NCBI RefSeq assembly: GCF_009712475.1
Contig: NZ_VCJO01000011.1
Span: forward strand, 124,001 to 188,000
Length of the DNA: 64,000 bases
Source: Micromonospora sp. CP22
Lineage (GTDB): Bacteria > Actinomycetota > Actinomycetes > Mycobacteriales > Micromonosporaceae
Direction of reading: 5' to 3'
In this document: positions 1 to 64,000 of the stretch, in pieces
Layout of the letters: the number at the start of each line of letters is the position of its first letter
Position numbering within the stretch: the stretch's first letter is position 1
Notes under the pieces: model-generated
Databases searched by the model: none
What the model was told of the DNA's origin: nothing
Seen by the model: the letters and a program-made list of their open reading frames with translations, nothing else
Made by a program: the position numbers and the translations under genes

Positions 1-1334
1 AGGGTCGCCTCGTGAGCGAGCTTCACCGCGGCGAGCGCCACCTCCATCAGGTCGAACTCGTCGCTGAGCGTCTCGACGATCACCCGGAACGGGTCGAGGT
101 CGTCCTCCAGCAGGCTCTCCCGTAGCGCTGCCTGGGTCAGCTCCAACCGACGAGTCCGCAGATCGGCGACCGTGGGGATCTTGTCGATGGTGATCCGTTG
201 CCCGGTGACCCGCTCGATGGTCTTGAGCATCCGGTGTTCCCGGGGCTCCGCCAGGGTGATCGCCACACCCTCGCGTCCGGCCCGACCCACCCGGCCGATG
301 CGGTGCACGTACGACTCCGGTGCCGACGGCACGTCGAAGTTGACCACGTGACTGAGTTGCTCGACGTCGAGCCCACGGGCCGCCACGTCAGTGGCGACCA
401 GCAGATCCGCGGTGCCGGCACGCAGCCGCCCCATCACCCGGTCCCGCTGTTCCTGGCTCATGCCGCCGTGCAGCGCCTCGGCCCGGTAGCCGCGACCGTT
501 CATCGTCTCGGTGAGCCGGTCGACCTCCTCCCGGCTGCGGCAGAACACGATCGCCGCGGTGGGCGACTCGACGTCCAGCACCCGCCCCAGCGCCGCCGGC
601 TTGTGTGCCCGCGCCACCAGGTACGCGCTCTGCCGCACCCGGGGTGCCTCACCGGCAACCGGCTGCTCGCGGGCGATGAGGATGCGTACCGGGTCGGTCA
701 GGTGGGCGCGGGCCATCCCGTCGATCCGGGCCGGCATGGTGGCCGAGAACAGCACCGTCTGCCGCTGCTCGGGGGTGTGTTCGAGGATCGCCTCGATGTC
801 CTCGGCGAAGCCCATGTCGAGCATCTCGTCGGCCTCGTCGAGCACCACCGTGGCGAGGTTGCCCAGTCGCAGGGTGCCCCGGGCGATGTGGTCCAGGGCG
901 CGGCCGGGAGTGGCCACCACCACGTCGATGCCCCCGTCCAGGGCCCGCAACTGCCGACCGATCGGCTGCCCACCGTAGATCGGCAGCACCCGCGCGCCGA
1001 GGTCCTTGCCGTAGCGGTGGAACGCCTCGGAGACCTGCACCGCGAGTTCCCGGGTCGGCACCAGGACCAACGCGAACGGGTCGTGGCCCGCTCGGTCGTC
1101 CGGCATCCGCTGCAACAGCGGCAGCGCGAACGCCGCCGTCTTGCCCGTGCCCGTCGCCGCCTGGCCGAGCAGGTCCCGACCGGTCAGCAGGGGCGGGATC
1201 GCCTCGCGCTGGATCGGGGTGGGCTCCTCGTACCCGAGCGTGGCGAGCGCGGCGAGCAGTTCGGGCCGTAAGCCGAGATCGGTGAAGGCGGACGGCTCGG
1301 CGGGCGGATCGGGCAGCACGTGCGTGGAACTCAT
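1..1334 (-). CDS. DEAD-box ATP-dependent RNA helicase (C-terminus outside window)
   Basis: Reading leftwards from an ATG at 1334, the frame stays open to the window edge (444 residues visible), so the 3' end is missing. The family unwinds RNA duplexes in ribosome assembly, mRNA decay or cold adaptation. All core motifs are readable: a Q-motif region (EEPTPIQ) near residue 40, Walker A ATGTGKT at about 60-66, PTREL, the DEAD box in VVLDEADEML, the SAT motif (FSATMP), and HRIGRVGRAG in the second RecA domain. After about residue 370 the start of a C-terminal extension is visible, as in DeaD/CsdA-type enzymes. The upstream 236 nt to the divergent TetR gene hold no convincing gene. Subfamily cannot be fixed without the missing end. 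Confidence 0.95.
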   Translation of the reverse strand, partial: MSSTHVLPDPPAEPSAFTDLGLRPELLAALATLGYEEPTPIQREAIPPLLTGRDLLGQAATGTGKTAAFALPLLQRMPDDRAGHDPFALVLVPTRELAVQVSEAFHRYGKDLGARVLPIYGGQPIGRQLRALDGGIDVVVATPGRALDHIARGTLRLGNLATVVLDEADEMLDMGFAEDIEAILEHTPEQRQTVLFSATMPARIDGMARAHLTDPVRILIAREQPVAGEAPRVRQSAYLVARAHKPAALGRVLDVESPTAAIVFCRSREEVDRLTETMNGRGYRAEALHGGMSQEQRDRVMGRLRAGTADLLVATDVAARGLDVEQLSHVVNFDVPSAPESYVHRIGRVGRAGREGVAITLAEPREHRMLKTIERVTGQRITIDKIPTVADLRTRRLELTQAALRESLLEDDLDPFRVIVETLSDEFDLMEVALAAVKLAHEAT

Positions 1335-1570
1335 GGGGTCAAGCCTTTCACTACGTCCAGCGGTCCGCTGCGGCGACCACCCGAACTTGTGCGCGGGGTC
1401 GCCGACGGCGACCCCGCACGCCCGCCCGGGCCCGTCACCCGGTGAGCAGCGCCAGCATGATGGTGACGCCCAACACGACGTCGATGACCGCGCGGCACTC
1501 GACGTAGGCTCGCGGCACCAACCCGTCGGTGCTGGTCCAGAAAGGTGGATCGGCCCTGACCTAGCATCGG

Positions 1571-2167
1571 GTGGTGACAGTCACCGTGCCGGCCGACGCG
1601 CCGCAGGAGGCTCTCCTGCGGCGGGTGATCGCGTACTTCGCCGTCAACGGCGTCGGCGACACCAGCCTGCGTACGCTCGCGGCGGAGATCGGCACCAGCC
1701 ACCGGATGCTCCTCTACCACTTCGGCTCCCGCGAAGGGCTGCTCACCGCGATGGTCGAGGCCGTCTGGCGGGGCCAGCAGGAGCTGTTCGACTCGCTGCT
1801 CCGCGAGGCGGTTCACGACCCCTACGACGGCGCCTGGCGTTTCTGGCAGCGGCTCGCCGACGACCGGGCGTTCGCGCCGCTGTTCTTCGAGATGGCGGCG
1901 GCGGCGATGCAGGGGCACGCGTGGGCCAGTGCGTTGCGCACCTGGATCACCATCTGGACCGATCGGCTCGGCTCGTTCTTCGAGGAGGTGGGGAACCCGC
2001 CGGAGCAGGCACGGACCCAGGCGCGGATGGCGCTGGCGATGACCCGGGGTGTCCTGTTCGAGCTGGCGCTCACCGGCGACCGGGCGACAGCCGACGCCAC
2101 CATGGCGGCCTTCCTGGATTCCACCCGGCCGACCAGCCGAGCGGGTGACGCGCCGCAACGGCGCTGA
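1571..2167 (+). CDS. TetR/AcrR-family transcriptional regulator
   Basis: 198 residues, the usual TetR length. The N-terminal helix-turn-helix is clear at about residues 15-62, with the recognition-helix pattern SLRTLAAEIGTSHRMLLYHF; the C-terminal half is a helical ligand-binding region with no recognisable effector specificity. Tandem GTG codons (1571, 1574) open the frame and there is no Shine-Dalgarno. A TAGCAT -10-like hexamer at 1562-1567 lies only a few bases before the GTGs, which suggests a leaderless transcript. The gene converges on the alpha/beta hydrolase at 2199-3053. A strong TetR-type palindrome lies upstream of that hydrolase (3092-3113), so this protein is a reasonable, unproven candidate for binding it. 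Confidence 0.88.
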   Translation: MVTVTVPADAPQEALLRRVIAYFAVNGVGDTSLRTLAAEIGTSHRMLLYHFGSREGLLTAMVEAVWRGQQELFDSLLREAVHDPYDGAWRFWQRLADDRAFAPLFFEMAAAAMQGHAWASALRTWITIWTDRLGSFFEEVGNPPEQARTQARMALAMTRGVLFELALTGDRATADATMAAFLDSTRPTSRAGDAPQRR

Positions 2168-2198
2168 CCGGCGGTGCGTCCGGGCCAGTGGGCGGGGC

Positions 2199-3053
2199 TC
2201 AGGGGCGCGGGCCGCGCACCTCGGTAGTGACGAACCGGACGAGCTCCGCCGCGAGCCGGCGGGGTTGGTCCTCGGGTACCAGGGTGTAACTGTCGTCGAT
2301 CTCCACCAGCCGACCCCGGGGAAACAGCGCCGCCAGCCGGGGCCCGTGCGACGAAGGCATGAGCTTGTCCTCGCGGGCCCAGGCCACGAGCACCGGACGG
2401 TCGAATGACGCCAGCCGGCTCGGCAGGGCCCGCAGTTCCGCCTTCGACGGGGTGGACAGCGCGAAGCTGCGCAGGTCCCGTCGGATCGCCCGGTCCTGCC
2501 GCGCCGGTCGGAACCAGGCGTCCATCACCTCGTCGGGGATCGGGTACTTGCTCATCCATCCCCAGGCGCCGGGGGCACGCCGGAACCAGCCGAACCGTTG
2601 GAGTTGCATCGACAGCCACAGCGCGCCGGGAACCCGCGCGCTCATCGCCACCGCCTTGCCCGGCTTTCCGGGCGGGAAGTTGTCGAACGCCTCGCAGGCG
2701 ACCAGCGCCAGACCGGCGATCCGGTCGGTCGGACCGTCGGCCACGAGGAACTGGACGCCACCCCAGTCGTTGGCGACCAGGGTCACCTCACGCAGGTCCA
2801 GTGCGTCGAGCAGTTCCCCCACGAGCGCGGCGACGCCCCGGTGGGTGACCAGTTCCGGCCGATCCATCGGTCGCCGGTGGCTGCCGAGCGGCAGGGTGGG
2901 ACAGACACAGCGCACCGTCGGACCGACTTCGGCGACCACCCGACGCCACAGACTCGCGTCCATGTTCACCCCGTGCAGCAGCACCATGACTGGTCCGTCG
3001 CCGCCGGTATCGGTGTAGTCGATCGTTCCCGCGGTCAGGCTGATGGTCGGCAT
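2199..3053 (-). CDS. alpha/beta hydrolase fold protein (epoxide hydrolase / haloalkane dehalogenase-like)
   Basis: 284 residues from an ATG at 3053, chosen because GGGAGG sits 7 nt upstream; the frame could extend further but without a ribosome site. The N-terminal oxyanion-loop motif LLHGVN (25-30) is present. The nucleophile elbow is VANDWGG, placing an Asp (D96) where esterases have Ser, as in epoxide hydrolases and haloalkane dehalogenases. The catalytic-His region near the C-terminus reads DDSYTLVPEDQP: by alignment with the usual GHFxQEEAP pattern the His is replaced by Thr. The fold is secure, but whether it is a normal hydrolase is doubtful. It has its own promoter region with a TetR-type palindrome, and no co-transcribed neighbour. 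Confidence 0.85.
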   Translation of the reverse strand: MPTISLTAGTIDYTDTGGDGPVMVLLHGVNMDASLWRRVVAEVGPTVRCVCPTLPLGSHRRPMDRPELVTHRGVAALVGELLDALDLREVTLVANDWGGVQFLVADGPTDRIAGLALVACEAFDNFPPGKPGKAVAMSARVPGALWLSMQLQRFGWFRRAPGAWGWMSKYPIPDEVMDAWFRPARQDRAIRRDLRSFALSTPSKAELRALPSRLASFDRPVLVAWAREDKLMPSSHGPRLAALFPRGRLVEIDDSYTLVPEDQPRRLAAELVRFVTTEVRGPRP

Positions 3054-3091
3054 CGACGTCCCTCCCGTCGACCGCACCTCCTCGGCGCGGC

Positions 3092-3113
3092 GCATGTACC
3101 AAATGGTACATGC
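3092..3113. promoter_or_regulatory. 22-bp TetR-type operator palindrome
   Basis: Arms GCATGTACC (3092-3100) and GGTACATGC (3105-3113) are perfect inverted repeats around the centre AAAT. The core resembles many TetR-family operators. It lies 38 bp upstream of the hydrolase start at 3053, where a bound repressor would block transcription. The TetR gene at 1571-2167 is the nearest candidate regulator. The divergent gene at 3282 could also be affected. Confidence 0.75.
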
Positions 3114-3214
3114 AGTTGTCCGGCGAACCCCGCCTGGTCTGGGCACCGCCGGGGCGACCAGCGCCTGTCCACGAGGTCTGCCATGCGTTAGGGGGATACG
3201 GGAGTATTGCTCGT

Positions 3215-3230
3215 ACTAATCCGGATTGGT
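3215..3230. promoter_or_regulatory. imperfect palindrome upstream of the M15-like gene
   Basis: ACTAATCC and GGATTGGT form an inverted repeat with one mismatch around a perfect AATCCGGATT core. It lies about 50 bp upstream of the ATG at 3282, in a locally AT-richer patch where a promoter is expected. It may be an operator for the M15-like/asparagine-synthase pair; there is no independent support. Confidence 0.3.
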
Positions 3231-3281
3231 GTGGTTACCGTCTGTCGCAGGCGATCATCGCGGCGGCAGAGAGGACCGATC

Positions 3282-4238
3282 ATGCGAGTGCCCAGCCGAA
3301 GTCCGGGACACCGGCCCGGTCCTCCCGTCACTCCGGCCCGCCGCCGCCCACGAGGTACGGCGCGCCCGCTCATCGTGGCCGCGCCCGACCTGGCGGCCTA
3401 CCGCGACGCCGTGGCCGAACTCCTGGTCGAGGTGAGCGCACTCGCCGGGACGGGCAGCACGAAGGCGCGGCAGGTGCTGATCGACCAGCGGCTGCGGGAA
3501 CCGGCCATCATGCAGGTGCTGGAGGCCACCTCCCAGGGGCTGATCGGCGCTCGGGAGACCCTGCTGCTGGAGATGGCCCGGTACCAGCCGAACGAGCGCA
3601 GTTCCGCCGGTGACCTGACCGCGTTGGTGCGCATCTACCTGCTGTCGCGCATCGACGTGATGTGGTGGCGCGACGCCACCACCTTCCTCACCGACGAGGA
3701 GGTCAACCACAGCGTCGAGCTGGTCGACCTGGAATGGCTGCGGCGGCGGGGACTGCTGCGCTTCCAGTACACCGAACAGCCCCGCACGGTGGTCGGTCGG
3801 GGCGTACGCGCGCTGCGCCGCCGGATGCTGCCCGACGCCACTCCGCGTACCGCCGGGTTGCTGTTCCGGCGGGCCCGCCGTGAGGTCGTCGCCCTGCTCA
3901 ACGACATCGGTCGGGAGTTCGCCGCGGCCACCCCGGCGGGCACCCCGCCGCTGTGGGTGACCAGCCTGGTCCGCAGCGCCGAACACCAGTACCGGTTGCG
4001 GCGTCTGGGGTACTCCGCGATGGTGCCCAGCGGTCACTGCCTGGGCTGGGCGGTGGACGTGGAGATGGCCTGGTTCGACCGCTTCGGAGCCCGGGACACC
4101 CTGGCCGGGCTGCTGCTGAACCGGCAGCGGGCAGGCGAGATCAACGTGGTGGACGAGGGGCAGGCGTGGCACGTCTGTCTCGCACCGGCGGCGACCCTGC
4201 GGCTGCGCCGGGCGTACGAAGCCGAGATGGGGATCTGA
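3282..4238 (+). CDS. M15-peptidase-like (DUF5715-type) protein
   Basis: 318 residues from the ATG at 3282, preceded by GAGAGGA. The first 30 residues are basic and Pro/Arg-rich; no convincing signal peptide or TM segment follows. Residues 40-215 are helical and not recognised. Near the C-terminus S250-G-H252-C-L-G255-W-A257-V-D259 matches the SxHxxGxAxD zinc motif of M15 / VanX-type D-Ala-D-Ala peptidases, and W296-H297 matches the second zinc-ligand site. At the position three before that His, where family members have catalytic Glu (ExxH), this protein has Gln294. Zinc binding is likely, but normal peptidase activity is uncertain. The stop is 3 nt from the asparagine-synthase-like start, so the two are probably one operon. 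A cell-wall role is inference. Confidence 0.72.
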   Translation: MRVPSRSPGHRPGPPVTPARRRPRGTARPLIVAAPDLAAYRDAVAELLVEVSALAGTGSTKARQVLIDQRLREPAIMQVLEATSQGLIGARETLLLEMARYQPNERSSAGDLTALVRIYLLSRIDVMWWRDATTFLTDEEVNHSVELVDLEWLRRRGLLRFQYTEQPRTVVGRGVRALRRRMLPDATPRTAGLLFRRARREVVALLNDIGREFAAATPAGTPPLWVTSLVRSAEHQYRLRRLGYSAMVPSGHCLGWAVDVEMAWFDRFGARDTLAGLLLNRQRAGEINVVDEGQAWHVCLAPAATLRLRRAYEAEMGI

Positions 4239-4241
4239 CCG

Positions 4242-5852
4242 ATGTGCGGGATCATGCTCTGCGTCGGCCCGGAGGCGGATCCGGCGATCTTCCGGCGGAT
4301 GCTCGGCACCCTCGTGCCCCGGGGTGAGGTGACCGAGACCCGGCACGAGAGCGGGCTGCTCGCCGGGGTCCGGCGGCTGCGCGTGGTCGACCGCGAGCGT
4401 GCCGTGCAGCCCTGGGTCTCCGCCGACGAGCGCTGGCTGCTCTGTTACAACGGCGAGGTCTTCAACCATCACGAACTGCGCTCCGAGTTGACCGCGCTCG
4501 GTCACCGGTTCCGCAGCGCCAGCGACACCGAGGTGGTGCTCGCCGCCTTCGAGCGCTGGGGCGAGCAGGTGGTCACCAGGTTGCGTGGCGAGTACGCCTT
4601 CACCGTGGTGGAACGGGCCACCGGGCGGGTGTACCTGGTCCGGGACCCGCTCGGCGTCAAGCCGCTGTACTGGGCCCGGACGCCGGGATGCCTGCACCTG
4701 GCCAGCGAGGTCAAGGCACTCGTGCGGCTGGGCGCGCCGGTGACCGAGGTGCCACCGGGGCACCACGGCTGGGCCGACGCCGACGGCGAGCCGCAGCTGC
4801 GGCCGTACGTGGATCTGCTCGCCCTCGGTGCGGGCGCGCCGGTGGTGGCGGACCCGGACGAGGCCGCCCTGCTCGTCCGTGCCGCCCTCACCGACAGCCT
4901 CCGGGCGCGGCTGGACACCGACCTCACGGTGGGTGTGGTGCTCTCCGGCGGACTGGACAGCTCACTGGCGCTGTTGCACACGGCACAGCGGCACCCCGAC
5001 TGTGTCGCCATCACCGTCGGGGTGCCGGAGAGCCCGGACCTCGCGTACGCCCGGCGGTTGGCGAAGGACCTCGGCGTGGCACACGAGGTGGTGGAACTGC
5101 GCCCGCGCGACATCCGGCTCGCCGACGTGCGGGAGGCGATCCGGATCTCCGAGCTGACCGAGTACGGCGACATAATCAACGCGATCGTCTCGGTGCCGAT
5201 CTTCCGACGGCTGCGGCAGCTCGGGGTCAAGGTGGTGCTCACCGGCGACGGCTCGGACGAGCTGTTCGGTGGCTACCCGATGTACCACCAGGTCGGCCCG
5301 GAGGCGTCCCGCCGACTCTTCCTGCACAAGATCCGCAACCTGTGCCGGACCGAGTTGCAGCGGGTCGACCGGACCAGCATGGCCTTCGGCGTGGAGGCGC
5401 GGGTGCCCTTCCTCGACCTCGCGCTGGTCGAGCTGGCGATGCGGCTGCCGATCGAACTGAAGCTGCGGGACGGTCAGGAGAAGTGGATCGTCCGGCGGGC
5501 CTTCGCCGACATGCTGCCCGACTACATCCGCCGCCGGCCGAAGAACCCGATGTCGTACTCCTCGGGCTTGCACGAACGGGCCCGGCTGTACAAGCCGCTC
5601 TTCGCCCGCGTGCACCGCTCGTTCGGTTACCACCTGCTGGAGCCGGTCCGTCGGGACTTCGACAGCGTGTTGACCCGTTGTGGCAACGACCTGGACGCGG
5701 CGCTCGCCGCCGGTCGGGCCAGACCCGACTACACCGTGCTCGAACACGCCCGTGACCTGGTCGGCGCGGCGAAGTGGAACGCCACGCCGATCGTGCGCCG
5801 CCTGGTGTCTCCGCGCCGCAACCGGGGCGACGAGGCCCCGCTACCCGGCTGA
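4242..5852 (+). CDS. asparagine synthase-like glutamine amidotransferase (AsnB type)
   Basis: 536 residues. The N-terminal class II glutaminase domain starts with MCGIM, giving the Cys2 nucleophile, and keeps the CYNGEVFNH and RDPLGVKPLYW motifs. The C-terminal synthetase domain has the pyrophosphate loop S235-GGLDSS and GDGSDELFGGYP. The family adenylates a carboxylate and amidates it with ammonia from glutamine. Besides free asparagine formation, AsnB paralogues amidate peptidoglycan diaminopimelate (LtsA/AsnB1) or natural products. The preceding gene resembles a D,D-peptidase-type zinc protein and ends 3 nt before this start, so a peptidoglycan substrate is a reasonable hypothesis. A strong hairpin at 5853-5887 closes the two-gene unit. 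Confidence 0.92.
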   Translation: MCGIMLCVGPEADPAIFRRMLGTLVPRGEVTETRHESGLLAGVRRLRVVDRERAVQPWVSADERWLLCYNGEVFNHHELRSELTALGHRFRSASDTEVVLAAFERWGEQVVTRLRGEYAFTVVERATGRVYLVRDPLGVKPLYWARTPGCLHLASEVKALVRLGAPVTEVPPGHHGWADADGEPQLRPYVDLLALGAGAPVVADPDEAALLVRAALTDSLRARLDTDLTVGVVLSGGLDSSLALLHTAQRHPDCVAITVGVPESPDLAYARRLAKDLGVAHEVVELRPRDIRLADVREAIRISELTEYGDIINAIVSVPIFRRLRQLGVKVVLTGDGSDELFGGYPMYHQVGPEASRRLFLHKIRNLCRTELQRVDRTSMAFGVEARVPFLDLALVELAMRLPIELKLRDGQEKWIVRRAFADMLPDYIRRRPKNPMSYSSGLHERARLYKPLFARVHRSFGYHLLEPVRRDFDSVLTRCGNDLDAALAAGRARPDYTVLEHARDLVGAAKWNATPIVRRLVSPRRNRGDEAPLPG

Positions 5853-5887
5853 GTCGTCGCCGGCACCCGAGCGGTGCCGGCGACGAC
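5853..5887 (+). terminator. terminator hairpin after the asparagine-synthase-like gene
   Basis: Perfect 15-bp stem (GTCGTCGCCGGCACC with its complement at 5873-5887) and a 5-nt loop, starting directly after the TGA at 5850-5852. No U-tract follows, which is usual for such terminators in high-GC actinobacteria. Being symmetric, it could also stop transcription from the opposing DUF2188 gene. Confidence 0.8.
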
Positions 5888-5907
5888 CGGTCGCCTCGGG
5901 TCGGCCC

Positions 5908-6129
5908 TCAACCGGCGGGCGGGTACGGGTCGTCCTGGTAGGTGTACTCGGTCTCGATCCGGCCGTCGGCCGTGTGCACCACGAGCTGGCTCGGCTCGTT
6001 GCCGTGCGCCACCTCGCGCCCGGCCTCGATCGCCCGCTGCTTCGTGTCGTACGTGCCGACGACGGTGCCGCCTCCCTCGACCTTCCAGCCGTCGCCGTCG
6101 GGCACCACGTGGTACTCGTTGCGCGCCAT
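5908..6129 (-). CDS. DUF2188 domain protein
   Basis: 73 residues from an ATG at 6129, with AGGAG about 8 nt upstream. The pattern HVVPDGDGWKVEG...TKQRAIEAGREVA...ELVVH-like...DGRIE is the whole DUF2188 domain, a small protein of unknown function common in actinobacteria and other soil bacteria. There is no signal peptide or TM segment. It is a single gene facing the asparagine-synthase-like gene. Function unknown. Confidence 0.85.
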   Translation of the reverse strand: MARNEYHVVPDGDGWKVEGGGTVVGTYDTKQRAIEAGREVAHGNEPSQLVVHTADGRIETEYTYQDDPYPPAG

Positions 6130-6199
6130 CACCGACTCCTTTCCTCCGTGACGCACGAGGTACCCGGGACGGATGGGGGAAAACGCGACCCATGTGATC

Positions 6200-6232
6200 G
6201 GGCCCGGCCACCCCTGCGGGGAGGCCGGGCCC
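6200..6232 (-). terminator. terminator hairpin after the LVIVD-repeat gene
   Basis: GGGCCCGGCC (6200-6209) pairs perfectly with GGCCGGGCCC (6223-6232). The 13-nt loop can itself form CCCC/GGGG pairing. It lies 17 nt beyond the stop of the gene at 6249-7694 on the minus strand. Confidence 0.7.
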
Positions 6233-6248
6233 GGTCGACGCGTCGGCC

Positions 6249-7694
6249 CTACCAGCTGAGGTAGCTGGGCTGGGTCTGGACGTTCAACTCGCGGAAGGTG
6301 ACCAGCTTGGCCGTCAACGTCCGCCAGTCGTTGAGTTCGAGCACGTCGAGCCCCTTCTGGATGTCGGAGGAGTAGATGTGCCCGTTGTAGTAGTAGGCCG
6401 ACCAGGAGCCGCCCACGATGAGCTGGCTGTCCGACAGCGGGCCACGCTCCCAGAAGCCGATCTCCTTGGGCTTGCGGGAGTTGGTGAAGTCCCACACCGA
6501 GACGCCGCCCTGGTACCAGGCCTGGACCATGATGTCCTTGCCGAGCACCGGGATCAGCGAGCCGTTGTGCGCCACGCAGTTCTCGGTGTCGCCGTTGGTC
6601 CGGGGGATCTTGAAGTAGCTGCGGAACTCCAGCTTGCGTTTGTCGCCCCGGCCGGTGAGGTCGTAGATGGCGTTGGCGCCACGCTCCGGGCCCACGGCCT
6701 CGTTGCAGGTGGCACCGCCGCCACCGCCCAGTTCGTCGGTGAAGACCACCTTGGTGCCACGGTTGTTGAAGGTGGCCGAGTGCCAGAACGCGAAGTTGGT
6801 CGTGTCCCGCACCGTGTGCAGCACCCGCGGTGCCTCGCGCTTGCTGATGTCGAGCAGCACGCCGTCACCCATGCAGGCACCGGCGGCGAGGTCCTTCGCC
6901 GGGTACGCGGTGATGTCGTGGCAGCCCGACGTCGCCGAGCCGCCGGTGCGACCCTCGTAGCCACCGTCGGGGAAGAGGTTCGGTGTGGCGACGACGGCCG
7001 CGTCGGTCGGCTTCTTCAGCGGCACCTTCACGATGGAGATCGAGTCGTGCGGCGGTTGGCAGTCCGGGAAGGTGTCGTTCGGGCTGTACGAGGAGACGTA
7101 CAGGTAGACCGACTTCTTGTCCTTCGCCGGCACCAGGGTGTGCGTGTGCGATCCGCAGGCCGTCTCGACCGCCTTGATGTACCGGGGGTTGGCCTTGTTC
7201 TTGATGTCGAAGATCTTGATGCCCTCCCACGATTCCTTGATGGTGGCGGGCTGGGAGACGCTGCTGCACGAGTCGTCGCTGCGGGACGCGTCCGTCGACA
7301 GGAACAGCAGGTCGCCGTAGACGGAGATGTCGTTCTGCGCGCCGGGACAGAGCACCTGGGAGACGATCTTCGGCTTGCTCGGCTTGGCGATGTCGTAGAT
7401 CACGAAGCCGTCGTAGTTGCCGACGAACGCGTACTTGCCCTGGAAGGCGATGTCGGTGCCGAGCGCCGCGGTGGTGTTGAACGGCGCCTGCTTCGGCAGG
7501 TTGGCGATCAGCTTGAGGTTGGGGCTGCTGGCGATCTCGTCGACACCGAGCGGTGCCTCGACGGCCGTGGCGGCCTCGGGGGCCGCGTGCGCGTTGCCGG
7601 GGGAGGCAACGGCGATGCTGGCGAGGAGGAGCCCGGCGGCGGCCACACTGACGATACGCAGTTGCCGCCCCCGTGGCAGGGTCATTCCGACCAT
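6249..7694 (-). CDS. secreted LVIVD-repeat (beta-propeller-like) protein
   Basis: 481 residues from an ATG at 7694 preceded by AAGGGCG; an internal ATG three codons later is an alternative. A Sec-type signal peptide is clear: basic start, hydrophobic segment (about 15-31), and cleavage likely after AHA near residue 37. The mature part has repeated blades such as YAFVGNYDGFVIYDIAKPSKP, GIKIFDIKNKANPRYI and GVSVWDFTNSRKPKE, the LVIVD pattern thought to form a surface beta-propeller. Several Cys residues may form disulfides outside the cell. Ligand and role are unknown. The promoter region carries a consensus CRP-type site at a class II spacing, suggesting cAMP-receptor or CRP/FNR-type control. 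A terminator hairpin follows at 6200-6232. Confidence 0.88.
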   Translation of the reverse strand: MVGMTLPRGRQLRIVSVAAAGLLLASIAVASPGNAHAAPEAATAVEAPLGVDEIASSPNLKLIANLPKQAPFNTTAALGTDIAFQGKYAFVGNYDGFVIYDIAKPSKPKIVSQVLCPGAQNDISVYGDLLFLSTDASRSDDSCSSVSQPATIKESWEGIKIFDIKNKANPRYIKAVETACGSHTHTLVPAKDKKSVYLYVSSYSPNDTFPDCQPPHDSISIVKVPLKKPTDAAVVATPNLFPDGGYEGRTGGSATSGCHDITAYPAKDLAAGACMGDGVLLDISKREAPRVLHTVRDTTNFAFWHSATFNNRGTKVVFTDELGGGGGATCNEAVGPERGANAIYDLTGRGDKRKLEFRSYFKIPRTNGDTENCVAHNGSLIPVLGKDIMVQAWYQGGVSVWDFTNSRKPKEIGFWERGPLSDSQLIVGGSWSAYYYNGHIYSSDIQKGLDVLELNDWRTLTAKLVTFRELNVQTQPSYLSW

Positions 7695-7732
7695 CGGCTA
7701 CGCCCTTCGAGAGGGAAAGTGACGTTGGCCGT

Positions 7733-7775
7733 ACACTACTCGCAGTCGAGACTCATCGATGTGACATGGATCACA
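7733..7775 (-). promoter_or_regulatory. CRP/FNR-type site and predicted -10 for the LVIVD gene
   Basis: TGTGA-CATGGA-TCACA at 7760-7775 is a perfect TGTGA-N6-TCACA CRP consensus. On the minus strand a TAGTGT -10-like hexamer lies at 7738-7733. If it is used, transcription would start near 7726 and the CRP-type site would centre at about -41.5, the class II activation position. The palindrome is seen directly; the -10 and start point are inferred. Confidence 0.62.
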
Positions 7776-7896
7776 TTCAGTGGCCGGGGTCGATGGCGAT
7801 GATCGCGGCGACCTTGGCCCGGACACGGTGTCGCATGACCGACCGGCCCGATCGAATGCCCGCCCCGTCACATCGCCGCGGGTTGGCTCCCGGCGT

Positions 7897-9159
7897 TCAG
7901 AGCCGCTCGACGTTGGCCCCGGTGCAGCGGTTGCGGGTGTCGAAGACGTACCGGGCGTGCCGGACCACGAGGTCGTAGTCGAACACGTCGTGGTCGGTGA
8001 CCACCACGACGCCGTCGGCCGCACGCAACTCGCGCTCGGTCAGGTCCACGATCAGCACCCCGTCGGGCAGGTGGTGCGCCTCGGCGTACGGCTCGACCGC
8101 CCGGACCTCGGCGCCGAGTTCCCGTAGCCGCCGGGCGACCTCGACGGCCGGTGAGTCGCGCATGTCCCCGGTGTTGCGCTTGTACGCCAGGCCGAGCAGC
8201 AGCAGTCGCGCGCCCTTGACCGCCCGCCCGGAACGGTTCAACCCGGCCATCACCCGCTGTGCCACGTGTTCGGGCATCTCGTGGTTGACGTCGTTGGCCA
8301 ACTCGATGAAGCGGAACTGTCGGCCGAGGCGGCGCTTGACCTGCCAGGACAGGTAGCAGGGGTCGATCGGCAGGCAGTGCCCGCCGACGCCCGGACCGGG
8401 CCGGAACGGCATGAACCCGAACGGCTTCGTCTCGGCCGCCTCGATGGCCTGCCACACGTCGATGTCCAACTGGTGCGACAGCATCGTCAGCTCGTTGACC
8501 AGGGCGATGTTGACCTGGCGGAAGGTGTTCTCGATGAGTTTGGTCAGCTCGGCCACCCGGGTCGAGTCCACCGGCACCGTCCGCTCCACCAGACGCCGGT
8601 AGAACGAGTCGACCCGGGCCAGCGCCTGCGCGTCGACCCCGGAGACCACCTTCGGGGTGTTCGCCAACCGCCAGGTCGGGTTGCCCGGGTCGATGCGTTC
8701 GGGGCTGTAGCCGAGGTGGAAGTCTCCGGGGCTGCGCAGTCCGCTGGCCGACTCCAGCAGCGGGCGGAGCAACTCCTCGGTGGTGCCCGGGTAGGTGGTG
8801 GACTCCAGGATCACCGTGCAACCCGGGCGCAGGTACGGCCCGATCCCCGTACCGGCCTGCTCCACGAAGCTCAGGTCGGGGGTGCCGTCGCGCAGCGGCG
8901 TGGGCACGGTGATGACGCAGATGTCGAAGTCCTTGGCATCGGCGTACTCGCTGCTCGGCTGGTACCGGCCGCTGGCCAGGGCCCGGCCGAGCCGGTCGGC
9001 GGGAATGTCGGACACGAACGACTCGCCCAGCGCCAGTCGCTTGACCCGGTCGGCGTCGACGTCGAGGCCGACCACGTCCAGGCCGGCTTCGACGGCCTGC
9101 ATGGCCAGCGGCAGTCCCACGTAACCCTGGCCGACGACGACCAACTTCTCCACGCTCAC
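7897..9159 (-). CDS. UDP-glucose/GDP-mannose dehydrogenase-family nucleotide-sugar dehydrogenase
   Basis: 420 residues from a GTG at 9159; a second GTG two codons in is possible. The family oxidises C6 of a UDP-hexose to a uronate with 2 NAD+. The N-terminal Rossmann motif VVGQGYVGLPLA (8-19) binds NAD; ESTTYPGTTEE and GYSPERIDPGN follow. The active-site Cys lies in GVGGHCLPIDPCYL, and GLAYKRNTGDMRDSP marks the C-terminal UDP-binding domain. The GHCLPIDPCYL and PGN features look closer to the WecC/TviB group (UDP-GlcNAc/ManNAc dehydrogenases) than to UDP-glucose dehydrogenase, but substrate cannot be fixed. It stands apart from other sugar genes; the exopolysaccharide locus begins about 11 kb away and may use its product. 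Confidence 0.9.
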   Translation of the reverse strand: MSVEKLVVVGQGYVGLPLAMQAVEAGLDVVGLDVDADRVKRLALGESFVSDIPADRLGRALASGRYQPSSEYADAKDFDICVITVPTPLRDGTPDLSFVEQAGTGIGPYLRPGCTVILESTTYPGTTEELLRPLLESASGLRSPGDFHLGYSPERIDPGNPTWRLANTPKVVSGVDAQALARVDSFYRRLVERTVPVDSTRVAELTKLIENTFRQVNIALVNELTMLSHQLDIDVWQAIEAAETKPFGFMPFRPGPGVGGHCLPIDPCYLSWQVKRRLGRQFRFIELANDVNHEMPEHVAQRVMAGLNRSGRAVKGARLLLLGLAYKRNTGDMRDSPAVEVARRLRELGAEVRAVEPYAEAHHLPDGVLIVDLTERELRAADGVVVVTDHDVFDYDLVVRHARYVFDTRNRCTGANVERL

Positions 9160-9264
9160 CCGAACTCCCGAACAGTAGGAGATAACTGCTGGTGAGGAGC
9201 CTAGAGGGCGGTACGGTGCCGTACGTCCGTTTCGGGGATTTAGGGAAGGTTGAGGCTGCTGGGG

Positions 9265-10635
9265 TCAGCCGCCCTCGCCCTCGCCGGTGTCCGGCGGCTC
9301 ATCCGCGGGCGCGGTGGTGGGTGTCGACGAGGTGGCCGATGCCGACGGTGTGGGGTTGCTGGGCGGATCCGACGGCTCCGTGGTGTCGGGGGCGGAAGGG
9401 CTCGGCGACTCCGGCGTCGTGGGTTCGCTGGACTCGCTGGGTTGCGGCGAGGGCGGCTCCGGCGACGGGGAGTCGGTGGCCTGAGTCGTCGAATTGGCCG
9501 GGCGCAGCGACGGCGCCCGCACCGGAGCACTCTCCTGGGTGCTCGGTGGTGCCGCCGCGTCACTGGGAAGGACGGTCGGTGCGGTGGTGGGTACCTTGAC
9601 CGCCGGCGTGTCGGCCTCCTGGGCGGCGCCCAGCGCCACGCCGAGCGCTGTCATCCCGACCAGTACGGCGGTCATCGCGCCGACCAGCTTGCCGCGGCGA
9701 CGTCGACCCGCCAGCGGTGCGTCGATCGCCGGCATTCCGGTGCGGGTGTCCGGCCCCGCGTCACGCAGTGCCGCGGCCATCGGGACCACCGTGGTGGGCA
9801 GGGTGCCATCCGACACGGCCGTCCGCGCCGCCTCCGCCATCGCCGCGCCGCTGCTGAACCGGTCGGCCGGATCCTTGGCCAACGCCCGTTCGACCAGCAC
9901 TCGTACGGCTTCGGGGATCTCGTGCGGCAGTTCCGGCGGAGGGTCGTCGAGATGCCGGACGGCGACCTGGAGGGGATTGTCACCGGTGAACGGCGGGCTG
10001 CCGGTCAGGCAGCAGTAGGCGACCGCGCCGAGCGCGTACAGGTCGGTCGCCCCGGAGACCGGCCGCCCGGCGGCCTGCTCCGGTGCCATGTAGAGCGCGG
10101 TGCCCGGGACGGCGTTGGTGCTGGTGATGCTGGTGACGTTCGTCGAGCGGGCCACCCCGAAGTCCACCAGGACCACGGTGCCGTCCTCCTGCATCAGCAG
10201 GTTGCTCGGCTTGACGTCACGGTGCACGATCCCGCCGAGGTGGGCGGCGTGCAGCGCCTGGGCCGCCTGCGCCACCACCGACATGGTCACACCCACGTCG
10301 AGGCGTCCCTCGGCCTCGATCCGCTTGGACAGCGGCTGACCGGTGACGAACTCCATGACCAGGTAGTCGGCTCGGCCACCGCCGGGCAGGTCGTCCTCTC
10401 CGCAGTCGAAGACCTGCACGATGCCCGGGTGCCGCAGCGCCGCCATGATCCGAGCCTCGGCGCGGAACCGGGCGATGAAGTCGGGGTCGGAGACGAGTGA
10501 CGGCAGCAACACCTTGACGGCGACCTGTCTCCCGAGGATCAGGTCGGTCCCTCGCCAGACGTCGCCCATGCCACCGGTGGCGATCCGCTCGTCCAAGCGG
10601 TACCGACCGCTGAGTACGACCTCCGAAGACAACAC
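9265..10635 (-). CDS. membrane-anchored Ser/Thr protein kinase (PknB-like)
   Basis: 456 residues if the GTG at 10635 (VLSSEVVLSGRY) is used; the longer frame upstream is basic and lacks kinase similarity. The kinase domain spans about residues 10-275: P-loop ATGGMGDVW, invariant Lys41 in AVKVLL, HRDVKPSN with catalytic D140, DFG at 158-160 and MAPEQ. One TM segment (KLVGAMTAVLVGMTALGVAL) follows at about 315-340. The outer tail is Ser/Thr/Pro-rich and low-complexity, with no PASTA repeats, so it probably does not bind muropeptides like PknB. The gene diverges from the sigma-factor/membrane-protein pair, but no direct link is shown. Confidence 0.92.
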   Translation of the reverse strand: MLSSEVVLSGRYRLDERIATGGMGDVWRGTDLILGRQVAVKVLLPSLVSDPDFIARFRAEARIMAALRHPGIVQVFDCGEDDLPGGGRADYLVMEFVTGQPLSKRIEAEGRLDVGVTMSVVAQAAQALHAAHLGGIVHRDVKPSNLLMQEDGTVVLVDFGVARSTNVTSITSTNAVPGTALYMAPEQAAGRPVSGATDLYALGAVAYCCLTGSPPFTGDNPLQVAVRHLDDPPPELPHEIPEAVRVLVERALAKDPADRFSSGAAMAEAARTAVSDGTLPTTVVPMAAALRDAGPDTRTGMPAIDAPLAGRRRRGKLVGAMTAVLVGMTALGVALGAAQEADTPAVKVPTTAPTVLPSDAAAPPSTQESAPVRAPSLRPANSTTQATDSPSPEPPSPQPSESSEPTTPESPSPSAPDTTEPSDPPSNPTPSASATSSTPTTAPADEPPDTGEGEGG

Positions 10636-10836
10636 GGCACCACCGTACCCACTGTCGGCTGGTCCGGCGCGACGGCGGGTGGCCCGCGCCGAGCGATGAC
10701 GGCGAGTGACTATCGAGGCGCTGCTCCGGGTGATCATGGCGTGACAGCGGGTCGGTGTAGCCGCCACGTCGCCGCGGTGGAGATCGTGCCGTGCGATTCA
10801 GGTTGTGGTCCTCGACGTTGTCGGCGAGAATCCGCT

Positions 10837-10856
10837 ACCGGGCCGTATGGCCCGGT
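10837..10856. other. hairpin/palindrome in the kinase-sigma divergent intergenic region
   Basis: ACCGGGCC (10837-10844) and GGCCCGGT (10849-10856) form a perfect 8-bp stem with a GTAT tetraloop, 118 nt before the sigma-factor GTG. The whole 10636-10974 gap (339 bp) has no supportable gene; both divergent promoters should lie here. The hairpin may be an operator or a 5'-leader structure. Confidence 0.4.
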
Positions 10857-10974
10857 TCGGTTCGGGCGACGGGGGCGGTGTGCGAATCGAGGTCCGGCGC
10901 GTGAAACGGGCCGAGCCGACGCCTGCCCGCCCGGCGTACGTCCGTGCCGTGGCCCGGTCGGGGGCGGTACGGCG

Positions 10975-11604
10975 GTGAGCGGCGAGCTGGACCAGCAGGT
11001 CGAGGCCGCCCGTAGAGGTGACGAGGATGCCTTCCGTCACCTCTACCGCAACCTCCAGCCGGGACTACTGCGGTACCTGACCGCCCTGGTCGGGGCCGAT
11101 GCCGAGGACGTCGCGTCGGAGACCTGGTTGCAGGTGGCCCGCGACCTGCCCAGCTTCACCGGTGGCGAGTTCCGGGCCTGGGCCGTCACCATCGCCCGTA
11201 ACCGGGCCATGGACCACCTGCGTCGCCAGCGCCGCCGCCCGGCGTTGGCGGTGCCGGTGCAGGAACTCAGCGAACTGGCCGGTGACTCCGACACCGCCGA
11301 GCGGGCGGGGGAGAGCATGGGTACCGAGGCGGCGCTCGCGATGATCGCCAGCCTGCCACCCCGGGAGGCCGAGGCGGTGCTGCTGCGCACCGTGATCGGG
11401 CTCGACGCCGAGACCGCCGGACGGGTGCTCGGCCGCCGGGCCGGTGCGGTGCGTACCGCCGCGCACCGTGGCCTGCGTCGGCTCGCCCGGCTGCTGGACC
11501 AGCGAGCCGCCGCCGCGGCCGCGCGGGACGACGTGCCCACCATCGACGCCCGGCCGTGCCAGCGTGCCGGCCTGCCGCCCCGGACCGAGCCGGTGGACGG
11601 CTGA
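10975..11604 (+). CDS. ECF-type RNA polymerase sigma factor
   Basis: 209 residues from the GTG at 10975 (VSGELDQQ), chosen because the sigma-70 homology begins there and a G-rich ribosome site precedes it; the upstream part of the frame looks non-coding. Region 2 covers about residues 15-82 (DAFRHLYRNLQP, DAEDVASETWLQVARDL, FRAWAVTIARNRAMDHLRRQRR). Region 4 is at about 125-185 (LPPREAEAVLLRTVIGLDAETAGRVLGRRAGAV). There is no region 3 and no C-terminal SnoaL or anti-sigma extension. The next gene starts 1 nt after the stop, so it is almost certainly co-translated and is the obvious candidate regulator. The target promoters are unknown. Confidence 0.9.
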   Translation: MSGELDQQVEAARRGDEDAFRHLYRNLQPGLLRYLTALVGADAEDVASETWLQVARDLPSFTGGEFRAWAVTIARNRAMDHLRRQRRRPALAVPVQELSELAGDSDTAERAGESMGTEAALAMIASLPPREAEAVLLRTVIGLDAETAGRVLGRRAGAVRTAAHRGLRRLARLLDQRAAAAAARDDVPTIDARPCQRAGLPPRTEPVDG

Positions 11605-11605
11605 C

Positions 11606-12370
11606 ATGCGCGGACTTCGGCTGATGTTGCGCCGGTCGGCGCGCGGCTACCACGAGCGACTGCTGGACGCCGTCGTCGACACCCGGCGCGGGCAACCGCC
11701 GACGGGTCCGGTCGACCCGCTCGCCGAGCTGTTGCGGGCCGCCGCCGCGCCGGCCCGGGATCGGGAACTGGCCGGCGAGGAGGCGGCAGTCGCGGCGTTC
11801 CGCAGCGCCCACCGGCCGGCGGCATCGACACCCCGGCGGCGACGACACCGGTTCACCGCCGGTGCCGTGGCCTGGATCGCCGGGCTGGCGGCCACCGCCA
11901 CCGCCGGTGCCGCGCTGGCCGCCGTCGGTCTGGACCGCTCCGGTCCGCCGCCACCGGTCGCCACCAGCCCGGCCGCGCCGCCGTCCACCACGGTGGTGGA
12001 CACCCCCACCGGCGAACCTGCCACGACGTCGGCCGCGCCGACCGCCTCGGCCGCGCCGACCGCCTCGGCCGCACCGAGCGCCTCGGCCGGTGCCGCGACC
12101 GTCGTCCCCCGCCGGCCGACGCCGAGCGCCTCGCCGCCACCGGAGCCGGTGGCCACCTCGCCCGTCGGTCCCGGCAACTCCGACAACACCGAGGACCGGC
12201 CCGGCCTCTGCCAGGCCTACCTGGCCATGCCGGAACGACAGCGGGAGCGGGCGCTGCGCACCCCCGCCTTCCGCGAACTGGTCGTCGCGGCCGGCGGCGC
12301 GGAACACGTCGAGGAGTACTGCCGGGGTCTGCCGGCCGAACCGGACGCGAACCCGCCCGCCGAGCCCTGA
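11606..12370 (+). CDS. single-TM membrane protein coupled to the sigma factor (putative anti-sigma-like partner)
   Basis: 254 residues from an ATG one nucleotide after the sigma stop. An 80-residue cytoplasmic part (basic start, then DPLAELLRAAAAPARDREL) precedes one TM helix at about 84-108. Outside lies a Pro/Ala/Ser/Thr linker with 6-residue TASAAP-type repeats (about 140-162), then a 50-residue domain with two cysteines (C202, C239) that could form a disulfide. No zinc anti-sigma motif (HxxxCxxC) is visible, so the anti-sigma role rests on gene order and topology only. The Cys pair facing outside would suit a redox or envelope sensor; this is speculation. Confidence 0.75.
   Translation: MRGLRLMLRRSARGYHERLLDAVVDTRRGQPPTGPVDPLAELLRAAAAPARDRELAGEEAAVAAFRSAHRPAASTPRRRRHRFTAGAVAWIAGLAATATAGAALAAVGLDRSGPPPPVATSPAAPPSTTVVDTPTGEPATTSAAPTASAAPTASAAPSASAGAATVVPRRPTPSASPPPEPVATSPVGPGNSDNTEDRPGLCQAYLAMPERQRERALRTPAFRELVVAAGGAEHVEEYCRGLPAEPDANPPAEP
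12023..12094 (+). repeat. 18-bp in-frame tandem repeat
   Basis: About four copies of an 18-bp unit (consensus ACCGCCTCGGCCGCGCCG) inside the extracytoplasmic linker of the preceding gene. They encode Thr-Ala-Ser-Ala-Ala-Pro units. Copies 2 and 3 are almost identical, so copy number may vary between strains. Confidence 0.7.
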
Positions 12371-12645
12371 GCGACGGCGTCCCGTCCACCGGGTCGGCAC
12401 CTGCGGCGACGAAACGTGGCCGAGTCGTGAATTTCGTTCGACGTGCCGGATGCTCCTGCTACACAGATGGTGGCGGGAGTCGTCCGTGGCCGAGGCGGGT
12501 CAAGCCCCTCGTCAGGCGGTTGCCGACGGCGATGTGCCGGCGGGCGAAAGACGGTGCGTCGGTGCCGTGCGGTTCACATTCACCCCGGTTCGATGTCAGT
12601 GGGCTGGGTTACCGTGGCGACGGATCCGATCGGAGGGAGCCTCAC

Positions 12646-13881
12646 GTGGTGATGTCACCGGAGGTGGAGCGGATCCCGGTGCTGCGGGACCGCGCCGCCG
12701 CTGCCCGACACCTCGCCCGGATCTGCTTCAAGACCGGTCCACCCACCCTCACCGGGGTCGAACTGGAATGGACGGTCCACGACGCGGCCGATCCGACCCG
12801 CCCCGTCGACGCCGCACGGCTACGCGCGGCACTGGGGCCGTACGCCCCCACCACGCTGGACCCGACCAGCCCCGCCCTGCTCCTGCTCCGGGGCGGCGCG
12901 ATGACCGTCGAGCCCGGCGGGCAACTGGAGATCTCCACCCCACCGCACACCCGGATCGCCGCGCTGATCGAGGCCACCCGTTCCGACGCGGCGCAGGCCA
13001 CCAGATTGTTGAGCGCCGCCGGGCTGACTCTCGGCCAGGCCGGCATCGATCCGTACCGACATCCCCAGCCGGTCATCGACACGCCCCGCTACCGCGCCAT
13101 GCGCCACGCCTTCGACCGCCACGGGCCGCACGGGCGGACGATGATGTACAGCACCGCCGGCTTGCAGATCTGCCTCGACGCCGGGCAGCCGGATCAACTC
13201 CCGGCGCGGTGGCGACTGGCCCACACGGCCGGACCACCCCTGCTCGCCGCCTTCGCCACCGCCGATCGACACGCCGGCCGGCCCACCGGTTGGACGTCAG
13301 CCCGGATGGCCGCGTGGTGGCGCATCGATCCGGCCCGCACCGCCCCGGTCTGGACCCCCGCGCAGGCCGACCGGGACCCGGTCGCCGCCTGGACGGCGTA
13401 CGTGCTGGCCGCGCCGCTGCTCTGTGTGCGGGAGGCCGGTCCGGACTGGACGGCCCCGCCGGACGTGACCTTCGCCGACTGGCTGGACGGGGCGCTGCAC
13501 CGGCCGCCCCGCGTCGACGACCTGGAATACCACGTCAGCACGCTGTTCCCACCGGTACGCCCGCGCGGCTACCTGGAGATCCGCTACCTCGACGCGCAAC
13601 CCGGCACCGACTGGATCCTGCCGTTGGCGATGCTCAGCGCGCTGTTCAGCGACCCCGACACGACCTCGGCCGCGCTGGACGTGACCGCACCCGTCGCCGA
13701 CGCCTGGCACCGCGCGACACGGTACGGCCTGCGGGACGTCACCCTGGCCCGAGCCGCCACCGGTCTGTTCGATCTGGCTCGCGGCGCGCTGCCCCGGCTG
13801 GACCTGCCGCCGTCCCTGCACCAGGAGATCGACCACGGATTACGACGGCGGCGCGACGCCGCGGAGAGGAGTCAGCGGTGA
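12646..13881 (+). CDS. egtA: glutamate-cysteine ligase of ergothioneine biosynthesis, EgtA
   Basis: 411 residues if the GTG at 12646 is used (GGAGGG lies 8 nt upstream; GTG 12649 and ATG 12652 are close alternatives). EgtA makes gamma-glutamylcysteine, the sulfur donor for EgtB. GCS2-type features include GVELEWTVHD near the start, GGQLEISTPP, QAGIDPYR and YHVSTLFPPVRPRGYLEIRYLDAQP. Assignment is supported by gene order: its TGA overlaps the egtB GTG by 4 nt and egtC and egtD follow. The preceding 275 bp hold no gene; a TTACCGT patch at 12609-12615 may be the -10 of the egt operon. Confidence 0.93.
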   Translation: MVMSPEVERIPVLRDRAAAARHLARICFKTGPPTLTGVELEWTVHDAADPTRPVDAARLRAALGPYAPTTLDPTSPALLLLRGGAMTVEPGGQLEISTPPHTRIAALIEATRSDAAQATRLLSAAGLTLGQAGIDPYRHPQPVIDTPRYRAMRHAFDRHGPHGRTMMYSTAGLQICLDAGQPDQLPARWRLAHTAGPPLLAAFATADRHAGRPTGWTSARMAAWWRIDPARTAPVWTPAQADRDPVAAWTAYVLAAPLLCVREAGPDWTAPPDVTFADWLDGALHRPPRVDDLEYHVSTLFPPVRPRGYLEIRYLDAQPGTDWILPLAMLSALFSDPDTTSAALDVTAPVADAWHRATRYGLRDVTLARAATGLFDLARGALPRLDLPPSLHQEIDHGLRRRRDAAERSQR

Positions 13882-15212
13882 CCGACATCGGCATCGACCG
13901 CGACACCGAGGGGTTGCGCGACCGGATCGCGGCGGAGTTGGAGCGGACCCGGGCCCGCACCGCCCTGCTGACCGAGGCGGTGGACGACGCCGACCTGGTC
14001 CGGCAGCACTCGCCGTTGATGTCCCCGCTGGTCTGGGACCTGGCGCACGTGGGAAACCAGGAGGAACTCTGGCTGGTCCGCGACGTCGGCGGGCGGGAAC
14101 CGCTGCGGTGCGACATCGACGACCTGTACGACGCGTTCAAGCAGCCACGTCGGGACCGTCCCTCGTTGCCGCTGTTGCCGCCGCCGGAGGCTCGCGCCTA
14201 CGTGGCCACGGTCCGGGAGAAGGTGTACGACCTGCTGGACCAGGTCACCTTCGAGGGTCGTCGGCTGGTCACCGACGGCTTCGCCTTCGGGATGATCGTG
14301 CAGCACGAGCAGCAGCACGACGAGACGATGCTCGCCACCCACCAGTTGCGCTCCGGTCCCGCCGCGCTGCACGCGCCGCCGCCACCCGAGCCGACGGTGC
14401 GGGTACCCGCCGAGGTGGTGGTGCCCGCCGGTCCGTTCGTGATGGGCACCGACACCGACCCGTGGGCGCTGGACAACGAGCGCCCGGCCCACCGGGTGGA
14501 CCTGCCCGCGTACGTCATCGACGCCGCCCCGGTGACCAACGGCGCGTACCGTGCGTTCATCGCCGACGGTGGCTACGACGACCCGCGCTGGTGGACCGAG
14601 GCGGGGTGGCGGCACCGCCAGCAGGCCGGGCTCAGCGCGCCGATGCACTGGCGGCGGGACGGCGACGACTGGGCCTACCTGCGGTTCGGCACCTGGGCCC
14701 GGGTCCGCGACGACGAGCCGGTGGTGCACGTCTGCTTCCACGAGGCACAGGCGTACGCCAGCTGGGCGGGCAAGCGACTGCCCACCGAGGCGGAGTGGGA
14801 GAAGGCCGCCCGCTGGGACCCGGCGACCGGCCGGTCCCGGCGCTACCCGTGGGGTGACGACGACCCCACCTCCGCGCACGCCAACCTGGGCCAACGGCAC
14901 CTGACGCCGGCACCGGTGGGCGCCTACCCGGCGGGTGCCTCGCCGCTGGGCGTGCATCAGCTCATCGGTGACGTGTGGGAGTGGACCGCCACCCCCTTCC
15001 GGGGCTATCCGGGCTTCGCCGCGTTCCCGTACCGGGAGTACTCCGAGGTGTTCTTCGGCGACGACTACCAGGTGCTGCGGGGCGGGTCGTTCGGCACCGA
15101 CCGGGCCGCCTGCCGTGGCACGTTCCGCAACTGGGACTACCCCATCCGGCGGCAGATCTTCAGTGGCTTCCGCTGTGCCCGTGACGCCGGTGCCGACGAG
15201 GCCCAGCGGTGA
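13878..15212 (+). CDS. egtB: ergothioneine sulfoxide synthase EgtB
   Basis: 444 residues, starting at a GTG that overlaps the egtA stop. The mononuclear iron enzyme joins gamma-glutamylcysteine (or cysteine) to hercynine with O2. The N-terminal DinB-like part supplies the iron ligands: H57 in WDLAHVGNQEELW and H143/H147 in the HxxxHxE motif HEQQHDE. The C-terminal FGE-sulfatase domain (about 180-440) shows PFVMGTD, RLPTEAEWEKAARW, GDVWEWT and LRGGSFGT. Length and motifs agree with mycobacterial EgtB, and the whole pathway order supports the gamma-glutamylcysteine-using type. Confidence 0.97.
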   Translation: MTDIGIDRDTEGLRDRIAAELERTRARTALLTEAVDDADLVRQHSPLMSPLVWDLAHVGNQEELWLVRDVGGREPLRCDIDDLYDAFKQPRRDRPSLPLLPPPEARAYVATVREKVYDLLDQVTFEGRRLVTDGFAFGMIVQHEQQHDETMLATHQLRSGPAALHAPPPPEPTVRVPAEVVVPAGPFVMGTDTDPWALDNERPAHRVDLPAYVIDAAPVTNGAYRAFIADGGYDDPRWWTEAGWRHRQQAGLSAPMHWRRDGDDWAYLRFGTWARVRDDEPVVHVCFHEAQAYASWAGKRLPTEAEWEKAARWDPATGRSRRYPWGDDDPTSAHANLGQRHLTPAPVGAYPAGASPLGVHQLIGDVWEWTATPFRGYPGFAAFPYREYSEVFFGDDYQVLRGGSFGTDRAACRGTFRNWDYPIRRQIFSGFRCARDAGADEAQR

Positions 15213-15231
15213 CGTTCCGGCAGGTCGGCTG

Positions 15232-15978
15232 ATGTGCCGGCACCTGGCCTACCTGGGCCCGCCGCTGACCCTGCGGGAGCTGCTGTTCGATCCGCCGTAC
15301 TCCCTGTTCCGTCAGTCCTGGGCACCCCGCGACATGCGCGGCGGCGGGACCATCAACGCCGACGGTTTCGGCATCGGGTGGTACCCGGACGGTGCCGCGC
15401 CGGTGCGGTACCGCCGGGCACAGCCGATCTGGAGCGACCCGACCATCGCCGAGCTGGCGGCGGTCACCTCGGCGGGCGCGGTGCTGGCCGCCGTCCGCTC
15501 GGCCACGGTCGGCATGGCGATCGTCGACGCCGCCGCCGCGCCGTTCGCCGAGGGGCGGTGGCTGTTCAGCCACAACGGCGTGGTGCGGGGCTGGCCCGAC
15601 TCGATGGTCCCGCTCGCCGCCGAGCTACCCGTACGGGACCTGCTCACGCTCGACGCGTCGACCGACTCGGCGTTGCTGTGGGCGCTGGTCCGGCACCGGT
15701 TGCGCGCCGGTGTCGCACCGGCGCGGGCGGTCGCCGAGACGGTGACCTCGGTCGCCGCGGCGGCGCCCGGATCACGGCTCAACCTGCTGCTGACCGACGG
15801 GCACACGGTGGTGGCCAGCGCGGCCGGGCACGCGCTGTCGATGCGGGTCACGCCGACGTCGGTGCTGCTGGTCTCCGAACCACACGACGACGGCCCGGGT
15901 TGGCGCGCGGTGACCGAGGGGCAACTCGTCCAGGCCAGCGCGACCGAGGTACGCCAGCGGGACCTGGCGGCGTGGTGA
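15232..15978 (+). CDS. egtC: gamma-glutamyl-hercynylcysteine sulfoxide hydrolase EgtC
   Basis: 248 residues. This class II glutamine-amidohydrolase removes the gamma-glutamyl group after the EgtB step. Mature Cys2 (MCRHLAYLG) is the nucleophile; NADGFGIGWY and FSHNGVVRGW are the Ntn-hydrolase substrate-binding motifs. The ATG at 15232 lies 19 nt after egtB. Presence of EgtC shows that the pathway uses gamma-glutamylcysteine rather than free cysteine. Confidence 0.95.
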   Translation: MCRHLAYLGPPLTLRELLFDPPYSLFRQSWAPRDMRGGGTINADGFGIGWYPDGAAPVRYRRAQPIWSDPTIAELAAVTSAGAVLAAVRSATVGMAIVDAAAAPFAEGRWLFSHNGVVRGWPDSMVPLAAELPVRDLLTLDASTDSALLWALVRHRLRAGVAPARAVAETVTSVAAAAPGSRLNLLLTDGHTVVASAAGHALSMRVTPTSVLLVSEPHDDGPGWRAVTEGQLVQASATEVRQRDLAAW

Positions 15979-16043
15979 GCCGCCGCGCCACGGCCCGCCC
16001 GGATCCGGACACACCAGCCACACCCGACGAAAGGGGACAGTAG

Positions 16044-17009
16044 ATGGGCGCCGAGCCACTGGAGATCCACCTCGACGACCAGGACATCCAGCACAGCCTG
16101 CGGCGGGACGTCCGCGTCGGGCTGACCGCCTCGGCGAAGTGGCTGCCGCCGAAGTGGTTCTACGACTCCCGGGGCAGCGAGCTGTTCGACGAGATCACCC
16201 GCCTGCCGGAGTACTACCCGACCCGGGCCGAGCGGGCCGTCCTGGCCGAGCAGGCCACCCAGATCGCCGAGTTGACCGGCGCGAAGACGCTCATCGAGCT
16301 GGGCTCCGGGTCCTCGGAGAAGACCCGCCTGCTGCTGGACGCCTTCACCCGACGCGGCGGGCTCGGGACGTTCGTGCCGCTGGACGTGTCGACCAGCGCG
16401 CTCGCCGCGTCCACCGCCGCCCTCGCCGCCGACTACCCGGGGCTGCGGGTACGTGGCATCGTCGGGGACTTCACCCGCCACTTGGCGCAGCTGCCGACCG
16501 GCGGGCGGCGGCTGGTCATCTTCCTCGGCGGCACGATCGGCAACCTGCTGCCGGTCGAACGGGCGGAGTTCCTCACCGGGATGCGGGCCGCGCTGGAGGT
16601 GGGTGACTGGCTGCTGGTCGGCACCGACCTGGTCAAGGATCCGGCGGTGATGGTGCCCGCGTACGACGACGCGGCTGGCGTGACCGCCGAGTTCAACCGG
16701 AACGTGCTGCGGGTGCTCAACCGGGAACTCGACGCCGACTTCGATCCGGCCGCGTTCGACCATGTCGCGCGCTGGAATCCGGAGCACGAGTGGATCGAGA
16801 TGCGGCTGCGGGCGGAGCGCCCCATGCGGGTGCGGGTGCTCGACCTGGAGGTCGACTTCGCCGCCGGGGAGGACCTGCGGACCGAGGTGTCGGCGAAGTT
16901 CCGCCCGGAGGGCATCGCCGACGAGTTGGCCGTGGCGGGTCTGCGTACCGAGCGGTTCTGGACCGACCCGGGTGGTCTGTTCGGGGTGACCCTCGCCCGT
17001 GCCGAGTGA
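16044..17009 (+). CDS. egtD: L-histidine N-alpha-methyltransferase EgtD
   Basis: 321 residues, the usual EgtD length, with GGGGA before the ATG. The enzyme trimethylates histidine to hercynine with three SAM. Family features are FYDSRGSELFDEIT, LPEYYPTRAE, the SAM-binding LIELGSGSSEKT, LFLGGTIGN-type IFLGGTIGNLLP and a C-terminal FRPEG...FWTDPGGLFGV. It is the last gene of the egt cluster. No EgtE (PLP-dependent C-S lyase) follows: the next gene is a riboswitch-controlled manganese exporter, so the final C-S cleavage must be encoded elsewhere or done by another lyase. Confidence 0.97.
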   Translation: MGAEPLEIHLDDQDIQHSLRRDVRVGLTASAKWLPPKWFYDSRGSELFDEITRLPEYYPTRAERAVLAEQATQIAELTGAKTLIELGSGSSEKTRLLLDAFTRRGGLGTFVPLDVSTSALAASTAALAADYPGLRVRGIVGDFTRHLAQLPTGGRRLVIFLGGTIGNLLPVERAEFLTGMRAALEVGDWLLVGTDLVKDPAVMVPAYDDAAGVTAEFNRNVLRVLNRELDADFDPAAFDHVARWNPEHEWIEMRLRAERPMRVRVLDLEVDFAAGEDLRTEVSAKFRPEGIADELAVAGLRTERFWTDPGGLFGVTLARAE

Positions 17010-17071
17010 GCGGGCTGACCCGGCCGACGCCCGTCCTCGCCGGGCCCCGGTGATGCCTCGGGGGCGATCGG

Positions 17072-17249
17072 CTAGGCTGGGTGCAGCGAAGGGGAGTAGC
17101 CCATAACGTCGTGGTCGACATACTGGTGCCTCGTGCATCCGGCCACCCGGCCTCGTTCCGACGAGGCGGGCGAGACCTTCGACCAGGCTGTCGCAGCCGG
17201 GTCGAGGGCGTCCCCACACCTCCTCCCGGCCTGATCCGGGAAGGACATC
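17072..17249 (+). ncRNA. yybP-ykoY Mn2+ riboswitch upstream of the GDT1-type exporter
   Basis: The two conserved halves of the yybP-ykoY aptamer are visible: GGGGAGTAGC at 17091-17100 and GCGAGACCTTCGACC at 17170-17184, separated by a variable arm. A TAGGCT -10-like hexamer at 17072-17077 would start the RNA just before the aptamer. The expression platform is also visible: TCCTCCCGG (17221-17229) pairs with CCGGG-A-AGGA (17236-17245, one bulged A). That hides the Shine-Dalgarno AGGA just before the ATG at 17250, pointing to translational control. Members of this class bind Mn2+ and switch on Mn exporters. Confidence 0.88.
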
Positions 17250-17837
17250 ATGGACGGGTTCCTCGCCGCGCTGGTGATCAGCTTCGGCGTCATCTTCGTC
17301 GCCGAGCTGGGAGACAAGTCCCAGCTCATGGCGCTGGCCTTCGCCACCCGATACCGCACGATGCCGGTGCTGATCGGCATCACCGTGGCCACCGCCGTGG
17401 TGCACCTCGCCTCGGTGGCGATCGGTCACGGCCTCGGCGCGGCACTGCCGACCGGTTGGATCTCGCTGCTGGCGGGTGTCGCCTTCCTCGGGTTCGGCGC
17501 ATGGACGCTGCGTGGCGACCGGCTCACCGAGGAGGACGAGCGCCGAGCCGCTCGGGGCGGCAGATCGGCCGTGATCACCGTCGGTGTCGCCTTCTTCCTC
17601 GCCGAGTTGGGTGACAAGACGATGCTCGCGACGATCACCCTGGCCACCCAGTACGGCTGGTTCGGCACCTGGCTCGGTTCGACGGTCGGCATGGTCGCGG
17701 CGGACGCGCTGGCCATCGTCGCGGGCCGGCTGCTCGGCCGGAAGCTGCCCGAACGAACCATCAGGTACGGCGCGGCCGTCCTCTTCGCCATCAGCGGCGG
17801 GTGGCTGATCCTCGACGCGGTGAACCAGCTGCGCTGA
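17250..17837 (+). CDS. TMEM165/GDT1 (UPF0016) family manganese exporter
   Basis: 195 residues with about six TM helices in two homologous halves. Each half carries the family signature E-x-G-D-K-S/T: VAELGDKSQLMA near residue 20 and LAELGDKTMLAT near 125. Bacterial members (MneA/Mnx type) export Mn2+ from the cytoplasm. The yybP-ykoY riboswitch immediately upstream makes Mn2+ export the most likely function. The ATG has AGGA 4 nt upstream, placed inside the riboswitch hairpin. A short hairpin follows at 17883-17903. Confidence 0.92.
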   Translation: MDGFLAALVISFGVIFVAELGDKSQLMALAFATRYRTMPVLIGITVATAVVHLASVAIGHGLGAALPTGWISLLAGVAFLGFGAWTLRGDRLTEEDERRAARGGRSAVITVGVAFFLAELGDKTMLATITLATQYGWFGTWLGSTVGMVAADALAIVAGRLLGRKLPERTIRYGAAVLFAISGGWLILDAVNQLR

Positions 17838-17882
17838 GCCCGACGGCCGCGCGTTGCGGTGCCCGTGGGCCCCGGCGTCGAC

Positions 17883-17903
17883 TACCCGGCTGCTGGCCGG
17901 GTA
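17883..17903 (+). terminator. probable terminator hairpin after the GDT1 gene
   Basis: TACCCGGC (17883-17890) and GCCGGGTA (17896-17903) form a perfect 8-bp stem with a TGCTG loop. It lies between the Mn exporter and the DUF1622 gene and may separate the two units. No U-tract follows. Confidence 0.5.
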
Positions 17904-17913
17904 AGGCGCCGGG

Positions 17914-18261
17914 GTGGACGTCGAGGTGATCCTCCAGCAGGGCCACCACCTGCTGGTGACCGCGGTGGAGATCCTGGGCGCGCTCGTCATCGCCATCGGT
18001 GCGGCCCTGGCCGCGCTGCGGTTCGTGGTCGACGGGGTGCGCCACCACGACGCCGCGGTGTTCACCCGGATCCGGCTGTCCCTGGGGCGCTTCCTCACCC
18101 TGGGTCTGGAGTTCCAGCTCGCGGCGGACATCCTGCGTACCGCGCTCTCGCCGACCTTCGCGCAGATCGGTCAGCTGGCGGCCATCGCCGCCATCCGGAC
18201 GGTGCTGAACTACGTGCTGGGTCGGGAGATCGAGCACGAGAAGCGGCAGGTCGAGCGTTGA
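17914..18261 (+). CDS. DUF1622 family membrane protein
   Basis: 115 residues from a GTG at 17914. At least two or three hydrophobic segments are visible (about 15-38, 55-75 and 85-100). RIRLSLGRFLTLGLEFQLAADILRTALSP is typical of DUF1622, a small integral membrane family of unknown role. The stop overlaps the next ATG by 1 nt (TGATG), so it is translationally coupled to the second small membrane protein. No partner suggests a function. Confidence 0.82.
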   Translation: MDVEVILQQGHHLLVTAVEILGALVIAIGAALAALRFVVDGVRHHDAAVFTRIRLSLGRFLTLGLEFQLAADILRTALSPTFAQIGQLAAIAAIRTVLNYVLGREIEHEKRQVER

Positions 18262-18551
18262 TGGGGACGCTCGTGGCCGCCGTCATCACGGCGCTGGCCG
18301 TGCTCGCCGCGATGGTGGTGCTGCTGGCCACCGGCTCCCGCGCGACGGCCCTGGGGGTGCTGCTCGACCTGCTGCTCGCGGCCGGTCTGGTGCGGTTGAC
18401 CGGGAACCAGACCTGGACCGAGATCGTCGTCCTGGTGGCGATCGTGGCGGTGCGCCTGTTGGTGCGTACCACCCTGATCGAGGATTTTCGGCGGTGGTCG
18501 CCGGATGCCGGCCGCCCGGCCGAGCGGGCCGGCCGGGCGGCCGAGGCGTGA
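18261..18551 (+). CDS. small membrane protein coupled to DUF1622
   Basis: 96 residues with three predicted TM segments (about 5-24, 28-45 and 50-67) and a charged C-terminal tail. Its ATG overlaps the DUF1622 stop. No Pfam family is recognised with confidence; short conserved membrane proteins in this position are common beside DUF1622. It converges on nhaA with only 7 bp between the stop codons and no obvious hairpin terminator between them. Confidence 0.7.
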   Translation: MGTLVAAVITALAVLAAMVVLLATGSRATALGVLLDLLLAAGLVRLTGNQTWTEIVVLVAIVAVRLLVRTTLIEDFRRWSPDAGRPAERAGRAAEA

Positions 18552-18558
18552 GCGGCGG

Positions 18559-19890
18559 TCAGACGCCAGATTTCTGGTAGACGTCCGGTACCCCGTCCTG
18601 GTCGAGATCGAGTTGTTCCTTGATGGCGATCGCCCGGTAGATCCGGTTGCGTCGCCGCAGCACGATGGTGGCCAGCAGCGCCGAGATCAACGAGCCGGCC
18701 AGCACGGCCGCCTTGACGTTGGCTCCGTCGGTGCTCTCGGAGCCGAAGGCCAGTTCGCCGATGAGCAGCGACACGGTGAAACCGATACCGGCCAGCAACG
18801 ACAGGCCGAACAGGTCGGACCAGCTGATGTCGTCGTCCAGGCGGGCCCGGGTGAACCGGGCGAGCAGGAAGGTGGAGCCGAGGACACCGACGCACTTGCC
18901 GACGACGAGGCCGAGCACGATGCCGAGAACGATCGGGTCGGTGACGATGGCACCGAGGTCCGCCCCGCGCAGCGACACCCCGGCGGCGAAGAACGCGAAG
19001 ATCGGCACCACGAAGCCGGCGGAGACGGGCCGCCACACGTGCTCCAGACGTTCGGCGAGACCGGGCATCGGACGGCGACCGTCGCGGTGTGGGCGGGCGA
19101 GCACGGGCACGGTGAAGCCCAGCAGGACGCCGGCCACCGTGGCGTGCACCCCGGAGGCGTGCACCAGGGTCCAGGCGGCCACGGCGAGTGGGATGAGCGC
19201 CCACCACCAGGTGCGGCGGCGCTGCACCAGCAGACCGAACAGGGCGATCGGGGCCAGGGCGCCGAGCAGTGGGAGCAGGCTGAAGTCGTCGGTATAGAAG
19301 ATCGCGATGACGGTGATCGCCAGCAGGTCGTCGACCACGGCCAGGGTGAGCAGGAAGGCCCGTAGCCCCTGCGGCAGGTAGGCCCCGATCACGGCCAGCA
19401 CGGCCAGCGCGAACGCGATGTCGGTCGCGGTCGGGATCGCCCAGCCGCGCAGGCCGTTTCCACCACCGGCGAGGGTGACGGCCACGAAGATCAGTGCCGG
19501 GGCGGCCATACCGCAGACCGCCGCCACCACCGGTAGCGCCGCCCGTCGTGGATCACGCAGTTCACCGGCGACGAACTCGCGTTTGAGTTCCAGGCCGACG
19601 ACGAAGAAGAAGATCGCCAGCAGTCCGTCGGCGGCCCAGGTGGCGAGGTCGAGGTCGAGATGCAATGCCGCGCCGCCGGAGAACGGCACCCACCGCCCCA
19701 GTTCCGCGTAGGAGTCGCCCCAGGGGGAGTTGGCCCAGACCAGCGCGATCACGGCGCCGAGGAGTAGCAGGGCGCCACCGACGGTCTCCGTGCGTAGTAC
19801 GTCGGCCAGGAAACGCGCCTCCGACCAGGAGGTACGCCTGAAGAGGCGGCCTACGCCGCGGCCTGCTGGGCGTGGGGTCTGGTCGGTCAC
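18559..19890 (-). CDS. nhaA: Na+/H+ antiporter NhaA
   Basis: 443 residues from a GTG at 19890 (VTDQTPRP), preceded by CGGAG; the longer frame lacks family similarity. NhaA extrudes Na+ in exchange for protons across the cytoplasmic membrane. Signatures include the paired aspartates in [52 protein letters not shown] and [18 protein letters not shown]. Unusually, the C-terminus ends in DLDQDGVPD, which resembles an EF-hand / thrombospondin-type-3 calcium loop and is not part of canonical NhaA. Regulation is not evident from the sequence. Confidence 0.95.
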
Positions 19891-20253
19891 GGGTGGCTCC
19901 GCCTCGTCGATCGAAGGGCAACGCACATCAGCGCCGACCAGGCTTCCCGGCACACCAATGCCGGGACTCTACCCACTGCTGGCAGTCGTTGCGAGTGCGG
20001 CGACGCGACCTGTTCGCCGCGGGACGAGTCACAGGAGCGCTCGGTGGGGACAGCGCAATTTTTTCCGGGCCGGAGCGATTCCGACGGACCGTCGGCCCGG
20101 TTGGTCACTGCGGGCGCGATCCGCCATTAAGAAAATACCTAACTCCGGACATAAGCCGCATGAGCCGCTTTAATGGTTTCACGAGATTGAGTCGACCTTG
20201 GGGGTTTTCGTGAAGTTCTTTGGCGTTACCGGCCCGGTACGGAGGCCCGCCTG
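19891..20253 (+). promoter_or_regulatory. AT-richer promoter/leader region of the exopolysaccharide locus
   Basis: This 363-bp gap separates nhaA and the Wzz-kinase gene and has no supportable gene. From about 20110 to 20220 it is much richer in A and T than the surroundings, which suggests a strong or regulated promoter. A T-run (20059-20064) is followed by a complex hairpin: CCGGGCC 20065-20071 with GGCCCGG 20094-20100, and inside it CCGACG 20081-20086 with CGTCGG 20090-20095. The T-run precedes the stem, so it is not a rho-independent terminator on the plus strand. Confidence 0.4.
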
Positions 20254-21720
20254 ATGGACCTGTACCGCCAACTACGCCTGGTACGCCGGCACTGGTGGAT
20301 CGTCCTGGTCACCTTCATGGTGGCGCTGGGCGTCACCGCGCTGGTCACCGTGCGGGCCCAGCCGCGCTACGTCGCCTCGGTGACCTTCTTCGTCACCACG
20401 CCGAGCCAGGGCGTCACCGACGCCTACCAGGGTGGGCTCTTCCTCCAGCAACGGGTGAAGTCCTACGCGGAACTGCTGACCAGCGACCGGCTGGCCCAGG
20501 CGGCGGTGGCCGACAACCAGCTCGGGCTGACCGCCGAGGAGATCCAACGCCGGGTCAGCACCTCCACCGAGACCGGCACCGTGCTGCTGCGGGCGTCGGT
20601 GACCGACACCGACCAGACCCGGGCGTTGCGGGTGACCGAGGCGCTCTCGGCGAAGTTCGTCGAGCTGGTGCAGAAGGTCGAGACGCGACCGGACGGCAGC
20701 CCCGGGCCGATCAAGATCGAGGTGGTGAGCGGTCCACGGGTGACCCCGACGCCGGTGTCGCCGCAGCCGGTCCGCAACACCATGATCGGTGCCCTGCTCG
20801 GCCTGCTGGCCGGCGTCGGTCTGGCGATCCTGCGGGGCATGGCCGACGTGCGGTTGCGCGACGCGGCCGGCCTGCAACGGGTGACCGGCAGCCCGCTGCT
20901 CGGTGAGATCCCGATCGACGCCAGTGCCCGCTCGGCTCCGTTGATCGTCGGTGACGCCACCACCTCGGCACGGGCCGAGGCGGTCCGCAAGCTCAGGACG
21001 AACCTGCGTTTCGTCGACGTGCACGAGCCGGCCCGGGTCATCGCGGTGACCAGCGCCCTCCAGGGCGAGGGCAAGACCACGCTGTCGTGCAACCTGGCGA
21101 TCGCCCTGGCCGAGGCGGGCTGGCGGGTGCTGCTGGTCGACGCCGACCTGCGCCGCCCGAAGGTGGGCGACTACCTGGGCATCGACCAGGGGGTCGGGCT
21201 GACCGACGTGCTCGTCGGCGACGTGCAGGTGGGCGACGTGGTCCAGCGTTGGGGAGACAAGTCGCTGCTCGTCCTGCCCAGCGGTTCAGCCCCGCCCAAC
21301 CCCAGCGAGCTGCTCGGGTCGAAGGCGATGTCCGACCTACTGCTGGCCCTGCGCGAGTCCGCGGACATCGTGATCATCGACACCGCGCCGCTGCTCGCGG
21401 TCACCGACGGCGTGGTGGTCGCGGTGCAGGCCGACGGTGCGCTGCTGGTCACCCAGCAGGGGCGTACCTCGCGGGCCCAGGTGGCCGCTGCCGCGCGGGC
21501 GCTGCACTCGGTCTCGGTGCGGTTGCTCGGCTGTGTGCTCAACATGGCCCGGGTACCCAAGACCGAGGCGTACCAGTACGAGGCCTACCGGGTGGTGGCA
21601 GCCGCCACCGGTGCCCAGTCGGTCCCGACCGACGCGAGCCGGACCGGCCGGCACGCCGAGCGGGCCCGCGCCGGCGAGGTGAGCGACCACACCCAGGAAC
21701 TCACCCGGCTGTCCCGATGA
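20254..21720 (+). CDS. polysaccharide co-polymerase fused to BY-kinase (Wzz-CpsD type)
   Basis: 488 residues. The N-terminal Wzz domain has a TM helix at about 14-33, an extracytoplasmic loop, and a second TM at about 176-195. The cytoplasmic tyrosine-kinase domain follows: Walker A in ALQGEGKTT (about 268-276), Walker A' LLVDADLRRP (about 293-302) and Walker B VIIDTAPLL. The C-terminus has only a small Tyr cluster (EAYQYEAYRV). Such proteins control chain length and export of capsule or exopolysaccharide. Its 3' end overlaps by 20 bp the opposing tyrosine phosphatase, the usual enzymatic counterpart. Confidence 0.92.
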   Translation: MDLYRQLRLVRRHWWIVLVTFMVALGVTALVTVRAQPRYVASVTFFVTTPSQGVTDAYQGGLFLQQRVKSYAELLTSDRLAQAAVADNQLGLTAEEIQRRVSTSTETGTVLLRASVTDTDQTRALRVTEALSAKFVELVQKVETRPDGSPGPIKIEVVSGPRVTPTPVSPQPVRNTMIGALLGLLAGVGLAILRGMADVRLRDAAGLQRVTGSPLLGEIPIDASARSAPLIVGDATTSARAEAVRKLRTNLRFVDVHEPARVIAVTSALQGEGKTTLSCNLAIALAEAGWRVLLVDADLRRPKVGDYLGIDQGVGLTDVLVGDVQVGDVVQRWGDKSLLVLPSGSAPPNPSELLGSKAMSDLLLALRESADIVIIDTAPLLAVTDGVVVAVQADGALLVTQQGRTSRAQVAAAARALHSVSVRLLGCVLNMARVPKTEAYQYEAYRVVAAATGAQSVPTDASRTGRHAERARAGEVSDHTQELTRLSR

Positions 21721-22255
21721 GCGTCGCCAGAGGGCGCAGCGCCCGCTCGATCTCCTCCGCGCAGCGTCGGAAGTCCTCTGGGGTGCCCCCGACCGGGTCT
21801 CGTAGGTCGTCGTCGTCCCCGGGGGCGGGCTGCAACCGCCCCCGGGCCAGGGCGGCGGCGGCCACCGCGGCCCGCACCGGATCGTCCTGCTCGTCCGGCG
21901 GTGGTTCGGCCGCCGTCGCGAGCCGGCCGAACTGGCGCAGGGTGAACGTCCGGTGCAGCGCCGCCGGCGCCAGCGCGGTGCAGATCGAGCGCTGGCGCCG
22001 GGTGGCGGTCAACACCAGCACCGCGTCGGTGAGGTGTTCCGGCAGCAGCCGCCGGCTGCGGAACGACGTCGGATCGTCGCCGGTCTCCGCGGCGATCGCC
22101 GCCGCGTACGGATGCATCGCCAGCCCCTCGACGGCGTCGGTGCCGGCGCTGGCCACCGTCACCGGCGCTCCGGCGAGCAGGCTACGCGCGCGGAACTCGG
22201 CCATCGGCGACCGGCACAGGTTCGCGTGGCAGACGAACAACAACCCGCTGAGCAT
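21701..22255 (-). CDS. low-molecular-weight protein tyrosine phosphatase-like protein
   Basis: 184 residues from an ATG at 22255, with AGGGGG about 7 nt upstream. The N-terminal loop VCHANLCRSP keeps the C-x5-R-S catalytic pattern, with His-Ala in place of the usual Thr/Met-Gly. A late DP (DDLRDPVGGTPEDF) is the catalytic acid loop. Wzb/Wzb-like phosphatases dephosphorylate the BY-kinase and reset polysaccharide export. Unusually the gene is on the opposite strand and overlaps the kinase 3' end by 20 bp, so the two are not co-transcribed. Confidence 0.85.
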   Translation of the reverse strand: MLSGLLFVCHANLCRSPMAEFRARSLLAGAPVTVASAGTDAVEGLAMHPYAAAIAAETGDDPTSFRSRRLLPEHLTDAVLVLTATRRQRSICTALAPAALHRTFTLRQFGRLATAAEPPPDEQDDPVRAAVAAAALARGRLQPAPGDDDDLRDPVGGTPEDFRRCAEEIERALRPLATLIGTAG

Positions 22256-22417
22256 GTGGAACCCCCTGGACGACGCGGTCGCGGGCGGCGGCGCCGCGAC
22301 GAAGGGCGGTCGCCGACGGCGTCCGACCCGTGAGGGGTTGTCGAGATCGTACGCAGTAGTCGCCGCCACGGTCCCGGGCGGCACGCCGAACCACTGGTCG
22401 GGGACGGGGGTGTCCCG

Positions 22418-23665
22418 GTGCGAATCGGGATCCTGACGTTCCACTTTCCGCCCGAGCCCGCGTTCATCCCCGGCAGCCTCGCCGAGGAGTTGGCCGCGCG
22501 GGGCCACGAGGTACGGGTGCTCACCGGCTTCCCCGACTATCCGGGCGGGCACATCTACCCCGGCTGGCGGCAACGCTGGCACCACGAGACCCGCAGCCGG
22601 GGGCTGACCGTGCGTCGGGTGCCCCGGTACAGCGCCGCCGACGCGACCGTACGTGCCCGGATGGCCTCCTGGCTCTCCTTCGCCGGCAGCGCGGCGCTGG
22701 TCGGTCGCCGGTTCCTGGCGGGTGTCGACGTGCTGTACGTGCACCAGCCGCCGGCCGCCGCGTTCGCCTCGGCGGCCCTGCTGCGGCTGCTCGGCCCGGT
22801 GCCGCTGGTGTTGCACGTGCCGGACGTCTGGGCCGAGCAGGTTCCCGACTCCGCCGACGACGGCCGGTGGGCGGAGCGGGTGCGGTCGGCCATGGTGCGT
22901 ACCTACCGGGCCGCCGGTCGGATCGCGGTGACCGCACCCTCCCTGCGGGACACGCTGGTGGCCGACGGGGTCGACCCGGAGCGGATCCGGGTGGTGCTGA
23001 ACTGGACCGACGAACGGATCTTCCGCCCGGCGTCGGCCAGCCCGGCCGCACGCCGGCTGGTCCGCCGCGACGAGCGGTGTGTGGTGATGCACGCCGGCAC
23101 CATCGGGGCACGGCAGGGACTGGACACGGCGGTACGGGCGGCGGCGACGCTGGGTGACACGGTGGACCTGGTCCTGGTCGGCTCGGGCCCCGACGAGCGA
23201 CGGGTGCGCGGGCTCGCCGCCGAGCTGCGCGCCGACAACGTCCGGTTCGTGGACCGGCGGTCCCCGCTGGACATGCCCGAGCTGTACGCCGCCGCGGACT
23301 ACCAACTGGTGACGGTGCGCGATCTGCCGCAGCTGCGTGGCAGCGTGCCGGACAAGCTCCAGGCCGCCCTGTCCTGTGGCGCACCGGTGGTCGCCTCGGC
23401 CGGCGGGGACACCGCGCTGCTGGTCGAGCGGGCTCGGGCCGGTCTGTCCTGTCCGCCCGAGGACTGGGCCAGCCTGGCCGACCGGTTCTGGCTGGCGGCG
23501 CAGATCCCCGCGCCGACGCGGGTCGAGATGGGGCGGCGGGGCCGGGAGGCGTACCTGCGGGACATGTCGCTGCCGTCGGGTGTGGACCGGATCGAAGGGC
23601 TGTTACGGGAGGTCGCCGCGACCGGACGTGACGCAAATGGTGAACGAACCTTTCATAACGCCTGA
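22418..23665 (+). CDS. GT4-family glycosyltransferase (WcaI-like)
   Basis: 415 residues from a GTG at 22418. A GT-B enzyme: N-terminal MRIGILTFHFPPEPAF and SLAEELAARGHEVRVLTGFPDYPGG; the C-terminal donor domain has VVMHAGTIGARQGLDT, LVLVGSGPDERR and VPDKLQAALSCGAPVVAS. The arrangement resembles WcaI, a colanic-acid fucosyltransferase, and similar cytoplasmic exopolysaccharide transferases. Substrate is unknown. It is divergent from the tyrosine phosphatase and precedes the DUF4012 gene, with an AT-rich 80-bp gap that may hold a separate promoter. Confidence 0.88.
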   Translation: MRIGILTFHFPPEPAFIPGSLAEELAARGHEVRVLTGFPDYPGGHIYPGWRQRWHHETRSRGLTVRRVPRYSAADATVRARMASWLSFAGSAALVGRRFLAGVDVLYVHQPPAAAFASAALLRLLGPVPLVLHVPDVWAEQVPDSADDGRWAERVRSAMVRTYRAAGRIAVTAPSLRDTLVADGVDPERIRVVLNWTDERIFRPASASPAARRLVRRDERCVVMHAGTIGARQGLDTAVRAAATLGDTVDLVLVGSGPDERRVRGLAAELRADNVRFVDRRSPLDMPELYAAADYQLVTVRDLPQLRGSVPDKLQAALSCGAPVVASAGGDTALLVERARAGLSCPPEDWASLADRFWLAAQIPAPTRVEMGRRGREAYLRDMSLPSGVDRIEGLLREVAATGRDANGERTFHNA

Positions 23666-23745
23666 TGTCGTTATTACCGCACCAATTTGTCCGTTAGGTG
23701 TTAAGAACAATGTGGTCTTCTGTCCGTTTTCGGAAGAGGTGAGAT

Positions 23746-25530
23746 GTGACGGAGAGCGAAAGCCCTCGACGGCGGCGTAGCCGTTCCCGCCGTCGCCGGC
23801 GCGCGCGGCTGCGTCGCATCCTGCTGACCACGTTGGTGGTCGGCTCGCTGCTGCTGGGTCTCGGTGGCTGGGTCGGTTTCCGGGGCTGGCAGGCCCGCGC
23901 CCACCTGGTCAACGCCGCCGGCCTCGCCGGTGAGTTGAGCGCCCACCTGGTCGGTGGCGACACCGCCCGCGCCCAGCGGACCCTCGCCGCGTTGCAGGAG
24001 CAGGCCGGCGCGGCGCGCCGGGCCACCGGCGACCCCGGCTGGTGGCTGGGCCGGCAGACCCCGATCGCCGGGGCGAACCTCACCGCGATCCGGCAGATCG
24101 CCATCGCCATCGACGACCTGGCCCGCCAGGCGTTCCCCGCGCTGCTCCGGGTCGACCTCGGCGGACTGGTGCCGCAGGAGGGTCGGCTGGACCTGACCGG
24201 CCTGCGCGCCGTCGCCGACGAGCTGGTCGCGGTGCACGACACGGTGCAGCAGACCCGCGCGCGGCTGGTCGAGGTCCCGGACGACCGCCTGGTCGGGCAG
24301 GTCCGGCAGGCGTTGGCGGACCTGCGCGGCGAGATCGACCGGCTGGCCGCGATGACCTCGGCGGCGAACAAGGCCAGCAAACTGCTGCCGCCGCTGCTCG
24401 GCGTCGACGGGGCGCGCACGTACCTGCTGGTGTCGCAGAACTCCGCCGAGCTGCGCGCGACCGGCGGCATGTTCGGCGCGTACGCCGTCATCGAGGCCAA
24501 CAAGGGTCGGGTGAAGATGGGCGCCCAGGGCAGCAGCTCGAGCTTCGGCCGGTTCACCGATCCGCTGAAGGTTCCCGCCGAGGTGCGTGCCCTGTGGGGG
24601 GAACTGCCCGGCATCTACCCGGCCGACGTCAACCTCAGTCCGCACTTCCCGACGGCCGCGTCGCTGTACCGGGAGATGTACCGCCGGCACAGCGGGGAGA
24701 CGGTCGACGGCGTCCTGGCCGTCGATCCGGTGGTGCTGTCGTACCTGCTGAAGGCGACCGGCCCGGTGCGGACGCCGGGTGGGGTGGCGCTGAGTGCCGA
24801 GAACGCGGTCCAGACCCTGCTCAGCGACGCCTACCAGCGGATGAGCCCGAAGGAGCAGGACACCTTCTTCGCGGCGGCGGCGGCCGCGGTGTTCGACACC
24901 CTCTTCGCGAGGAACGTGCACCCGAATGGGTTGTTGTCCGCATTTGACCGCTCTATACGAGAACGTCGGATACTGTTCTGGAGTGCCCGACCGGAGGAAC
25001 AGCGGACGTTCGACGACAGTCGGATGGCCGGGACGCTCCCGGAGACGGACACCGTGCCGACGGTCGGCGTGTTCCTCAACGACGGCAGCGGCGCGAAGCT
25101 CGGCTACTACCTGCGACAGTCCGCTGACCTCACGGTCGGTGACTGTCACGCCGACGGCCGTCGGGAGCTGAACCTGCGGGTGACGCTCCGGTCCACCGCA
25201 CCGGCCTCGGGGCTCAGCGAGTCGGTTCTCGGCCTCGGCCGGGCCGGGGATCCCTACACCGTCCGGACACTCGTGTCGGTGTACGCCCCGGCCGGCGGGG
25301 CGGTGCTCGACACCCGTCTCGACGGTGCCGAGACCTCGGTGGGCAACGGCACCGAGCGGCGACGTCAGGTCGCCGTCGTGAACGTCGAGATCGGACCGGG
25401 CGGGACTCGCACGTTGGAGATCTCGCTGCTGACCGGGAAGACGGAGAGCGGGACGGCTGAGCTGTGGCTGACCCCGACCGCCACCCCATGGACCACCCAT
25501 GTTGTTACCGCACCAAGCTGTTCTCAGTAG
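23746..25530 (+). CDS. DUF4012 domain membrane protein
   Basis: 594 residues from a GTG preceded by AGAGGTGAG. A very basic Arg/Ser-rich N-terminus (1-24) leads into one TM helix (about 25-45); the rest should lie outside the membrane. The middle carries DUF4012 hallmarks: TYLLVSQNSAELRATGGMFGAY, YPADVNLSPHFPTAASLY and TVDGVLAVDPVVLSYLLKATGPV. Family members occur in exopolysaccharide or cell-wall glycan loci; the fold resembles a LytR-CpsA-Psr-like surface enzyme, but activity is not established. The following LPxTG protein starts 13 nt later. A 16-nt motif ahead of this gene recurs just before that neighbour. Confidence 0.87.
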   Translation: MTESESPRRRRSRSRRRRRARLRRILLTTLVVGSLLLGLGGWVGFRGWQARAHLVNAAGLAGELSAHLVGGDTARAQRTLAALQEQAGAARRATGDPGWWLGRQTPIAGANLTAIRQIAIAIDDLARQAFPALLRVDLGGLVPQEGRLDLTGLRAVADELVAVHDTVQQTRARLVEVPDDRLVGQVRQALADLRGEIDRLAAMTSAANKASKLLPPLLGVDGARTYLLVSQNSAELRATGGMFGAYAVIEANKGRVKMGAQGSSSSFGRFTDPLKVPAEVRALWGELPGIYPADVNLSPHFPTAASLYREMYRRHSGETVDGVLAVDPVVLSYLLKATGPVRTPGGVALSAENAVQTLLSDAYQRMSPKEQDTFFAAAAAAVFDTLFARNVHPNGLLSAFDRSIRERRILFWSARPEEQRTFDDSRMAGTLPETDTVPTVGVFLNDGSGAKLGYYLRQSADLTVGDCHADGRRELNLRVTLRSTAPASGLSESVLGLGRAGDPYTVRTLVSVYAPAGGAVLDTRLDGAETSVGNGTERRRQVAVVNVEIGPGGTRTLEISLLTGKTESGTAELWLTPTATPWTTHVVTAPSCSQ

Positions 25531-25543
25531 GAGGGAACGAACC

Positions 25544-26170
25544 ATGCGGCTTTCCCGCATCATCATGGCGCTCACGGTCGGTCTGGCCGTGGTGGCCGTG
25601 CCGACCGCGGCGGGGGCGGCCCAGCCGCAGCCGGCGCCATCTGTCGACGGTACGCCCCAGCCACCGCCCTATCCGCCGGTGCTCGCCTCGCTGACGGTGA
25701 ACCGACCCACCATCTTCCTCGGTGAGACGGTCATCCTGACGGGCCGCAACTTCGGGCCTAACGAGACGGTGGACATCGTCGTCTCGGTGACGCCGTTGGC
25801 CGCACCGGCCGCCGGTACGGCGCGTCGCAGCGACGGCAGCACGGTCGCGATGACGCCCGTGGCCTTCCAGGCCGGCGCGCCGTTGAGCTTCACCGCTCGG
25901 ACGAACGCGCAGGGTGTCTTCACCCGGCGGTACACGCCGTCGGTGACGGGCCTGCTCACCTTCACCGCCACCGGCCGGGAGTCCGGGCGTACCGCCACGA
26001 GCGAGCTGCGGGTGCTGCACAAGAAGAAGCCGCACCTGCCGGTCACCGGCAGCAGCCTCGACACGCCGATGAAGGTCGGCGGCGGGCTGGTCGCCGCCGG
26101 TGCCGTCCTGCTGCTCGGCACGCTCGCCTGGCGGCGGCGGAACCGCTTCGGTGCGGGTGGCGCCAACTGA
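25544..26170 (+). CDS. sortase-anchored (LPxTG) surface protein
   Basis: 208 residues from the ATG at 25544 (AGGAGGG upstream); a longer frame starts inside the DUF4012 gene but lacks a ribosome site. The signal peptide covers about 1-27 with cleavage after AGA near AAQPQPAP. A single Ig-like or IPT-like domain (about 50-170) contains TIFLGETVILTGRNFGPNETV. LPVTG (about 171-175) is a sortase motif, followed by a hydrophobic helix and RRRNR stop-transfer. Hence a wall-attached protein in the polysaccharide locus. No sortase gene is present nearby. A very strong terminator hairpin follows. Confidence 0.87.
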   Translation: MRLSRIIMALTVGLAVVAVPTAAGAAQPQPAPSVDGTPQPPPYPPVLASLTVNRPTIFLGETVILTGRNFGPNETVDIVVSVTPLAAPAAGTARRSDGSTVAMTPVAFQAGAPLSFTARTNAQGVFTRRYTPSVTGLLTFTATGRESGRTATSELRVLHKKKPHLPVTGSSLDTPMKVGGGLVAAGAVLLLGTLAWRRRNRFGAGGAN

Positions 26171-26197
26171 TCCACCATTCCGGGCAGGGCCCGGAGA

Positions 26198-26246
26198 AGA
26201 CAGGTACCGGTGCCCGCCGCTCGGCGACGGGCACCGGTACCTGTCT
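26198..26246. terminator. bidirectional terminator between surface-protein gene and gdhA
   Basis: A perfect 19-bp stem: AGACAGGTACCGGTGCCCG at 26198-26216 and its complement at 26228-26246, with an 11-nt loop. It lies between convergent genes and can stop transcription from both sides. Confidence 0.85.
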
Positions 26247-26255
26247 GTCCAGCCC

Positions 26256-27614
<1,359 letters not shown>

Positions 27615-27876
27615 TCAGGGCCGGCGCCGTTGCCGGACCCTGGCGACGACCTGCGTCGACCCCCCGGAACACGGTTCCCCACCTTGTTCCGGTTCATCGC
27701 GCCCGGGTGGACCAACGTGCAGTCGAATCCGGCGTCGGGTCCGGTGGCCCGTGGTGCCGTCTGCTCTCACGTGGCCGTCGAAGGGATGCCGATGGCCGGA
27801 TCGGTGCAGAACGGACAGGGCCGGGTCGGCTCGCCGACCGGCGGGCGGGTGCCCGGAGCGGGCGTAGAGTCGAGCC

Positions 27877-28845
27877 GTGGAGCGTGCCGAGACGATGCCT
27901 GCCGAGACCCGTCCGCCAGGTGTGGCGACCGCCGACCCGGGCAGTGTGCTGTTGCCCGGTCACGACGTGCCGCTGGGCCGCTACACCACGGTGCGCCGGT
28001 TGCTGCCGCAGCGCACCCGCCGGATGGTCGGCGCGTGGTGCTTCGTCGACCATTTCGGACCCGACGACGTGGCCGAACGCCCCGGCATGGAGGTGCCCCC
28101 GCACCCGCACACCGGTCTGCAGACCGTGACCTGGCTGCTCGACGGCGAGATCCTGCACCGGGACAGCCTCGGCAACAAGCAGCCGATCCGCCCCGGTCAG
28201 CTCAACGTGATGACCTCGGGCCACGGCATCGCCCACTCCGAACGCTCACCGGCGGCGCACCCACCCCTGATGCACGGGGTGCAGCTGTGGGTGGCGTTGC
28301 CGGACGAGGCCCGTGGCGGTGCGCCCGACTTCGTCCACCACGCGGAGTTGCCCCGGTGGCGCGATGCGGACCTGGACGTCACCCTGCTGGTCGGGGAACT
28401 CGCCGGGGAACGCTCACCGGCCCAGGTGTACACCCCGTTGCTCGGCGCCCAACTGGAACTCGTCGCCACCGAGGCCGGGCTGCCGCTGCGGCCCGACTTC
28501 GAGTACGCGTTGTTGGCCCTCGACGGCACCGGCGAGGTCGACGGCCTGCCGCTGACCCCCGGGACGCTGCTCTGGCTCGGCACCGGGCGGGAGGCGCTGC
28601 GGCTGCGCGGCACGCCCGGCAGCCGGTTGATGCTGCTCGGCGGCGCGCCCTTCGAGGAGCCGCTGGTGATGTGGTGGAACTTCGTCGGCCGTGACCACGA
28701 GGAGATCGTCGCCGCCCGGGAGGACTGGATGGCCGGACGGCGGTTCGGAGTGGTCGCCAACGACCCGGACCCACCGCTGCCCGCACCGGCCCTGCCCACC
28801 GTCCGGCTCAAGGCCCGTGACCGCACCGGCGGCTTCCACGACTAG
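27877..28845 (+). CDS. pirin family protein
   Basis: 322 residues from a GTG at 27877. The bicupin N-half has RRMVGAWCFVDHFGP, the metal-binding PHPHTGLQTVTWLLDGE and GHGIAHSERS, all typical of pirin; the C-half has MLLGGAPFEEPLVMWWNFV. Bacterial pirins are iron-binding proteins, some with quercetin dioxygenase activity; the physiological role here is unknown. Stand-alone gene with a promoter in the 283-bp divergent gap to gdhA. A second in-frame ATG six codons later is an alternative start. A tight hairpin follows at 28853-28872. Confidence 0.93.
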   Translation: MERAETMPAETRPPGVATADPGSVLLPGHDVPLGRYTTVRRLLPQRTRRMVGAWCFVDHFGPDDVAERPGMEVPPHPHTGLQTVTWLLDGEILHRDSLGNKQPIRPGQLNVMTSGHGIAHSERSPAAHPPLMHGVQLWVALPDEARGGAPDFVHHAELPRWRDADLDVTLLVGELAGERSPAQVYTPLLGAQLELVATEAGLPLRPDFEYALLALDGTGEVDGLPLTPGTLLWLGTGREALRLRGTPGSRLMLLGGAPFEEPLVMWWNFVGRDHEEIVAAREDWMAGRRFGVVANDPDPPLPAPALPTVRLKARDRTGGFHD

Positions 28846-28852
28846 CGCCTGC

Positions 28853-28872
28853 GCACCGGCCCTGGCCGGTGC
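28853..28872 (+). terminator. terminator hairpin after pirin
   Basis: GCACCGGCC (28853-28861) and GGCCGGTGC (28864-28872) form a near-perfect palindrome, 8 nt after the pirin stop codon. The real loop is probably 4 nt. Confidence 0.65.
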
Positions 28873-28967
28873 CCTGACGGGGTCGCGCCGGAGGAGGTTC
28901 GGACGCCCGAGGCGGCGGATGAAACCGTTCGACGGCACCCACTGTCCGTTCGGCTGATGGCGTGCGG

Positions 28968-29165
28968 TAAACTCGCCGCAGTAACAGCAGTCGCCCGGTG
29001 CGGGTGGCTGTCGCCGCCTGGTGGTCGCGACCCGGTTCGGGCGTTCCGCCGCCAGGGCAGGCGGTTACGCAGGGGCGCCCCCGGCTGCGGTTCGTGGTCG
29101 GGGCGCCCCCCTGCATCGGCCCCCCGGGTGCGCCCGCCCGATCCGACGGGCCGGCCCGGTACGGC
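28968..29165 (+). ncRNA. possible structured RNA with C-rich loops, or complex terminator
   Basis: No gene is supportable between pirin and the DUF2795 gene (28846-29165, 320 bp). A TAAACT -10-like hexamer lies at 28968-28973. Downstream are several G/C stems. One pairs GCAGGGGCGCCCC (from 29069) with a complement ending at 29114. Another, TGCATC/GGTGCG near 29112-29132, has a loop with six Cs (29120-29125); a second six-C run is at 29106-29111. C-rich hairpin loops recall the actinobacterial 6C RNA, but the match is not good enough to assign it. It could equally be the terminator region of the two convergent genes. Confidence 0.25.
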
Positions 29166-29438
29166 TCAGATGCCACGCAGATGCTGTGACACCCGTTGGT
29201 GACGCTTGTCGCGTGCCTGGGCGGCGCGCTGCGAATCGGTGATCCCGTCAGCCGCGTCGATGCCGGCCGAACGGGCCACCTGGTTGCCGTTGGCGTAATC
29301 CACCGGAGGCAGCGCGCGTAGGGCCTGCAACACGTCTGGCGGGGCCCCTTCGCGTTCGGCCTCGCGTACCACCTCGTCCTTGCCCGCGGGGTAGTCCAGG
29401 CTGGACAGGTATTGCAGGACGTCGGCGTAACTCGCCAT
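29166..29438 (-). CDS. DUF2795 domain protein
   Basis: 90 residues from an ATG at 29438 with GGGAGGAG upstream. The first 60 residues form the DUF2795 domain: SYADVLQYLSSLDYPAGKDEVVREAEREGAPPDVLQALRALPPVDYANGNQV. The C-terminal 30 residues are charged and basic. No TM segment. DUF2795 proteins are small, helical and of unknown function, common in actinobacteria and halophilic archaea, often near stress genes. It is divergent from the DUF2267 gene. Confidence 0.88.
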   Translation of the reverse strand: MASYADVLQYLSSLDYPAGKDEVVREAEREGAPPDVLQALRALPPVDYANGNQVARSAGIDAADGITDSQRAAQARDKRHQRVSQHLRGI

Positions 29439-29521
29439 GGTGTCGGCTCCTCCCGGCTTCGATCCGGCCACGACCGGGCGCGGATACCCGACCCGGGGCC
29501 GCTCACGCACTCGGGTCCGGT

Positions 29522-29552
29522 GGGAAAAACCGCCGGCGGCCGCCGTTTTCCC
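29522..29552. other. inverted repeat in the DUF2795-DUF2267 divergent promoter
   Basis: GGGAAAA (29522-29528) and TTTTCCC (29546-29552) bracket a GC-only core that can itself pair (CGGCGG/CCGCCG). It lies about 40 bp ahead of the DUF2267 ATG and 84 bp ahead of the DUF2795 start. It may be a shared operator; the stem would also be a stable RNA hairpin. Confidence 0.45.
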
Positions 29553-29593
29553 CGCAGGTCGGGTGGGTAAGCGCCGGCCGGAGGGGATGGCCG

Positions 29594-30007
29594 ATGAACT
29601 ACGACACCTTCGTCGACCAGGTCGCCCAGCGCGCCGGGACGTCGTCGTCGCGGGCGGTGGAGCTGATCCGGGCGACGCTGGAGACGCTGGCCGAGCGGCT
29701 GACCGGTGGCGAGGTGCTCGACCTGGCCGTACAACTGCCCGCCCCGCTGCGGCTGCCGCTGCGTCCCACACCGGACACCGAGGCGGCACAGCGGTTCGGC
29801 GCGGCCGAGTTCGTCGCCCGGGTGGCCCTGCGCGCCGGGATCGAGGAGCGGGCCGCCCGGGACGCGGCCCGTGCGGTCTTCATCACGCTGCGGGAGGCGG
29901 TGACCGGCGGAGAGTTCGACGAGTTGGTGGTCCAGCTGCCCCGCGACTACCGCGACATGGTCGAGCCCGCCCTGGCGCCCGGGGCGACGCTGCGCCGCGC
30001 TACCTGA
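29594..30007 (+). CDS. DUF2267 domain protein
   Basis: 137 residues, essentially one DUF2267 domain: MNYDTFVDQVAQRAG, RAVELIRATLETLAERLTGGEVLDLAVQLP and a second similar half FDELVVQLPRDYRDMV. The two halves are internal repeats of a helical unit ending in ..LP. Role unknown; often in stress gene sets. A second, larger DUF2267 protein lies at 35597-36577. The 3' end overlaps the convergent racemase gene by 8 bp. Confidence 0.9.
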   Translation: MNYDTFVDQVAQRAGTSSSRAVELIRATLETLAERLTGGEVLDLAVQLPAPLRLPLRPTPDTEAAQRFGAAEFVARVALRAGIEERAARDAARAVFITLREAVTGGEFDELVVQLPRDYRDMVEPALAPGATLRRAT

Positions 30008-31166
30008 CCGCCGCCGTCGCCCGGAGCCGGGTGATCCGGTCCTGGTCGAAGCCGATCTCGGCGAGGATCTCGTCGGTGTGCTCGCCCGGCCACGGGGGTG
30101 GCCGGCGGATCGCGGTCGGGGTGGCGGAGAACCGAGGCGCCGGCGCCGGCTGGACGACGCCGTCGCGGAGCACGAAGGTCTCCCGGGCGGCCAGGTGCGG
30201 GTGCTCCGGTGCCTCCCGCCAGTCCAGCACCGGCGCGACGCAGGCGTCGGAGGTGGTGAGCAGCGCCGCCCACTCGTCGCGGGTCCGGGTGCGGAACAGG
30301 CGCGCCCAGGCCGCCCGCAACGCCGGCCAGTTCGCCGGGTCGGTCCGGTCGACCGGCTCGTCCGGGGGGAGCGGGAACCCGGTGAGCCGGACCAGTTCGT
30401 CGTAGAAGCGCGGCTCCAACGCGCCCACGGCGAGGTAGCGCCCGTCGGCGCACTCGTAGGTGTCGTAGAACGGGGCGCCCCCGTCGAGCAGGTTGACCCC
30501 GCGCGGTTCCTGCCACATGCCGAGCTGGCGCAGCGCGTGGATCTGGGTGCTGAGCACGGCGACACCGTCCACGATGGCGGCGTCGACGACCTGGCCGGTG
30601 GCCCCGCCGCGCACCGCGTACAGCGCGGAGACGACACCCAGCGCGAGCATCATGCCGCCGCCACCGAAGTCGCCGAGCAGGTTCATCGGTGGCACCGGCG
30701 GCTCACCGGCGCGGCCGATGCCGTGCAACGCGCCGGTCAGCGCCAGGTAGTCGATGTCGTGCCCGGCGTACGGGGCGTTCGGGCCGTCCTGACCCCATCC
30801 GGTCATCCGGCCGTAGACCAGCGCCGGGTTGACCGCGTGGCAGTCGGCCGGGCCGACACCGAGCCGCTCGGTGACCCCGGGCCGGAACCCCTCGATGAGG
30901 GCGTCGGCGCCGCCGACCAGGGCCAGCACCACCTCGCGCCCCTCGGCCGACTTCAGGTCCACCCCGATCGAGCGGCGTCCCCGGTTGAGCAGGTCGGGGT
31001 GCGGGGTGCCGAAGGCGCTGGTGTCCACCTCGGTGGCCCGGTCGACCCGGATCACGTCGGCTCCCAGGTCGGCCAGCATCATGGCGGCGAACGGCCCCGG
31101 TCCGATCCCGGCCAGCTCCACCACGCGTACGCCGGCCAGCGGGCCGGTCGGCAGGTCTGCGCTCAC
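30000..31166 (-). CDS. alpha-methylacyl-CoA racemase-like CoA transferase (CaiB/BaiF family)
   Basis: 388 residues from a GTG at 31166 (VSADLPTGPLAG); the longer open frame upstream is basic and non-homologous. Class III CoA-transferase fold: GVRVVELAGIGPGPFAAMMLADLGADVIRVDR, LNRGRRSIGVDLKS and ADALIEGFRPGVTERLG. The motifs GHDIDYLALTGAL and LLGDFGGGGMMLALG contain the His and Asp used as acid/base in AMACR/MCR, which epimerise 2-methylacyl-CoA esters for beta-oxidation. The AMACR assignment is therefore preferred over a general CoA transferase. Isolated gene without other lipid genes around. Confidence 0.88.
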   Translation of the reverse strand: MSADLPTGPLAGVRVVELAGIGPGPFAAMMLADLGADVIRVDRATEVDTSAFGTPHPDLLNRGRRSIGVDLKSAEGREVVLALVGGADALIEGFRPGVTERLGVGPADCHAVNPALVYGRMTGWGQDGPNAPYAGHDIDYLALTGALHGIGRAGEPPVPPMNLLGDFGGGGMMLALGVVSALYAVRGGATGQVVDAAIVDGVAVLSTQIHALRQLGMWQEPRGVNLLDGGAPFYDTYECADGRYLAVGALEPRFYDELVRLTGFPLPPDEPVDRTDPANWPALRAAWARLFRTRTRDEWAALLTTSDACVAPVLDWREAPEHPHLAARETFVLRDGVVQPAPAPRFSATPTAIRRPPPWPGEHTDEILAEIGFDQDRITRLRATAAVR

Positions 31167-31267
31167 CCGGTCACGATAGGCGCTTGCCGTGGTGCTGCTT
31201 TCCGGGGCTGTGACCTGCGGCATCCGGTACCGCGACGCCCCGCATGGCGGGCGGGATCGGGCTGCCC

Positions 31268-31410
31268 TAACCTTGTCACCACGAGGGGAGTACTTCCTAC
31301 GAACCATGCCGGTCAGTACGGCGCGCCCGGAGCGTGCCTCGGGTGGTTGCCCACGAAATCGTGGGTGAAGGAGACCTCGAACATGACACGGTGTTCGAGG
31401 AGGCCCCCCT
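31268..31410 (+). ncRNA. yybP-ykoY Mn2+ riboswitch upstream of terC
   Basis: A TAACCT -10-like hexamer (31268-31273) is followed by the aptamer: GAGGGGAGTAC at 31283-31293 and the conserved 3' strand GGAGACCTCGAAC at 31370-31382, with an arm between. The expression platform overlaps the aptamer: CCTCGAACA (31375-31383) is perfectly complementary to TGTTCGAGG (31392-31400). The second strand runs into the GAGGAGG ribosome site (31397-31403) in front of the ATG at 31411. Pairing would hide the start of the SD and at the same time break the aptamer strand. This suggests translational ON-switching by Mn2+. Confidence 0.85.
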
Positions 31411-32424
31411 ATGTCCGATTTGTCGCTCGCGGCTGGTCTGCAGACCATCGGCACGCCCTCGCTCTGGGCGATCACCCTCGCCGGGGTCGTCGCCCTGCTG
31501 GTGCTCGACTTCGTGGTCACGCGTCGCCCGCACGAGGTGTCACTCAAGGAAGCGCTGGGCTGGTCGGCCTTCTACATAGCCCTGCCGCTGGCCTTCGGCG
31601 CCTGGGTCTGGTCCCAGTACGGGCGGCAGGAGGGCATCGACTACCTCGCGGGTTATCTCGTCGAGAAGTCGCTGTCGGTCGACAACCTCTTCGTCTTCAT
31701 GCTGCTGCTGGCGGCCTTCGCGGTGCCGTCCGTGCTGGCCCAACGGGTGCTGCTGTTCGGCATCACCGGAGCGTTGGTGCTGCGCGGCATCTTCATCGCC
31801 CTCGGCGCGGCAGCCCTGCAGACCCTGGACTTCGCCTTCCTGATCTTCGCGCTGATCCTGCTGTTCACCGCCGCAAAGCTGCTCCGCGACGCGTTCACCG
31901 GACACGAGCAGTCGGTGGACATCGGCACCATGCGTTCGGTGCGTCTGCTGCGCCGCTTCATGCCGGTGGTCAACGAGTACCACGGCACCAAGATGACGGT
32001 GCGGGTCGACGGGCGGCGGGCGCTCACCCCGCTCGCGCTGGTGGTGGTGGCGGTGCTCGCCACCGACGTGGTCTTCGCCGTCGACTCGGTGCCGGCCGTG
32101 TACGGCATCACCGAGGACCCGTACCTCGTCTTCGCCACCAACGCCTTCGCCCTGCTCGGCCTGCGGGCGCTGTACTTCGTGCTGCACGCGGCGCTGAGCC
32201 GCCTGGTCCACCTCACCTACGGTCTGGCGATCATCCTGGCCTTCATCGGCGTCAAGCTCGGTCTGCACTGGGCGCACGGCATCTGGGAGGGCGTGCCGTT
32301 GATCCCTACCGAGATCTCCCTCGGGGTCATCGTCGTGGTGCTGACCGTGGTCACCATCACCAGCCTGCGGGCGACCCGCAACGTGGTGCCGGGCTCCAAA
32401 GAGGTCGTCACCGAGCGGAAGTGA
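31411..32424 (+). CDS. TerC family integral membrane protein (Mn2+ export)
   Basis: 337 residues with about 8-9 TM helices. TerC-family signatures are EALGWSAFYIALPLAFG, EKSLSVDNLFVFMLLL, ATDVVFAVDSVPAVYGITEDPYLVFATNAFALLGLRALYFVL, including the conserved acidic residues in the membrane. TerC proteins were named from tellurite resistance clusters, but several export Mn2+ (often to supply secreted enzymes), and yybP-ykoY riboswitches commonly control them. The riboswitch directly upstream makes Mn homeostasis the best call. No other ter genes are nearby. Terminator hairpin at 32446-32472. Confidence 0.93.
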   Translation: MSDLSLAAGLQTIGTPSLWAITLAGVVALLVLDFVVTRRPHEVSLKEALGWSAFYIALPLAFGAWVWSQYGRQEGIDYLAGYLVEKSLSVDNLFVFMLLLAAFAVPSVLAQRVLLFGITGALVLRGIFIALGAAALQTLDFAFLIFALILLFTAAKLLRDAFTGHEQSVDIGTMRSVRLLRRFMPVVNEYHGTKMTVRVDGRRALTPLALVVVAVLATDVVFAVDSVPAVYGITEDPYLVFATNAFALLGLRALYFVLHAALSRLVHLTYGLAIILAFIGVKLGLHWAHGIWEGVPLIPTEISLGVIVVVLTVVTITSLRATRNVVPGSKEVVTERK

Positions 32425-32445
32425 GTCCTCCGGACCGCACGGGCC

Positions 32446-32472
32446 GCCCGGGTGGGTCGAACCGACCCGGGC
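32446..32472 (+). terminator. terminator hairpin after terC
   Basis: GCCCGGGT (32446-32453) pairs with ACCCGGGC (32465-32472); an alternative register extends the stem through GGGTCG/CGACCC. It lies 22 nt after the terC stop. Confidence 0.6.
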
Positions 32473-32500
32473 CCGGTGATCGCCGTGGTAGGACTGAGCG

Positions 32501-33100
32501 GTGGGTATCGTCACGCCGGGCTTCACGGGTCGACCCCGCGCCGAGGCACCGGATCTGCCTCCCGGCCAGTATCTGACGCCGGACTTCCCGGTGCTCTCCG
32601 CCGGCCCGACCCCACGGGTGCCACGTGACCAGTGGGAGTTCGTGATCAGCACCGAGACGGGTACGGAGCACCGGTGGAGCTGGGACGAGATGATGGCGCT
32701 GCCGCAGCAGACACCGACCGTCGACATCCACTGCGTCACCCGCTGGTCGAAGCTCGGCACCACCTGGCGGGGCGTCTGCCTGGACACGCTGCTCGACGGC
32801 GTGGACACCGCCGCCGACTACGCCCTGGCCCACTCCTACGGCGGCTACACCACCAACCTGCCGTTGGCGGACCTGCGCGACCGGCAGGCCTGGTTGGTGC
32901 ACACCTACGACGGCGAGGACCTGCCGGCCGAGCACGGTGGGCCGGCCCGCCTGCTCGTACCCCACCTCTACTTCTGGAAGTCCGCCAAGTGGGTGCGCGG
33001 CCTCCGCCTCACCGTCGAGGACACCCCCGGCTTCTGGGAGACCGCCGGCTACCACGACTACGGCGACCCGTGGCGTGAGCAGCGGTACCAGGGCGATTGA
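32501..33100 (+). CDS. molybdopterin-dependent sulfite-oxidase-like oxidoreductase (MsrP-like, cytoplasmic)
   Basis: 199 residues, the size of a stand-alone sulfite-oxidase Moco domain. The Cys that binds molybdenum is C78 in VDIHCVTRWSKLGTTWRG; TTNLPLADL and PARLLVPHLYFWKSAKWVRGL are the other MsrP/YedY-like blocks. Unlike MsrP there is no Tat signal, so it should work in the cytoplasm. The GTG at 32501 follows a TAGGAC -10-like hexamer (32489-32494) by 6 nt and no SD is visible: probably leaderless. It overlaps the downstream flavin reductase by 4 nt, which is the probable electron donor. Substrate unknown (sulfoxide reduction is possible). Confidence 0.9.
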   Translation: MGIVTPGFTGRPRAEAPDLPPGQYLTPDFPVLSAGPTPRVPRDQWEFVISTETGTEHRWSWDEMMALPQQTPTVDIHCVTRWSKLGTTWRGVCLDTLLDGVDTAADYALAHSYGGYTTNLPLADLRDRQAWLVHTYDGEDLPAEHGGPARLLVPHLYFWKSAKWVRGLRLTVEDTPGFWETAGYHDYGDPWREQRYQGD

Positions 33101-33831
33101 GCGGTCGGACGAGCTGGCGCGCGGCCCGGTTGGTGGACCACCGGGCCGAGACGCCGACCGCGCGTACCCTGGTGCTGGAGGTGCCGGGCTGGCCGACCCA
33201 CCTGCCCGGCCAGCACGTCGACATCCGGCTCACCGCGCCGGACGGCTACCAGGCCGCCCGGTCGTACTCGCTGGCCGACTCCGCCGACGGCGACCGGATC
33301 GAGGTGTGCGTCCAGCGGGTGACCGACGGCGAGGTGTCGCCGTTCCTGGTCGACGACTACCGCGTGGGTGACCCGGTCGAGGTACGCGGGCCGATCGGCG
33401 GCTGGTTCGTCTGGCGGCCTCAGCAGACCGAGCCGGTGCTGCTCGTCGCCGGTGGATCGGGGGTGGTGCCGCTGATGGCCATGATCAGGGCCCGTCGGGC
33501 GGCCGGGAGCCGGGTTCCGTTCCGGCTGATCTACTCCGTACGCACCCCCGACGACGCCTTATACCCCGACGAACTGCGGCGACGGGTACGCGACGACGCC
33601 GGGCTCGACGTGGCGTACGTCTACACCCGGCGGACGCCCGACGGGTGGCGCGGCGAACCCCACCGGCTCGGCCTCGCCGACGTCAACACGCACGGCTGGC
33701 CGCCGGAGCTGGAGCCGTCGGTGTACGTGTGCGGACCGACAGGGTTCGTGGAGGCCGTCTCCGACCTGCTCGTCGGCCTGGGCCACCCGGCGCGCCGGAT
33801 CCGCACCGAACGCTTCGGCCCGACCGGCTGA
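33097..33831 (+). CDS. FAD/NAD(P)-binding oxidoreductase, electron donor for the Moco protein
   Basis: 244 residues from a TTG that overlaps the previous stop (TTGA). Ferredoxin-NADP+ reductase fold: FAD-binding ARSYSLA (about 49-55), NAD(P)-binding LLVAGGSGVVPLMAMI, and C-terminal YVCGPTGFVEAV. There is no 2Fe-2S domain, so electrons should pass from NAD(P)H via FAD straight to a partner. The overlap with the molybdenum enzyme and the following zinc-ribbon protein define a three-gene unit. Confidence 0.9.
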   Translation: MSGRTSWRAARLVDHRAETPTARTLVLEVPGWPTHLPGQHVDIRLTAPDGYQAARSYSLADSADGDRIEVCVQRVTDGEVSPFLVDDYRVGDPVEVRGPIGGWFVWRPQQTEPVLLVAGGSGVVPLMAMIRARRAAGSRVPFRLIYSVRTPDDALYPDELRRRVRDDAGLDVAYVYTRRTPDGWRGEPHRLGLADVNTHGWPPELEPSVYVCGPTGFVEAVSDLLVGLGHPARRIRTERFGPTG

Positions 33832-33843
33832 GAGGAGACGCGG

Positions 33844-34125
33844 ATGACCGCGCTGCCCTATGTGGACGGCAACATGCTCGACGGCCCGTTGGGGGAGGTG
33901 TTCGCGGTCGACCTGAGCACCGCCACCGGCCGATGCGCCCACTGCGGCACCCCCGGCCCGATGGCGGCGCTGCGGGTCTACCCGTACGCGCCCGGCCTGG
34001 TGGGTCGCTGCCCGACCTGCCTCGAGGTGATGCTACGGCTGGTCCGTGCCCCGGACCGGGCCTGGCTGGACCTGCGCGGAGCCACCGTCCTTGAGTTCCC
34101 GATGCCGCTCGACCGGCCACGCTGA
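33844..34125 (+). CDS. DUF6510-type zinc-ribbon protein
   Basis: 93 residues. Two CxxC pairs, CAHCG near residue 31 and CPTC near residue 59, form a probable zinc ribbon or rubredoxin-like knuckle. The rest is short beta-rich sequence (VYPYAPGLVGRCPTCLEVMLRLVRAP). It follows the flavin reductase by 12 nt, with GAGGAGACG-type ribosome site. Proteins of this kind commonly accompany the sulfite-oxidase-like/FAD pair, which suggests a structural or electron-transfer role. No activity is known. Confidence 0.78.
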   Translation: MTALPYVDGNMLDGPLGEVFAVDLSTATGRCAHCGTPGPMAALRVYPYAPGLVGRCPTCLEVMLRLVRAPDRAWLDLRGATVLEFPMPLDRPR

Positions 34126-34205
34126 CGGTAGGCCGCTCGGGGCCCACGGCCCGATCGACTGGGCGGACGACGTTTGTCGGCACGTACGGCGGGAACCGGG
34201 CCGAA

Positions 34206-35507
34206 ATGACGAAGCCTCGTGTGGTGATCGTGGGGGCCGGGTTCGCCGGGTACCACGCGGCGAAGACGTTGAGTCGGCTGGCCCGCGGCCGAGCCGAGAT
34301 CGTCCTGCTGAACTCGACCGACTATTTCCTGTACCTACCGCTGCTGCCGGAGGTGGCGGCCGGGGTGGTGGAGCCGGGCCGGATCGCGGTGCCGCTGGCC
34401 GGCACGCTGGACGGCGTACGGGTGGTCATCGGTGAGGCGGACAGCGTCGATTTGCAGAACCGGTGGGTCGGCTTCACCCAGCCGGAGGGCGAGCGCAACC
34501 GGCTGGCGTACGACCGGCTGGTCCTGGCCGTCGGCAGCGTGAACAAGCTGCTGCCGATCCCCGGCGTGACCGAGTACGCCCACGGCTTCCGTGGCCTGCC
34601 CGAGGCGCTCTACCTGCACGACCACGTGGTCCGGCAGATCGAGTTGGCCGAGCAGGCCGAGGATCCGGCCGAGCAGCAGGCACGGGCCACGTTCGTGGTG
34701 GTCGGAGCCGGCTACACCGGCACCGAGGTGGCCGCGCACGGCATCCTGTTCACCGACGAACTCGCGGCCCAGCGCCCCCATCTCAAGGTCCGACCCCGGT
34801 GGATGCTGCTGGACGTCGCCCCCCGGGTGCTGCCGGAGCTGGACCGTCGGATGTCGGTCACCGCGGACCGGGTGTTGCGTCGCCGTGGGGTGGACGTGCG
34901 GATGGGCACCTCGGTCGCGGTCGCCACCTCCGACGGGGTCAAGCTCACCGACGGCGAGTACGTGCCCACCTGTTCGCTGGTCTGGTGCGTGGGCGTACGA
35001 CCTGACCCGTTCGTGGCGGAACTGGGTCTGCGGACCGAGAAGGGGCGGCTGGTCGTCGACGAGTACCTCAACGTCCCCGGGTTCCCCGAGGTCTACGCCT
35101 GCGGTGACGCCGCCGCGGTGCCCGATCTGACCCGCCCCGGCGAGATCTGCACCATGACGGCCCAGCACGCGCAGCGGCAGGGCAAGCTGGCCGCGCACAA
35201 CATCGCCGCCTCGTACGGGCAGGGACGTCGTCGGCCGTACAAGCACCACGACCTCGGTTGGGTGGTGGACCTCGGCGGCAAGCAGGCGGCGGCGAACCCG
35301 CTGAAGGTGCCGCTGTCCGGCCTGCCCGCCAAGGCGGTGACCCGTGGCTACCACCTGCTCGCGATGCCCGGCAACCGGGCCCGGGTGAGTGCCGACTGGG
35401 TCCTCGACGCGGCGTTGCCCCGGTCGGCGGCACAACTCGGACTGATCTCCGCTGCCGCCGTACCGCTGGAGAGCTCGTCACCCGAGATGCCGGCGCGGGT
35501 CCACTGA
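34206..35507 (+). CDS. type II NADH dehydrogenase-like FAD oxidoreductase
   Basis: 433 residues. FAD-binding VVIVGAGFAGYHAAKTL at the N-terminus, second Rossmann motif FVVVGAGYTGTEVA at about 160-174, and the late FAD motif EVYACGDAAAVP. LYLPLLPEVAAGVVEP and TAQHAQRQGKLAAHNI fit the NDH-2/Ndh group, which oxidises NADH and reduces quinone at the membrane surface without pumping protons. The C-terminal part (about 380-433) lacks a strong amphipathic helix, so another electron acceptor is possible. Single gene with a strong terminator. Confidence 0.87.
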   Translation: MTKPRVVIVGAGFAGYHAAKTLSRLARGRAEIVLLNSTDYFLYLPLLPEVAAGVVEPGRIAVPLAGTLDGVRVVIGEADSVDLQNRWVGFTQPEGERNRLAYDRLVLAVGSVNKLLPIPGVTEYAHGFRGLPEALYLHDHVVRQIELAEQAEDPAEQQARATFVVVGAGYTGTEVAAHGILFTDELAAQRPHLKVRPRWMLLDVAPRVLPELDRRMSVTADRVLRRRGVDVRMGTSVAVATSDGVKLTDGEYVPTCSLVWCVGVRPDPFVAELGLRTEKGRLVVDEYLNVPGFPEVYACGDAAAVPDLTRPGEICTMTAQHAQRQGKLAAHNIAASYGQGRRRPYKHHDLGWVVDLGGKQAAANPLKVPLSGLPAKAVTRGYHLLAMPGNRARVSADWVLDAALPRSAAQLGLISAAAVPLESSSPEMPARVH

Positions 35508-35544
35508 CCTCGGGTGGCCCCTCGCCCGCGTCGGCACGCGGGTT

Positions 35545-35579
35545 CGTGCGGTCGTGGGCGCCGCGCCCACGACCGCACG
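35545..35579. terminator. bidirectional terminator between the NDH-2-like gene and the DUF2267 fusion gene
   Basis: A perfect 16-bp stem: CGTGCGGTCGTGGGCG (35545-35560) with its complement at 35564-35579 and a CCG loop. It lies between two convergent genes. Confidence 0.85.
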
Positions 35580-35596
35580 AGCGACGTCACGCCGAC

Positions 35597-36577
35597 TCAG
35601 CCGGCGGCCATTCCGGCGCCCGCCTCGTCGACGGCGTCATCGACCGCGTGTGCCAGGTCGATGTCGCTCGCGGTCACCGCCCCGGCGTTGCCGGAGGTCA
35701 CGGTCAGCACCGCGGTGGTCGGGTCGGCCCGGCCGATCCGTGGCCCGCGCCCCAACTGCTGGCGGAGCAGGTCGAGCCGGTCCAGGACCCGGTCGAGGTT
35801 GCTCGGCGGCAGCTCCAGGGTGCGCGACAGCGCGTTGCCGTCACCGGACCAGTAGGGCAGGTCGGCCAGGGCGGCACGCAGCTCGGCCGCCGACAACGGC
35901 GGGGTCGAACCGACCACGCCGACGACGCCGCCACCGGCCGGCGGTGGCTCCAGCAGCTCCCGCAGCTCGTCCGGTACGTGCAGCGACTCGATCAGGTCAC
36001 CGTCGTGCTCGGCGAGTGCGGCGAGCGTCGCCTGGGCCTGATAGCGGGCCTGCTCCGGGGTGCGACCACTGATCCGGGCCACCTCGGACAGGAAGCCACC
36101 CAGATCCTGGTGCCGCTCGATGCCGTCCACCGGGACCACGTCGTGCAGTGTGGTGGGGACGGCCTCCAGCAGCCGACGACGTTCGCCGTCCTGGAGGGCC
36201 CAGGCCAGGACGAGCACCGTCGACTCGACCCCGACCTTGGCGGTGCGGAAGTCGACGCCGGAACGGCGGACGACGTCCTCGACCAGGTCGCGGTAGCCCA
36301 CCGTGGTGATGCCCGGCGCCGACAGACCCGGCTCTGGAAGGGGCCGGGGCGCCTGCGGGACCCCGGCGGGCGGAGGAGCGGGGCCGCCGCGAGTGGTGTC
36401 CGGTTTGTGGCGGGCACCGACCGGCGCGGGGCCGGCTCGCCGGCTCTGGTCGAGGTGGGTGAGCTGCTTGGACGCGCTCAGGCTGGCCCCGGTGTCGGCG
36501 GCTCGCATACCACGTTCCCGGGCCTGCCGGGCCAGGGCCCGACGGCGCTGGTTGTCACCCTCCATCTGTTTACGCAT
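35597..36577 (-). CDS. DUF2267 / pterin-4a-carbinolamine dehydratase-like fusion protein
   Basis: 326 residues from the ATG at 36577 (GAGG 7 nt upstream). Residues 1-45 are highly charged (RKQMEGDNQRRRALARQARERG); 46-90 are Pro-rich. A DUF2267 domain covers about 92-210 (VGYRDLVEDVVRRSGVDFRTAKVGVEST ... VPDELRELL). Residues about 228-316 resemble pterin-4a-carbinolamine dehydratase: LSAAELRAALADLPYWSGDGNALSRTLELP, then LTVTSGNAGAVTASDIDLA. The catalytic HHP of that family is replaced by GRGP (around 277-279) and the second THD site by TSG, so dehydratase activity is unlikely. Possibly a dimerisation or binding module. Confidence 0.75.
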   Translation of the reverse strand: MRKQMEGDNQRRRALARQARERGMRAADTGASLSASKQLTHLDQSRRAGPAPVGARHKPDTTRGGPAPPPAGVPQAPRPLPEPGLSAPGITTVGYRDLVEDVVRRSGVDFRTAKVGVESTVLVLAWALQDGERRRLLEAVPTTLHDVVPVDGIERHQDLGGFLSEVARISGRTPEQARYQAQATLAALAEHDGDLIESLHVPDELRELLEPPPAGGGVVGVVGSTPPLSAAELRAALADLPYWSGDGNALSRTLELPPSNLDRVLDRLDLLRQQLGRGPRIGRADPTTAVLTVTSGNAGAVTASDIDLAHAVDDAVDEAGAGMAAG

Positions 36578-36699
36578 GGCGTACCTCGCTTCCGTTGGTG
36601 TCGGCCGCTTCGTCGATGGCCTTCCCGGCCGCCGCCGGGGCGAAACGGCCGGGGCGCAGCGGGCAGGGTGGCCCTCGGCCGGTGTCGGCCGGGCTTCAT

Positions 36700-36732
36700 C
36701 CCGCCCGGGTGAGGGTCCGTCACCCGGGCGGG
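36700..36732. other. large perfect hairpin in a divergent promoter region
   Basis: CCCGCCCGGGTGA (36700-36712) and TCACCCGGGCGGG (36720-36732) form a 13-bp stem with a 7-nt loop. The flanking genes are divergent (starts at 36577 and 36792), so it is not a terminator for either. It may be an operator or a 5'-UTR structure of the small gene at 36792. Confidence 0.5.
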
Positions 36733-36791
36733 GCCGACGATCGTGGTGGCCGGAGATCTTCCGAGAGACCCGGCGGAAGGGCAGGTCCGTG

Positions 36792-37094
36792 ATGAAGCGG
36801 ATAGTCGAGATCGTCCCTGCTCGACCCGGTTGGTACTCCCGGTGGCAGGTGGAGCCCGAGCGCACCCGCTGCTACCCGGTGAGCCTGTGGGCGCTGGTGG
36901 AGGAGAGCGACGGTGGGGGTCGCGAGGTGATCGGGGTGGACTGCGTCGGTCAGTGGCCCGGAGCACCGGACGACGGGACGGATGCCGAGTTCGTCCGCTA
37001 TCTGTTCAGAACTCCCGATTCGGGCCCGCCGGAGGACGCGGAGCCGACCACCGAGCCCCACCGCGTGGGTCCGTACCCGGTCCCGGCCCCCTGA
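36792..37094 (+). CDS. conserved small protein of unknown function
   Basis: 100 residues from an ATG preceded by AAGGGCAGG. It starts MKRIVEIVPARPGWYSRW and contains ERTRCYPVSLWALVEESDGGGREVIGVDCVG, with an acidic Pro-rich tail. It has no TM, signal or recognised domain. Codon use and ribosome site support a real gene. The Arg/Trp-rich N-terminus looks like small actinobacterial proteins of about 100 residues with no known role. Confidence 0.6.
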   Translation: MKRIVEIVPARPGWYSRWQVEPERTRCYPVSLWALVEESDGGGREVIGVDCVGQWPGAPDDGTDAEFVRYLFRTPDSGPPEDAEPTTEPHRVGPYPVPAP

Positions 37095-37104
37095 GCCACC
37101 CTCC

Positions 37105-37137
37105 GGCCCCCGACCCCTGGTCCCAGGGTCGGGGGCC
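37105..37137. terminator. bidirectional terminator hairpin
   Basis: GGCCCCCGACCCCTGG (37105-37120) pairs with CCAGGGTCGGGGGCC (37123-37137), with one bulged C. It separates the small gene and the convergent STAS gene. Confidence 0.75.
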
Positions 37138-37160
37138 ACCCCTCGGGTGGCCCGGCCGGC

Positions 37161-37523
37161 TCAGCCGGCCGCCGGCACGTCGCTGTCCCCGACGACGTCG
37201 GATCCGGTGGCCGGCGGAAGCTCCAGCAGGTCGGCGAGGCCGGTGCGGTCCAGCAGGTGGCGCAGCACGGCGTTGACACCGGTCAGTCGCAGCGGCGCCG
37301 AGCCGCCTCGATGCGCCAGCACGAAGGCGCTGAGCCCGGAGGAGTCACACAGACCCACCCCGGTGAGATCGATGACCAACTGCCGGTAGCCGTCGCGGCG
37401 CAGCTCGTCGACGGCGTCGACGAGCTCCGGCGCGCTGTCGAAGTCCAGGTCGCCGGTCAGCCGCAACTCGGCCCGCCCCGCGTCGCGCCGGTCGATCTCG
37501 ATGACCAACAGCTGTGCCGACAT
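37161..37523 (-). CDS. STAS-domain anti-sigma factor antagonist-like protein
   Basis: 120 residues. One STAS domain: ELRLTGDLDFDSAPELVDAVDEL, then LVIDLTGVGLCDSSGLSAFVLAHR with Ser in the DSSGL loop, the site that RsbW/SpoIIAB-type kinases phosphorylate in RsbV/SpoIIAA homologues. The C-terminal 15 residues are an acidic tail. A second STAS gene lies 75 bp upstream on the same strand. Part of a partner-switching set with the SpoIIE-type phosphatase; no HATPase kinase gene lies in this window. Confidence 0.9.
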   Translation of the reverse strand: MSAQLLVIEIDRRDAGRAELRLTGDLDFDSAPELVDAVDELRRDGYRQLVIDLTGVGLCDSSGLSAFVLAHRGGSAPLRLTGVNAVLRHLLDRTGLADLLELPPATGSDVVGDSDVPAAG

Positions 37524-37597
37524 GACTTCATGCTCCCAGGACGCCGACCGGGCGCAAGTCGCGGGGTGGGACAGGCGGCGGTGCCGAGGAGACGTCG

Positions 37598-37981
37598 CTA
37601 CGCGGTGGCCGGAGACTGGTCGTCGGGCGCGGCGTCGGTGGGCTCGCGGGCCAGCAGGCCGGTGACCCCGGTCATGTCGAGGATGGCCTGGAGGAACCGG
37701 GGGACCGCGTGCAGCCGCAGCCGGGTGTCCCGCTGCTGCCCCTCACGCCAGGCGTGCACGATCACGCTGAGTCCGGTGCTGTCGACGAACTGGAGGCCGC
37801 CGAAGTCGAGCACCAGCGTGGCCGGGGCGGTGCTCACGATCTGGTCGATCTCGCGCCGCAGCGACTCGGCGGAGGCGTACGCGAGGTCACCGGCGACCCG
37901 GATCACGGGTGCGTCGGGGTCGGACCGGTCGACGGACACGCTCAGCGGCGAGGTCTCGGGTCTGCGACCGTGGGACAGCAA
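37598..37981 (-). CDS. second STAS-domain anti-sigma factor antagonist-like protein
   Basis: 127 residues from a TTG at 37981 with GGAAGG 9 nt upstream. The STAS domain has VIRVAGDLAYASAESLRREID and LVLDFGGLQFVDSTGLSVIVHAWR, with Ser-Thr in DSTGL as phospho-acceptor. The substitution pattern differs from the first STAS protein, so the two may read different kinases. Divergent from the PP2C phosphatase gene, its likely phosphatase. Confidence 0.9.
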   Translation of the reverse strand: MLSHGRRPETSPLSVSVDRSDPDAPVIRVAGDLAYASAESLRREIDQIVSTAPATLVLDFGGLQFVDSTGLSVIVHAWREGQQRDTRLRLHAVPRFLQAILDMTGVTGLLAREPTDAAPDDQSPATA

Positions 37982-38191
37982 CGATCACGCCTTCCGCAGG
38001 TGGCGGGCGGGCAGGGGCGCTCGGATCGTAACAACGTCGAGCTGAGCCGCGTGTCAGGCGGTCGTCAGCGTCCGACGGCCGCCTCAGCCGGGTGGCACCA
38101 CCCGCCAAGCCGCGTAGGCTGGGTGCGGGACATGACCAAGCAGGCCGCTCGACGCGGCTGCGGAACGCGACAAGGAGCGAGGCTCAAGCTG

Positions 38192-39946
38192 GTGACAGGT
38201 GCCGACGTCAGGGACCTCGACCCCGGCGACGGACGGTCTTCCACACCGAGTGTCGCCCGGGCCCCGGCCTGGCGCGCGTCCACCTCCCGTCCGGCTGCCG
38301 GGCTGCCCGCGCTGGACCGGCCCCAGGGCCAACTCGCCGCCGACTGGCCCGACGTCGCCGAGCATCTCCGCGAAGGCGTGGTGGTGTGCGGCCCGGACGG
38401 TACGGTCCGGTACCTCAGCCCGGTGGCGCAGCGGCTGCTGCCGGAAGTGGTCGTCGGCGGCACCCTCGCGGTGGTCGAGCGGCTCGCCTCGGCAGATCCA
38501 CACCTGCGCCATCACGGCCGACGGTTGCGGGTGCGTCGGGTCGCCCTGTCCGCCGGGCGGAGCTGCTGGTACGTCGAGGACGTCAGCGACAGCGAACAGC
38601 GGGCCGAGGAACTGGCCGCCGAGCGGGCCAGGTCGTCCTTCCTGGCCGTGGTCGGCGACAAGCTGGGCAACCCACTGCACCCGGATCGGGCCGCCGCCGC
38701 GGTGGTCCGCCTCGCCGTACCCACCCTGGCGGAGGTGGCGGTGCTGGTGTTGGCACCCCGCTCCGGCCGGGCCCGATGGTGGCGTGCCCGCCAGGGCCCG
38801 GACGCCACGCCCACCGTCGACCACGGCGTACTCGGCGCGACGGAACTTCCCCCGGCGATCGCCGAGAGCCTGCGGGGCACCCAGCCGCAGACCGTGGACT
38901 GGCTGGTCGAGCAGAGCATCGACGCGGGTTGGCTGCCCGGTGTCGCCGCCACCGAGGTGGCTGCCCGCCTGGTGCCGTTGCCGGGCCGGGACGGGCCCGC
39001 CGGGGTGCTGCTGGTCGCGCGGGGATCGGGTGACTGGTACGGCGAGGACGACGTCGACCTGGTCCGCGCCTTCGCCGGCCGGGCCGGTGCGGCGTTGACC
39101 ACCGCGCTGCTCTACCGCGAGCAGGCCGAGGTGGCCGACATGTTGCAGGCCAGTTTGCTGCCCGTCGAGCCGACACCGGCACCGGGTGTGCAGTGGGGTA
39201 CGGCGTACCGCCCGGCGCAGGCCAGTCTGCGCATCGGCGGTGACTTCTACGGCTCGCACCGGCTGCCCGACGGCGGTTCGGTGTTCTACCTCGGCGACGT
39301 CTCCGGCAAGGGGGTCGAGGCGGCGGTCTTCACCGGGCAGCTGCGTCAGTGTCTGCACGCGTTGCACCGGGTCGAGCACCAGCCCGCCAAGCTGTTGCGG
39401 CTGCTCAACGACGCCCTGCTGGAGACGACCCTGGCGCACGGTCAGGGTCGGTTCGCCACCATGGTGCTGGGGGTGGTCCGTCCTGACCGCGACGGTGGCC
39501 TGTCGCTGACCCTGGCCGGCGGGGGGCACCTGCCGCCGCTGGTGTTGCGCAACTCCGGCGAGGTGGAGCAGGTGCCGCTGAACGGCATGCTCATCGGCGT
39601 GGTGCCGGACCCACGGATCGGCCAGGTCACCACCCGGCTGGCCCCGGGCGAGACCTGCCTGCTCTACAGCGACGGAGTCACCGAGGCGCGGGGCGGGCGG
39701 CGGGGTGAGGAGCTGCTCGGCACCGATCGCCTGATCCAGGCGCTCGACGGGTGTCACCGGATGCCGGCACCCGCGCTGGCCGAGCGGATCGAGCAGATCA
39801 CCTGCGACTGGCTGGCCCAGCGGGACCACGACGACATCGCGGTGCTGGCGCTGCGCGCCGCCGGAGCGGGTGGCCGCCCCCAGCGGCACCTGCACGCGGT
39901 CCCGACAGCGGTCGAGTCGCAGCCGCAGGAGAGGATCGCCCGGTGA
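38192..39946 (+). CDS. PAS-GAF-PP2C (SpoIIE-type) protein phosphatase
   Basis: 584 residues from the GTG at 38192; AAGGAGCGAGG precedes it. An ATG at 38132 in the same frame lies 12 nt after a TAGGCT -10-like hexamer and is an alternative. Residues about 50-125 look like a PAS domain (VAEHLREGVVVCGPDGTVRYLSPVAQRLL), 150-310 like GAF, and about 345-560 form SpoIIE PP2C: LRIGGDFYG, YLGDVSGKGVEAAVF, GGHLPPLVL, LYSDGVTEARGG and HDDIAVLAL, with the metal-binding Asp residues. It would dephosphorylate STAS proteins. The cobalamin-binding gene overlaps its stop by 4 nt, which suggests a shared signalling function. Confidence 0.92.
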   Translation: MTGADVRDLDPGDGRSSTPSVARAPAWRASTSRPAAGLPALDRPQGQLAADWPDVAEHLREGVVVCGPDGTVRYLSPVAQRLLPEVVVGGTLAVVERLASADPHLRHHGRRLRVRRVALSAGRSCWYVEDVSDSEQRAEELAAERARSSFLAVVGDKLGNPLHPDRAAAAVVRLAVPTLAEVAVLVLAPRSGRARWWRARQGPDATPTVDHGVLGATELPPAIAESLRGTQPQTVDWLVEQSIDAGWLPGVAATEVAARLVPLPGRDGPAGVLLVARGSGDWYGEDDVDLVRAFAGRAGAALTTALLYREQAEVADMLQASLLPVEPTPAPGVQWGTAYRPAQASLRIGGDFYGSHRLPDGGSVFYLGDVSGKGVEAAVFTGQLRQCLHALHRVEHQPAKLLRLLNDALLETTLAHGQGRFATMVLGVVRPDRDGGLSLTLAGGGHLPPLVLRNSGEVEQVPLNGMLIGVVPDPRIGQVTTRLAPGETCLLYSDGVTEARGGRRGEELLGTDRLIQALDGCHRMPAPALAERIEQITCDWLAQRDHDDIAVLALRAAGAGGRPQRHLHAVPTAVESQPQERIAR

Positions 39947-40974
39947 CCACCGCGACGAGGGACACCGTGCCCGGGGCCGTCTACCAGGATTACCTGCACT
40001 GTCTGGCCGAGGCCGACGAGTACGGCGCGATCGAGGTGGCCCGCGGACTGCTCGCCACCGGCGTGGCCGCCGATCGCGTCCTGCTGGAACTCGTGGCACC
40101 GGCGCAGGCCGAGGTGGGGGAGCGGTGGGCCCGCAACGAGTGGAGCGTGGCCCAGGAGCACGCGGCGACGCACATCAGCGAACGGGTGGTGGCGGCGGTC
40201 GCCGCGTACGCGGACGTCCGTCCGACCCGCCCCCGGATCGTGGTGGCCTGCATGGACGGCGAGTGGCACGCGCTGCCGGCGCGGCTGGTCGCCGAGGTGC
40301 TCCGGCTGCGCGGTTGGCAGGTCACCTTCCTGGGCGCCAGCGTCCCGGCCGCCCACCTGATGTCGTATCTGCACCGGTACGACGCCCACGCGGTGGCGCT
40401 CGCCTCCGCGCTGCCGATGCGGTTGCCCCACGCGCACCGGATGATCGAGGCGTGCCGGCGTTCGGACGTGCCGGTCCTGGTCGGCGGGCGGGGCTTCGGC
40501 ACGGACGGCCGGTGGGCGCGGCGGCTCGGCGTGCCGTGGGCCGCCAACGCCGTCGACGCCGCCGCCCTGCTCGACGACGAGCGGGCCCTGCGCGCGTCGA
40601 CACCGGCGGCCCTGGCGCACCTGGGCGACGACGAGTACGCCGGTCTGGTCAACCGTCGTGGCGAGCTGATCGACTCGGCGCTGGTCGAGTTGGCGCGGCA
40701 GTTCCCGGCCATCGGCGGCTACCGGCCCGCCCAGCTGGACTCGACGATCAGCGACCTCGGGTACATCCTCGACTTCCTGGCCGCCGCGCTCTACGTCGAC
40801 GACGGATCGCTGTTCGCCGAGTTCATCGAGTGGCTGGCCACCATCCTGGACAGCCGTGGGGTGCCGGCCGCGACGGTGGACGCCGCGCTGGCTCACTACG
40901 GGCGGGTGTTGCACGACTTTCCCCGGGCGGTGGAGCACCTCCAGGGTGGCCGCGCGGTGCTGTCGGCAGGTTGA
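39943..40974 (+). CDS. cobalamin-binding sensor protein (CarH-like cap domain, no HTH)
   Basis: 343 residues from a GTG that overlaps the phosphatase stop. A four-helix cap (about 10-92) carries W62-x9-E72-H73, the signature of AdoCbl photoreceptors such as CarH/LitR. The Rossmann B12 domain (about 96-212) has E107-W-H109, the axial-ligand position of ExHxxG (the Gly is Pro here), and later VLVGGRGFG. A helical domain of about 125 residues (215-343) replaces a DNA-binding region; it resembles globin-like RsbR-type sensor domains, but this is weak. No MerR HTH is present. Fits a B12-based light or redox sensor for the adjacent phosphatase; the light-sensing part is inference. Confidence 0.85.
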   Translation: MTTATRDTVPGAVYQDYLHCLAEADEYGAIEVARGLLATGVAADRVLLELVAPAQAEVGERWARNEWSVAQEHAATHISERVVAAVAAYADVRPTRPRIVVACMDGEWHALPARLVAEVLRLRGWQVTFLGASVPAAHLMSYLHRYDAHAVALASALPMRLPHAHRMIEACRRSDVPVLVGGRGFGTDGRWARRLGVPWAANAVDAAALLDDERALRASTPAALAHLGDDEYAGLVNRRGELIDSALVELARQFPAIGGYRPAQLDSTISDLGYILDFLAAALYVDDGSLFAEFIEWLATILDSRGVPAATVDAALAHYGRVLHDFPRAVEHLQGGRAVLSAG

Positions 40975-41101
40975 CCGAACCGGGCGCGACCCGGCTGCGA
41001 CACGCCGGACCCCGGCGGACACCGACCGTCCGACGATGGGCTAGATTTCCGCCAGCGCGGGGCCGGCAGGTTCCGTCCTGGCCGACCTGAGGCAGGTAGA
41101 G

Positions 41102-41548
41102 ATGGGCGCACACACCCTCGCTCCGGTTCGTATTCTCGTCGTCGACGACGACCCGGGCGACGTGCTCATGATCGAGGAAGCGCTGGCCACCTCGGACGTC
41201 GAGAAGGTGATCGACGTGGTCGGTGACGGCCAGGAGGCGATGGAGTTCCTCCGCCGCGAGGGCCGTCACAGCGACGCGCAGCGGCCGGACGTGATCCTGC
41301 TCGACCTCAACATGCCGAGGATGGACGGGCGTCAGGTGCTCGGAGAGGTGAAGGGCGACGAGGATCTGCGGACCATCCCGATCGTCGTGCTCACCACCTC
41401 GAACGCGGACACCGACATCATCAGCAGCTACACGTTGCAGGCCAACGCGTACGTGACCAAGCCGATCGACCTGGACGACTTCAACGACGTGGTGCACCGC
41501 ATCGACGAGTTCTTCGGTCGGGTGGTGGTGTTGCCCAAGCGGAGCTGA
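41102..41548 (+). CDS. single-domain response regulator (Rcp1/CheY-like)
   Basis: 148 residues. Receiver domain only: VRILVVDDDPGDVLMIEEAL, phospho-acceptor Asp in VILLDLNMPRMDGRQVL, TTSNADTDI and the KPID Lys. The DDDPGDVLM and NMPRMDG forms match the Rcp1 group, which usually serves phytochrome-type histidine kinases. No kinase is next to it; it follows the cobalamin protein by 127 bp. A TAGATT -10-like hexamer at 41042-41047 suggests its own promoter. Confidence 0.92.
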   Translation: MGAHTLAPVRILVVDDDPGDVLMIEEALATSDVEKVIDVVGDGQEAMEFLRREGRHSDAQRPDVILLDLNMPRMDGRQVLGEVKGDEDLRTIPIVVLTTSNADTDIISSYTLQANAYVTKPIDLDDFNDVVHRIDEFFGRVVVLPKRS

Positions 41549-41569
41549 GCCGCCGTCTCCGGCTTCGGC

Positions 41570-42436
41570 TCAGGTCAGTGCCGCCACGACGGTCGCGGCC
41601 CGCTCCTCGTGCTGGGCGTAGGCGTACGGGTAGGCGGAGATCTGCACGGCCTGGGCGGCCAGGGTCAGGCTCATCTGCTGCCAGCCGGGCACCTCCAGCA
41701 ACGCCTCGTAGAACGCGCGGGCCGCGTACGCCGGCCGCATCAGGTCCCGTACGGTGCCCCACCCGCTGCTGGGCCGCTGCTGGAACAACCCGACGGAGTC
41801 GTGGTCCCAGCCGATGGCCTGGTGCGGGTAGTTCTGCGACTCGGGCAGCACGCCGCTGGCGTAGTTGAGCAGGGTGCTCTCCTGCATCGCGGTGGCGACC
41901 GCGATCACCAGCCCCTGGCGGGGGATCTGCATGTCGACGCCGACGTCCACGATCGTCTTGGCGTTGTCCATCTGTGCCTGGCTGAGCCCGGCGACCGGCC
42001 GGGGGCGCGGTGGCTTGGTGGGGGCCTTCTTCTTCGTCGCCTTCGGCTTGGGACTGGCCGACGGCTTGGCGGTCGGGGAGGCCGACGGGCTGGCGCTGGT
42101 CGACGGCGGCGTGGGGCTGCGGTCGAGGGATCGGGAGGCGGCCTCGTCCTGGGCGGCCAGGGCGCGGTCGGTGAGTGCCTCGGTCACCTGCCGTGGCGGT
42201 GCCTGCTCGCCGTCGGACCGGGTCGCCACCACGGCGGTCGCGCCGAGGCAGCAGGTCACACCGGTGGCCAGGGCGACCCGGACGGGGGTGGAGGTGAGCG
42301 CCGCGCGAAGGCCGCGACGTGGCGTCGGTACGGCGCGATGTCGCCCCATCGGCTGTTCGGTGGAGGGATGATCGGCCGATGGGGTAGCCGATGCTTCGGG
42401 GGTCAGCGTCTGGTCGATGTCGTCGTCGGGATGCAC
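41570..42436 (-). CDS. membrane-anchored lytic-transglycosylase-like protein
   Basis: 288 residues from a GTG at 42436. A 50-residue cytoplasmic start (GRHRAVPTPRRG), one TM helix at about 52-72, then a linker rich in Ser/Pro/Lys (PSASPTAKPSASPKPK). The C-terminal domain (about 150-288) has MDNAKTIVDVGVDMQIP, VATAMQESTLLNYASG, HDSVGLFQQRPSSGWG and ARAFYEALLEVPGWQQMSLTLAAQAVQ. This is a widespread actinobacterial module with lysozyme/transglycosylase-like features: the Glu of MQES is the likely catalytic residue. Probably cuts or binds peptidoglycan outside the membrane. Confidence 0.82.
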   Translation of the reverse strand: MHPDDDIDQTLTPEASATPSADHPSTEQPMGRHRAVPTPRRGLRAALTSTPVRVALATGVTCCLGATAVVATRSDGEQAPPRQVTEALTDRALAAQDEAASRSLDRSPTPPSTSASPSASPTAKPSASPKPKATKKKAPTKPPRPRPVAGLSQAQMDNAKTIVDVGVDMQIPRQGLVIAVATAMQESTLLNYASGVLPESQNYPHQAIGWDHDSVGLFQQRPSSGWGTVRDLMRPAYAARAFYEALLEVPGWQQMSLTLAAQAVQISAYPYAYAQHEERAATVVAALT

Positions 42437-42795
42437 CCGCCGAGGCTAGAAACTCAACGGCCGACTGCCATCGGCCCGGTTGGTGGCATGCGCCACATTT
42501 TGTGGCTATCCGCCAGGTGATTCTCCGTGGCGAGTATCAAACCGGAGGAGTATCTCTTGTCCGTCCCAGGGTAAATATCCGAAATACCCCTACAAAACAG
42601 GGCTAAAACTGGATCTTGCGGGCCGTTGTGGGTGCTGCCGGTGGCCTCCCCCGAACGGACGACGCGAGGTCGACCCGGCCGTGCGCCCGGGTGGGACGGT
42701 CGGGCCACACCGCCGATGATCCGCCTGGTACGGCGGCGTCCGACAGGCGGGGCGCTCCGGCGACGGCGACGAGCGCGCGACGCGCGCTCCCGGGA
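42437..42795 (-). promoter_or_regulatory. AT-rich regulatory gap upstream of the transglycosylase-like gene
   Basis: A 359-bp gap without a supportable gene. The part at 42480-42615 is unusually AT-rich for this genome. Two inverted repeats are visible: GCCACA-TTT-TGTGGC (42492-42506) and GGGTA ... TACCC (42569-42589). They may be operators or RNA stems for the leader of the gene at 42436. No ydaO/c-di-AMP riboswitch consensus, common before wall hydrolases, could be recognised. The OsmC-side end holds a terminator hairpin (42771-42789). Confidence 0.4.
42771..42789 (-). terminator. terminator hairpin after the OsmC gene
   Basis: GAGCGCG (42771-42777) and CGCGCTC (42783-42789) form a stem with a 5-nt loop, 7 nt downstream of the OsmC stop on the minus strand. 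Confidence 0.55.
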
Positions 42796-43218
42796 TCAGT
42801 GTCGGCCGTTCTCCGCCGGGCTGACGGTGAGCCGGTGCCGCCCGTCGTCGACGCTGGAGAACGGCCACAGTCGGTCGGCGTGCTCGACCAGTTCGGCGAG
42901 CTGCTGTCGACTCAGCCCCACCGACGAGATCGAGGCGTGCACGTCGGCCCGGTACCGGCCGTCGTCGTCGCGTCCGAGTTTCGCCTCCGCGCGTACCTGC
43001 ACGGTGTGCGCCTCGTCGGTGATGCCGCTGGCCGCCTCGACTGCCGCGTGGTGCAGGCAGGACGCGAACGCGGCGGCCAGCAGCTGCGACGGGGTCAGCC
43101 CGGTGCAGTGCGGTGCCAGCGGCGAGGCGAGGGCGGTCGACAGCGCCTCGTCGTCGGTGTGGATGTGACCGCCCTCGGCGGTCGCGGCGGCAACCTCGTT
43201 CAGCCAGGAACTCGGCAT
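42796..43218 (-). CDS. OsmC/Ohr family protein
   Basis: 140 residues. PHCTGLTPSQLLAAAFASCLHHA carries two cysteines (about 38 and 54) that could form the peroxidatic pair of OsmC/Ohr proteins, which detoxify organic hydroperoxides using thiols such as lipoyl or mycothiol. TDEAHTVQVRAEAKLGRDDDGRY and LVEHADRLWPFSSV are the remaining conserved parts. Both cysteines are in the N-terminal half, unlike classical Ohr with a late second Cys, so the exact subfamily is open. Single gene, no regulator alongside. Confidence 0.85.
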   Translation of the reverse strand: MPSSWLNEVAAATAEGGHIHTDDEALSTALASPLAPHCTGLTPSQLLAAAFASCLHHAAVEAASGITDEAHTVQVRAEAKLGRDDDGRYRADVHASISSVGLSRQQLAELVEHADRLWPFSSVDDGRHRLTVSPAENGRH

Positions 43219-43278
43219 CGCGTTCCTCCCGTCACTCCCCGCCCGGCTACCCGGGGCCGGTCGGGTGAAACCGGGGAA

Positions 43279-44226
43279 TCACCCGCCGTGCCGACTCCAT
43301 ACCGCGCCGGCCGCGGCCTCGGTGACCTCGGCCGCCGCGCGATCCGTCCACGGGCTGACCACCGGCCGTCGCTGCCGTGGCATCAGCGGCTCGTGCATCG
43401 GCACGTACACCCGGGCGTCGACCGCCTCGGCCAGCAGCAGCGCGGCCACCAGGCTGCTCGGCCGCCGGGTCGGGTCGTCGGCGAGGCAGCGCAGGCACAA
43501 ATCGGCCACCTCGGTGGGCAGCCCGGGCAGGTCGGGCAGGGGGCGCGGCGCCTGGCGTCTCTGCCGTCCGAGCAGCTGAGCGACGGTGTCCGCCGCGTGC
43601 GGCAGGCGTCCCGCGAGGCAGTAGTAGAGCAGGACGCCGAGGGCGTAGATGTCCGCCGCCGGGGTCACCGGTGCCCGGTGCAGCTGCTCGGGCGCCAGGT
43701 ACGCGGGCGTACCGACCACGACGCCGTCGGGCGCGGTGTCGGCGGCACCGGCCGGGGAGGCGATGCCGAAGTCGAGCACCTTCACCCCGGACGGGGTGAG
43801 CATCACGTTGGCCGGCTTGATGTCCCGGTGCACGATGCCGTGGGCGTGTGCCGCGGCCAGCGCGGCGCTCACCTCCGCACAGACGCGCACCGCGATCCGC
43901 CAGTCCAGCGGGCCGGCCCGCAGGTGTGCGGCCAGGTTCTGCCCCTCGGCCAGCTCCATCACGATGTACGGCAGTTCCTGCCCCACCCCGGTGCCGCAGG
44001 TGCCGAAGTCGTGCACGCTGGCCACGTTCGGATGGACCAGGCGGGCCGCGGAGCGGGCCTCGTCGCGGATCCGCTCCACCGCGGCCGTACCGTCCGGTTG
44101 ACCGGGCAGGACCAGCTTCACCGCCACCGGGCGGTCCAGCACCGTGTCGTGTGCCCGCCACACCTCGGACATCCCGCCGATGCCGATGCGCCGTTCGAGC
44201 CGGTAGCGCCCGTCCAGCGTACGCAT
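43279..44226 (-). CDS. cytoplasmic Ser/Thr protein kinase
   Basis: 315 residues from an ATG at 44226 with AGGAGG 6 nt upstream; the longer frame has no homology. Kinase domain 7-265: IGIGGMSEVW P-loop, Lys37 in VAVKLVL, HRDIKPAN with D135, DFG 152-154, and YLAPEQ. Unlike the kinase at 9265-10635 it lacks a TM helix and a long tail; about 50 residues follow the kinase domain. Probably soluble. It is located between the OsmC gene and a two-component system, with no evident target. Confidence 0.92.
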   Translation of the reverse strand: MRTLDGRYRLERRIGIGGMSEVWRAHDTVLDRPVAVKLVLPGQPDGTAAVERIRDEARSAARLVHPNVASVHDFGTCGTGVGQELPYIVMELAEGQNLAAHLRAGPLDWRIAVRVCAEVSAALAAAHAHGIVHRDIKPANVMLTPSGVKVLDFGIASPAGAADTAPDGVVVGTPAYLAPEQLHRAPVTPAADIYALGVLLYYCLAGRLPHAADTVAQLLGRQRRQAPRPLPDLPGLPTEVADLCLRCLADDPTRRPSSLVAALLLAEAVDARVYVPMHEPLMPRQRRPVVSPWTDRAAAEVTEAAAGAVWSRHGG

Positions 44227-44391
44227 CGACCGCCTCCTGTCCTCGTGGTGCTCCACCCTTGGCGTGCGACACCGTGGCCTCGGCACGGTACCCCACCTCC
44301 GATCAGGGCAAACCCGCCTCGGACGGCGGCTGGTGCGTTAGCGTGCGAGCCGGGACGCCCGACGCACCGGGCGAGCTGGAGGCCGATCGTG

Positions 44392-44616
44392 ATGAGTGAG
44401 GTGACCGTACGTTTCGTTGGTGGTCCGGCCCACGACCTGGTCCGGTCGTTGCCGGCCGGTCCGGACGGCACTCCGCCACGGCTGTGGGTGCTGCGTCGGC
44501 CGCAGGAGGCGCCGACGTCGGCGGCCGACCACCTCTACGTGCGGCAACGACCCGACGGATCGGGTACCTGGCACATGCGCTTCGTCCGTACCGATCCGGT
44601 CGGCGTGACCGAGTGA
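44392..44616 (+). CDS. conserved small protein of unknown function
   Basis: 74 residues from an ATG with GGAGG 10 nt upstream. It starts MSEVTVRFVGGPAHDLVRSLPAGPDGT and ends in DGSGTWHMRFVRTDPVGVTE. This beta-strand pattern (FxGGPxHD...LxVxRxP...YxxR) is common in short actinobacterial proteins without assigned function. A TAGCGT -10-like hexamer at 44339-44344 fits as its promoter. No TM or signal peptide. Confidence 0.65.
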   Translation: MSEVTVRFVGGPAHDLVRSLPAGPDGTPPRLWVLRRPQEAPTSAADHLYVRQRPDGSGTWHMRFVRTDPVGVTE

Positions 44617-44668
44617 TCCCGTGCCGACCCCGTCCGGCGGTGACCACGGCGGCCCGTCCGGCCGTGAC

Positions 44669-44701
44669 CACACAGCCGGCACACAGCAGCCGCACAAGTG
44701 G
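44669..44701 (+). promoter_or_regulatory. three tandem 11-bp direct repeats before the response regulator
   Basis: CACACAGCCGG, CACACAGCAGC and CGCACAAGTGG follow each other head-to-tail at 44669-44701, with the last ending 21 bp before the ATG at 44723. 11-bp periodic direct repeats are the usual binding sites of OmpR/PhoB-family regulators such as PhoP. They are probably an autoregulatory site of the adjacent regulator. The third copy is the weakest. Confidence 0.5.
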
Positions 44702-44722
44702 GATCCAGTACGCGGCACCACC

Positions 44723-45475
44723 ATGAGAACCATGACCATCGAGGGGGAGGCCACGCCGGGCCGGGTGGAGCTGCGGCGGCCGAACGGTGAACCGGTCCGG
44801 GTGCTGGTCGTCGACGACGAGCCGACCCTGACCGATCTGCTGTCCATGGCGTTGCGCTACGAGGGCTGGCAGGTGCGTACCGCAGGAGACGGCATGGCCG
44901 CGGTGCGCGTGGCCCGGCAGTTCCGACCGGACGCGGTGGTGCTCGACGTGATGCTGCCCGACCTGGACGGCTTCCAGGTGTTGCGCAGGCTGCGGGCGGA
45001 CAACGAGACCGTGCCGGTGCTCTTCCTGACCGCCCGGGACGCGGTCGAGGACCGCGTCGCCGGGCTGACCGTCGGCGGCGACGACTACGTGACCAAGCCG
45101 TTCAGCCTGGAGGAGGTCATCGCGCGGCTGCGCGCGCTGCTGCGGCGCTCCGGCTTCACGGTGGCCCGGCCGGACGCGGTGCTCACCGTCGGCGACCTCA
45201 CCCTCGACGAGGACAGCCACGAGGTGCGCCGGGACGGCCGGCTGATCAACCTGACCGCCACCGAGTTCGAGCTGCTGCGCTACCTGATGCGCAACCCCCG
45301 ACGGGTGCTGAGCAAGGCGCAGATCCTCGACCGGGTGTGGAACTACGACTTCGGCGGCCAGGCCAACGTCGTCGAGCTGTACATCTCGTACCTGCGGAAG
45401 AAGATCGACGCCGGCCGCCAGCCGATGATCCACACGCTGCGCGGGGCCGGGTACCTGCTCAAGCCGGCCGAGTGA
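44723..45475 (+). CDS. OmpR/PhoB-family response regulator
   Basis: 250 residues from the ATG at 44723 (a second ATG three codons later is possible). Receiver domain about 28-142: VLVVDDEPTLTDLLSMAL, phospho-acceptor in VVLDVMLPDLDGF, LTARDA and YVTKPFSLEE. The winged-helix DNA-binding domain is at about 160-248 (LTATEFELLRYLMRNPRRVLSKAQILDRVW, NVVELYISYLRKKID). The stop overlaps the histidine-kinase GTG by 4 nt: a standard two-component operon. It looks like the mycobacterial TrcR/MprA group; specificity unknown. Tandem 11-bp repeats just upstream may be its binding site. Confidence 0.95.
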   Translation: MRTMTIEGEATPGRVELRRPNGEPVRVLVVDDEPTLTDLLSMALRYEGWQVRTAGDGMAAVRVARQFRPDAVVLDVMLPDLDGFQVLRRLRADNETVPVLFLTARDAVEDRVAGLTVGGDDYVTKPFSLEEVIARLRALLRRSGFTVARPDAVLTVGDLTLDEDSHEVRRDGRLINLTATEFELLRYLMRNPRRVLSKAQILDRVWNYDFGGQANVVELYISYLRKKIDAGRQPMIHTLRGAGYLLKPAE

Positions 45476-46950
45476 CCGGCGTGCGTCGCTGGCTGGCGGG
45501 TTGGTCCCTGCGGGCCCGCTTGGTGGTCACCCTGGTGGCGCTGCTCGCCGTGGTCAGCCTCGCCATCGGCGGTTTCACCACCGTGGCGCTACGCCAGTTC
45601 CTGATCTCCCGGGTGGACGAGCAGCTCAGCTTCACGTCCGGCGGCCGGCCCGCCGTGGTCTGGGAACCCGGTCGCGGCCTCGGAGCCTGGGGTGACGTGC
45701 GGGTGCCGCGCGGCTTCCCGCCCGGCACCATCAGCGCGCAGGTCGTCGACGGCCGGGTCACCGAGGCGTGGACGCTGGTCGGTCGGCAGGAGCAGGCGGT
45801 ACCGGTCGACGAGGTGGGTCGGCTGGCGACGGTCCCCACCGACGGTCGGGCCCACACCCTCAGCCTGGGGGAGCGGGGCAGCTACCGGGTGGTGGCCCGG
45901 CGGACGGTGACCGGGGCCGTGCGGGTGCTCGGCGTGCCGCTGGCCGACGTGCAGGACACCGTCTGGGCGATGGTGGCCGCCCAGGCCGGGATCACCGTCG
46001 TCGGGCTGCTCCTCGCCGGGGGTACCGGAGCGATGATCATCCGGGCCACGCTGCGTCCGCTGCGGCGGGTCGCCGCCACCGCCGCGCGGGTCAGCGAGTT
46101 GCCGCTCGACCGGGGCGAGGTGGCGCTCTCCGAGCGGGTTCCGGCCGCCGACACCGATCCACGTACCGAGGTCGGACAGGTCGGCTCCGCGCTCAACCGG
46201 CTGCTCGGTCACGTCGCCGCCGCGCTCGCGGCCCGACAGGCCAGCGAGACCCGGGTACGCCAGTTCGTCGCCGACGCCAGCCACGAACTGCGTACGCCGC
46301 TGGCCGCGATCCGTGGTTACGCCGAGGTGGCGCGTCGGGGGCGCGACGAGGTCCCGCCCGACGTGGCCCACGCCCTGCGCCGGGTCGAGTCGGAGAGCGC
46401 CCGGATGACCAGCCTCGTCGACGACCTGCTGCTGCTGGCCCGGCTGGACTCCGGTCGCCCGCTCGCGGTCGAGTCGGTCGACCTCACCGCGCTGGTCGTG
46501 GACGCGGTCAGCGACGCGCACGTGGCCGGCCCCGAGCACCACTGGCAGCTCGACCTGCCCGACGAGGTGGTCCGCGTACCCGGCGACCCCGAGCGACTGC
46601 ACCAGGTGCTGGCCAACCTGCTGGCCAACGCCCGGGTGCACACCCCACCCGGCAGCACCGTCACCACCAGCCTGCGGCGAGCCGACGACGCGGTGGCGCT
46701 CAGCGTCACCGACGACGGCCCCGGCATTCCCCCCGAGCTGCGACCCGAGGTGTTCGAACGCTTCGCCCGGGGGGACGGCTCCCGGTCCCGCGCGCACGGC
46801 AGCACCGGCCTCGGCCTGGCCATCGTCGCCGCCGTGGTGGCCGCGCACCGGGGCACCGTCACCCTGACCTCCCGCCCGAACCACACCGAGTTCACCCTCC
46901 ACCTCCCCACCACCCCGCCCCGCACTGACGCACCCACCCCACCGCGTTGA
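45472..46950 (+). CDS. sensor histidine kinase
   Basis: 492 residues from a GTG overlapping the regulator stop. TM1 about 16-36, an external domain of about 120 residues, TM2 about 165-187, HAMP about 188-250, then HisKA with the phospho-His in VADASHELRTPLAAIRGY and HATPase_c with LANLLANARVHTP, SVTDDGPGIPPELRPEVFERF and STGLGLAIV. The external domain (RVDEQLSFTSGGRP...) is of the uncharacterised periplasmic type typical of TrcS/MprB-like kinases. Ligand unknown. The stop lies inside the first arm of an inverted repeat at 46946-47006. Confidence 0.95.
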   Translation: MTGVRRWLAGWSLRARLVVTLVALLAVVSLAIGGFTTVALRQFLISRVDEQLSFTSGGRPAVVWEPGRGLGAWGDVRVPRGFPPGTISAQVVDGRVTEAWTLVGRQEQAVPVDEVGRLATVPTDGRAHTLSLGERGSYRVVARRTVTGAVRVLGVPLADVQDTVWAMVAAQAGITVVGLLLAGGTGAMIIRATLRPLRRVAATAARVSELPLDRGEVALSERVPAADTDPRTEVGQVGSALNRLLGHVAAALAARQASETRVRQFVADASHELRTPLAAIRGYAEVARRGRDEVPPDVAHALRRVESESARMTSLVDDLLLLARLDSGRPLAVESVDLTALVVDAVSDAHVAGPEHHWQLDLPDEVVRVPGDPERLHQVLANLLANARVHTPPGSTVTTSLRRADDAVALSVTDDGPGIPPELRPEVFERFARGDGSRSRAHGSTGLGLAIVAAVVAAHRGTVTLTSRPNHTEFTLHLPTTPPRTDAPTPPR

Positions 46951-47006
46951 TCAAGAAGTTTTGGTCGCCCAGGGAGATCACCTTGGACGAAAACTTCTTG
47001 ATCGAC
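46946..47006. repeat. imperfect inverted repeat (Micromonospora-type extragenic palindrome)
   Basis: Two 21-bp arms, 46946-46966 and 46986-47006, are inverse complements with two mismatches; each holds the core GATCAAGAAGTTTT. The loop is 19 bp. It begins in the last codons of the histidine kinase and extends into the gap. It may terminate the two-component operon or be a dispersed repeat of the genus; similar TTGATCAAGAA sequences are common in Micromonospora genomes in my recollection. Confidence 0.65.
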
Positions 47007-47146
47007 GTGGAGGAAAGCGCGGTTGTGCCCGACAGGGGAGAGTCGGCGGCGTACGGTGGCATAAGTCCGGCATGGCCCGCTCGCATCGTGAATGTGAGTA
47101 ATGGCGCTGATGTCGGAGTCGTGACGGCAGAGGGAAGGAGCGGTCG

Positions 47147-47296
47147 GTGAACCACCTGGCCTACCTGGACGCGGGATCCGGCAGCCTGATCGTGCAGGCG
47201 GTGGTCGGCGGGATCGCCGGGGTCGCGGTGGCGGCCAAGCTCTACTGGCGCAGACTCGTCAGCCGGTTCCGCCGCCAGCCCACCGACCAGAGCTGA
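47147..47296 (+). CDS. 49-residue membrane protein
   Basis: A GTG at 47147 with GGAAGGAG 7 nt upstream opens a 49-residue protein: HLAYLDAGSGSLIVQAVVGG, then a TM helix of about 20 residues, LYWRRL and a basic tail. The pattern Y-L-D-(P/A)-G-S/T-G-S followed by one TM and KLYWRR is a known small-protein type that often precedes methyltransferase or sulfatase-type polysaccharide genes. It is 9 nt before the methyltransferase ATG and so belongs to the three-gene operon 47147-50895. Function unknown. Confidence 0.75.
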   Translation: MNHLAYLDAGSGSLIVQAVVGGIAGVAVAAKLYWRRLVSRFRRQPTDQS

Positions 47297-47305
47297 CCCG
47301 ACGCG

Positions 47306-48808
47306 ATGGTGTCTCCACACCTGGGCCGGTCGACCCGACCGGCCCCGCTCGACATCGACCCCCAACCGGCCCCGCTCGACGTCGACCCCCGACCGGAGCC
47401 CGGTTCCTTCCGCGACCCGGCCAACCGGGTGTTCCACGCCGGCGACGACGTGCTGCGCGCGCTCGACCGGACCGCCGCCGCCCACTGGCGGGCCCTCGCC
47501 GCCAGCAGCTTCTTCCCGCCACTGCTCGCCGCCGGCAAGGTCTGCGGCACCGAGGAGGTGCCGACCGGGTCGCCGTGGCGGGAACTGCCGACCCACTCGT
47601 CCTCGTCGGACTGGGCGACGGTGCTGCGCCACGAGCGCGTCCCGTTCGTGTCGCATCCGTACGAGTGGTCCTTCGCGATGCTGCGCGACGCCGCGCTGCT
47701 ACACCTGGAGATCCTCCGGGACGCCATGGCGGAGGGCTTCACCACCAAGGACGGCTCGGCGTACAACCTCCAGTGGCGTGGCACCGAGCCGATCTTCATC
47801 GACGTCGGGTCCTTCGTCCCGCTGCGCGACGGTGAACCCTGGGCCGGTTACCGGCAGTTCTGCCAGACACTGCTCTACCCGCTGATGCTCGGTGCCCACC
47901 TGGGGCTGGCGTTCCAGCCCTGGCTGCGGGCCCAGGTCGACGGCATCTCCCCGGAACAGATGGGTCCGCTGTTCCGGGGCACCCGCCGACTGCTGCCCGG
48001 CGTGCTCACCCACGTCCACCTGCACGGCTCCGTGCAGCGCCGCAGCGCCGCCACCAGCACCGCCGACGTACGCGCCCAGCTGCGCGACGCCGGCTACACC
48101 CGGGAGCTGGCCCTGGCCACCGCGCGAGGGCTGGAGAAGCTCGTACGCCGTCTGGACCACCAGCCGCCGTCCACGCACTGGGTCGACTACCAGCAGACCT
48201 GCGGCTACTCCGGCGACGACCGGGCGGGCAAGGAACGCTTCGTGGTCGACGCGCTGAGCTGCGCCGACCGGCGTCGACTCGTGCTCGACCTGGGTGCCAA
48301 CGACGGCCGGTACGCCCGCCTCGCCGCCCGGCACGCCGACTACGTGGTCGCCGTCGAGCAGGACCCGTCGGTGGTCGACCGGCTGTATCGCACCCTGCGA
48401 GGTGAGGGCCAGCGGCGGGTGCTGCCGTTGGTGATGGACCTGGCGGACCCGTCGCCGGGCGGCGGCTGGCGGGGGATCGAGCGGGCCTCGTTCGCCGCGC
48501 GGGCCGAAGCGGACACCGTGCTCGCCCTGGCCCTGGTGCACCACCTGGCGATCGGGCGTAACGTGCCGCTGCCGGAGGTGGTGGACTGCCTCGCCGGTCT
48601 CGTCGCGCCCGGCGGCCGGCTGGTGGTCGAGTTCGTCCACCCGGAGGACCCGATGGCGGCCCGGCTGCTGGCCAACAAGCCCGACGGCATCTTCCCCGAC
48701 TACCGACGGGACGCCTTCGAGGCGCTGCTCGCCGAGCACGGCATCGTGGAAGACCGGCTCGAACTGCCCTCGGGCACCCGCACCCTGTACCGGGTGACCC
48801 TTCGGTGA
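47306..48808 (+). CDS. class I SAM-dependent methyltransferase with large N-terminal extension
   Basis: 500 residues. The first 45 residues hold two 9-residue repeats (APLDIDPQP / APLDVDPRP), coded by two 27-bp direct repeats at 47339-47392. Residues about 60-290 are an unrecognised domain (NRVFHAGDDVLRALDRTAAAHW, GSAYNLQWRGTEPIFIDVGSFVPL). The C-terminal third is a Rossmann methyltransferase with motif I VLDLGANDGRYARLA (about 330-344) and ALALVHHLAIGRNVPL. Natural substrate unknown; co-transcription with a sulfatase-type membrane enzyme suggests a surface polymer or lipid substrate. Confidence 0.82.
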   Translation: MVSPHLGRSTRPAPLDIDPQPAPLDVDPRPEPGSFRDPANRVFHAGDDVLRALDRTAAAHWRALAASSFFPPLLAAGKVCGTEEVPTGSPWRELPTHSSSSDWATVLRHERVPFVSHPYEWSFAMLRDAALLHLEILRDAMAEGFTTKDGSAYNLQWRGTEPIFIDVGSFVPLRDGEPWAGYRQFCQTLLYPLMLGAHLGLAFQPWLRAQVDGISPEQMGPLFRGTRRLLPGVLTHVHLHGSVQRRSAATSTADVRAQLRDAGYTRELALATARGLEKLVRRLDHQPPSTHWVDYQQTCGYSGDDRAGKERFVVDALSCADRRRLVLDLGANDGRYARLAARHADYVVAVEQDPSVVDRLYRTLRGEGQRRVLPLVMDLADPSPGGGWRGIERASFAARAEADTVLALALVHHLAIGRNVPLPEVVDCLAGLVAPGGRLVVEFVHPEDPMAARLLANKPDGIFPDYRRDAFEALLAEHGIVEDRLELPSGTRTLYRVTLR

Positions 48809-50895
48809 CCGACCGTCCCGTCGCCGAGGCCGGCGACGCCGGGACCAACGACGGCCCGGTGTCGCAGGCTGGCGCCGCCGGGCAGCCGGTCGACCGCCGC
48901 CGGTGGTGGGGGTGGGACGGCTGGCGGGCCGAGGGCCGCCGACTGCTGGAGCTGACCGCGCTGGTCGGGCTGGTGGTCACCCAGCCGCTGCTGGACGTCC
49001 TGGGCCGCAGTCCGGACTTCTTCCTGTTCCACCGGGCCGACCGGGGCGAGATCCTGTTGCTGGTGGCCCTGGTCGCGGTGGTGCCGACGGTGGCTCTCGG
49101 GCTGCTCGGGCTGCTCGCCAATCTGGCCGACGGCGCGGCGCGGCGGGCGACCCACAGCCTGCTGTTCGGGCTGCTGATCGCCGCGCTGGCGGTGCAGGTG
49201 GGTCGGCACACCACACCGCTGCGCGGCGTACCGTTGCTGCTGGCGGCGTCGGCGGTCGGTGCCGCCGCAGCCGTCGCCCACCGGCGGTGGACGGCGCTCG
49301 GCCGGGTGGTGCGGTTCGCGGCCGTCGGACCACCGATCTTCGTGGGGTTGTTCCTGTTCGCCTCGCCCACCGGACCGGTGGTGCTGCCGATCGGTGACGG
49401 CGGCGTGGCCGGCACCGCGACCGGCAACCGGCACCCGCCGGTGGTCATGCTGATCCTCGACGAGCTGCCGCTGGTCTCCCTGCTCGACGCCGCCGGTGGC
49501 ATCGACGCGACCCGGTTCCCGCACTTCGCCGAGTTGGCCGCCGCCTCGACCTGGTACCGCAACGCGACCGGGGTCAGCGGCTGGACGCCGTACGCGTTAC
49601 CGGCGATGCTGACCGGCCGCTACCCGACGGAACCGTCCGCGCCGCACTACTCGCACCACCCGGACAACCTCTTCACCGCCCTCGGCGGCCTGTACGACAT
49701 CCGCGCCGAGGAGAGCATCGCCCGGCTCTGCCCACCGAGCCGCTGCGAGCAGCCGGTCACCCCGGAACAGGGGATCGGCGTGCTGGTCCGGGAGACGGGC
49801 AAGCTGCTGCGTCAGGTCACCGCGCCGTACGACAGCCGGATCGACCCGGAGAACGCCTACCGGGAACGCACCGCCGAGGAAGTCGGCATCGACGCCGCCG
49901 AGCCGGTGCCGACCGACCCGAAGTTCCGCTGGGACAGCCTCAACGTCAACCAGCCGGCCCGGTTCACCGCGTTCCTCAACGGCCTGACCCCCTCGCCTCG
50001 CCCGACCCTGCACTTCCTGCACCTGTTGATGCCCCACTCGCCGTGGGCGTTCCTGCCGTCCGGGGCGCGGTACGAGGCACCGGAGGACTTCCCCAACGAG
50101 GGTGACGGCTGGGTGGACCTGGCTCGGGCCCGGCACCTCGCCCAACTCGGCTACACCGACCGGCTGATCGGCGAGACGATGCGTACGCTGCGCGCCACCG
50201 GGCTGTGGGACGAGGCGCTCGTGGTGGTCACCGCCGATCACGGGGTCAGCTTCACCAAGGGGGTGCAGGGGCGCGGCGAGGACGCGATCCGGGCCGCCGC
50301 CGACGAGGTGGCCTGGGTGCCGCTGTTCGTCAAGTCACCAGGCCAGCGGGTCGGGCGGGTCGACGACCGCAACTGGGAACACGTCGACCTGCTGCCCACG
50401 GTCGCCGACGAGGCCGCCGTCCGACTGCCCTGGCCGGTCGACGGTCGGTCCGCCCGGCAGACGCCCCGCACGGAGGCGGGCAAGGTGTTCTACGACCAGC
50501 CCGCCCAACCGATCTCGATCGGCGGTGGGGTGCCGTCGGCGTCACCACCGGCGGCCCCGCACCGGCTGGTCGGCACCGCCGTGGGCGCGGTGCCGACAGT
50601 GGGCAGCGCCCGGGTCGGCGGGCTGAACGCCTTCCGCGCCGTCGACCCCGACGCGGGCGTGCTGCCCGGCATGATCTGGGGCACCGTGGACGAGGACGTC
50701 GCCGACGGCACCGAACTGGCGGTGGCCGTCAACGGCACCGTCGCGGCGGTGGTCCCCGTGGTCGCCCCGGACCCGGGCGGCCGGCGCTTCGCGGCGCTGC
50801 TCGCCGACGACCGGCTCTTCCGGGCCGGTGCCAACCGCCTCGACCTCTACCTGGTCGGCGACGACGGCGGGCTGCGGCAGCTGTCGATCTCCTGA
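48805..50895 (+). CDS. sulfatase / alkaline-phosphatase-superfamily membrane protein
   Basis: 696 residues from a GTG that overlaps the methyltransferase stop. Four or five TM helices occupy about 45-200. The catalytic region follows: VVMLILDELPLVSLL supplies the first metal Asp; SGWTPYALPAMLTGRYPTE gives the nucleophile region, with Thr in place of the sulfatase Cys/Ser-x-P; LMPHSPWAFLP and VVTADHGVSF carry the later metal ligands. Layout recalls LtaS/OpgB-type enzymes that transfer glycerol- or ethanolamine-phosphate groups to surface glycans. Thr nucleophile favours phosphotransferase over sulfatase. The C-terminal 100 residues are extra beta sequence. Confidence 0.87.
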   Translation: MTDRPVAEAGDAGTNDGPVSQAGAAGQPVDRRRWWGWDGWRAEGRRLLELTALVGLVVTQPLLDVLGRSPDFFLFHRADRGEILLLVALVAVVPTVALGLLGLLANLADGAARRATHSLLFGLLIAALAVQVGRHTTPLRGVPLLLAASAVGAAAAVAHRRWTALGRVVRFAAVGPPIFVGLFLFASPTGPVVLPIGDGGVAGTATGNRHPPVVMLILDELPLVSLLDAAGGIDATRFPHFAELAAASTWYRNATGVSGWTPYALPAMLTGRYPTEPSAPHYSHHPDNLFTALGGLYDIRAEESIARLCPPSRCEQPVTPEQGIGVLVRETGKLLRQVTAPYDSRIDPENAYRERTAEEVGIDAAEPVPTDPKFRWDSLNVNQPARFTAFLNGLTPSPRPTLHFLHLLMPHSPWAFLPSGARYEAPEDFPNEGDGWVDLARARHLAQLGYTDRLIGETMRTLRATGLWDEALVVVTADHGVSFTKGVQGRGEDAIRAAADEVAWVPLFVKSPGQRVGRVDDRNWEHVDLLPTVADEAAVRLPWPVDGRSARQTPRTEAGKVFYDQPAQPISIGGGVPSASPPAAPHRLVGTAVGAVPTVGSARVGGLNAFRAVDPDAGVLPGMIWGTVDEDVADGTELAVAVNGTVAAVVPVVAPDPGGRRFAALLADDRLFRAGANRLDLYLVGDDGGLRQLSIS

Positions 50896-51146
50896 CCGGT
50901 CCGACGCCGCCTGGCCGTCGCGTCGCGTCCCGGTCCACCATCGCGGGTGATTCGCCCGCCGGTTCCACGCTACCTGCGTATTTCGTACCCGTCTGTGCCG
51001 GTCGTCGGGGTTTCCCGGCGCTTCGGTCGGGAATCGGGTGACGCATGCCTCACCGCTGAACCACGAGGAGCGGTGTTGCCGCAACCGCAATTACGGTAGA
51101 AGCGAAGGCAATTCAACGTAGATCTGCCGGCGAAGCGAGGAACCAC

Positions 51147-52430
51147 ATGACGGAAGTCAAGCTCGATCACCCCGGCGGGCAGCTGTCGATGCCGGTACAT
51201 TCCGCGGTCGAGGGCCCCGCCGGTGTCGGTGTGAGCAAGCTGCTCAAGGAAACCGGCCTGACGACGTACGACCCCGGGTTCGTCAACACCGCCGCCTGTT
51301 CGTCCGCCATCACCTACATCGACGGTGACGCGGGCATCCTGCGCTACCGCGGCTACCCCATCGAGCAGCTGGCCGAGAAGAGTTCCTTCCTGGAGGTCTC
51401 CTACCTGCTGATCTACGGTGAGCTGCCGACCACCCAGCAGCTCACCGAGTTCACCGAGCGGATCCGCCGGCACTCGCTGCTGCACGAGGAGATGCGGCGC
51501 TTCTTCGACGGCTTCCCCCGGGAGGCCCACCCGATGGCGGTGCTCTCCTCGGCCGTCAGCGCCATCTCCACCTTCTACCAGGACAGCCTCGACCCGTTCG
51601 ACGCCGAGCATGTCGAGATGTCCACCGTCCGGCTGATGGCGAAGGTTCCGACCATCGCCTCGTACGCGTACAAGAAGTCGATCGGGCAGCCGCTGCTCTA
51701 CCCGGACAACTCGCTGGGCTACGTGGAGAACTTCCTCCGCATGACGTTCGGCGTGCCGGCGGAGCCGTACGACGTCGACCCGGTGGTCGCCCGGGTGCTG
51801 GACATGCTCTTCGTGCTGCACGCCGACCACGAGCAGAACTGCTCCACCTCGACGGTGCGGCTGGTGGGCTCCAGCAACGCCAACCTGTTCGCCTCGGTCT
51901 CGGCCGGGGTCAACGCGCTGTTCGGTCCGCTGCACGGCGGCGCCAACCAGGCGGTGCTGGAGATGCTGGAGCGGATCCAGGCCGACGGTGGTGACGTGCA
52001 GTCGTTCGTCCGCAAGGTGAAGGACCGCGAGGACGGCGTCAAGCTGATGGGCTTCGGCCACCGGGTCTACAAGAACTACGACCCGCGGGCCGCGATCGTG
52101 AAGCAGGCGGCGCAGGACGTGCTCGGCCGGATGGCCAAGCCGGACCCGCTGCTGGACATCGCGATGCAGCTGGAGGAGATCGCCCTCGCCGACGACTTCT
52201 TCGTCTCGCGCAAGCTCTACCCGAACGTGGACTTCTACACCGGCCTGATCTACAAGGCCATGGGCTTCCCGACGAAGATGTTCACGGTGCTGTTCGCCCT
52301 GGGTCGGCTGCCGGGCTGGATCGCCCAGTGGCGCGAGATGATCAACGACCCGGAGACCAAGATCGGTCGCCCGCGGCAGGTCTACACCGGCGCCACCGAG
52401 CGGAACTACCTCCCCGTCGAGCAGCGCTGA
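51147..52430 (+). CDS. gltA: citrate synthase
   Basis: 427 residues. Condenses acetyl-CoA with oxaloacetate in the TCA cycle. Conserved regions: GDAGILRYRGYPIEQLA, NCSTSTVRLVGSS, FGPLHGGANQAVLEML and GFGHRVYKNYDPRA, containing the catalytic His residues; FYTGLIYKAMGFP follows. The length and N-terminal extension match the hexameric type II enzyme. Ribosome site GCGAGGAA before the ATG. Single gene with a 251-bp upstream gap that holds its promoter, and REP-like repeats plus a large terminator behind. Confidence 0.97.
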   Translation: MTEVKLDHPGGQLSMPVHSAVEGPAGVGVSKLLKETGLTTYDPGFVNTAACSSAITYIDGDAGILRYRGYPIEQLAEKSSFLEVSYLLIYGELPTTQQLTEFTERIRRHSLLHEEMRRFFDGFPREAHPMAVLSSAVSAISTFYQDSLDPFDAEHVEMSTVRLMAKVPTIASYAYKKSIGQPLLYPDNSLGYVENFLRMTFGVPAEPYDVDPVVARVLDMLFVLHADHEQNCSTSTVRLVGSSNANLFASVSAGVNALFGPLHGGANQAVLEMLERIQADGGDVQSFVRKVKDREDGVKLMGFGHRVYKNYDPRAAIVKQAAQDVLGRMAKPDPLLDIAMQLEEIALADDFFVSRKLYPNVDFYTGLIYKAMGFPTKMFTVLFALGRLPGWIAQWREMINDPETKIGRPRQVYTGATERNYLPVEQR

Positions 52431-52436
52431 CCCGAT

Positions 52437-52492
52437 GTAAGGAAGGGCACCTTGTTAACGCCTGCTGTATAGGAAGGGCCCCTTCCTAACGC
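52437..52492. repeat. two tandem copies of a Micromonospora-type extragenic palindromic repeat
   Basis: Two related units follow the gltA stop: 52437-52462 and 52467-52492, both of form GTAxxGGAAGGGC...CCTT...TAACGC. The second contains a perfect 19-bp palindrome, TAGGAAGGG-C-CCCTTCCTA (52470-52488); the first has several changes in the right arm. Such TAGGAAGGG palindromes are, to my knowledge, abundant in Micromonospora and Salinispora chromosomes. Possibly REP elements. Confidence 0.75.
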
Positions 52493-52498
52493 GTCACG

Positions 52499-52547
52499 CG
52501 ACGACGGCCGCCGCACCCGGATCACCCGGGTACGGCGGCCGTCGTCG
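52499..52547. terminator. large bidirectional terminator hairpin after citrate synthase
   Basis: CGACGACGGCCGCCG (52499-52513) pairs perfectly with 52533-52547. The inner region can continue as ACCCGG/CCGGGT, giving a long rod with a small loop. It lies between convergent gltA and the fasciclin gene. Confidence 0.85.
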
Positions 52548-52551
52548 TTCC

Positions 52552-53226
52552 CTAGTGCGCTGGGTGGCCGTCGTCGTCCTGACCCGCGGTGGTCGGCAGG
52601 TCGCCGAGCACCGCGTTGATGACGTGGATCCGGGCACCGACGGCCCGGTAGTCGGCGCACACCGTCTCGGCCCGGTCGTCGAGGCGGGCCCCCTGCCCCA
52701 CGCCGGTGACGGACAGGCGGGTGCCGGCGACGGTGGTCACCGTGCCGGCGGCGACCAGGTCCGCCACCGGCAGCGCCCCGGCGACCAGATGGTCGCGCAC
52801 CAGGCCGCGCAGTTCGTCGGTGTCGCGCAGGAGCAGTTCGTCGAGGTTGGTCCGGGAGAACTTGGCGGCGAAGGCATCGTCGGTGGGAGCCAGAACGGTC
52901 ACCTCGCCCGTCAGCTCCTCGGCCAGGCCGGTGGCGCGTACCGCCGCCTCGAAGGTGGTGAGCACGGGAATCCACTGGAGAGCCCGGTCGGCGGGCTGGT
53001 CGACGAGCGAGGCGGGATCACCCGGCTCACCGTCGCTGGGCAGCAGGTCGCACAACGGCCCGGTCACGGTCACGGTGGCCAGCGTGCCGTCGCCCGCGCC
53101 GGTCGCCCCGGTCGCCCCGGTCGTGCCGGTCGTACAGCCGGTGAGCAGCGTCGAGGCCAGGGCGATACCGGTCAGCAGGATCCGGCGCGCCGGTGGCCGT
53201 GGGGCCGCGAGGTCGGAGTCGGTCAC
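52552..53226 (-). CDS. fasciclin-domain lipoprotein
   Basis: 224 residues from a GTG at 53226 (GGAGCGACC upstream). The lipoprotein signal ends in LLTGC at about residues 27-31, giving a lipid-linked Cys. A short Gly/Thr/Ala-rich stretch (TGTTGATGATGAG) resembles a linker. One fasciclin/FAS1 domain follows at about 80-215: FEAAVRATGLAEELTGEVTVLAPTDDAFA, LRDHL-type VRDHLVAGAL and RIHVINAVL. FAS1 proteins mediate adhesion; mycobacterial MPT70/MPT83 are known examples. Divergent or convergent partners give no further clue. Confidence 0.92.
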   Translation of the reverse strand: MTDSDLAAPRPPARRILLTGIALASTLLTGCTTGTTGATGATGAGDGTLATVTVTGPLCDLLPSDGEPGDPASLVDQPADRALQWIPVLTTFEAAVRATGLAEELTGEVTVLAPTDDAFAAKFSRTNLDELLLRDTDELRGLVRDHLVAGALPVADLVAAGTVTTVAGTRLSVTGVGQGARLDDRAETVCADYRAVGARIHVINAVLGDLPTTAGQDDDGHPAH

Positions 53227-53309
53227 GGTCGCTCCACGTGTGTCAGGGGCGTACCGGTGGGCCGGCGGGGGTCCGGCCCACCGGTACGCAGGGGGTGGGG
53301 TTCAGTGGG

Positions 53310-55406
53310 TCACAGGCGTGCGCACTGGTGCGACCGTGGGCCGCTGACCGCGTTGGCGACCGCCAAACTGACCGGCGCGACGGCGTTGCCGGCGCAGCCC
53401 AACGGGCCGTTGACCGTGTTGCCAGCCAGCAGCGGGGCCCCGCCCGTGCCGTCGACCACGTTGACCGGGCCGCTGATCTGGTTGCCGACCAGCAGGACCG
53501 GGCCGGTGGTGCCGGTGACGTTCACCGGGCCGTTGACGGTGCCGGCGGTCAACACGAATCCGGCCGCGCCGCTGGCGTCCACCGGGCCGTTGATCGAGCC
53601 GCCGTTGACGATCAGGGTCGCGCCGGGCTGGACCCGGACCGGACCCCGGACGGTGGCGTCGGACAGGCACGCCACCCCGCTGATCGTCAGCGGACCGTTG
53701 TGCGTGCCGGTCAGCGTCGGCGCGACCCGTTCCCCGGCGACCAGGCCCTCGGCGGCCTGCCCGTCGAGCAGCAGCGGCACCAGTCCCCGCTCCGGCTGCG
53801 ACAGCGGTACGAGGTACCCGTCGGCCACCTTGACCACCGCCCAGCCGTGCGCGGCGAGCCGTTGCGCCACAGTGGTCTGCCGTCCGGCCGGGCCGTCGGA
53901 GCGTGCGCCGTGGTACTGCTCCTCGGTCAGCTTGTACGCGCACGGCGGCTGCTCCAGGATCTGGTCCTGCCGGGGAGCGTCCAGCGGCGGCGGCGTGTCA
54001 CCCGGGTGCGGGGCCGGGTACGCCTCGATCGGGCGGGAGCCCCGGAAGACGATCCGGCCGGTGTTGGCGGACTGGAACGTGATCGCCTCGGCCCGGGTGG
54101 CGGTGAGGGCACCGAGGTTCGCGCCGTGGTACGCCATGAACTGGTGGAACGTCCACAGTGCCGAGTAGGTCTTGCGGCGGCGGTTGTTGGCGGTGTTGCC
54201 CTCGTCCGGCCGGGTCGGCCCACCCGAGCTGCGCAGCTCCAGCAGCGAGTTGACCACGTTCTTCAGCCCGAGGGTGTTGCGCAGGATGGTCTCCTCGCCC
54301 AGGCCCACGTTGGCCCCGGTGCATCCGTACGGGCAGGCCCACCAGCCGGCCTTGGCGCCCTGGGTGTACATGTGACCCTCGATCATGTCCTGCGACCGGT
54401 CGAAGATCCCCTGCGCCACGTTCTGGTGCCGGGGCGGCAGCATCGGCAGGTCACCGGTGTTGGTGTTGCCGTACTCGTGACCGTCGTAGCTGGCGATCGG
54501 CCGGTAGTCGCGGACCATCTCCACGAACGCCTGGGTCTCCGGCTGGCGGATCAGCGAGTAGTCCCGGTTGAGGTCCTGGCCGGTGGAGTTGCCCCGGCTG
54601 TTGGCCGCCCGGCCGTCGCCGTTGATGGTCGGCACGATCAGCATGGTGGTCTTCGACAGCAGGCCGAGCGTGGCCGGGTCGTCGGTGAACGCCAACTGCC
54701 GGGCCATGATCAGGCACGCCTCGCGGTCACCTGGCTCGTTGCCGTGCACGTTGCAGTTGACCACGAGCGGGTTCGTCGCGGCCACCGCCTCCGGGGTGGC
54801 GGGCGGGGTGGGATAGCCGATGACGAACATGTTGATCGGGCGGCCCTGCACGGTGCGGCCGATCTCGACCACGCGTACCCGGTCGCTCAGCTCGTCGATC
54901 GCGGCGGTGTAGGCGTACTCGTTGACGTCGGTGGTGTACTGCGCGCCCAGCGTGTCCTCCCACTGGGTGCGCAGCCCCTGCCCGGGGATGTCCGGGTCGC
55001 CCCAGTGCGGCCGGGTGGTGTCGCTGACCGGTGCGGAGAAGGGCTGCGCGTCGCTGCCGAGCCGGGCGCGGACCCGCCACTGGAACCGGTTGCCGGGGGC
55101 GAAGCCGGCGTCGGCGAAGGTCGGCTCCGAGTTGTTGATCTGACGGTTCGGCCGCCACAGGCCGACGATCACGGACGCGCCGGTGGCGCTACCGTCCTCG
55201 GCGACGGGGGTGCGCTCGATCTGGTAGTCGGTGGCCCCGTCGACCGGGGTCCACGCCAGCGTCGCGTATCCGTCGCCCTGGACGACCGTGAGGCCCTGCA
55301 CCTGGTTCGGCTCCGCCTGCTGGGCCTGGGCGGGTTGGGCGGTCGCCGCGAGGACGACCGCGAGCAGAGCGGAGAAGACACCGGCCGTTGTCCGTCTGTA
55401 TCTCAA
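53310..55406 (-). CDS. secreted M14-family zinc carboxypeptidase with C-terminal NGPV-repeat domain
   Basis: 698 residues from a TTG at 55406 (GGAG 6 nt upstream). The Sec signal peptide ends near AQA-QQ (residue 29). Residues about 36-130 look like one fibronectin-type III domain (DGYATLAWTPVDGATDYQIERT). The M14 catalytic domain starts near 155: the zinc motif H221-G-N-E224 and the later YDGHEYGN are visible. The last 150 residues carry an irregular repeat with ISGPV / INGPV / VNGPV / VNGPL cores, about 22-25 residues apart, which may form a beta-helix. Long proteins of this sort cleave C-terminal residues outside the cell. Confidence 0.85.
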   Translation of the reverse strand: MRYRRTTAGVFSALLAVVLAATAQPAQAQQAEPNQVQGLTVVQGDGYATLAWTPVDGATDYQIERTPVAEDGSATGASVIVGLWRPNRQINNSEPTFADAGFAPGNRFQWRVRARLGSDAQPFSAPVSDTTRPHWGDPDIPGQGLRTQWEDTLGAQYTTDVNEYAYTAAIDELSDRVRVVEIGRTVQGRPINMFVIGYPTPPATPEAVAATNPLVVNCNVHGNEPGDREACLIMARQLAFTDDPATLGLLSKTTMLIVPTINGDGRAANSRGNSTGQDLNRDYSLIRQPETQAFVEMVRDYRPIASYDGHEYGNTNTGDLPMLPPRHQNVAQGIFDRSQDMIEGHMYTQGAKAGWWACPYGCTGANVGLGEETILRNTLGLKNVVNSLLELRSSGGPTRPDEGNTANNRRRKTYSALWTFHQFMAYHGANLGALTATRAEAITFQSANTGRIVFRGSRPIEAYPAPHPGDTPPPLDAPRQDQILEQPPCAYKLTEEQYHGARSDGPAGRQTTVAQRLAAHGWAVVKVADGYLVPLSQPERGLVPLLLDGQAAEGLVAGERVAPTLTGTHNGPLTISGVACLSDATVRGPVRVQPGATLIVNGGSINGPVDASGAAGFVLTAGTVNGPVNVTGTTGPVLLVGNQISGPVNVVDGTGGAPLLAGNTVNGPLGCAGNAVAPVSLAVANAVSGPRSHQCARL

Positions 55407-55527
55407 GGGGATCTCCAAACAGGAGGGATGGCTGGGGTACGCACAGCACACCTGCCCTGACCGGGCCACGGGGCCGCGAGCTGGGATTCTTGAGAATGCT
55501 CTGAGGTTGCGTTTACTGAGTGGTGGG

Positions 55528-56184
55528 TCAGCTGACCCGGAGGCGGTAGCCGACTCCGCGTACCGTCTCCACCAGACGCGGGTCGTCGAGCTTGCCGCGC
55601 AGCGCCGCCACGTGCACGTCGAGGTTGTGCCGGGTCGCCCAGGTGGTCTGCCAGACCTCGAGCTGCAACCGGTCCCGAGGCACCACCGTGCCCGCCTGCC
55701 GGGCCAGCGCCACCAGCAGGTCGAACTCCTTGCGGGACAGACCGACCTCACGGTCGCCCAGCCACACCCGCCGGGCGTCCACGTCGATGCGCAGCGCGCC
55801 GACCCGCAACGTGGTCACCGGCCGGACGGTGCGGGCGGTGCGCCGCATCACCGCCTCGATGCGGGCCTGCAACTCCACCATCGAGAACGGTTTGACCACG
55901 TAGTCGTCGGCACCGGCACGCAGCCCGGCCACCCGGTCGTGTTCCTCGCCGCGGGCGGTCACCGCGATGATCGCGACTCCCTCGTCGTGCTGGCGGATCC
56001 GGCGACAGACCTCCAGCCCGTCCCGGTCGGGCAGATTCATGTCGAGCAGCACGAGATCGACCGGATCGGCCTCGACCGCCTCGGCGGCCGTCACCGCCTG
56101 GAGCACGTCGTGCCCGCGCCGCCGCAACGCCGAGGCGAGACCCGCCGAGACGCGCAGGTCGTCTTCCACCAGGAGCACCCGCAC
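55528..56184 (-). CDS. OmpR-family response regulator (orphan)
   Basis: 218 residues from a GTG at 56184, with GGAGGG about 6 nt upstream. Receiver: VRVLLVEDDLRVSAGLASAL, phospho-Asp in LVLLDMNLPDRDGLEV, VTARGEE, VVKPF. Winged helix: GLSRKEFDLLVALARQAGTVV and HNLDVHVAALRGKLDDPRLVETVRGVGYRL. No histidine kinase lies next to it, which is unusual for this family. It is divergent from a small membrane protein and lies upstream of the M14 peptidase gene on the same strand, 121 bp away; a regulatory link to either is possible. Confidence 0.94.
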   Translation of the reverse strand: MRVLLVEDDLRVSAGLASALRRRGHDVLQAVTAAEAVEADPVDLVLLDMNLPDRDGLEVCRRIRQHDEGVAIIAVTARGEEHDRVAGLRAGADDYVVKPFSMVELQARIEAVMRRTARTVRPVTTLRVGALRIDVDARRVWLGDREVGLSRKEFDLLVALARQAGTVVPRDRLQLEVWQTTWATRHNLDVHVAALRGKLDDPRLVETVRGVGYRLRVS

Positions 56185-56351
56185 CCGCGCCCTCCACAGA
56201 CCTAGCCGTCGCCGGATGCCTGCGAGTGTGTCGGATGCGAAGCCGCGCTGACCAGTGCGGATACAAGATCGTAACGACAGAGTGAACTGTCCGAACGGGC
56301 ATGGCGGGCTCTGGTGGTCACCAGCTACCGGGCAAGCGGTACGGTGCGCGT

Positions 56352-56798
56352 ATGAGTCAGCAGGTTCAGGCCCGCCCGCTGTCACTCGGCGGGCGGATGG
56401 TGCTGGCGGCCCAACTGCTGCTGCTGACCGCCGCACTGGTCGGCAGCCTCGGCGTGTTGCTCGCGGCCGCATCGCGGGTCGGTGACCTTCCCGCACTGCT
56501 GGACCCGGGGCTGGAACGGTTGGGTGATCCGAAGGACTCCCTGCCGCCGCTCGGCCCCGACTCGGCGTGGAACCCGCTGCTCTGGGTCTTCGAACTCAGC
56601 CGCGTGGTGGCGATGTTCGTCTGGCCGCTCGCCACGGTGGCCGTGCTGCTCGGGGCGGTGGCCCTCGTCCGCACCTGGCGGGTCGGCGACCGGCAGACGT
56701 TTCGCCGGCTCACCGTCGGCACGGCGCTGTGGTGCGCGACGGCGGTTGTCGCGCTGACCCCCTACGGCACCCAACTGCACCGCTGGCTGCTCGACTGA
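56352..56798 (+). CDS. small two- or three-TM membrane protein
   Basis: 148 residues. TM segments at about 16-42, 82-102 and 122-140 with a loop of about 35 residues (DPGLERLGDPKDSLPPLGPDSAWNP). No family recognised. It might be a membrane regulator of the divergent orphan response regulator, but nothing in the sequence shows it. A perfect GC palindrome follows the stop. Confidence 0.65.
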   Translation: MSQQVQARPLSLGGRMVLAAQLLLLTAALVGSLGVLLAAASRVGDLPALLDPGLERLGDPKDSLPPLGPDSAWNPLLWVFELSRVVAMFVWPLATVAVLLGAVALVRTWRVGDRQTFRRLTVGTALWCATAVVALTPYGTQLHRWLLD

Positions 56799-56817
56799 CA
56801 TCTGGCCCGGCAGGCGA

Positions 56818-56835
56818 CCCCGACCCGGGTCGGGG
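56818..56835 (+). terminator. terminator-like palindrome
   Basis: CCCCGACCC and GGGTCGGGG (56818-56835) are a perfect 18-bp palindrome, 20 nt after the small membrane-protein stop. A related GGGTCGGGG follows 7 nt later. It lies between this gene and the convergent glycosyltransferase. Confidence 0.5.
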
Positions 56836-56899
56836 CCGGGTCGGGGCCGTGGCCACGCGGACGAAAGTCGCTCCGGCCGAGGTGGCGGCGGGAGAAGGG

Positions 56900-58303
56900 T
56901 CAGCGCAGCCCGGCGGCGGCGAGCAGGTTGCCCTCCGGGATCGCCGGTAACGCCCGCCCGTGCGCCATCTGACGCGCCGCGCGTTCCGCCGCGAACGCCG
57001 GTGCCTGGGCGATCGCCGAGGCGTACGTCGAGGCGGTGCGGCTGGCGATGGCGGCCCAGCCGTACTGCTCGTGCACCATGATCCGGGCCCGCCGGGCCAG
57101 CGTCCGGGCCCGTTCGGCGTCGGAGAGCAGGGTGTGCACCGCGTCGGTCAACGCCTCCGGATCACGCGGCCGGAAGGTCACGCCGGTGACGCCCGGCTCC
57201 ACGATCTCGGCGAGCCCGCCGGTCTCGGCGACCGCCAGCGGCGCACCGGCGGCGGCACCCTCCAGCGCCACCATGCCGAACGGCTCGTAGATGCTGGGCA
57301 CCGCGAAGCAGTCCGAGGCGGCCATCACCGCAGGAAGATCCGTGCCGCCGAGGAACCCGGGCAGGCTGACCGTGCCGGTCAGGCCGAGCCGGTGCACGTC
57401 GGCCTCCAGTTCACCCCGGTACGGCCCGTCGCCGACGATCACCGCGCGCAGCCCCGGGTGCCGCTCCCGCAGCCGGGGCAACCCGGCGATCAGGTGCTGC
57501 ACCCCCTTCTCGTAGACCAGCCGGCCGGCGAAGGTGACCAGCGGACCGTCCCCGGCGAACCGGGCGCGTGCCTGCGCCACGGCGGCGGCGGAGACCCGCC
57601 AGCGGTGCGGTTCCACCCCGTTGGGCACCACGTCGACGCGGCCGGTGGGCACCCCGAACAGGCCGGTCACCTCGTCGCGCATGTAGCCGGAGCAGACGAT
57701 CACCCGGTCCGACTCGCCGCCCAGCCAGTGCTCCACGCCGTGGATGGTGCGGTTCATCTCCTCCGGCAGCCAGCCCTGGTGCCGACCGGCCTCGGTGGCG
57801 TGGATGGTGGTGACCAGCGGCAGGTCGAGGTGGTCGCGCAGGGTGATGGCGGTGTGGGCGACGAGCCAGTCGTGGGCGTGGATGACGTCGTAGTCGCCGG
57901 TGGTGGCGGCGTGCAGCGCGGCGCGGGTGAGGGTGTGGTTGAACGCCATCGTCCAGGCCAGCAGCGAACCGGTGGCCAGGGGGAAGGTGACCGGGTCCTC
58001 GGCGGCGCGGACGACGCGTACGCCGTCGACGTATTCCTCGAGCGGTGCGCCGTCGGCGTGCCGGGTGACGACGGTGACGTGGTGACCGGCGGCGGCCAAC
58101 GCCACCGACAGCGCGTGCACGTGCCGGCCGAGCCCGCCGACGAGCACCGGCGGGTACTCCCACGACAGCATCAGGATGCGGCGGGCCTGCGACCCGGCGG
58201 TGGCGCCGGACTGCGTCGGCACCTGGGGGCGCGAGGTGAGCGTGGGGCGGTGGACGCGGTCCGGAGCGGTGGCGCTACGTCCACCGACCCGCAGGGTGGT
58301 CAC
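56900..58303 (-). CDS. GT4-family glycosyltransferase (glycogen synthase / maltose-1-phosphate synthase-like)
   Basis: 467 residues from a GTG at 58303 with GGAG 9 nt upstream; the longer frame upstream is non-homologous. N-terminal ILMLSWEYPPVLVGGLGRHVHAL is the form typical of actinobacterial alpha-glucan synthases (GlgM/Rv1212c group, GT4). HDWLVAHTA, VTFAGRLVYEKGVQHL and the EPFGMVALEG donor-site motif follow. Divergent from glgX/treYZ, so the enzyme may build alpha-glucan or maltose-1-phosphate for that pathway. The exact substrate cannot be told from sequence alone. Confidence 0.85.
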   Translation of the reverse strand: MTTLRVGGRSATAPDRVHRPTLTSRPQVPTQSGATAGSQARRILMLSWEYPPVLVGGLGRHVHALSVALAAAGHHVTVVTRHADGAPLEEYVDGVRVVRAAEDPVTFPLATGSLLAWTMAFNHTLTRAALHAATTGDYDVIHAHDWLVAHTAITLRDHLDLPLVTTIHATEAGRHQGWLPEEMNRTIHGVEHWLGGESDRVIVCSGYMRDEVTGLFGVPTGRVDVVPNGVEPHRWRVSAAAVAQARARFAGDGPLVTFAGRLVYEKGVQHLIAGLPRLRERHPGLRAVIVGDGPYRGELEADVHRLGLTGTVSLPGFLGGTDLPAVMAASDCFAVPSIYEPFGMVALEGAAAGAPLAVAETGGLAEIVEPGVTGVTFRPRDPEALTDAVHTLLSDAERARTLARRARIMVHEQYGWAAIASRTASTYASAIAQAPAFAAERAARQMAHGRALPAIPEGNLLAAAGLR

Positions 58304-58663
58304 ATCAGTCTCCGTCCGTGCAGGGAGGAACGCGCCGACATCGGTGGCGGCGAGAGGGCAGGGTTGGGTTTCGGACACGCGTGGACGCGCCCGTGGTGCG
58401 AGGATCTCCATAGGCGCGCTGACACACGCCCGCGAACAAGGAAACGTCATGACGGCCGATCCCGCATCTCGAACAGGGCCGCAGTGACCGACGACACCGC
58501 AGGGTTCAGCTCAACTCAGTCGGGCGGATATCGGACATTCACCCGATCGGATGGATTGGTGATGGGCCGTGCGGGGCATTACCGCCGCGCGCATCACCGG
58601 GCCGCCCCGGCGGGTGCGCTCATGGTGCGGGCGCGCTCATGACACGTGGGCCGAAGGAGCGAC
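58304..58663 (+). promoter_or_regulatory. divergent promoter region of the alpha-glucan/trehalose genes
   Basis: A 360-bp gap with no supportable gene; it should hold both divergent promoters. A direct repeat GCGCTCATG occurs twice at 58615-58641, close to the glgX start. The short ATG frames visible here are too short and lack ribosome sites. No known binding site was recognised. Confidence 0.45.
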
Positions 58664-60781
<2,118 letters not shown>

Positions 60782-60782
60782 C

Positions 60783-63068
60783 ATGCCGGCCAAGCCCGTC
60801 GTCGCCACCTACCGGGTGCAGGTGCGGCCCGGCTTCGACCTGGCCGCCACCGCCGGTCTCGCCGGTTACCTCGCCGACCTCGGCGTCACCCACCTCTACA
60901 GCGCGCCGCTGCTGGCCGCCGCCCCGGGCAGCGCCCACGGCTACGACGTGGTCGACCACCGGCAGGTCAACCCGGAACTCGGCGGCGAGGCCGGCCGCCA
61001 ACGGTTGCTGCGGGCCCTGCGCGACGCCGGCCTCGGGCTGGTCGTGGACATCGTCCCCAACCACGCCGGGGTGGCCGTGCTGGCGGCCAACCCGGCCTGG
61101 TGGGACGTGCTGCGCCGGGGGCCCGACTCGGCGTACGCGAACTGGTTCGACATCGACTGGCAGCGGGGGCGGCTGCTGCTGCCGGTGCTCGCCGAGGACC
61201 CCGACGCCCTCGACGATCTCAAGCTCGCCGACGGGGAGCTGCGCTACCACGAGCACCGCTTCCCGATCGCCGACGGCACCGGCGACGGCAGCGCCCGCGA
61301 GGTGCACGACCGGCAGCACTACGAGCTGGTCTCCTGGCGTCGGGGCGACGCCGAACTGACGTACCGTCGGTTCTTCGCCGTCTCCGGCCTGGCCGGGCTG
61401 CGGGTGGAGGACCCGGAGGTGTTCGCCGCCACCCACGAGCTGATCCTGGCCTGGGCGGCGGCCGACGAGGTCGACGGCATCCGGGTCGACCACCCCGACG
61501 GGCTACGCGACCCCGCCGGCTACCTGGCCCGGTTGCGCGCCGCCGCGCCGGACGTCTGGCTGGTCGTGGAGAAGATCCTGGAGTACGGCGAGGAGTTGCC
61601 GGCCTGGCCGGTCGACGGCACCACCGGCTACGACGCGCTGGGCGCCGTCGGTGGGCTCTTCGTCGACGGCGACGCCGAAGCCGACTTCACCGCCCTGGAC
61701 ACCCGACTCGTCGGCCGGGCCACCTCCTGGGCCGACCTGACCCACGACACGAAACTCGGTGCCGCCACCCGCCTGCTGGCCGCCGAGCTGAACCGGCTGG
61801 CCGCGCTCGCCCCGGACGTGGCACCCGAGGCGGCCCGCGCCGCCCTGGCCGAACTCGCCGCCGCGTTCGCCGTCTACCGGGGTTACCCGCCCGACGGTGC
61901 CCGGCACCTGGCCAACGCCCGCGCCGAGGCCGGTCGTCGACGCAGCGACCTGACCGGCGCGCTGGACGCGATCACCCGCCGGCTCCGCGACCCCGACGAC
62001 GAGCTGGCCCGCCGCTTCCCGCAGTTCACCGGGGCGGTGATGGCCAAGGGCGTCGAGGACACCGCCTACTACCGGTGGAGCCGGTTCGTCGCGCTCAACG
62101 AGGTCGGTGGCAGCCCCACCCACTTCGGCACCCGGCCCGGCCGCTTCCACCGCTTCGCCGCCGCCCGCCACCAGCGCTGGCCGACGAGCATGACCACCCT
62201 GTCGACCCACGACACGAAACGCGGTGAGGACGTCCGGGCCCGCCTCGCCGTCCTCGCCGAACTGCCGCGCCGCTGGGCCGAGGCGGTCACCGGCTGGATG
62301 GCCGCCGTGCCGCTGCCCGACGCGGCCCTGGCGCACCTGCTCTGGCAGACCGCCGTCGGCGCCTGGCCGATCGAGCGGGAGCGCCTGCACGCGTACGCCG
62401 AGAAGGCGGCCCGGGAGGCGGCGGTCGCGACCAGTTGGATCGACCCCGACCCCGCCTTCGAACGAGCCATGCACGCCCTGGTCGACGCCATGTACGACGA
62501 CCCGACGGTCTCGTCGGAGCTGGCCGCCCTCGCCGCCGAGATCACCCCGCCCGGCTGGTCGAACTCGCTCGGGCAGAAACTCGTGCAGCTCGCCATGCCC
62601 GGGGTGCCCGACACCTACCAGGGCACCGAACTGTGGGACAACTCCCTGGTCGACCCGGACAATCGCCGTCCGGTCGACTTCGGCGTACGCCGGGAACTGC
62701 TGGCCCGGCTCGACGCCGGCTGGCAGCCGGAGGTGGACGACACCGGCGCGGCGAAGCTGCTCGTGGTGTCGCGGACCCTGCGGGCCCGCCGTGACCTGCC
62801 GGAGCTGTTCGGCGACTACCAGCCGGTCGTGGTGCGCGGCCCGGCGGCCCGGCACGCCGTCGCCTTCGACCGGGGTGGCGCGGTCGCCGTGGCCACCCGG
62901 CTGCCGCTGCGCCTGGCGGCGGCCGGTGGGTGGCGGGACACCACCATGTCACTACCCGTCGACGAGATGTCGTGCCTGTTCACCGGTCGGGTCTACAGTG
63001 GCTCCCAGGTCCGTCTCGCCGATCTGCTGACCAGCTATCCCGTCGCGTTGCTGGTGCCCACCACCTGA
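60783..63068 (+). CDS. treY: maltooligosyl trehalose synthase TreY
   Basis: 761 residues, one nucleotide after glgX. Converts the reducing-end alpha-1,4 bond of maltooligosaccharides to trehalose's alpha,alpha-1,1. Signatures: [78 protein letters not shown] (nucleophile), [23 protein letters not shown] and [21 protein letters not shown]. Length slightly shorter than most TreYs. Followed by treZ after 16 nt. Confidence 0.96.
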
Positions 63069-63084
63069 CCCGGGAGGCTGCGTC

Positions 63085-64000
<916 letters not shown>

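Follow-up and report, generated by a model that had tools for sequence, protein, structure and literature searches.

The gene of a stand-alone photocobilin (Pcob) and that of a SpoIIE-type PP2C phosphatase form a partnership that is unusually well conserved across the class. Pcob is probably a regulatory subunit through which light switches this SpoIIE/RsbU-type enzyme, the gene of which overlaps its own. The pair was studied in the window (the whole stretch of DNA analysed, 64,000 nt), where the GTG start of Pcob (39943-39945) overlaps the TGA of the phosphatase frame (39944-39946) by 4 nt, an overlap already pointed out in the earlier note (Table 1).

In the mechanism proposed, Pcob would hold adenosylcobalamin (AdoCbl) in the dark as a head-to-tail dimer, and green light, or red light acting through bound biliverdin, would break the Co-C bond and give monomers with a shifted cap helix. 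Both steps are carried over from SasPcob, the crystallised stand-alone photocobilin of Saccharothrix syringae (PDB 8J2W, 8J2X), for which they are described in PMC10979010. The light-induced change could then alter the contact with the phosphatase, the activity of which would set the phosphorylation of the STAS antagonists, and their phosphorylation state may in turn determine whether a sigma factor, or another client of an RsbW-like kinase, is set free. We infer the physical contact between the two proteins, the direction of control, the STAS target, the kinase and the sigma factor, and with them the light control of the phosphatase.

Table 1. Features around the photocobilin gene (window coordinates)
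Feature	Position	Strand	Details
STAS_A, anti-sigma-antagonist-like	37161..37523	-	PF13466 E 1e-13; DSSG site
STAS_B, anti-sigma-antagonist-like	37598..37981	-	PF01740 E 3e-16; DSTG site
SpoIIE-type PP2C phosphatase	38192..39946	+	584 aa; PF07228 E 1e-42; PAS-like and GAF-like N-terminal parts
Photocobilin (Pcob)	39943..40974	+	343 aa; GTG start
Pcob four-helix B12 cap, residues 10-89	39970..40209	+	PF02607 at residues 14-85; carries W62, E72, H73
Pcob Rossmann B12-binding domain, residues 96-217	40228..40593	+	PF02310 at residues 98-196; predicted model; E107-x-H109, H138
Pcob bilin-type globin domain, residues 224-343	40612..40971	+	D271, W297; no cysteine
Scar of deleted third STAS gene (not a gene)	40975..41044	+	Last codons and stop recognisable; alignment with L005
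Single-domain response regulator (not a core part)	41102..41548	+	PF00072 E 1e-20

The photocobilin of the window

Pcob aligned with SasPcob over nearly its whole length, with 182 of 327 residues identical (56%), and the predicted fold of the two proteins was alike. All eight checked residues were conserved between them. In particular, W62, E72-H73 and E107-x-H109 aligned with W61, E71-H72, E106 and H108 of SasPcob, and D271, W297 and H138 corresponded to the bilin contacts Asp270, Trp296 and His137 in SasPcob numbering, with the cysteine of a covalently bound bilin absent from the globin domain. Two Pfam matches were obtained, B12-binding (E 2e-16) and B12-binding_2 (E 2e-14), with none further above the Pfam cut-offs; the same search gave no MerR match at E<=1 and no STAS domain in the Pcob chain. 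The predicted model has cap helices at residues 10-22, 26-38, 43-63 and 69-89, and its residues 224-343 matched SasPcob and phycobiliproteins in the fold comparison. By sequence, chromophore residues and fold, Pcob is a photocobilin and unremarkable within this photoreceptor family, which was published in 2024; the function of its stand-alone members has been called 'less clear' (PMC10979010). Judging by these residues, Pcob would bind both AdoCbl and biliverdin. Its design is taken to be B12 plus biliverdin, and not B12 alone, because it belongs to the photocobilins, a family with solved structures.

The earlier note had read this frame, from its W62-x9-E72-H73 and H109, as a CarH-type cobalamin domain in which a helical C-terminal domain takes the place of the MerR helix-turn-helix, and had B12 as the only chromophore. 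The frame, the residues and the absence of MerR stand, and so does a cap plus Rossmann domain of the AdoCbl light-sensor type; the protein is, however, no CarH relic, and its family points to biliverdin beside B12. Likewise, the structure prediction suggested there as a check gave the four-helix cap and a helical C-terminal domain that is an identifiable bilin-type globin, not an unexplained replacement.

The sole other Pcob relative found in the window's own genome in this search lies on contig C50 (L002:1456-2460, minus strand), and its N-terminus, read by eye, resembles a MerR-type domain ahead of the B12 domain, as in CarH/LitR. A consensus scan of positions 37950-41200 of the window gave neither a sigma-70 promoter nor a terminator.

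Conservation of the pairing

The pairing was followed in two sets of loci. The Micromonosporaceae set consisted of 63 related loci (one from Asanoa, the rest titled Micromonospora or Verrucosispora). The class sample was an even draw of 296 genomes, 48 of which had a Pcob match at E<=1e-20 with mostly the best seven candidates per genome scored, and it provided 52 class loci, i.e. places outside the window's own genome, with two tandem second copies falling inside those stretches. A phosphatase gene lay upstream of Pcob in all 63 Micromonosporaceae loci and, on the same strand and within 1.5 kb, in 41 of the 52 class loci, while the other 11 had none within that distance. Outside the window's own family it was upstream in 38 of 49 class loci, found in 35 genomes of eight families, and the linkage spans nine actinomycete families when the own family is counted. 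As a rough background, the 5.85 Mb of the window's own genome contain ten SpoIIE matches. The genetic link to a PP2C/STAS module that the earlier note had drawn from this one place is therefore strong and reaches far beyond the genus, and the linkage held in the related genomes where it could have failed.

An overlap of 4 or 1 nt between a possible Pcob start codon and the stop of the phosphatase was seen at 57 of the 63 Micromonosporaceae loci, as well as at 32 of the 41 class loci with a linked phosphatase, and no one-frame fusion of Pcob with a PP2C, STAS or response regulator domain was found among 115 loci. Two loci (L100 and L101) had tandem photocobilin genes between a single phosphatase gene upstream and a STAS gene downstream. 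Moreover, in three Micromonospora genomes (L236, L239 and L240) a fragmentary Pcob adjoined a full-length phosphatase; unless these are assembly errors, which are possible, the phosphatase can therefore persist without Pcob. Elsewhere in the window, a single frame on the minus strand (35597-36865) combines DUF2267 with a pterin-4a-carbinolamine-dehydratase-like domain, and it was present in 55 of the 63 related loci.

The phosphatase lineage

Comparison with relatives placed the likely start of the phosphatase at GTG 38192. Its metal-binding motifs GGDF, GDVSGKG, SDG and HDDI were present, its GAF_3 and PAS_4 matches remained below the Pfam cut-offs, and its model (pLDDT 72) had RssB, SpoIIE and the RsbU-like phosphatase domain of Rv1364c as best fold matches. 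One group (100/99) in a tree of 57 phosphatase domains comprised 32 of the linked ones together with that of the window and one other from the window's own genome; the other 12 linked phosphatases were split over two groups, the linked state taking three changes on a tree in which long branches leave parts unsure. The other own-genome member (L200:3277-5010, contig C6) has no Pcob adjoining it, and two related Micromonospora loci (L241 and L242) have a Pcob paired with a phosphatase of this second type.

Distances among Pcob sequences and among their phosphatases were correlated over 43 pairs (r 0.89, the short L144 Pcob being dropped), a value reached in none of 2000 permutations and explained in part by shared species history. 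More telling than this correlation are three genomes (G003, G249 and G290) with two Pcob-phosphatase pairs each, since the Pcob and the phosphatase of any one pair occupy corresponding groups in their respective trees. One discordance was found, with L122 switching sides between the Pcob and phosphatase trees.

Chromophore residues and bilin supply

Conservation was scored in a Micromonosporaceae alignment of 61 rows, made of the window and the sequences that aligned over more than 280 residues (L061, L064 and L065, cut or fragmentary, were dropped), and in a class alignment of 52 copies from 50 loci, of which two carry copies in tandem; L144 and L145, being partial, were excluded. All eight checked residues were invariant in the 61 Micromonosporaceae rows, window included, by which the W-x9-EH pattern is not a chance match. 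Among the class copies, the B12 residues W62 (51/52), E72 (52/52), H73 (51/52) and H109 (50/52) were retained, and on the bilin side W297 was kept in 51, D271 in 37 and H138 in 34. The B12 side is therefore the core, with 50-52 of 52 copies retaining the AdoCbl residues and 37 retaining D271, the bilin Asp having been lost in some class lineages.

A heme oxygenase was not found in the window's own genome (99.99% complete) with PF01126, DUF2470 or a divergent query. In a genus sample of 121 genomes, 93 had a Pcob match, with incomplete or broken copies included (G344, G346, G349, G353 and G387 at a minimum), and 32 had a PF01126 match. All of these 32 were among the 93, a broken copy in the case of G353, as against none of the 28 Pcob-less genomes (p 6e-5, relatedness ignored), which leaves 61 Pcob genomes of the genus without a PF01126 match. 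At class level the enrichment was weak (25 of 48 Pcob genomes vs. 90 of 248, p 0.05), and of the 35 class genomes with an Asp-bearing Pcob copy, 19 had a PF01126 match and 16 did not. Furthermore, the divergent oxygenase query found 14 of the 121 genus genomes, of which G328, G360, G365 and G377 were outside the PF01126 list when compared by eye. PF01126 thus misses some divergent oxygenases, and absence from the window's own genome is for this reason no proof. Either the source of bilin is unrecognised or Pcob often works with AdoCbl alone.

The second option, in which Pcob here would respond to green light only, or to AdoCbl status, with its bilin pocket empty or otherwise filled, has a little less than an even chance in our judgement, and it is compatible with the output half of the proposed mechanism. 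The missing heme oxygenase here and in 61 of the 93 genomes favours it, as does the looser conservation of D271 relative to the AdoCbl residues at class level. However, D271, W297 and H138 do not vary in any of the 61 Micromonosporaceae rows, many of which come from genomes that likely have no heme oxygenase, and the restriction of PF01126 to Pcob genomes in the genus sample also counts against it.

STAS, kinase and response regulator genes

STAS_A and STAS_B diverge from the phosphatase gene and a response regulator gene follows Pcob, as the earlier note had described. At least one divergent STAS gene was found in 60 of the 63 Micromonosporaceae loci, and 55 had a further STAS gene between Pcob and the response regulator; at class level, a STAS gene lay downstream of Pcob in 22 of 52 loci. 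The D-S-[ST]-G motif was kept by 54 of the 55 downstream STAS matches in Micromonosporaceae vs. 11 of the 26 at class level, a pattern that speaks against one simple phospho-switch shared by the class loci. The response regulator, which the earlier note had listed beside the STAS proteins, was downstream of Pcob in 60 of the 63 Micromonosporaceae loci but is a genus-level neighbour; as a core part it was rejected, since beyond the family only L109, out of 49 class loci, has it co-directional and downstream.

Kinases were sought within 4 kb of Pcob with a profile built from the HATPase_c_2 matches of the window's own genome. None was found by this profile in the 63 Micromonosporaceae loci; the 44 HATPase_c_2 matches of the own genome, some of them histidine-kinase-like, lie elsewhere or too far away to be linked. 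An RsbW-like kinase gene was within this distance in 13 of the 52 class loci, and in seven (L104, L105, L106, L109, L137, L138 and L142) the order STAS-kinase-phosphatase-Pcob was found on one strand; operons with STAS and kinase genes occur in several of the actinomycete families. The bilin Asp is absent in three of these seven (L137, L138 and L142).

The third STAS gene is missing in the window and in L003, L004, L007, L058 and L064. In a tree of 14 phosphatases, a single branch (90/86; one change) separates the loci without it from the rest. The interval from Pcob to the response regulator in the window aligns to either end of its longer counterpart in L005, where the gene is still present. 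The window's clade has deleted its third STAS gene and kept Pcob. In relatives, a promoter- and operator-like motif, TATACTTGC-N3-ACTGCAA, is conserved upstream of this gene and is absent from the window; in L005 it is intergenic and begins about 79 nt past the aligned Pcob end. Its short form, TATA[CG]TTG, occurred within 400 nt in 57 of 63 loci. Of 25 Micromonospora genomes, 20 had a single copy of the long form, with at most one mismatch, and 16 further genomes had none; a reversed-pattern control was found in 3 of the 41, and three of the 20 motif-bearing genomes (G306, G310 and G314) have no Pcob match.

A target of Pcob other than the phosphatase, be it the STAS proteins or some further client such as a cyclase, is unlikely; the gene overlap would then serve only to equalise the levels of two members of one pathway. 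The STAS genes that follow Pcob in both sets of loci agree with this possibility, and SasPcob acts in vitro on a cyclase from another organism (PMC10979010). Nevertheless, the phosphatase is the more constant neighbour (41 vs. 22 of the 52 class loci), and the loss of the downstream STAS gene in a clade that kept Pcob also speaks against it.

A probable light-switched subunit of the phosphatase

That Pcob regulates the overlapped phosphatase in response to light is supported by the presence of this gene upstream in 63/63 and 41/52 loci in spite of the low density of SpoIIE matches in the genome, and by the published effect of light-adapted photocobilins on a diguanylate cyclase not fused to them, exerted through protein contact (PMC10979010). 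Counting against it are the phosphatases without Pcob (the second one of the window's own genome and those beside fragmentary copies), the 11 class loci that lack a phosphatase, the kinase search in Micromonosporaceae, the class-level STAS motif and the L122 discordance.

It would be improbable for Pcob to be a B12 or redox sensor, as the earlier note had also suggested, with the AdoCbl supply setting the dimer and hence the phosphatase. AdoCbl binding by itself lowers the cyclase activity of AbDPcob (PMC10979010) and the AdoCbl residues are the best-conserved part of the protein; on the other hand, the combination of W, EH and the lower His is that of the light-responsive CarH and SasPcob, and a bilin-type second domain makes little sense without light. 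Plain neighbourhood conservation with no functional coupling would fit the unrelated flanks, which are also conserved within Micromonospora (DUF2267 in 55/63 and SLT in 58/63 loci), but it is very improbable, since the phosphatase is kept in loci outside the family, mostly with the stop-start overlap, and the paralogous pairs stay together.

If the light-switched subunit is taken as the general case, the usual job of stand-alone photocobilins in actinomycetes would be that of a dedicated light-sensing subunit of one PAS-GAF-PP2C phosphatase lineage, giving wide-spectrum light control of partner switching, and where no heme oxygenase is found they would use AdoCbl alone or a bilin from an unrecognised source; we regard this broader statement as evenly balanced. 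Should light control be real, green and red light would be an input into actinomycete partner switching, and the two genes would make up a light-controlled phosphatase. The photoglobin paper of Schneider et al. 2022 reportedly describes the neighbourhoods of B12-photoglobins and may already show phosphatases there. In a literature search with that paper outside its reach, no prior report of the pairing extent, the overlap, the co-segregation or the kinase operons was found, nor any experiment on Pcob with a phosphatase.

Comparison with known systems

The idea of a SpoIIE/STAS partner is not new, as STAS, SpoIIE and PP2C proteins were named potential SasPcob partners from a STRING network in PMC10979010, the only source in which the search found a phosphatase link. 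The present analysis adds how far the pairing reaches, how often the two genes overlap, that paralogous pairs segregate together and that some operons also contain a kinase gene; beyond those network suggestions, the pairing points to one specific candidate partner for stand-alone photocobilins. With respect to SasPcob itself, the window Pcob comes from a different genus, the photochemistry is known for SasPcob, and a heme oxygenase was not found in the window's genome. AbDPcob/AbPcob (PDB 8J2Y) is fused to a diguanylate cyclase and has His at the bilin Asp site (PMC10979010), whereas the window Pcob has no fused output domain and keeps Asp271.

CarH/LitR (PDB 5C8D, 3WHP) share with Pcob the B12 cap and Rossmann domain, the W, the EH and the lower-ligand His, but they have a MerR-type DNA-binding domain, and Pcob has an extra globin domain. 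Membership of CarH was rejected for Pcob, given the missing MerR domain and an NCBIfam CarH score of 64 against a cut-off of 400. The locus resembles RsbU/RsbV/RsbW and SpoIIE-type phosphatases in its PP2C and STAS proteins and, in some Pcob relatives, in an adjoining RsbW-like kinase; unlike those systems, the sensor of the window locus is a separate B12-bilin protein and no kinase gene adjoins it. RsbR, the non-heme globin sensor of the stressosome, is likewise a globin-type sensor upstream of partner switching, but the Pcob chain has no STAS domain and is built for bilin and B12. An RsbR-like single chain was rejected for this lack of a STAS domain. The B12 analogue of an RsbR input proposed in the earlier note thus holds loosely, in that photoglobins group with bilin-binding globins in a published phylogeny with the RsbR globin as outgroup (PMC10151467), and not in architecture, Pcob being a separate protein.
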